Of a stretch of DNA of 20,051 nt, positions 1 through 20,051 are shown one piece after another; the stretch's first letter is position 1; every line of letters begins with the position of its first letter. Below the pieces are notes generated by a model. It did not search any database. It was not told where the DNA came from and worked only from the letters and a program-made list of their open reading frames with translations. The stretch is from a virus: positions 1 through 20,051 of the IMG/VR virus record IMGVR_UViG_3300015371_000231; one strand, given 5' to 3'. A program made the translations under genes and the position numbers.

Positions 1-234
1 GCGATGTGGACAGCGACACAGAACGCTGGGACGGTTACCTTCAATGGCATCCAGGACTTTATTTCCCTGTTCCCGATCATTCCGGTTACAGGAGATGTTT
101 CGAGGCTTGCTCCGTCAGGACAAGAGTCTCCAGCTGGTGCTTTGGCAACGATAGTTAGAAGAGAGTCCAGTGCGATCTTGGACACAGGGAAAATAACCGC
201 TACGATCACGAGAGGAAACATCGATGGCTCCTAG
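1..234 (+). CDS. C-terminal part of an unidentified phage protein (cut by the left edge)
   Basis: The frame is open from the first base of the window to a TAG at 232-234, so this is most likely the end of a longer gene. An in-frame ATG at position 4 has no room for a visible ribosome binding site, so the true start cannot be judged. The visible 76 residues alternate beta-prone and polar stretches and finish with a Thr/Ile-rich segment (TGKITATITRGNIDGS). No catalytic motif, membrane segment or cysteine is seen. The last bases overlap the next gene by 11 nt, which suggests co-translation. Its place just upstream of the BppU-like gene and the scaffold points to a virion or virion-assembly role. 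That is inference from position only; I do not recognise the family. Confidence 0.55.
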   Translation, partial: AMWTATQNAGTVTFNGIQDFISLFPIIPVTGDVSRLAPSGQESPAGALATIVRRESSAILDTGKITATITRGNIDGS

Positions 235-586
235 GACAAAAATAGAGGCAGATCGAGGGGACACGAATGTCTATGACCTCGATGTCTCTGTGCCAGTAGA
301 TGCCGTCGCAGACAAGGTCTGGTTTACCTGCAAGAGGAGGTACAGCGACAGTGATGTAGATGCGGTGGTCAAAAAGGGATTGAACGTCGCAGGACTTTCT
401 GGCATCGTCGTGACGGATGGGCCCAATGGAAAGTTCCAGGTCCAGATCGGCAGGTCCGAGCTTGAATCCGTCGAAGACTTCGCTCTTCTCTACGACTGCC
501 AGTTCTACGACGCTTCTCAGAACGCCTACTTCACCGTTCAGTCAGGATCGATGGTGTTGTCAGGGCAAGTAACTCGGTCGAGTTGA
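224..586 (+). CDS. Small beta-rich phage protein resembling the BppU N-terminal domain
   Basis: This 120-residue protein starts at ATG 224, with GAGGA about seven bases upstream, inside the end of the preceding frame. The sequence reads like a single beta-sandwich domain. The pattern VWFTCKRRYSDSDVDAVVKK, then a GIVVTDG turn and a late YDCQFYD strand, resembles the N-terminal domain of BppU-type baseplate proteins (known family; the resemblance is by eye). Such domains usually attach receptor-binding parts to a baseplate, yet this gene lies directly upstream of the scaffold and capsid genes. It has two cysteines, no signal peptide and no membrane segment. It may be a head- or neck-attached fibre base, or simply a displaced tail gene. 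The role is uncertain; that it is a real gene is well supported by its start, coupling and coding character. Confidence 0.65.
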   Translation: MAPRTKIEADRGDTNVYDLDVSVPVDAVADKVWFTCKRRYSDSDVDAVVKKGLNVAGLSGIVVTDGPNGKFQVQIGRSELESVEDFALLYDCQFYDASQNAYFTVQSGSMVLSGQVTRSS

Positions 587-608
587 CAAAAGAAGGAGAG
601 CATTTAAC

Positions 609-1205
609 ATGCGTGATCGACTGATTCGTCCCTTCTTCGAAGCAGGCTCAGGTAGCGGCGACGGAGAAGGTGGCGGAACCGGAAGTACTGGCCAGGAGTC
701 AGGATCCGGCGCCCCAGGTGGGCAACAGGGTGGCTCAGGTAGCGGCTCTGATCAGGACCAGATGGTGCCCGCCTCGGAACTCAGTAGGACTCGAAACGAG
801 GCTGCAAAGTACCGCAACGAGCGGAACGAGCTGGCCAAGCGGATCGAGGAACTGGAGAAGGGGCAAATGTCAGAAAAAGAGAAGGCTGAGAAAGAGCGTG
901 ATGACGCAATGAAGACAGCCTCAGCAAGGACACAGGAGAACCGTGAGTTGCGCGCACGGTTGCTCGCTGGGGATGTCGGCATCGTTGCGCAAGCACGTCT
1001 CGATGCAGCCCGCCTTCTTGACTGGGACTCAATCGAGGATCCCTCGGATGACAAACAGGTCGTGAAGGCTCTCAAAGAACTGACAAAGGACCGTCCCTAC
1101 CTTCTCGGCACTAGCGGTGGCGCGGATGGTGGTGCGGGATCAGGCAACCAACCTGGTTCGGGTGGCATGAACCAACTGATTAGGAAAGCGGCAGGACGCG
1201 CCTAA
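609..1205 (+). CDS. Capsid scaffolding protein
   Basis: This 198-residue protein lies directly upstream of the major capsid gene, the usual scaffold position. The start is ATG 609, preceded by AAGGAGAG. Residues about 12-47 are a Gly/Ser-rich disordered segment. Residues about 52-120 are highly charged with heptad-like spacing (RNERNELAKRIEELEKGQ) and predict a long coiled coil. A Gly-rich linker at about 168-185 leads to a basic C-terminal helix (NQLIRKAAGRA), the kind of element scaffolds use to bind capsid subunits. Scaffolds guide procapsid assembly and leave or are degraded before packaging is complete. No protease gene is in the window; one could lie upstream. The composition rules out an enzyme. 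Identity rests on coiled coil, composition and gene order. Confidence 0.85.
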   Translation: MRDRLIRPFFEAGSGSGDGEGGGTGSTGQESGSGAPGGQQGGSGSGSDQDQMVPASELSRTRNEAAKYRNERNELAKRIEELEKGQMSEKEKAEKERDDAMKTASARTQENRELRARLLAGDVGIVAQARLDAARLLDWDSIEDPSDDKQVVKALKELTKDRPYLLGTSGGADGGAGSGNQPGSGGMNQLIRKAAGRA

Positions 1206-1229
1206 TCACCACGACGGAAGGGAAAGAAC

Positions 1230-2165
1230 ATGGCGTATGACAACATCATCTCTCGCACCGATGCCCAGGCCCTTGTGCCTGAGGACGTCGCTGCAGAGGT
1301 GTTGGAAGCAGCTGTTGACGAGTCTGCTGCCATGTCCCTGTTCCGCCGAGTGACGATGTCCACGAACCAGCAGCGTATGCCTGTTCTCTCTGCGCTGCCT
1401 ATCGCGTACTTCGTTTCCGGCGATACGGGCCTGAAGCAGACGACAGAGGCAGCGTGGGCCAACAAGTACCTGAACGTGGAGGAAATCGCAGCCATCGTTC
1501 CGGTGCCGGAAGCAGTACTGGACGACACGTCCTTTGACATCTGGGGAGAGGTTCGTCCTCGTCTCGCAGAAGCCATTGGGCGCGCTCTCGACCAGGCCAT
1601 TTTCTTCGGGACGAACAAGCCGGCAACGTGGCCGTCAGACATCGTGACGGCTGCAATCGCTGCCGGCAACACGTTCACCCGAGGTACGTCTTCAGCAGCG
1701 GCAGGTGGAATCGCTGAGGACATCAACCAGACAATGGGTCTGGTGGAAGCAGATGGCTTCGATGTGAACGGGTTCTACACGCGGCGCACGTACAAGACGC
1801 GCCTGCGGTCAGCCCGTGACACGACGGGGCAGAAGCTGCTCGATGTCGGATCGAACGAGATCGAAGGGTCCCGGGTCATGTACGGCCTGCCGGGTCTCTG
1901 GCCTTCGGGTTCCGGTGCAGCGGAATTCTTCGCTGGCGACTGGACTCAGTCGATCCTCGGTGTCAGGCGCGACCTGACCTGGAAGCTGCTGGACCAGGCA
2001 GTTCTTCAGGACAACACCGGCGCCATCATCTACAACTTGGCGCAGCAGGACATGGTCGCCTTGCGAGTCTACGCTCGTTTCGCTTGGCAGGTCCCCAACC
2101 CGATCAACTACGAGCAGCAGACAGAGGCGAATAGGTACCCGTTCGCTGTCCTGCGGGCTCCGTAG
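1230..2165 (+). CDS. Major capsid protein (HK97 fold)
   Basis: This 311-residue protein forms the icosahedral shell. Start ATG 1230 follows GGAAGGGAAAG. The sequence has typical HK97-type features. A short N-terminal arm (residues 1-45) is followed by a beta-rich E-loop region around residues 50-85. Next come a V-E-E-I-A-A-I-V-P-V-P strand and a long spine helix (about 95-130, ending in an ALDQAIFFGTN stretch). The C-terminal P-domain contains GVRRDLTWKLLDQAVLQ and VALRVYARFAW. There is no extended N-terminal delta domain, which fits with a separate scaffold gene just upstream. The length is normal for the family in actinophages. The identification is confident from sequence character plus its position between scaffold and connector genes. 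Confidence 0.95.
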   Translation: MAYDNIISRTDAQALVPEDVAAEVLEAAVDESAAMSLFRRVTMSTNQQRMPVLSALPIAYFVSGDTGLKQTTEAAWANKYLNVEEIAAIVPVPEAVLDDTSFDIWGEVRPRLAEAIGRALDQAIFFGTNKPATWPSDIVTAAIAAGNTFTRGTSSAAAGGIAEDINQTMGLVEADGFDVNGFYTRRTYKTRLRSARDTTGQKLLDVGSNEIEGSRVMYGLPGLWPSGSGAAEFFAGDWTQSILGVRRDLTWKLLDQAVLQDNTGAIIYNLAQQDMVALRVYARFAWQVPNPINYEQQTEANRYPFAVLRAP

Positions 2166-2177
2166 TCTGGAGAAGAG

Positions 2178-2342
2178 TTGGCACTGACGCCTGACGAACA
2201 GCGTGCCTTGCTGCATCAGGCCAATGCTGAGAAGAGGTTGGCGTTTCAGCAAGGCATGCAGGCTAAGTTGTCAGCTCCTCCAGAACCAGCAACAACCACC
2301 AAACGCAACTGGGAACCACTGAAGAGAGGAAACAATGGCTGA
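2178..2342 (+). CDS. Small 54-residue protein with TTG start, after the capsid gene
   Basis: This short frame fills the gap between the capsid gene and the next ATG gene. It starts at TTG 2178, five bases after GGAG (2169-2172), and ends at TGA 2340-2342, overlapping the next gene by 8 nt. The product begins LALTPDEQRALLHQANAEKR. It predicts one amphipathic helix, then a Pro/Thr-rich stretch (PPEPATTTKR) and a basic end. The non-ATG start, good ribosome binding site and tight junctions support it as real. Similar tiny genes are often missed in annotation. I do not recognise the family; a small capsid-associated or assembly peptide would fit its position, but that is inference. Confidence 0.6.
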   Translation: MALTPDEQRALLHQANAEKRLAFQQGMQAKLSAPPEPATTTKRNWEPLKRGNNG

Positions 2343-2766
2343 AGAAAAGCAGGACGGCCAGGAGAACAAGGCAGGAACGTCAGACGCGAAGGATTCGGGT
2401 ACGTCCTCCGCAGACGATCCTCGTCACTCTCCGTCCATCCAGCAGCAGACTCAGTCGGACGACCCGAAGGAGCGAGCTGCTGCTGCAGGGCTGAATGCTG
2501 AGGGAGTGAACACCGAAGGTGATGGTGGCGCTGCCGCGATGCAGGAAGCACAAGACAAGATCGACGCCAAGGGTTTCATGGGCACCGTTCCGGATCCGAC
2601 TCCGAACGAGAACTACCAGGCCCAGAATTCCACGGCGGAGAACGATCTTCCTACCCCGGAGACGGATGCTGAGTTGTACGCCAAAGCTCAGAAGGCGTCC
2701 TTCGGGTCACCACGTGAGAACGTCGAGAGTTCTTCCGCGGAAACCGCTGTAAAGGGTGATCAGTAA
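2335..2766 (+). CDS. Acidic, disordered protein of the head module
   Basis: This 143-residue protein is strongly hydrophilic and acidic: Glu, Asp, Gln, Ser, Thr and Ala dominate almost throughout, so it is probably largely unstructured. The start is ATG 2335, with AGAGGAAAC directly upstream. A better ordered core at about residues 79-110 carries FMGTVPDPTPNENY followed by PTPETD. I associate this motif with the gene that follows the capsid gene in many actinophage genomes (recollection, not searched). It ends at TAA 2764-2766, overlapping the next ATG by one base. It has no cysteine, membrane segment or catalytic motif. A role at the capsid surface or in head completion is inferred from position only. 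Confidence 0.7.
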   Translation: MAEEKQDGQENKAGTSDAKDSGTSSADDPRHSPSIQQQTQSDDPKERAAAAGLNAEGVNTEGDGGAAAMQEAQDKIDAKGFMGTVPDPTPNENYQAQNSTAENDLPTPETDAELYAKAQKASFGSPRENVESSSAETAVKGDQ

Positions 2767-3176
2767 TGTCTGATCAGGCTCTCCGAACTCCTGTTGTTCA
2801 GTATCACCGGTGTGACCATCCTGCGGTTGCGACTGGTTCTTCGAAAGAGGATCCTATCGCTCGCGCCGTTGGTGCCGGGTTCCTGAACCGAGTCCGGTTC
2901 GTGCCTCAGGCTGCGATCACTGGCGTGAACACGAACACCCGACGGATCGACATCGTGAACCGTGGCCAGACAGGTGTCGGGTCAACGGTGATCGCTACCC
3001 TGCAGTTCAACTCCGGTGTGAACGGGGTCGCCTTCGATGAGTTGGCGATTCCTGTGACGGATGCGAACGATACCATTGCTGACGGAGACATCATCTCGGT
3101 GAACTCTGTTGCAGTTGGTACGGGTCTCGCCGATCCGGGTGGCCTGCTGATTCTCGAGATCGAGAGGCAGGACTAA
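2766..3176 (+). CDS. Probable capsid-surface (decoration-like) protein
   Basis: This 136-residue protein starts at ATG 2766, fused to the preceding stop in TAATG. It is beta-rich: an ITGVNTNTRRIDIVNRGQ strand pair, VIATLQFNSGVNGVAFDELA, and a C-terminal GDIISVNSVAVGTGLADPGG turn followed by ILEIERQ. The length, beta content and position after the capsid gene fit a capsid decoration or stabilising protein, as in many siphophages. Actinophage relatives are usually left as hypothetical or called head decoration. It has one cysteine (in HRCDHP) and no membrane segment. A connector subunit is the main alternative, but the connector genes follow in order, so a decoration role is preferred. This is inference from fold character and gene order. 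Confidence 0.6.
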   Translation: MSDQALRTPVVQYHRCDHPAVATGSSKEDPIARAVGAGFLNRVRFVPQAAITGVNTNTRRIDIVNRGQTGVGSTVIATLQFNSGVNGVAFDELAIPVTDANDTIADGDIISVNSVAVGTGLADPGGLLILEIERQD

Positions 3177-3178
3177 GC

Positions 3179-3559
3179 ATGACTGAGGCTGAGGCACTCG
3201 CAATCATCACTCTGCACACTGACCCTGAGTCAGAGCCAGTGCTGAGCGCGGGTGACCTCAGCCTCCTCGTGCTGCTGTCTAGGCGCATCGATGCTTACGG
3301 CATTCCGCCGTCAGATGATTCTTGGACAGAGACTTACGACGTGTACTACGGTATCTCCCAAGCGTGGCTACTCAAGGCAGGACGAGTAGCAAATCGCTAC
3401 ATGTTCATGTCTGGTGGCAAGATGTTCTCCAGGCAGCAGTACTTCGACCATTGCATGAAGCTGCACTACAAGTATGCAATGAAGTCTCCGATCAAGGCGT
3501 TCAAGCTTGTCCCCGAAACTTCTTGGCTTGGTTGGGTGCCGAACAATGTCAACGTCTGA
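3179..3559 (+). CDS. Head-tail connector (adaptor) protein
   Basis: This 126-residue, mostly helical protein is the first of the neck genes. Start ATG 3179 lies two bases after the previous stop, with GAGAGGCAGGAC as ribosome binding site. The N-terminal half has several helices (EAEALAIITLHTD, GDLSLLVLLSRRIDAYG). It continues with a W-T-E-T-Y-D-V-Y-Y-G segment typical of small adaptor proteins in this slot. Adaptors of the gp6/gp15 type form a ring under the portal. The order capsid, accessory genes, this gene, stopper, gp10-like gene and terminator supports the call. Its end overlaps the next gene by 14 nt. Detailed family assignment would need a profile search. Confidence 0.7.
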   Translation: MTEAEALAIITLHTDPESEPVLSAGDLSLLVLLSRRIDAYGIPPSDDSWTETYDVYYGISQAWLLKAGRVANRYMFMSGGKMFSRQQYFDHCMKLHYKYAMKSPIKAFKLVPETSWLGWVPNNVNV

Positions 3560-3956
3560 CGGAGAAGTCCTTACCGCTGTAGAACTCGCTGGCCTCCGTG
3601 ATACCTCTGAAAAGTGGTTCACGGATACCTGTGATGTCTACAGGATTACCAAAGTAGACGATCCTTACGGTGGAGAGTCAGAAGACGAAGAACCTGTCTC
3701 TGGACTCAGCGGAATCCGCTGTATGCTTGAGAGTGGTGCTGCGCATGAGCAGACGCGCGCCATCATGGACAAGATCACAGGCACTCAGATCTTCACGGTT
3801 ACTCTCCCCGCTCTAACTGACGTCCAAGTGGGCGACCATCTGATCATTACGTCGCAGGGGAACATGCATCTTCGGGTGCAGGCTGTCCTCAACCCAGAGT
3901 CATACGAGGTCGAACGTCGTGTGATTGGATCCGAGGAAGGAGAGCACATCGCATGA
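3546..3956 (+). CDS. Head closure (stopper) protein
   Basis: The 136-residue form starts at ATG 3546, inside the end of the adaptor gene. A longer frame from ATG 3507 exists but would add 13 residues that lie wholly within the adaptor gene. The protein is beta-rich. It begins with a short helix, then a TDTCDVYRITKVDDPYGG strand typical of stoppers. A GIRCMLESG segment follows, then a C-terminal barrel with VQVGDHLIITSQGNMHLRVQ. That GD-h-hIT pattern matches small head-closure proteins of the DUF6093/SPP1 gp16 type by eye. It seals the neck after DNA packaging. The stop overlaps the next ATG as ATGA. Confidence rests on the GDHLIITSQG pattern and the order. Confidence 0.75.
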   Translation: MSTSDGEVLTAVELAGLRDTSEKWFTDTCDVYRITKVDDPYGGESEDEEPVSGLSGIRCMLESGAAHEQTRAIMDKITGTQIFTVTLPALTDVQVGDHLIITSQGNMHLRVQAVLNPESYEVERRVIGSEEGEHIA

Positions 3957-4573
3957 CCGTGAATCAGAGAATTGTGTCCTTCGTCAAAGGTGAACTAGCG
4001 AAAGGCGTCCACGAGGTGCCGATGGGTTCGAACAGAGGACCTCGAGTTGAGTGGTACCAGTCGCATGACTTCCTGGCAGGGGGAGGTTATCCGTGGTGCG
4101 TTACTGTATGGCTCAGCGCGTGTGCAGAAGCAGGTGCTCCGTTTCCGTACAAGTCACCGGGCGCCTACAACCTGTACGACTGGTGCAAAAAACATGGCTA
4201 CGTGACGTCATCCCCCAATGTGGGGGACGGCGTGTGCTTCAACTTGGGAGCAGGTCACTGGGCAACGTTTCTCCGCTTCGAGGGGAACTACGTTGTCACC
4301 ATCGACGGCAATGTAGGTGACCGTGTCCAAGAATGTAAGCGGCCCCGTTCCGTAGTTCGTGGATACGTCAACCCGGCAAAGGGTACGCCGCCTGCGAAAG
4401 TCAAGGTCCCTCTCTGGGTAGTGACTACTTCGGTAAACGGTCACAGGCAAGTCGTCGTCACTCAGCGATCGTGGAAGCGTCTCGCTCCGATCCTGAAGCG
4501 TCTGAAGAAGAATCACCCAGAAGGATTCACTGTCACTCGCGCTGACAAGGTGGCAAAAGCAAGTGCCAATTGA
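3953..4573 (+). CDS. CHAP-type peptidoglycan hydrolase (endolysin or virion lysin)
   Basis: This 206-residue protein carries a papain-like CHAP amidase/endopeptidase domain at about residues 5-135. The likely catalytic Cys49 sits in GGGYPWCVTVWLSACAEAG. His102 follows in LGAGHWATF, and Asn120 in VVTIDGNVGD. That order, Cys, His and then Asn in a 'DGN/EGN' turn, is standard for CHAP enzymes, which cut bacterial cell-wall peptides. Residues 145-206 form a basic tail (including KRLAPILKRLKKNHPEG) of unknown type that may bind the cell wall. There is no signal peptide or membrane segment, so release would need a holin. It starts in an ATGA overlap with the stopper gene and is overlapped by the gp10-like gene, so it is expressed with late neck genes. 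No other lysin is seen in the window. Confidence 0.85.
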   Translation: MTVNQRIVSFVKGELAKGVHEVPMGSNRGPRVEWYQSHDFLAGGGYPWCVTVWLSACAEAGAPFPYKSPGAYNLYDWCKKHGYVTSSPNVGDGVCFNLGAGHWATFLRFEGNYVVTIDGNVGDRVQECKRPRSVVRGYVNPAKGTPPAKVKVPLWVVTTSVNGHRQVVVTQRSWKRLAPILKRLKKNHPEGFTVTRADKVAKASAN

Positions 4574-4898
4574 GTCAGAGTTCATCATCGTTTTCAATCG
4601 GATCCCCGAACTCATTGCTGCAGTAGAGGCAACGTCGAGGAGGGCGCCCAAGAAGGTTGCAGATCGCATCGCGTCTACCGCACGCTCTCTTGCTCCTGTG
4701 CGTACTGGTGCACTGCGTGGGTCGATTGAGAGCGTGTCGCTCACGAGGGGAAAGGAAGCTGAAGTTCGAGTAGGTGTTGACTACGCCAAGTTCGTGGAAT
4801 ACGGCACCTACAAGATGGCAGCACAACCCTTCCTCACGCCAGCTGTCACTGCCCATGCAGATGAGTTCATTGCAGAAGTGGTGGCACCACTCAAGTGA
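4563..4898 (+). CDS. HK97 gp10-like neck/tail completion protein
   Basis: This 111-residue protein starts at GTG 4563, overlapping the lysin gene by 11 nt. The HK97 gp10 family signature is clear: a helical N-terminus, then an SLAPVRTGALRGSI motif, then VGVDYAKFVEYGT and AQPFLTPAV. These proteins complete the head-tail joint or the tail end. The length is normal. The stop codon overlaps the next gene's GTG as GTGA. The family call is confident from the 'P-V-R-T-G-A-L-R-G-S' and 'Y-A-x-F-V-E-Y-G-T' motifs. The exact structural position (neck or tail) varies between phages. Confidence 0.9.
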   Translation: MPIESEFIIVFNRIPELIAAVEATSRRAPKKVADRIASTARSLAPVRTGALRGSIESVSLTRGKEAEVRVGVDYAKFVEYGTYKMAAQPFLTPAVTAHADEFIAEVVAPLK

Positions 4899-5362
4899 CT
4901 ACCCTCGCTCCTAATGAGGCTCTCCATGTTGCTGAGTGGATAGTTACACAGCTTGAAAGTGACACCGGGGCAGGAGGCCTGTTCGATCCTGCACTACCTG
5001 AGGACTCTCAACTGTCCGGTGCTTACTTCGAGGTGATCCCTGAAGACAGGTCTCTGCCTGCTATCAGGTTTCATACCCAAGACATGCACGATGTACGCCA
5101 GGCGATGGGAGGCCCTCACCGCATCATGGTGAGTATCGACTGGCTCGTTGCTGTCGTCAACGAGGGCCTCAGGCTAACTCAACTTGTCCTGCTTGCTGAC
5201 AGGTTGGATGCCAGACTCCACGAGTCGAATGGGCAGACAAGCACTGTAAGGGTGATGCAGTGTGTCCGGATAGCGCCGTTTACTCAGACCGAGGTAGCGG
5301 ACTCCGGGGTAACCTATCGACACGTTGGGGGACTCTACCGTACAATCGTGCAGGCTAAGTAA
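4895..5362 (+). CDS. Tail terminator / tail completion protein
   Basis: This 155-residue protein begins at GTG 4895 in a GTGA overlap with the gp10-like gene. It occupies the slot just before the major tail gene, where the tail terminator (lambda gpU type) sits. The N-terminal helix (EALHVAEWIVTQLES) and the beta strands with IRFHTQDMHDVRQAMGG and HRIMVSIDWLVAVV fit the alpha/beta fold of terminators. So does a helix with LVLLADRLDARLHE, and a late strand that ends VGGLYRTIVQ. Terminators cap the tail tube and join it to the neck. The call combines fold character and order; no diagnostic residue is visible. Confidence 0.75.
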   Translation: MTTLAPNEALHVAEWIVTQLESDTGAGGLFDPALPEDSQLSGAYFEVIPEDRSLPAIRFHTQDMHDVRQAMGGPHRIMVSIDWLVAVVNEGLRLTQLVLLADRLDARLHESNGQTSTVRVMQCVRIAPFTQTEVADSGVTYRHVGGLYRTIVQAK

Positions 5363-5377
5363 GGAGGGAAACCAGGT

Positions 5378-6361
5378 ATGCCCGAGCGTTCAGCTCTCAC
5401 CCAGGGTGTCCAGATTGGCGTTGAGTCGACGCCGGGCACCTCAGTAGCGGCAAACAAGTCGCTAAACTCTGTCGGGATTGGTCCAGCCATCAAGGTGGAC
5501 ATGCAGCGTTTTCTCCCGATGGGCCAGAAGTACGCTTCAATCATTACCCCAGGTAAGGAGTGGGTCGAGGCAGATCTCGAAGGGGTAGGAACCTACTCCG
5601 AACTGATCTACTTGCTGAGCTCACTTCTTGTCAGCACGGCAGGTGTTCAGCAAGCAGCAACGACTGCGTACAAGTGGACCTTCGCGCCGGCATCCAAGTC
5701 AGAGGACACTGTCAAGACGTTCACGGTCGAGGCTGGTGGGGCGATCAGGGCTCACAAGTTCAGTTACGGTCTCGTAACAGAGATCGAAATGGACATCAAC
5801 AGGGACGGGATCTCCATCTCTGGGGCGATGCTCGGTCAGAGGTTGACGGACAATATCACCCTGACTGCGTCACCGACTGCCATTGAGGAGAAGCCAATTC
5901 TCCCAACGGACATTGACGTTTTCCTCGACTCGTCGTCCGGTGCTCTGGGAACAACGAAGCTCACCCGCGTCCTTAACTGCAATATCAAGATCGGTGACAG
6001 GTTTAACCCTGTCTGGGTCTTGAACACGGCGAATAACTCATTCGTCGCTCATGTTGAGGCTGAGCCTAGCGCACAAATCACTCTCCTCCTCGAGGCTGAC
6101 TCCTCGGGTATGGGTATCCTCACGAACATGCGCGCCGGAACGACTCAGTTCCTTCGCATGAAGGCAACCTCTCCTGACCTCGCTGGTGCCGCGATCCCGT
6201 ACTCGGTTGCTTGGGATTCAGCGATCAAGGTGTCGGATGTCGGCGATTTCTCCGATGAGGACGGAGTGTTCGCTATTGAGTGGACCTTCGACATCGTCCA
6301 TGACGCCACCTGGGGCAAGGCACTGACGGTGGATGTCATTAACAAGCAGATAACTCTGTAA
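5378..6361 (+). CDS. Major tail (tube) protein
   Basis: This 327-residue protein should form the tail tube. It has a strong ribosome binding site (AAGGAGGGAAACC) before ATG 5378, which fits high expression. The beginning (RSALTQGVQIGVESTPGTSV) is typical of phage tube proteins, which often open with a line about 'G-V-E-x-T-P-G-T-x-V/A'. The rest is beta-rich, with segments such as DINRDGISISGAML and a C-terminal strand FAIEWTFDIVHD followed by a short final strand KALTVDVINKQITL. There is no extra Ig-like domain clearly visible. It lies between terminator and chaperone, the expected place. Confidence 0.9.
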   Translation: MPERSALTQGVQIGVESTPGTSVAANKSLNSVGIGPAIKVDMQRFLPMGQKYASIITPGKEWVEADLEGVGTYSELIYLLSSLLVSTAGVQQAATTAYKWTFAPASKSEDTVKTFTVEAGGAIRAHKFSYGLVTEIEMDINRDGISISGAMLGQRLTDNITLTASPTAIEEKPILPTDIDVFLDSSSGALGTTKLTRVLNCNIKIGDRFNPVWVLNTANNSFVAHVEAEPSAQITLLLEADSSGMGILTNMRAGTTQFLRMKATSPDLAGAAIPYSVAWDSAIKVSDVGDFSDEDGVFAIEWTFDIVHDATWGKALTVDVINKQITL

Positions 6362-6370
6362 GGAGGGTAG

Positions 6371-6712
6371 ATGGCTTCTGAAGACAAGACATACGTTTGT
6401 CCGAACTGCGGAGGAGAGGTTCTCTCTACTCTCTCTGTCTTGGGTCCAGACGGTAAGGCAAATCCGGATCTCGAGATCAAGCCTAAGGGCAGCACTGGCG
6501 TGTGCCAGGACTGCAACATGGCAGTGTCGATGACTCAGGAGAACGTGGCGTCGGATGAAGATCCGGAAGACACGTCTGCTGATCCGGAGTGGAACCCACG
6601 AGACGATCCGGGTCCGGTTCGTCCCGAGGACGAGGTCGAGGTGCCTGCAGAAGCACTTGCGACTACTGATGAGCCGGCTCCTCCGGAGGAGATGGATCCT
6701 GCAGAGGACTAG
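6371..6712 (+). CDS. Zinc-ribbon protein with acidic tail, tail module
   Basis: This 113-residue protein follows the major tail gene, with a strong AAGGAGGG ribosome binding site before ATG 6371. Residues 10-13 (CPNC) and 45-48 (CQDC) form two CxxC pairs about 31 residues apart, the pattern of a zinc ribbon. From about residue 55 the chain becomes very acidic and proline-rich (Glu/Asp/Pro repeats) and is probably disordered. I cannot assign a family. The abundance implied by its ribosome binding site and its position between tube and chaperone suggest a tail-associated or assembly role. An RNA- or DNA-binding function from the ribbon is also possible. It has no membrane segment. Confidence 0.7.
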   Translation: MASEDKTYVCPNCGGEVLSTLSVLGPDGKANPDLEIKPKGSTGVCQDCNMAVSMTQENVASDEDPEDTSADPEWNPRDDPGPVRPEDEVEVPAEALATTDEPAPPEEMDPAED

Positions 6713-6739
6713 GCAGTAGGACCAAAGGAGAGCAAAAAG

Positions 6740-7138
6740 ATGAAACTCAGCAATCTCGCTCCGTCAACGCGCACTGTGCAGGTGCGCGTTGGCGCGGGTG
6801 AGGAGGACGTGGTCAACGTTACGTACCGCCCAGGTGCGCTGACAATCGGGATCGCTGACAAGTTGAAAGAACTCAGAGACAACCCGATGGCTGACCTTGA
6901 AGTAGCAGAGGTGTTCCTCCTTCCCCTGATCACGAAGTGGGATCTCCAGGATGAGAACGGGAATGAGCTTCCTGTCACAAGGGAAGTGTTCGCTCAGATT
7001 CCCATCGAATTCCTCGGCATGATCTTTCTCGAAATCCGCATGGATGCGCTTCCAAACCCTCAGATGCCCGTGACCTCAGAAGATGGCTTGCCACAGGGGG
7101 CGCGGGAGGAAGGCAGCCTGAGTGGTATTGGTTCCTGA
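6740..7138 (+). CDS. Tail assembly chaperone, short form (G-like)
   Basis: This 132-residue protein starts at ATG 6740 behind AAAGGAGAG. It has an N-terminal beta segment (TRTVQVRVGAGEEDVVNVTYRPG) and a helical middle (DLEVAEVFLLPLITKWDLQD, then IPIEFLGMIFLEIRMDA). It sits immediately before the tape measure gene, the universal place of the lambda gpG-like chaperone that coats the tape measure during tail assembly. The zero-frame end after residue 120 (AREEGSLSGIGS) is low in character. The -1 frame over the same bases carries the conserved continuation, so a frameshifted long form is expected (see the separate entry). Confidence 0.85.
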   Translation: MKLSNLAPSTRTVQVRVGAGEEDVVNVTYRPGALTIGIADKLKELRDNPMADLEVAEVFLLPLITKWDLQDENGNELPVTREVFAQIPIEFLGMIFLEIRMDALPNPQMPVTSEDGLPQGAREEGSLSGIGS

Positions 7139-7293
7139 AGGTAGCGGAGCACTATAGAGTGCCTCCGTGGGTTCTTTTGGAACAGCATCCTGCATGGGCG
7201 GAGATGGGTCTTATGCTGATCAATGCAGAGGCCGTCTCGCGCGAGATACACCAGAAGCGTCAAGATCGAATCATGAGGAGACGGAGTAGGTAA
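6740..7293 (+). CDS. Tail assembly chaperone, long form made by -1 frameshift (GT-like)
   Basis: In the -1 frame the coding region continues through the short form's stop to TAA 7291-7293, directly abutting the tape measure start. The extension reads PEWYWFLKVAEHYRVPPW and then LLEQHPAWAEMGL, ending in a basic helix (IHQKRQDRIMRRRSR). This is the conserved T-type extension of actinophage chaperones, known from lambda G/GT and widespread in siphophages. The conserved EWYW block begins at 7120, upstream of the zero-frame stop at 7136-7138, so the shift must happen before that. With a shift at the G run near 7096-7100 the product would be about 184 residues. The frame is read directly from the sequence; the efficiency and exact slip site are not. 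Confidence 0.85.
7096..7102 (+). promoter_or_regulatory. Probable -1 ribosomal frameshift site
   Basis: Five consecutive G bases (7096-7100) span the zero-frame codons CAG GGG GCG. A ribosome with tRNA-Gly on GGG 7097-7099 can re-pair perfectly on GGG 7096-7098 after slipping one base back, and then reads GGC. This is not the canonical X-XXY-YYZ heptamer such as lambda's GGGAAAG, because the A-site codon GCG does not re-pair. No better slippery run was seen between 7040 and 7120. The site lies just before the conserved EWYW block of the extension. Confidence 0.55.
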
Positions 7294-10200
7294 GTGGCAC
7301 TCACTGTTGCACAGCTAGTCGCGCGCCTGACAGCAGATACGTCAGGTTTCTATAGAGGTATGGCAGTCGCCAACGCGGCGATGATTCGCTCTGGCGGAAT
7401 CTTCTCGCGGGTTGCTGCAGGCGCGGGTCTAGCTATCACAGGCATTGGAATTGCTTCACTGAAGAGTGCCGGCAACTTCCAGCAGTCAATGAACATCCTT
7501 GGTGCTGTCTCTGGAGCAACAACCAAGCAGATGGCAGCAATGCACAAGGAAGCGCTTGCTCTTGGTGCTGATCTCAAACTGCCGAATGTGTCAGCGAAAG
7601 ATGCTGCTGACTCAATGGCAGAGTTGGCCAAAGCAGGCCTGTCTGTCAAGGATGTTATGGCTGCAACGCGAGGTGTGCTGCAGTTTGGCATTGCTGCGAA
7701 TGTCGACTTCGCTGACTCTGCCAACATCGTTGCACGCTCGCTGACTGCGTTCCACCTGTCAGGCCAGAATGCTGTCCGGGTTGCTGATTTGTTCACTGCT
7801 GCAGCGAATAAGTCAACAGCAGAAGCATCAGACATGGCACTTGGATTCCAAATGGCATCCGCTCGCTTCGCATCGACACATCAGAGCATTGAGGACCTGA
7901 CAACAGCGATCACTCTGATGGCGAATGCTGGCATCATCGGATCTGATGCAGGTACTTCGCTGAAGACGATGATGAACAGATTAGTGGCGCCGACTAAGAA
8001 GGCACAGGAAGAGATGCACAAGATGGGGTTCGAGGTCTACGACTCCTCTGGGCACATGAAAAAGCTTCCTGCGATTATCGGCAACCTGAATCAGTCACTG
8101 AAGGGAATGTCCGAGGCACAGAAGAACGCTGCTCTCTACACGTTGTTCGGGTCTGATGCTATCCGTGCTGCTACAGTGCTCACGGATGCTGGCGTCAAGG
8201 GGTTTGATCGGATGAAAGATTCGATCACCAAGGGTGGAGAAGCACAGCAGTTCGCTGAAGCACGGACCAAGGGGTTCAATGGCGCGATTCAGGGACTCCT
8301 GTCAACCTCTGAGAACTTCGCTATCCAGTTGGGTGAGCGAATGCTTCCAGCAGCGACACAGGCTACTCAGGGCCTCACTTCCTTCATTGCATCTCTTGAC
8401 CCGAACAAGATCGCTGACTTCGCAGGTGGCATCCTTGGCGTTGTCGCTGACATCGGAAAGTTGGCCTTCGGCACTCGCGCAGGACAGTCAGCGATCCTTG
8501 GCCTCGTTGCAGCATTCCTCACCTACAAGACAGCAGTGCTTGCTGCCAATGCAGCGAATGCTGCTTACATGGGTGTCCTGAACTTGTTGACTTCTTCTTT
8601 CTCCAGGTTCTCGCTGCTCACCATTGCAACGGCAGCAGTCATTGGGCTCGGAGTTGCACTGCACCACTTCCTCTCTGCTGCTCAGGGCGCATCGGCAGAA
8701 GCGCAGCACTACATCGATACCCTGATGAGGCTGCAGCAGATCTCTGATGGCGCACGTAACGCTACGAATGAACTTGCAGACGCCAAGCTTGGAGTTAAGA
8801 GAGCATCTCTCGATGTCGCACTCGCTGAACGTCAAGTGCACACTGCTCTTGTAGAAAGTGGAAAGGGGTCACTTGACTACAAGGTAGCGTTGCTTGGCGT
8901 ATCAGAAGCAAAGCAAAGGCAGATTGAAGCATCTCAGCGTCTACATACGGCACAGATCAAAGAACACCAGCAGACAAAGCTGGTCAAGGATTCCCACGAT
9001 GAACTCTCCAACGCAAGCGAAAAGTTGCGCCAGCACTACAAAGGCCTGTACGACGAAGGAACAAGGCTGATCCGCACAGGTACTGGACTCCAACTTGGAA
9101 TGAAACTTCAAAAGGATGCAACTCAGGGGTTGCAGGTTGACCTCGGGAAACTCGCTGAGAAGGCTGATAGTGTCGCTAAGGCTAACGCGAAGTCACATCC
9201 GCAAATTGCTGCCGCTGCTGCAAAGATTAGAGATCAGGCACTTGCTACTGAGGCCTTGACCAGAAAGCTTGACAAGATTCCATCTGCAGTAGCAAAGGCC
9301 ATTCCTGCTGCGAAAGCAGAAGCTGTAACTCTGGGTAACGCTGTCACTCAGGGTGTCCTCGCTGGGTCAGCAGGACTCGCTGCTTCTCTTGGAGCACAAC
9401 TTGCTGCAGCAGCAGTTTCAGCGATTGCAACAGCGAAGGCTGCGATTGGTGCCCACTCCCCTTCGCGTCTCGCTGCTAACGAAATTGGTAAGCCGCTTGC
9501 TGATGGTATCATTCTTGGGTATCTAAATGGTACTGCTGATCTGCCTGACAAGGTGTCTGAGCGTGTTCGCAAGTCTCTGGATAAGGCCAAAGAGGTCATC
9601 GACAAGTACAGAGACAAGATTAGGTCAGCGTTTGAGCGCATGGCAGGTGACGTAGATAGCGCGTTCGATGCGATCACTCAGAACACACTCACTCCTGCAG
9701 AGGCACTTCTCAACAATGAGCAAAACTCTAGAGATGCTGCTGAACTCCAGCGTAACTTGGATGACGCTAATCAGCGTTACTCTCAGGCAATGAATGATGC
9801 GGATGCTACTGACCAGGATCGAGCAGACGCTCTTCGAGCCGTGCAGGACGCTCAGTGGGAAATTCGTAAGGCAGGTCTTGAACGTCAGGCAGCGCTTGAA
9901 CGCAAGGAATACGACGCACAGAGAGAGCAGCAGAAGAGATCACTGGATGATCAGCTCGCTGACCTCGAGGAGAAGTTGGCTGAGAATCCGAAGAAGCATG
10001 ACTTCTACCAGAAGCAGATTATCGCCCTTCTCAAGAAGTACGGCGTTGACTATGACTCAGTCGGCAACGCTCTCGGGCAGGCTTACGCTACGGGTATGCG
10101 AAAGTCGATGAAAGAGATCCGCAAGACAGCCATTGACATTGTGACGATGGTCATGGAGATTCTGAATAACCCGAAGAAGTATGCTGGCACAGGCGGGGGT

Positions 10201-10497
10201 GGCTCAGGAGGATCTGGTGGGGGCGGAGGAGGGGGCGGAGGCAACTCTGGTCCACCAAAGTGGTCACAAGTACCTGACACGAGTTCAGATGGGTGGAGTC
10301 AGATCGGTGGGTCAACGGGAGTCACTCCAGCTGCTGGCGGTGGTGGCGCAAAAACAGCTGGAGCAGTCATGATAGTGAACGTGGATAAGATGGTAGGTGG
10401 AGACAAGGATCAGCTTGCTCTTGACCTTCTTGATCCTCTTCGCGGCACTATGTATGATCTGATGGGTCGCAATGGCGGAAGCATTGGGATCTCCTAA
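7294..10497 (+). CDS. Tail tape measure protein
   Basis: The longest tail-module protein but one, 1067 residues, starts at GTG 7294 directly after the chaperone long-form stop. It sets the tail length and is ejected with the DNA. By the usual 1.5 angstrom per residue the tail would be about 160 nm (inference). The N-terminal ~350 residues resemble the TP901-type tape measure core (VARLTADTSGFYRGM, FQQSMNILGAVSG). Residues about 375-460 are hydrophobic and may cross the host membrane. An HSPSRLAANEIGKPLADG segment is near 719, a motif common in tape measures. A charged coiled coil follows at about 813-900. A glycine-rich linker at about 966-984 leads to a short C-terminal domain. The end overlaps the next ATG as TAATG. 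Confidence 0.95.
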   Translation: MALTVAQLVARLTADTSGFYRGMAVANAAMIRSGGIFSRVAAGAGLAITGIGIASLKSAGNFQQSMNILGAVSGATTKQMAAMHKEALALGADLKLPNVSAKDAADSMAELAKAGLSVKDVMAATRGVLQFGIAANVDFADSANIVARSLTAFHLSGQNAVRVADLFTAAANKSTAEASDMALGFQMASARFASTHQSIEDLTTAITLMANAGIIGSDAGTSLKTMMNRLVAPTKKAQEEMHKMGFEVYDSSGHMKKLPAIIGNLNQSLKGMSEAQKNAALYTLFGSDAIRAATVLTDAGVKGFDRMKDSITKGGEAQQFAEARTKGFNGAIQGLLSTSENFAIQLGERMLPAATQATQGLTSFIASLDPNKIADFAGGILGVVADIGKLAFGTRAGQSAILGLVAAFLTYKTAVLAANAANAAYMGVLNLLTSSFSRFSLLTIATAAVIGLGVALHHFLSAAQGASAEAQHYIDTLMRLQQISDGARNATNELADAKLGVKRASLDVALAERQVHTALVESGKGSLDYKVALLGVSEAKQRQIEASQRLHTAQIKEHQQTKLVKDSHDELSNASEKLRQHYKGLYDEGTRLIRTGTGLQLGMKLQKDATQGLQVDLGKLAEKADSVAKANAKSHPQIAAAAAKIRDQALATEALTRKLDKIPSAVAKAIPAAKAEAVTLGNAVTQGVLAGSAGLAASLGAQLAAAAVSAIATAKAAIGAHSPSRLAANEIGKPLADGIILGYLNGTADLPDKVSERVRKSLDKAKEVIDKYRDKIRSAFERMAGDVDSAFDAITQNTLTPAEALLNNEQNSRDAAELQRNLDDANQRYSQAMNDADATDQDRADALRAVQDAQWEIRKAGLERQAALERKEYDAQREQQKRSLDDQLADLEEKLAENPKKHDFYQKQIIALLKKYGVDYDSVGNALGQAYATGMRKSMKEIRKTAIDIVTMVMEILNNPKKYAGTGGGGSGGSGGGGGGGGGNSGPPKWSQVPDTSSDGWSQIGGSTGVTPAAGGGGAKTAGAVMIVNVDKMVGGDKDQLALDLLDPLRGTMYDLMGRNGGSIGIS

Positions 10498-13400
10498 TGC
10501 CGACCATTGTTCTTGACGCTGACTTTCAAGCAGATCCCTTTGCAACGTACTTCGACTATCTCCGCGCTCAGGACAACGTCCAGAGTTTGTGGAGGATGTC
10601 TGATGCTGGTAGCACTCTTGCTGACTACTTCGCTGTCAACAATGGCACTCGGGTTGGGTCTCCAACTCTAGTTTCAGGTCCTTACTCTTTCGACAGCGAC
10701 CAAGCGTCGAGGTTCAATGGAACCTCCCAGTACGCTACAGTTCCAAACAGTCCCTCTCTAAATCAGGCTGGGACGTTTGAAATCTCTGGGTGGATAAGGC
10801 CTCAGGCAACTCCTGGCGCGAAGAGAAAGATTGCTGGGATTGGCACATCTTGGTACATCGAACTTGACACTAGCCGCAAGGTTGTTTTCACGGTGCACAA
10901 TGAGCAGGCCGGTGTTACGACGAACACCGTGCTTACTTCCAACACCGTACTCTCTGTTAACTCTTGGTACCACGTTCACTGTATCCACAATGCAGACACG
11001 GATGTGGTATCTCTCTATATCAATGGAAAGTTGGAAGCGTCTGCTTCTCACACTGTTGGTGTCGAGTTATGGAGTAACCTTCTTTACTTCGCTGGGTGGA
11101 AAGGAACGACTGCTCCCTCTCAACGTGGTTCTGTAACTGGACCTACGTCAAACGGTGGTACAGCGAACACTGTTGTTACTAAGCCAACAGGTGTCGTGGA
11201 TGGTGATCTGTGCCTCGTGTTCTTGGAGCACGTTAACAACACCAACCAGCCAACTGCTGTTCCGACTGGATTCCAGTTACTGGGATCTGTGGCAAACGGT
11301 ACGGGAGGAACAGGAAAGATTTGGTGTTATTGGAAGATCGCCTCTGGTGAACCATCCACCTGGACCTTCACGTTTGGAGATACAACTGCAGCACTTGGAA
11401 CTGCTGTTGCCTATAGTGGTGTTGATCAGGCGAATCCGTTTGCTACTCCACTATACACAGCAACGACCGCGAACACAGCAAGCTCAAATATCTCTTACGG
11501 TTCACCTACTCCACCATATGACGCAGTAATGGCGCTTGCTTACTATCGAGCACCTGTAAGCGTTGTATCTTGGAATGTCAACAGAGGTACAGAGATTCTC
11601 GACACAACAACTATTGGCCTGACTCAAGAATCTCTCTCTACTCCTACTGGGTGGAACTTTACTGCGACAGCGAGCGGGGGGAGTACGCGCGAGAAGGCCG
11701 AGTTTGTTCTCTTCATTAATGGCACCGGAAACACATTTACTCAGGTGGACCTGAAAGACTGGACATATAGGTCAAAGGCATCTTCTGCTGATGAGGTAGC
11801 GATTAACTACGCTACTCTCACTGCTGGCTTTGGGACGATGACTGATCTCTCTGCTCGCGTGGTCAAGTTCGAGTCAAAGATTGGCAGGCAGTACGAAAGG
11901 GACACAGTTGAAACAGGTCAGTTCACCTTTACGGTGAATAACAAAGATAGAGCACTCGATCCTTCGAATGCCTCAGGCACGTATGCGCCAAATGTGAGAG
12001 TGCAGCGCCGTATCCGTGCGCGCCTTAACCACAACTCTAGTAACTATCCGCTGATGGAAGGGTATGTCGAATCGTACAACTCTAAGTGGGTGAGCCATGC
12101 CTACGATGAGATGCCGATTGTTGCTTCAGATGCAAGCGAGTATCTCGGAAGGGCAGGCATCACTGGAACGGTTGGTGGAGGACTTTCTGGTGCTCAAATC
12201 AACCGTGTTCTCGATCTTGCATCTTGGCCACTATCGAAGAGAAACATCGACACTGGTGCTTACTCAATGGTTGGGTTTACAGTTGACGCTTCTAACGGTG
12301 ACCTTGCAGGTGCGTTCCTTAAAGCAATCGCTGAGAGTGAAGAAGGAATCTTTTTCATCGATGCAGATGGCACAGCAACCTTCCATGACAGGAACCACCG
12401 TTTTACTTCATCTAGGTCTCTTACTTCTCAGGCAGTGCTAAAGGATGAGGACGTTAACGACGGAAGCCTTTTCTACACTGCAGCGGATCCTGATTTCAGT
12501 ACAACCCAGCTGTTTAACGATATGATCGTCTCTCCTGCTGATACTGCACTTGGCGGTACACCTCAGAGAGTGATTGACGCTCAGTCTCTAGTTGACTACA
12601 GGTGGCGCACAGACAAGAAAGACACGCGCCTCGATTCAAATAACTCCGCTCTTGAGATCGCACGTGCAAGGCTGAATAGAACTGTTGAACCTCTCTACAG
12701 ATTCACCTCCCTCAAGATCAATCCATACAGCACTGCATCTTGGACAACCTGCCTTAGCCTCAAAGTCTCTGATCGTGTCACCGTGATCCGCAATCCACAG
12801 TGGACAGGTACACAGATAAATGTGGATTGCTTCATTGAGGGAATCAAATGGTCACTCGATGCAGGTGGCGAATGGGCAATGACATTGCAAGTTAGCCCGG
12901 TATCCAGTTTCCAGTACGTGCGTTCTCATCTCCGTGCAGGCCCAGTGTCTTACTACAAGATGATTGTCAACACTTCTCTTGTAGACGAGATGCAGATTAA
13001 CTATGGCACGCTGACAGGATCACCTTCACTCGTTACTGGAGGCCTCACTCACGATACCCAGCAAGCACTGTCCTTCGTGCAGGGAACCTCGAGTGGAACG
13101 ATCCCAGATTCTCCGTCTATTTCTCTCCCTGTTGGCTCTTCAGGAGGAATGGGTATCTCAATGATGCTGCGCACGCCAGCATCTGCTCCTGGATCTCGGC
13201 AATCAATTATCTTGAAGACAGGGTCGTATGAAGTTGCTCTGCGGACGGACATGAAGCTAGAGTTCGTCCTTACAAATGGAGGCAATACAGTTACTGTAGT
13301 GTCTACCACTGCTCTCAGCACGAGCACTTGGTACAACCTCTTCTTTGTCTACAACAATGCTTACTCTGGCACGCCACAATTCGGTCATACCTCAGCAGGC

Positions 13401-14102
13401 GCGACGATGATTTCCTTCCCGCCTGAGTACCGAGCGGGTTCATCGACAGGAGAGAACAACGCTCAGGTAGACAGATTCCAGATTTTGGAAGAAGGCACCA
13501 TTACCAATATCTACCTTGACCTCAAGGTTGAGGCTGGAGCACCTTACGCTCAGGATGTTGCTGCAGTAGCATATGCTGACTCTGGGGGAGCACCTGGAGC
13601 ATTGCTTGGACAAGCAGCAGGACAGCGCATCACATCTCTCACGCGACAATTTTACGCTTTCCCAGTGAGCATTCCTGTACCCGCTGGGTTCGTGTGGCTA
13701 GGTGGAGTGTCAGGTGTCGAGTATGCTTCTGATCCGACTGTACTCGATCTTGGTGTAGACAACTCAGGAGGTACCCGTCGCGCGAAGAACATGTCTGTTG
13801 CTCCTGATGGGTCTCACATGATCAACTCCAACGCTGACGATCCGTTTGGGACTCCAGCACTTTCAGATACAAAGACGATTGCTGTTTACGCTGCTTACAC
13901 ACCTACAAAGCGGACAGGGGCAGAGGGAAGAGCAATCATCTATATCAATGGTGTGCAAGACAACTTTGGGGCGTATACTGGCGGGGTCGCAGATACAGCC
14001 AACAACGTCTCCATCGGAGGTACAATGCAGATGCAGGACTTGGGCTTTTGGAATAGGATCGTAGGTCCTGTTGAAGTCGCCGAGCTCAATGCAGCAAGGT
14101 GA
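10497..14102 (+). CDS. Tail-tip / receptor-binding protein with two split LamG-like domains
   Basis: This 1201-residue protein is the only tail gene after the tape measure. A LamG-like domain starts at about residue 24 (DNVQSLWRMSD, FEISGWIRP, VSLYINGKLE, LLYFAGW up to 201). It seems to resume at about 412-445 with ADEVAINYATLTA. Between them, residues ~203-411 form another beta domain (VVDGDLCLVFLE, IWCYWKIASGEPSTWTFTF). Residues ~446-805 match the central hub-like region common in actinophage minor tail proteins (RQYERDTVETGQFTFTVNNK, YPLMEGYVESY, EGIFFIDADGTATFHD). A second LamG-like domain runs from ~815 (VSYYKMI) to 1201. It is broken at ~957-1135 by a third beta domain (GTITNIYLDLKVEAG, GGAPGALLGQ, IAVYAAYTP). 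LamG folds bind glycans or proteins, so host recognition is likely. Domain borders are by eye. Confidence 0.85.
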   Translation: MPTIVLDADFQADPFATYFDYLRAQDNVQSLWRMSDAGSTLADYFAVNNGTRVGSPTLVSGPYSFDSDQASRFNGTSQYATVPNSPSLNQAGTFEISGWIRPQATPGAKRKIAGIGTSWYIELDTSRKVVFTVHNEQAGVTTNTVLTSNTVLSVNSWYHVHCIHNADTDVVSLYINGKLEASASHTVGVELWSNLLYFAGWKGTTAPSQRGSVTGPTSNGGTANTVVTKPTGVVDGDLCLVFLEHVNNTNQPTAVPTGFQLLGSVANGTGGTGKIWCYWKIASGEPSTWTFTFGDTTAALGTAVAYSGVDQANPFATPLYTATTANTASSNISYGSPTPPYDAVMALAYYRAPVSVVSWNVNRGTEILDTTTIGLTQESLSTPTGWNFTATASGGSTREKAEFVLFINGTGNTFTQVDLKDWTYRSKASSADEVAINYATLTAGFGTMTDLSARVVKFESKIGRQYERDTVETGQFTFTVNNKDRALDPSNASGTYAPNVRVQRRIRARLNHNSSNYPLMEGYVESYNSKWVSHAYDEMPIVASDASEYLGRAGITGTVGGGLSGAQINRVLDLASWPLSKRNIDTGAYSMVGFTVDASNGDLAGAFLKAIAESEEGIFFIDADGTATFHDRNHRFTSSRSLTSQAVLKDEDVNDGSLFYTAADPDFSTTQLFNDMIVSPADTALGGTPQRVIDAQSLVDYRWRTDKKDTRLDSNNSALEIARARLNRTVEPLYRFTSLKINPYSTASWTTCLSLKVSDRVTVIRNPQWTGTQINVDCFIEGIKWSLDAGGEWAMTLQVSPVSSFQYVRSHLRAGPVSYYKMIVNTSLVDEMQINYGTLTGSPSLVTGGLTHDTQQALSFVQGTSSGTIPDSPSISLPVGSSGGMGISMMLRTPASAPGSRQSIILKTGSYEVALRTDMKLEFVLTNGGNTVTVVSTTALSTSTWYNLFFVYNNAYSGTPQFGHTSAGATMISFPPEYRAGSSTGENNAQVDRFQILEEGTITNIYLDLKVEAGAPYAQDVAAVAYADSGGAPGALLGQAAGQRITSLTRQFYAFPVSIPVPAGFVWLGGVSGVEYASDPTVLDLGVDNSGGTRRAKNMSVAPDGSHMINSNADDPFGTPALSDTKTIAVYAAYTPTKRTGAEGRAIIYINGVQDNFGAYTGGVADTANNVSIGGTMQMQDLGFWNRIVGPVEVAELNAAR

Positions 14103-14105
14103 TCT

Positions 14106-14297
14106 GTGGCTCTCAACAAAAAGGATGGACAGTGGGGAAGTATCAAAGAGAAGATACTCTTCTTCCTAGGCGTCGGGATGGTGATCTTCGAAGTGGTCAA
14201 CAGCGAGATACTGCAAAAGCCGTTCCACTACCCGTTCCTCCTCGCAGCGTTAGCCTTGTGTGGCGTTGCTATCACGCAGTGGGTAGATCGAGGCTAA
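14106..14297 (+). CDS. Small two-helix membrane protein (holin candidate)
   Basis: This 63-residue protein starts at GTG 14106, a few bases after the tail-tip stop. Two hydrophobic helices are visible at about residues 17-32 (ILFFLGVGMVIFEVVN) and 41-59 (HYPFLLAALALCGVAITQW). A charged N-terminus (KKDGQWGSIKEK) precedes them and the protein ends with VDRG. Size and two-helix topology fit a class II holin or a spanin/antiholin partner. A competing frame from GTG 14099 reads through this gene but looks chimeric. It belongs to a cluster of four small membrane genes with no lysin beside them. The function is inferred from topology only. Confidence 0.65.
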   Translation: MALNKKDGQWGSIKEKILFFLGVGMVIFEVVNSEILQKPFHYPFLLAALALCGVAITQWVDRG

Positions 14298-14302
14298 GTG
14301 GA

Positions 14303-14437
14303 ATGCTTCTACACAGAGAAAGCGTGAGGTCTTGGGCATCATCTAATGCCTACACCCTCATCTTCCTAGCGGGGTTGTTTCTCATCACCTGGGTAGTCAT
14401 CATCGTTACAACAGTTTGGAGTGCGTTCCATGGATAA
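14303..14437 (+). CDS. Very small single-span membrane protein
   Basis: This 44-residue protein starts at ATG 14303, nine bases after CGAGG, and ends at TAA 14435-14437. One strong membrane helix spans about residues 17-39 (YTLIFLAGLFLITWVVII and on), with a short basic N-terminus containing HRESVR. The same frame is open upstream to GTG 14099, but that longer reading is mostly the out-of-frame image of the preceding gene. The short form fits the spacing between neighbours and overlaps the next gene by 8 nt. It has no family features. It may be a lysis accessory, for example an antiholin or pinholin-type peptide, judged only by size and neighbours. Confidence 0.55.
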   Translation: MLLHRESVRSWASSNAYTLIFLAGLFLITWVVIIVTTVWSAFHG

Positions 14438-14738
14438 ACCAGATCTGCGGAAAGTGGACAAAGGTCCGACGGCACGAGAGACACCGAACTACACATGGCG
14501 GTGGCGAGTGCTTGCTGTTTGGGTCATCGCCTTCACCGTTGGAATCTTTTACCTGTTCAATGACATTCAGACCGGAAGGCTGAAGTCATGCAAGGCAACC
14601 TACAACTCAATCGAGGATGTTGCGCTGTCGTTCCTACCTCCTCCTAGCAAGAGGACACCGCGCCAAGAATTCGTCGCCAACAACCTGCACCAGTTCATCC
14701 TAGGCAGAATCGCCCACTGCAAGAAACAGATCAACTAA
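14430..14738 (+). CDS. Single-span membrane protein with soluble C-terminal domain
   Basis: This 102-residue protein starts at ATG 14430, eight bases after GGAG; a GTG at 14421 in the same frame is less well placed. The N-terminal 24 residues are charged, and one membrane helix follows at about 25-44 (RVLAVWVIAFTVGIFYLFN). The rest, about 58 residues, is polar and helical, with two cysteines (54 and 97) bracketing it (SCKATYNSIEDV and IAHCKKQ). With the N-terminus inside, the C-terminal part would be outside the membrane, where the two cysteines could form a disulphide. That topology recalls spanin-like or periplasmic lysis helpers, but I do not recognise the family. Confidence 0.65.
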   Translation: MDKPDLRKVDKGPTARETPNYTWRWRVLAVWVIAFTVGIFYLFNDIQTGRLKSCKATYNSIEDVALSFLPPPSKRTPRQEFVANNLHQFILGRIAHCKKQIN

Positions 14739-14759
14739 GGAGAGCGGAAGGAGGTGACA

Positions 14760-15092
14760 ATGTTTCTCAACTCACTAGGAGTATACCTGACTCCTGAGAA
14801 CCTCATCTGGATCTCTGGTGTCATTGGATTCCTGCTCCCTCACGTTGCTGCAATCATCATCCAGTCTCACTGGAAGGAGAGTTTCAAGTCGGGCCTCGTG
14901 TTTCTTCTCTGCTGCGTCGCGGCAGTGATTACATGCTGGGTCAAGGGCACTCTCAACTTCTCTGACTGGGTAGCATCTGCAGGGACGATCTTCGTCGTCG
15001 CGCGAACGTCCTACGCCGGCCTGTGGAGGCCGACTGGGATCGCTCCGGCAATCGAGGCGAAGACAAACGCTGGAACTACAGGAACGCCCTAA
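14760..15092 (+). CDS. Three-span membrane protein (holin candidate)
   Basis: This 110-residue protein has a near-perfect ribosome binding site, GGAAGGAGGTGA, six bases before ATG 14760. A GTG at 14754 lies within that site and is therefore unlikely to be used. Three hydrophobic helices are visible: about residues 13-35 (NLIWISGVIGFLLPHVAAII), 45-61 (GLVFLLCCVAAVITCWV) and 71-89 (VASAGTIFVVARTSYAGLW). The polar C-terminal tail is Thr/Gly-rich. Three spans and about 100 residues suit a class I holin, which would let the cytoplasmic CHAP enzyme reach the cell wall. It is the last gene of the plus-strand module, before a hairpin terminator. The holin role is inferred from topology and strong translation signal. 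Confidence 0.65.
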   Translation: MFLNSLGVYLTPENLIWISGVIGFLLPHVAAIIIQSHWKESFKSGLVFLLCCVAAVITCWVKGTLNFSDWVASAGTIFVVARTSYAGLWRPTGIAPAIEAKTNAGTTGTP

Positions 15093-15099
15093 CCGGGCG
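15085..15099 (+). other. Short GC-rich hairpin across a stop codon
   Basis: CGCCC (15085-15089) and GGGCG (15095-15099) can pair over a five-base loop that contains the stop codon of the last plus-strand gene. It lies a few bases before the longer terminator hairpin and may assist termination or protect the transcript end. It is short and could be chance. Confidence 0.35.
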
Positions 15100-15105
15100 A
15101 AACAT

Positions 15106-15145
15106 GTGTGGCCCAGGTCCTACTGCTCTCCTTCCTGGGCCACAC
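15106..15145. terminator. Bidirectional hairpin terminator between convergent operons
   Basis: GTGTGGCCCAGG (15106-15117) is matched exactly by CCTGGGCCACAC (15134-15145), giving a 12-base-pair GC-rich stem with a 16-base loop. It lies between the plus-strand late genes (stop at 15092) and the minus-strand replication operon (stop at 15150-15152). Termination is therefore wanted from both sides, and an inverted repeat works in both directions. The T tracts after the stem are short (CCTTTAG on plus, ATGTTTC on minus), so it is only partly a classic intrinsic terminator. Confidence 0.85.
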
Positions 15146-15149
15146 GCCT

Positions 15150-15380
15150 TTAGTTCTCGTCAACAGCGACAAACGCCTTCATGTCTTTGACGCTCTCGGG
15201 AGGGAAGGCCCACAGTAATGCAATACGTCGGGCCTGTCCTTCCGTCCCGTGAGCGTCCTGCTCGCTCGCGGACGCTCGGGCGCTATCGATACGTCCCACA
15301 TGCGCATGTTCCACGGGCATGGACGTTCCATAGTGTCCACTAAGCGGCCAATGGGACGACGAGGTGCTCAGTCGCGTCAT
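15150..15380 (-). CDS. Small hypothetical protein at the end of the replication operon
   Basis: This 76-residue protein starts at ATG 15380 on the minus strand. GGGGAG (15392-15387) lies six bases upstream, inside the end of the polymerase gene, which it overlaps by 41 nt. A longer frame from 15422 is open, but the strong ribosome binding site marks the inner start. The product begins MTRLSTSSSHWPLSGHYG, has several His and Ser residues in the first half and continues with GQARRIALLWAFPPESV before an acidic end (FVAVDEN). No known motif, membrane segment or cysteine is visible. I do not recognise it. Its position implies expression with the DNA polymerase. Confidence 0.6.
   Translation of the reverse strand: MTRLSTSSSHWPLSGHYGTSMPVEHAHVGRIDSARASASEQDAHGTEGQARRIALLWAFPPESVKDMKAFVAVDEN
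15251..15277. repeat. Perfect 8-base inverted repeat inside a coding region
   Basis: GAGCGTCC (15251-15258) pairs exactly with GGACGCTC (15270-15277) around an 11-base loop, TGCTCGCTCGC. It lies within the 76-residue gene, upstream of the main terminator for minus-strand transcripts. It could slow polymerase or shape the messenger end, but a GC-rich coding stretch may give this by chance. Confidence 0.4.
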
Positions 15381-17991
15381 GGCATTCTCCCCATGACTTG
15401 CCAATTGCGACATCAGCAACAAATGGCAAGTTGTACTCTAGCACATCACCTGTCTTGAAAGGCGAGTGCGGGAGAGTGGGGAGAGACATGATAACGTCTT
15501 CTGGCAGTTTGTTCTCCATGGTGTTCTTGATCAACCGCACTGTCTCCTGAACGGTACGCTTGTCTGACTTGCACTCACACATGATCGAGTCATGAACAGA
15601 GAAAAGAACACGCTGTCGATCCGGATCGAACTGCCGGTCGAGGTTGCTCATTGCATTGATAGTGACCTGAGCAGCGAATCCCTGGATGGGGGTATTCACT
15701 GTCTGTCGCTCGATATGTCCACGCTCCGAGTTAAGGATGAAATCGAAGCGGCGGCGGTGACCAAGGGGGTTCTCAACATACTGCTTGCGCATGGAATCCC
15801 GCTTGACCAACTCCATCCACTTAAACAGATCCTTGTACCCCTTCTTGAACTTAGCGAAGTAAGCATCGATCTCGGCATTCGTCCAAGAGCGCCCAGACAT
15901 TTCAACTAGGTTATCCATTTCAGGACCTGTTGCGATGCTCCTCGCGCCACGTCCGTAGATCACTCCAAAGTTCATACACTTCGCCAGGTAACGCTCGTAC
16001 TTGGTGACGAGGTGTTTTGGCTTGTTCCACAGAAGTTCAGCGACTTCCTGATGAATGTCTGCTCCGTTCTTGTACGCTTCGATCAGCAGCTCATCCTGAG
16101 AGAAGAGAGCAGCAACGCGCAACTCCAACTGTGAGTAATCTGCCTCGAGGATTGTCCATCCCGTTTCCGGAATGTACGCCTTGCGGATGTCTACTCCGAC
16201 GTGGGAGGAGTCCGGGATATTTTGAAGGTTTGGGTTGGAGGAGGAGATTCGTGCAGTTGCAGTTCCATGGAGATTGAAGTCACTTCGAATCCGTCCGTCT
16301 GGATCCACTCGTTCAAGAATCCCATCGATGTACGTGCCGATGATCTTTGACTTGACTCTATAAGAAAGGATGAGATTGATAAGGTCAGCAACAGCTGGCC
16401 TTTGCTTAGCAACCTGGCGAGCCAGAACCTTAAGCGTATCTGAATTGGTAGTGACCTCATCGTCAGAACGGCGGTACGCATACCTGCCAACTCCTTTTGG
16501 CATAGCCAGGCCGAGTCCGCCCTCATCACCAGCGTTATAGAGGACTTCTTTGACTTGCTTCGAAGAGTTAGGGTTAAACTCCGCACCTTTGGGGTGGTCG
16601 GTGTGCGCCTGAACAATGGCACGGATGTCCTCCATTTCTTGAGACAGTACCTTCTCGATTTCTCTCTTCTGCTTTTTCAGGTACGGGATGTTCACCCTCG
16701 CGCCTGTGTTCCTCGCGCCGGCGAGTGTGTAGACAGCATTCATCAGGTACCCATCGTGTAGCGCGAGGAGTCTGGGTGACTCATCGATGAGCTTTTCTTT
16801 CAGGATAGGGTACAGGCGCACTGTGGAGAAGCAGTCCTCACCCATGTACGTCAGCATCTCTTCCCACATCTCTGCTTTGCGTTCCTTACCAGGTGCAGGT
16901 CGCATCGCCTTTGGGATCTGCTTCTCTACCACTGCCTCGTACACAGTTTCGACAGAGATGTCTCTCCCCACTTTCCTTCCCCGCCACAAAGGTTCCTCAC
17001 CATGCTGTTCTTCGTACCACGCTCTCCAGCAAGTGCGTGCCTTCTCAGCGTGCTCCTCACAGAACTCTTCGACCCACTCCATACGTGCCTTGTCCCCGAC
17101 TTCCTCGCGGAAGTACTCTTCGAGCCACTCCTTCATGGCAATGCGCTTTGGAGGTGCATCGAAGTAGAGACGTGCCATCAGATCGAGGCCTAGGTGCTTA
17201 TAGCGATTGAACGGACGCTCATCGAGTGCCCAGCCCATCAGCATCGTGTCTGCAAGCTTGTGGAACCTGAACTTACCGAACTTTTTCCAGATGAACTGGA
17301 TATCGAACATGGCATTGTGAAAGACGGTGGTACCTTTGTAGTTCTTCATGAAGGTGAGTACAGGCTTCTTTACCAGGTCTTGCGGCACAACAACGCAGTA
17401 GCCTGAGCCATCTTCGCAAAGGACTGAGAACCCGATTCCAAGGATGTCCGAACCATACGGATTAAGTGACGTTGTCTCGATGTCACAAGAGAGGAATGAC
17501 GCGCCGTGTAGATCCTTGAGGAGCTGTAGGTCCTTGTAACTCTCCACCATCTGAATCTCCAAATCAGGCTGTGCCAAAGGACCACTGTTACTCACCACCT
17601 TCTCGATGTCGAACGCCAAGTCACGGAAGAAATCGGTGTCGCGGACAACGGTAGAGGGAGAGTAGGAGCAGACAGTGTACTTCTTGTTGGGTGCCAGGTA
17701 TCCTCTACCGCGCACTTTGGTAACCGGTATTGTCTTCTCACTGCGAAACACAGTTGCTGCCGCGATCCCACCAAGACAGAGAATCTTCTTGTGAAACTTG
17801 CTCTCTTTGAGTACTCTGTCTGTCTCCTGCAACCATCTCTCTGGTTTGATCTTCTTCAGTTCTTTGTCAGGCATGAAAGGGATAACGTTGGTCATGCCGA
17901 ACTTCTCACCGTGCGCATCGAAGACAGCTTTGACAACCTCGAGATGGTATCCTGACTGAATTGGAGTGTCAGTGACGACGAGTGTGCTCAT
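15340..17991 (-). CDS. polA: Family A DNA polymerase with UDG-like N-terminal domain
   Basis: This 883-residue enzyme should replicate the phage genome. Residues ~1-130 resemble a uracil-DNA glycosylase fold (ILCLGGIAAATVF, then YSPSTVVRD in the place of the HPS motif). The N-terminal GE-x-PG motif and Fe-S cysteines are not visible, so this part is probably inactive. The 3'-5' exonuclease follows: Exo I D170/E172 (SCDIETTSL), Exo II N226/D230 (FHNAMFD), Exo III Y382/D386 (YMGED). All key residues are present. The gap between Exo II and III is about 150 residues, roughly twice that in Klenow, and is rich in Glu, Arg and Lys. In the polymerase part, motif A is ILEADYSQLELR (D618, E623). Motif B has R667, K671, F675 and Y679. 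Motif C is FSVHDSIMC, with HDS rather than HDE. It starts in an ATGA overlap with the transglycosylase gene. Confidence 0.95.
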   Translation of the reverse strand: MSTLVVTDTPIQSGYHLEVVKAVFDAHGEKFGMTNVIPFMPDKELKKIKPERWLQETDRVLKESKFHKKILCLGGIAAATVFRSEKTIPVTKVRGRGYLAPNKKYTVCSYSPSTVVRDTDFFRDLAFDIEKVVSNSGPLAQPDLEIQMVESYKDLQLLKDLHGASFLSCDIETTSLNPYGSDILGIGFSVLCEDGSGYCVVVPQDLVKKPVLTFMKNYKGTTVFHNAMFDIQFIWKKFGKFRFHKLADTMLMGWALDERPFNRYKHLGLDLMARLYFDAPPKRIAMKEWLEEYFREEVGDKARMEWVEEFCEEHAEKARTCWRAWYEEQHGEEPLWRGRKVGRDISVETVYEAVVEKQIPKAMRPAPGKERKAEMWEEMLTYMGEDCFSTVRLYPILKEKLIDESPRLLALHDGYLMNAVYTLAGARNTGARVNIPYLKKQKREIEKVLSQEMEDIRAIVQAHTDHPKGAEFNPNSSKQVKEVLYNAGDEGGLGLAMPKGVGRYAYRRSDDEVTTNSDTLKVLARQVAKQRPAVADLINLILSYRVKSKIIGTYIDGILERVDPDGRIRSDFNLHGTATARISSSNPNLQNIPDSSHVGVDIRKAYIPETGWTILEADYSQLELRVAALFSQDELLIEAYKNGADIHQEVAELLWNKPKHLVTKYERYLAKCMNFGVIYGRGARSIATGPEMDNLVEMSGRSWTNAEIDAYFAKFKKGYKDLFKWMELVKRDSMRKQYVENPLGHRRRFDFILNSERGHIERQTVNTPIQGFAAQVTINAMSNLDRQFDPDRQRVLFSVHDSIMCECKSDKRTVQETVRLIKNTMENKLPEDVIMSLPTLPHSPFKTGDVLEYNLPFVADVAIGKSWGECHDATEHLVVPLAA

Positions 17992-18794
17992 GCTCTCCCC
18001 TCCGCGATCAACCGAAACGTCGAGCAGTTACGAACAGCAATTTCTCTCTTCTGCTCCCTGAACGTCGTCTCGAAGTAGTTGAATGGGCGTCCTGGATACT
18101 CCGGCACCTCACTTCCGAACTTTAGCTCGATGTTGTGCATTGCGTAGACAAAAGGCTTGGCGCTGTCTGTGCTCCGAACCCATGGGAATGTCCGCGCGAG
18201 GTAGTTCAGTGCCCACAATTGACGTCCCCACCCGAGCAGATGTACCTTTGCTCTCTTCTCTAGCACGAAGGGACGGCAGAAGTCGAGAAGCGTTGCAAGG
18301 CCTCCTGGCCACATCTCGTAGTCCTTGGAGATCCCGATGACAAAATCAGAACGGACAGCGCGTCTCTTGACTACGTACTCATGCATGGAGACAAGTTCGA
18401 GGAGACACGACTTCCACTCTAGAGGATCCTTAGCCTGAGGCACATACATCAGTGCTGGATTGAGATGCTGCATCCTGCTATCTGAGTCCTCGAACCAGCA
18501 CTCAAGAGCACACATGCTCGCTTCGATAGTCGCTCCGCTGTCTTCGAGCACATCTGGAACGACAACCTCCTGCGCGTTGAGTTCCAACGCCTGCTCGCGC
18601 AAAAGCCATGCTGCCTCCCCTGCCTTGTGCTCGTGTGCTGAGTTGTCAAGCACGAGGTAGGCGCCAAGATCCCGCTGCAGTTGATAGTGCTGAAAGTACT
18701 TTTCACTTGCCAGTAGGTGTGAGAGGAGCAAATGAAAAGAACCGTTGCCAAACATGGGCAACAAAGGGATAGGAGGAATGAGTGCTGTCTTCAC
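17988..18794 (-). CDS. TGT/DpdA-like DNA 7-deazaguanine transglycosylase (candidate)
   Basis: This 268-residue protein starts at GTG 18794, which overlaps the upstream gene's TGA as GTGA. A 45-residue longer frame would lie inside that gene and is not used here. It looks like a tRNA-guanine transglycosylase-type TIM barrel. AYLVLDNSAHE (D50) sits where TGT has its DSGGFQ aspartate. AQEVVVPDVLED (80-82), ALMYVPQAKDP and FVIGIS (152-156) follow. HLLGWG (185-190) and STDSAKP (D210) match the HYLMGVG and nucleophile aspartate block. The TGT zinc motif CxCxxC is not seen. Phage members of this superfamily, DpdA, swap guanine for a 7-deazaguanine in DNA (known). Coupling to the polymerase gene favours DNA over tRNA as substrate. 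Family assignment is by eye. Confidence 0.75.
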   Translation of the reverse strand: MKTALIPPIPLLPMFGNGSFHLLLSHLLASEKYFQHYQLQRDLGAYLVLDNSAHEHKAGEAAWLLREQALELNAQEVVVPDVLEDSGATIEASMCALECWFEDSDSRMQHLNPALMYVPQAKDPLEWKSCLLELVSMHEYVVKRRAVRSDFVIGISKDYEMWPGGLATLLDFCRPFVLEKRAKVHLLGWGRQLWALNYLARTFPWVRSTDSAKPFVYAMHNIELKFGSEVPEYPGRPFNYFETTFREQKREIAVRNCSTFRLIAEGRA

Positions 18795-19570
18795 GCTGTC
18801 ACCGTCTTGTCTGCTCCAGGCCACACCTCGATTGTTGTCTGTGGGATCTGGCCTGTCCGGATAACTTTGCGCAGTTCTTTCTTGATCTGGGTGAGACACG
18901 TCTTGATACCGAAGTACCGCGCCCACTCTGAAAAACGATCCAGGATGGGAAGTAGAGACTCTAGTTCCATCTCTTCCACTGACCTCACGATGTCGAATTC
19001 ACACTGTGGAGTCGGTGTCATTGCCCACGCACGTCCGAACGGCTTCTTCAGGACGTAAGTTGCTCTAGGACGCATTTGGATGAATTGGAGTTGCGGTGCT
19101 GAGATACAAGAAAGAGGAGGTGCCGGCCACTGAGCACATCCAAGGCCTCCCCCGGGTGTCCTAGCTGTGAGAAAGTCACAGATCGGATTCGCGTTCTGGT
19201 CGTTAGTCCAGACTGTCTTCTTCTTGCCATTGATCCAGACGGTTCGTTCACTGAACCCCTCCTTATGCTCTACCATCGTGGCGTACTCCATTGGCGTGTA
19301 GTCGAGAGTGAACTTCTGACAACACGCCGTACATCCCTCAGCGCATGTGAACTTACGGAACAGTGATGGAGTGATCAGCACACGATCCACAGGCGCGTCA
19401 AACGTGCGCTCTGCGAGGACACGACCTGCGGGAGTGGTAGGCTTGTACCTGACGACGTCCGGTGAGAGCAACGAGATCTGTAGGAGTATCTTCTCTACAG
19501 AATCCGCGTGGCCTACGCTGTTGCGCCGAGGAACTTCATTGGCGCGAAGCGTGGCGATTTGCTTGAGCAT
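18791..19570 (-). CDS. YkgJ-type (CxxxCxxCC) cysteine-rich metal-binding protein
   Basis: This 259-residue protein starts at ATG 19570, behind GAGGAG eight bases upstream, and ends in a GTGA overlap with the transglycosylase gene. The core motif is C76-x3-C80-x2-C83-C84 (CAEGCTACCQ). More cysteines follow at 131 (PICDFL), 145 (GLGCAQW), 155 (LSCISA), 190 and 225. Eight of these match the eight-cysteine layout of the YkgJ/UPF0153 family, which is thought to bind zinc or an iron-sulphur cluster. The flagellin lysine methylase FliB has been placed in the same family, so a modifying enzyme is possible. The N-terminal 70 residues and C-terminal 60 residues are extra, mostly helical. Being coupled to a base transglycosylase, it may act on the base or in electron transfer. 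That is inference. Confidence 0.75.
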   Translation of the reverse strand: MLKQIATLRANEVPRRNSVGHADSVEKILLQISLLSPDVVRYKPTTPAGRVLAERTFDAPVDRVLITPSLFRKFTCAEGCTACCQKFTLDYTPMEYATMVEHKEGFSERTVWINGKKKTVWTNDQNANPICDFLTARTPGGGLGCAQWPAPPLSCISAPQLQFIQMRPRATYVLKKPFGRAWAMTPTPQCEFDIVRSVEEMELESLLPILDRFSEWARYFGIKTCLTQIKKELRKVIRTGQIPQTTIEVWPGADKTVTA

Positions 19571-19796
19571 TAATTCTCCTCACTCTGATATGCAGCATGA
19601 CAAGATGGTTGATCGTGTCTTCGATCTCTTCGAGGATCGCTCTCTCCATCTCCTCTGGAGTGTACTGTTCGAATGACTGCACGTCTCCAAAAGAGTACTG
19701 CTCATGCCCGATGCCAAGGATCCTCTCGCTACAGTGCGAAACGATGTGGATGACCTCTGCTGCTAGCTGCTCACTCTCCATCTGCTGCTGTCTCAT
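19536..19796 (-). CDS. Small helical protein, MazG-like by weak resemblance
   Basis: The 86-residue form starts at ATG 19796; a second ATG at 19781 is equally possible, and ribosome binding sites before both are weak. It overlaps the upstream gene by 26 nt and the YkgJ-type gene by 35 nt. The product is helical: an N-terminal MESEQLAAEVIHIVSHCSER, a central GIGHEQYSFGDVQSFEQ, and a C-terminal AILEEIEDTINHLVMLHIRVRR. The EE-I-E-D-x-I-N-H pattern recalls the metal-binding helix of MazG-like nucleotide pyrophosphohydrolases. Similar small proteins are common in actinophages, usually without known function. The role is not established. It sits in an operon for DNA metabolism, which would fit a nucleotide-cleaning enzyme. 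Confidence 0.6.
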   Translation of the reverse strand: MRQQQMESEQLAAEVIHIVSHCSERILGIGHEQYSFGDVQSFEQYTPEEMERAILEEIEDTINHLVMLHIRVRRINAQANRHASRQ

Positions 19797-20051
19797 CAGG
19801 ATCCGGGGACCCGATAGGAGGGAGTTCATCCAGCACTTCACTGAAGTACTTTTTTGCGCCCTCATCGAATGGCATTTTGTAGACGTGGCGGTCAGCAGCA
19901 TCTGTGATCTGCAAGAGATAGCCTTGCACTATCCCGTCTTCGATCACAGCGTAGAGAACAGCATTGCAGTTCTGGAACGTTGTCTCGTGAAATGTCCTTG
20001 CAGGTGCAACGCGCATGCTCGGATCTTTCAGAGCAGATAGGTCTACTCCAC
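19771..20051 (-). CDS. C-terminal part of a hypothetical protein (cut by the right edge)
   Basis: The frame is open from the right edge of the window to TGA 19773-19771. An inner ATG at 20016 would give 81 residues. However, the codons upstream of it also look coding (GVDLSALKDPS), and only a weak purine stretch precedes the ATG, so the true start is probably outside the window. The visible part has a beta-rich centre (NCNAVLYAVIEDGIVQGYLLQITD and the following AADRHVYKMPFD). An acidic, proline-containing tail (ELPPIGSPDPDETAADGE) follows. It has no recognised motif. It is the first visible gene of the minus-strand operon, so the operon's promoter must lie further right. Confidence 0.55.
   Translation of the reverse strand, partial: GVDLSALKDPSMRVAPARTFHETTFQNCNAVLYAVIEDGIVQGYLLQITDAADRHVYKMPFDEGAKKYFSEVLDELPPIGSPDPDETAADGE

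Follow-up and report, generated by a model that had tools for sequence, protein, structure and literature searches.

A probable phage 7-deazaguanine cassette, with a CP220-like DpdA and a likely DpdM, linked by gene order to a family A DNA polymerase

Campylobacter phage CP220 is reported to have 100% of its dG replaced by dADG (PMC8306585), and as of 2019 no DpdA was known in this phage (PMC6884629). Enterobacteria phage 9g carries a DpdA within a preQ0-type cassette, while Flavobacterium phage immuto encodes an annotated 'DNA guanine transglycosylase' with genes for FolE, QueD, QueE, QueF and a family A polymerase nearby, and Cellulophaga phage phiSM (CEPG_00049-00058) encodes a cysteine-cluster protein amid genes for FolE, QueF, QueC, QueD and radical SAM proteins. 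Enzymes of the CP220 type were reportedly named DpdA3 by Cui et al. in 2023, and the same work is said to have described DpdM, a dPreQ1 methyltransferase whose fold is new and unlike that of known nucleic acid methylases. We take the CP220 protein CPT_0056 to be of the DpdA3 type and the phiSM cysteine-cluster protein to be DpdM.

The window, meaning the entire 20,051-base stretch analyzed here, is a whole virus record that is probably a fragment, and contains three overlapping genes on the minus strand. These encode a 259-residue cysteine-cluster (YkgJ/CxxCxxCC-like) protein that is likely DpdM (18791-19570), a 268-residue DpdA-type DNA guanine transglycosylase with a GTG start (17988-18794), and an 883-residue family A DNA polymerase, PolA (15340-17991). 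The GTGA and ATGA junctions that the initial annotation took as translational coupling are confirmed: the cysteine-protein/DpdA junction (GCGTGAAG) reads GTGA, the DpdA/PolA junction (GCATGAGC) reads ATGA, and both are overlaps of 4 nt; a strong ribosome-binding site (GGAGGGGAG) precedes PolA. Of the first 13 related viral contigs, 12 share this gene order, which indicates that the three open reading frames (ORFs) are real genes. Identities in these contigs are 42-56% for DpdA, 54-73% for the cysteine protein and, where PolA is in view, 55-66% for PolA. Structural genes lie to the left of the locus, and their major capsid protein shares 56% identity with its counterpart in Arthrobacter phages, Bridgette and Eileen among them, making an actinobacterial host a reasonable guess. 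Scans for a preQ1 riboswitch or any other RNA family returned nothing in the window or five relatives apart from a single tRNA, in contig L038.

Structural modeling supports the proposed assignment of the central gene product to the TGT/DpdA superfamily. The AlphaFold model, built from 41 relatives (pLDDT 97.2), adopts the TGT-type barrel; its first-ranked Foldseek match in the PDB is the DNA preQ0 insertase DpdA (7ui4, E 1.5e-4), and the 50 VIA matches listed are TGT or DpdA throughout, with Z scores from 16.7 (TGT, 2ash) to 16.1 (7ui4). The fold is thus like that of the bacterial DpdA 7ui4 (rmsd 3.3 over 230 residues), although the two share 14% identity and the solved chain has 413 residues versus 268 in the window protein. 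At the sequence level, likeness to TGT is detectable by profiles only: comparison of the DpdA-like family with bacterial (E. coli-type) TGT gave an E of 1.4e-6, single-sequence comparisons with proteins of 9g, Knocker and Pan1 and with E. coli TGT were uninformative, and a peptide-pattern scan with the single protein found nothing where an alignment-based query succeeded. PDB sequence searches with the DpdA-like profile and with the cysteine-protein profile returned no relative, and Pfam and NCBIfam scans of the DpdA-like protein gave no match. The miss by the Pfam TGT model (PF01702) does not exclude kinship with TGT, because this model also misses the DpdA of phage 9g; it gave zero matches across 15 records that include known DpdA phages and is not a useful test.

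All four sequence motifs to which the initial annotation had drawn attention, LDNSAHE, VVVPDV, HLLGWG and STDSAKP, are present, and its two candidate catalytic aspartates, D50 and D210, are correctly placed and invariant. They are accompanied by N51, D81, H185, L187 and G188 as invariant residues in 44 sequences, including those of CP220, immuto and Chryseobacterium phage MA9V-3, and Q120 is also conserved. In the profile alignment D210 coincides with D264 of E. coli TGT, which corresponds to the nucleophile Asp280 of the Z. mobilis enzyme (PMC3660597). D50 is the last residue of the strand YLVLD (46-50), a segment outside the profile alignment, and its pairing with the TGT motif DSGGF follows from the order of strands and the pattern only. 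A TGT fold with Z of about 16 to many tRNA TGTs would also suit a divergent TGT acting on host tRNA to raise its queuosine content and leaving the DNA unmodified, but we consider a tRNA target very improbable. The best Foldseek match is a DNA-acting DpdA, the gene is tightly linked to polA, and the nearest relatives come from phages with a DpdA annotation or with proven DNA substitution. Moreover, the zinc-binding motif of TGT (CxCxxC...H, in which the E. coli enzyme reads CDCYTC) is absent, the five cysteines of the protein being scattered at positions 95, 99, 130, 173 and 257.

The closest proteins in annotated phages are the immuto DNA guanine transglycosylase (tblastn E 3e-6) and an unnamed protein of MA9V-3, each with 25-27% identity, and the window DpdA profile matches CPT_0056, an unnamed protein of CP220, with an E of 2e-18 and the same motifs. 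Despite this shared DpdA family, the surrounding genes differ: a DpdM-like gene was not found in CP220, whose product is dADG rather than the dPreQ1 or derivative predicted here from the presence of QueF in relatives, and in immuto a gene annotated as a formyltransferase lies near DpdA and the cysteine-cluster protein was not found. The DpdA-family profile had no match in the genomes of phages 9g and CAjan and only a marginal one in Vibrio phage nt-1. Judged by sequence, the window DpdA therefore does not belong to the 9g/CAjan (9g-type, DpdA1) subfamily; a like function, base exchange in phage DNA, is expected of the 9g enzyme, although no sequence match between it and the window family is detectable.

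The pairing of DpdA with the polymerase gene, proposed in the initial annotation as a guanine-replacement module linked to phage DNA synthesis, is borne out by gene order in both the window and its relatives. Among 36 distinct loci, 21 have the two genes abutting or overlapping, the overlap being exactly 4 nt in six, and the pairing reaches lineages without the cysteine protein. The coupling of DpdA to DNA synthesis is read entirely from this arrangement, in which the overlap with polA would give co-translation with the replicative polymerase. The arrangement could also be taken to mean that the deazaguanine enters by way of the dNTP pool and the polymerase, with the TGT-like protein in an accessory role, and a dATP/dGTP diphosphohydrolase-like gene does occur in the cassettes of two relatives. 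Entry through the dNTP pool nonetheless seems highly unlikely to us, as a non-catalytic role would not call for the full conservation of catalytic residues, and the scan of L028 cassette genes revealed no deazaguanine-nucleotide kinase. PolA itself matches PF00476 (3.6e-81) and PF01612 (4.5e-10). Its 3'-5' exonuclease and polymerase domains are preceded by an N-terminal stretch of about 120 residues with a likeness to uracil-DNA glycosylases as a superfamily (PF03167, E 7.8e-5, narrowly missing the cut-off). This stretch may serve to bind DNA or be a remnant that no longer has catalytic activity.

No preQ0 or preQ1 synthesis gene lies within the window, the relevant region being cut off by the contig end. 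Upstream of the cysteine gene the sequence runs on for about 480 bases and ends in the region where queC is located in relatives. A small minus-strand ORF of 81 residues near this end (19771-20016) matches, by BLASTP with 32% identity and an E of 6e-10, the ORF immediately downstream of queC in the related contig L025 (5480-5788; queC ends at 5484), and therefore marks how near the missing cassette lies. In contig L028 the order is QueF-like, QueD, QueE, FolE, QueC, cysteine protein, one ORF, DpdA and PolA. There, FolE, QueE and QueC exceed curated cut-offs and the QueF-like call falls below, phage QueF and QueF-L being hard to distinguish by sequence (PMC6884629). QueC passes its cut-off in 12 of the first 13 related contigs, and DpdA lies beside preQ0/preQ1 synthesis genes, with at least one 7-deazaguanine gene in view, in 58 of the 61 contigs with a window-type DpdA. 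The cassette genes of these relatives therefore suggest that the three genes close a complete preQ1 cassette, with FolE, QueD, QueE, QueC and QueF presumably just beyond the end of the window. What had been described as a three-gene unit is thus better read as the last part of a larger cassette for making and inserting preQ1, severed by the contig end.

The gap between queC and dpdM/dpdA holds one small gene per relative, of differing family (L007:1457-1684, L025:5751-6008, L026:9648-10001, L028:8503-8805, L040:9610-10029 and L084:9625-9993), these families being DUF3310, dATP/dGTP diphosphohydrolase N-terminal or DUF6378. No Pfam family matches the small ORF found here in the window (19539-19790). 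Between the cysteine protein and DpdA of L028 lies a 128-residue ORF (9618-10001) with a CxxC...H...CxxCH arrangement suggestive of an HNH nuclease and no Pfam match. Four contigs (L037, L038, L039 and L042) retain genes for QueF-like, cysteine protein, DpdA and PolA, and FolE, QueD, QueE and QueC were not seen nearby, as if preQ0 came from the host or from another genomic location.

The cysteine-cluster protein had been introduced as an eight-cysteine YkgJ-type protein and a possibly undescribed partner of DpdA. Eight cysteines are indeed invariant in 34 relatives, as are R180 and W182, out of nine in the window protein; the match to PF03692, a putative zinc/iron-chelating family, is weak, and phrog_16018 matches at 7e-12. 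The suggestion of an undescribed partner is not supported, for the protein is a recurrent member of 7-deazaguanine cassettes and very probably DpdM. It belongs to the same family as the cysteine proteins of phiSM (CEPG_00054, profile E 1e-47), Pseudanabaena phage Pan1 (Pan1_55) and Mycobacterium phage Knocker (gp4), which are always surrounded by 7-deazaguanine genes. Pan1_55 and Knocker gp4 each directly adjoin a TGT/DpdA gene; in phiSM a window-type DpdA was not detected, and the neighbor CEPG_00053 aligns weakly.

Occurrence of the cysteine protein is linked to that of QueF. Among contigs with a window-type DpdA and the cassette in view, those with the cysteine protein have QueF in 13 cases and lack it in two, while those without have it in six and lack it in 26 (Fisher p 1.4e-5, a value that overstates independence because the contigs share ancestry). 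Both QueF-less exceptions are truncated inside the cassette, L012 beginning in QueD and L017 in QueE, so that in untruncated contigs QueF accompanies the cysteine protein in 13 of 13. Beside other DpdA types, the cysteine protein also occurs in four contigs that carry pathway genes but in which QueF was not called. Since, with a window-type DpdA and the full cassette in view, the cysteine protein is found only alongside QueF, we place it at a step after preQ1, which by this distribution would be optional. Six contigs have QueF and DpdA without the cysteine protein (L025, L026, L031, L032, L040 and L048), and their phages may contain plain dPreQ1 or use another modifying enzyme. In two others the cysteine protein is encoded about 6 kb upstream of DpdA, beyond the queF-folE genes (L034:3264-4022 and L053:3113-3871).

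The model of the cysteine protein (pLDDT 91.9) matched no PDB fold, which by itself does not establish a new one, and just three viral folds, at E<1e-11; three PDB chains listed by VIA, each with Z of 2.3-2.6, were read as noise. No recognized methyltransferase domain was found in it by Pfam and NCBIfam scans. Together with the eight invariant cysteines and the weak PF03692 match, these results would suit a metal or Fe-S protein that works with the same DpdA and either alters dPreQ1 differently or delivers the base to DpdA, a reading to which we give a small but appreciable chance. The tie to QueF and preQ1 fits better with DpdM, as does the reportedly new fold of the dPreQ1 methyltransferase, and we regard the cysteine protein as likely to be DpdM and hence a putative dPreQ1 methyltransferase.

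Taken together, we consider it probable that these genes form the 3′ end of a 7-deazaguanine DNA modification cassette in which preQ1 is made, inserted by DpdA and methylated by DpdM. FolE, QueD, QueE and QueC would convert GTP to preQ0, which QueF would reduce to preQ1. The DpdA-type transglycosylase would then exchange guanine in phage DNA for the free 7-deazaguanine base via a covalent enzyme-DNA intermediate, with D210 as the nucleophile and D50 as the acid/base, and the cysteine-cluster protein, most likely DpdM, would methylate dPreQ1 at its aminomethyl group, yielding mdPreQ1. Such a swap would probably hide the phage DNA from bacterial restriction enzymes, and full guanine replacement is possible. 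More tentatively, and in our view less likely than not, this uncultured, apparently actinobacterial lineage may replace most or all of its guanine with N-methylated preQ1, using a CP220-like DpdA and DpdM, with DpdA made in step with the polymerase. To our knowledge, the combination of a CP220-like DpdA with DpdM is known from no described phage.

The window system belongs to an already known kind of guanine-replacement pathway and adds a further, uncultured phage lineage to those with a CP220-like DpdA, the type linked to complete guanine replacement. The cysteine-cluster protein emerges as a portable add-on that accompanies different DpdA subfamilies, and beside the window-type DpdA, where this can be tested, it appears only where preQ1 is made, which offers a clear test of its step. 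Because neither Pfam nor NCBIfam confidently names the window-type DpdA or the cysteine protein, their description should also aid the annotation of many 'hypothetical' phage genes.
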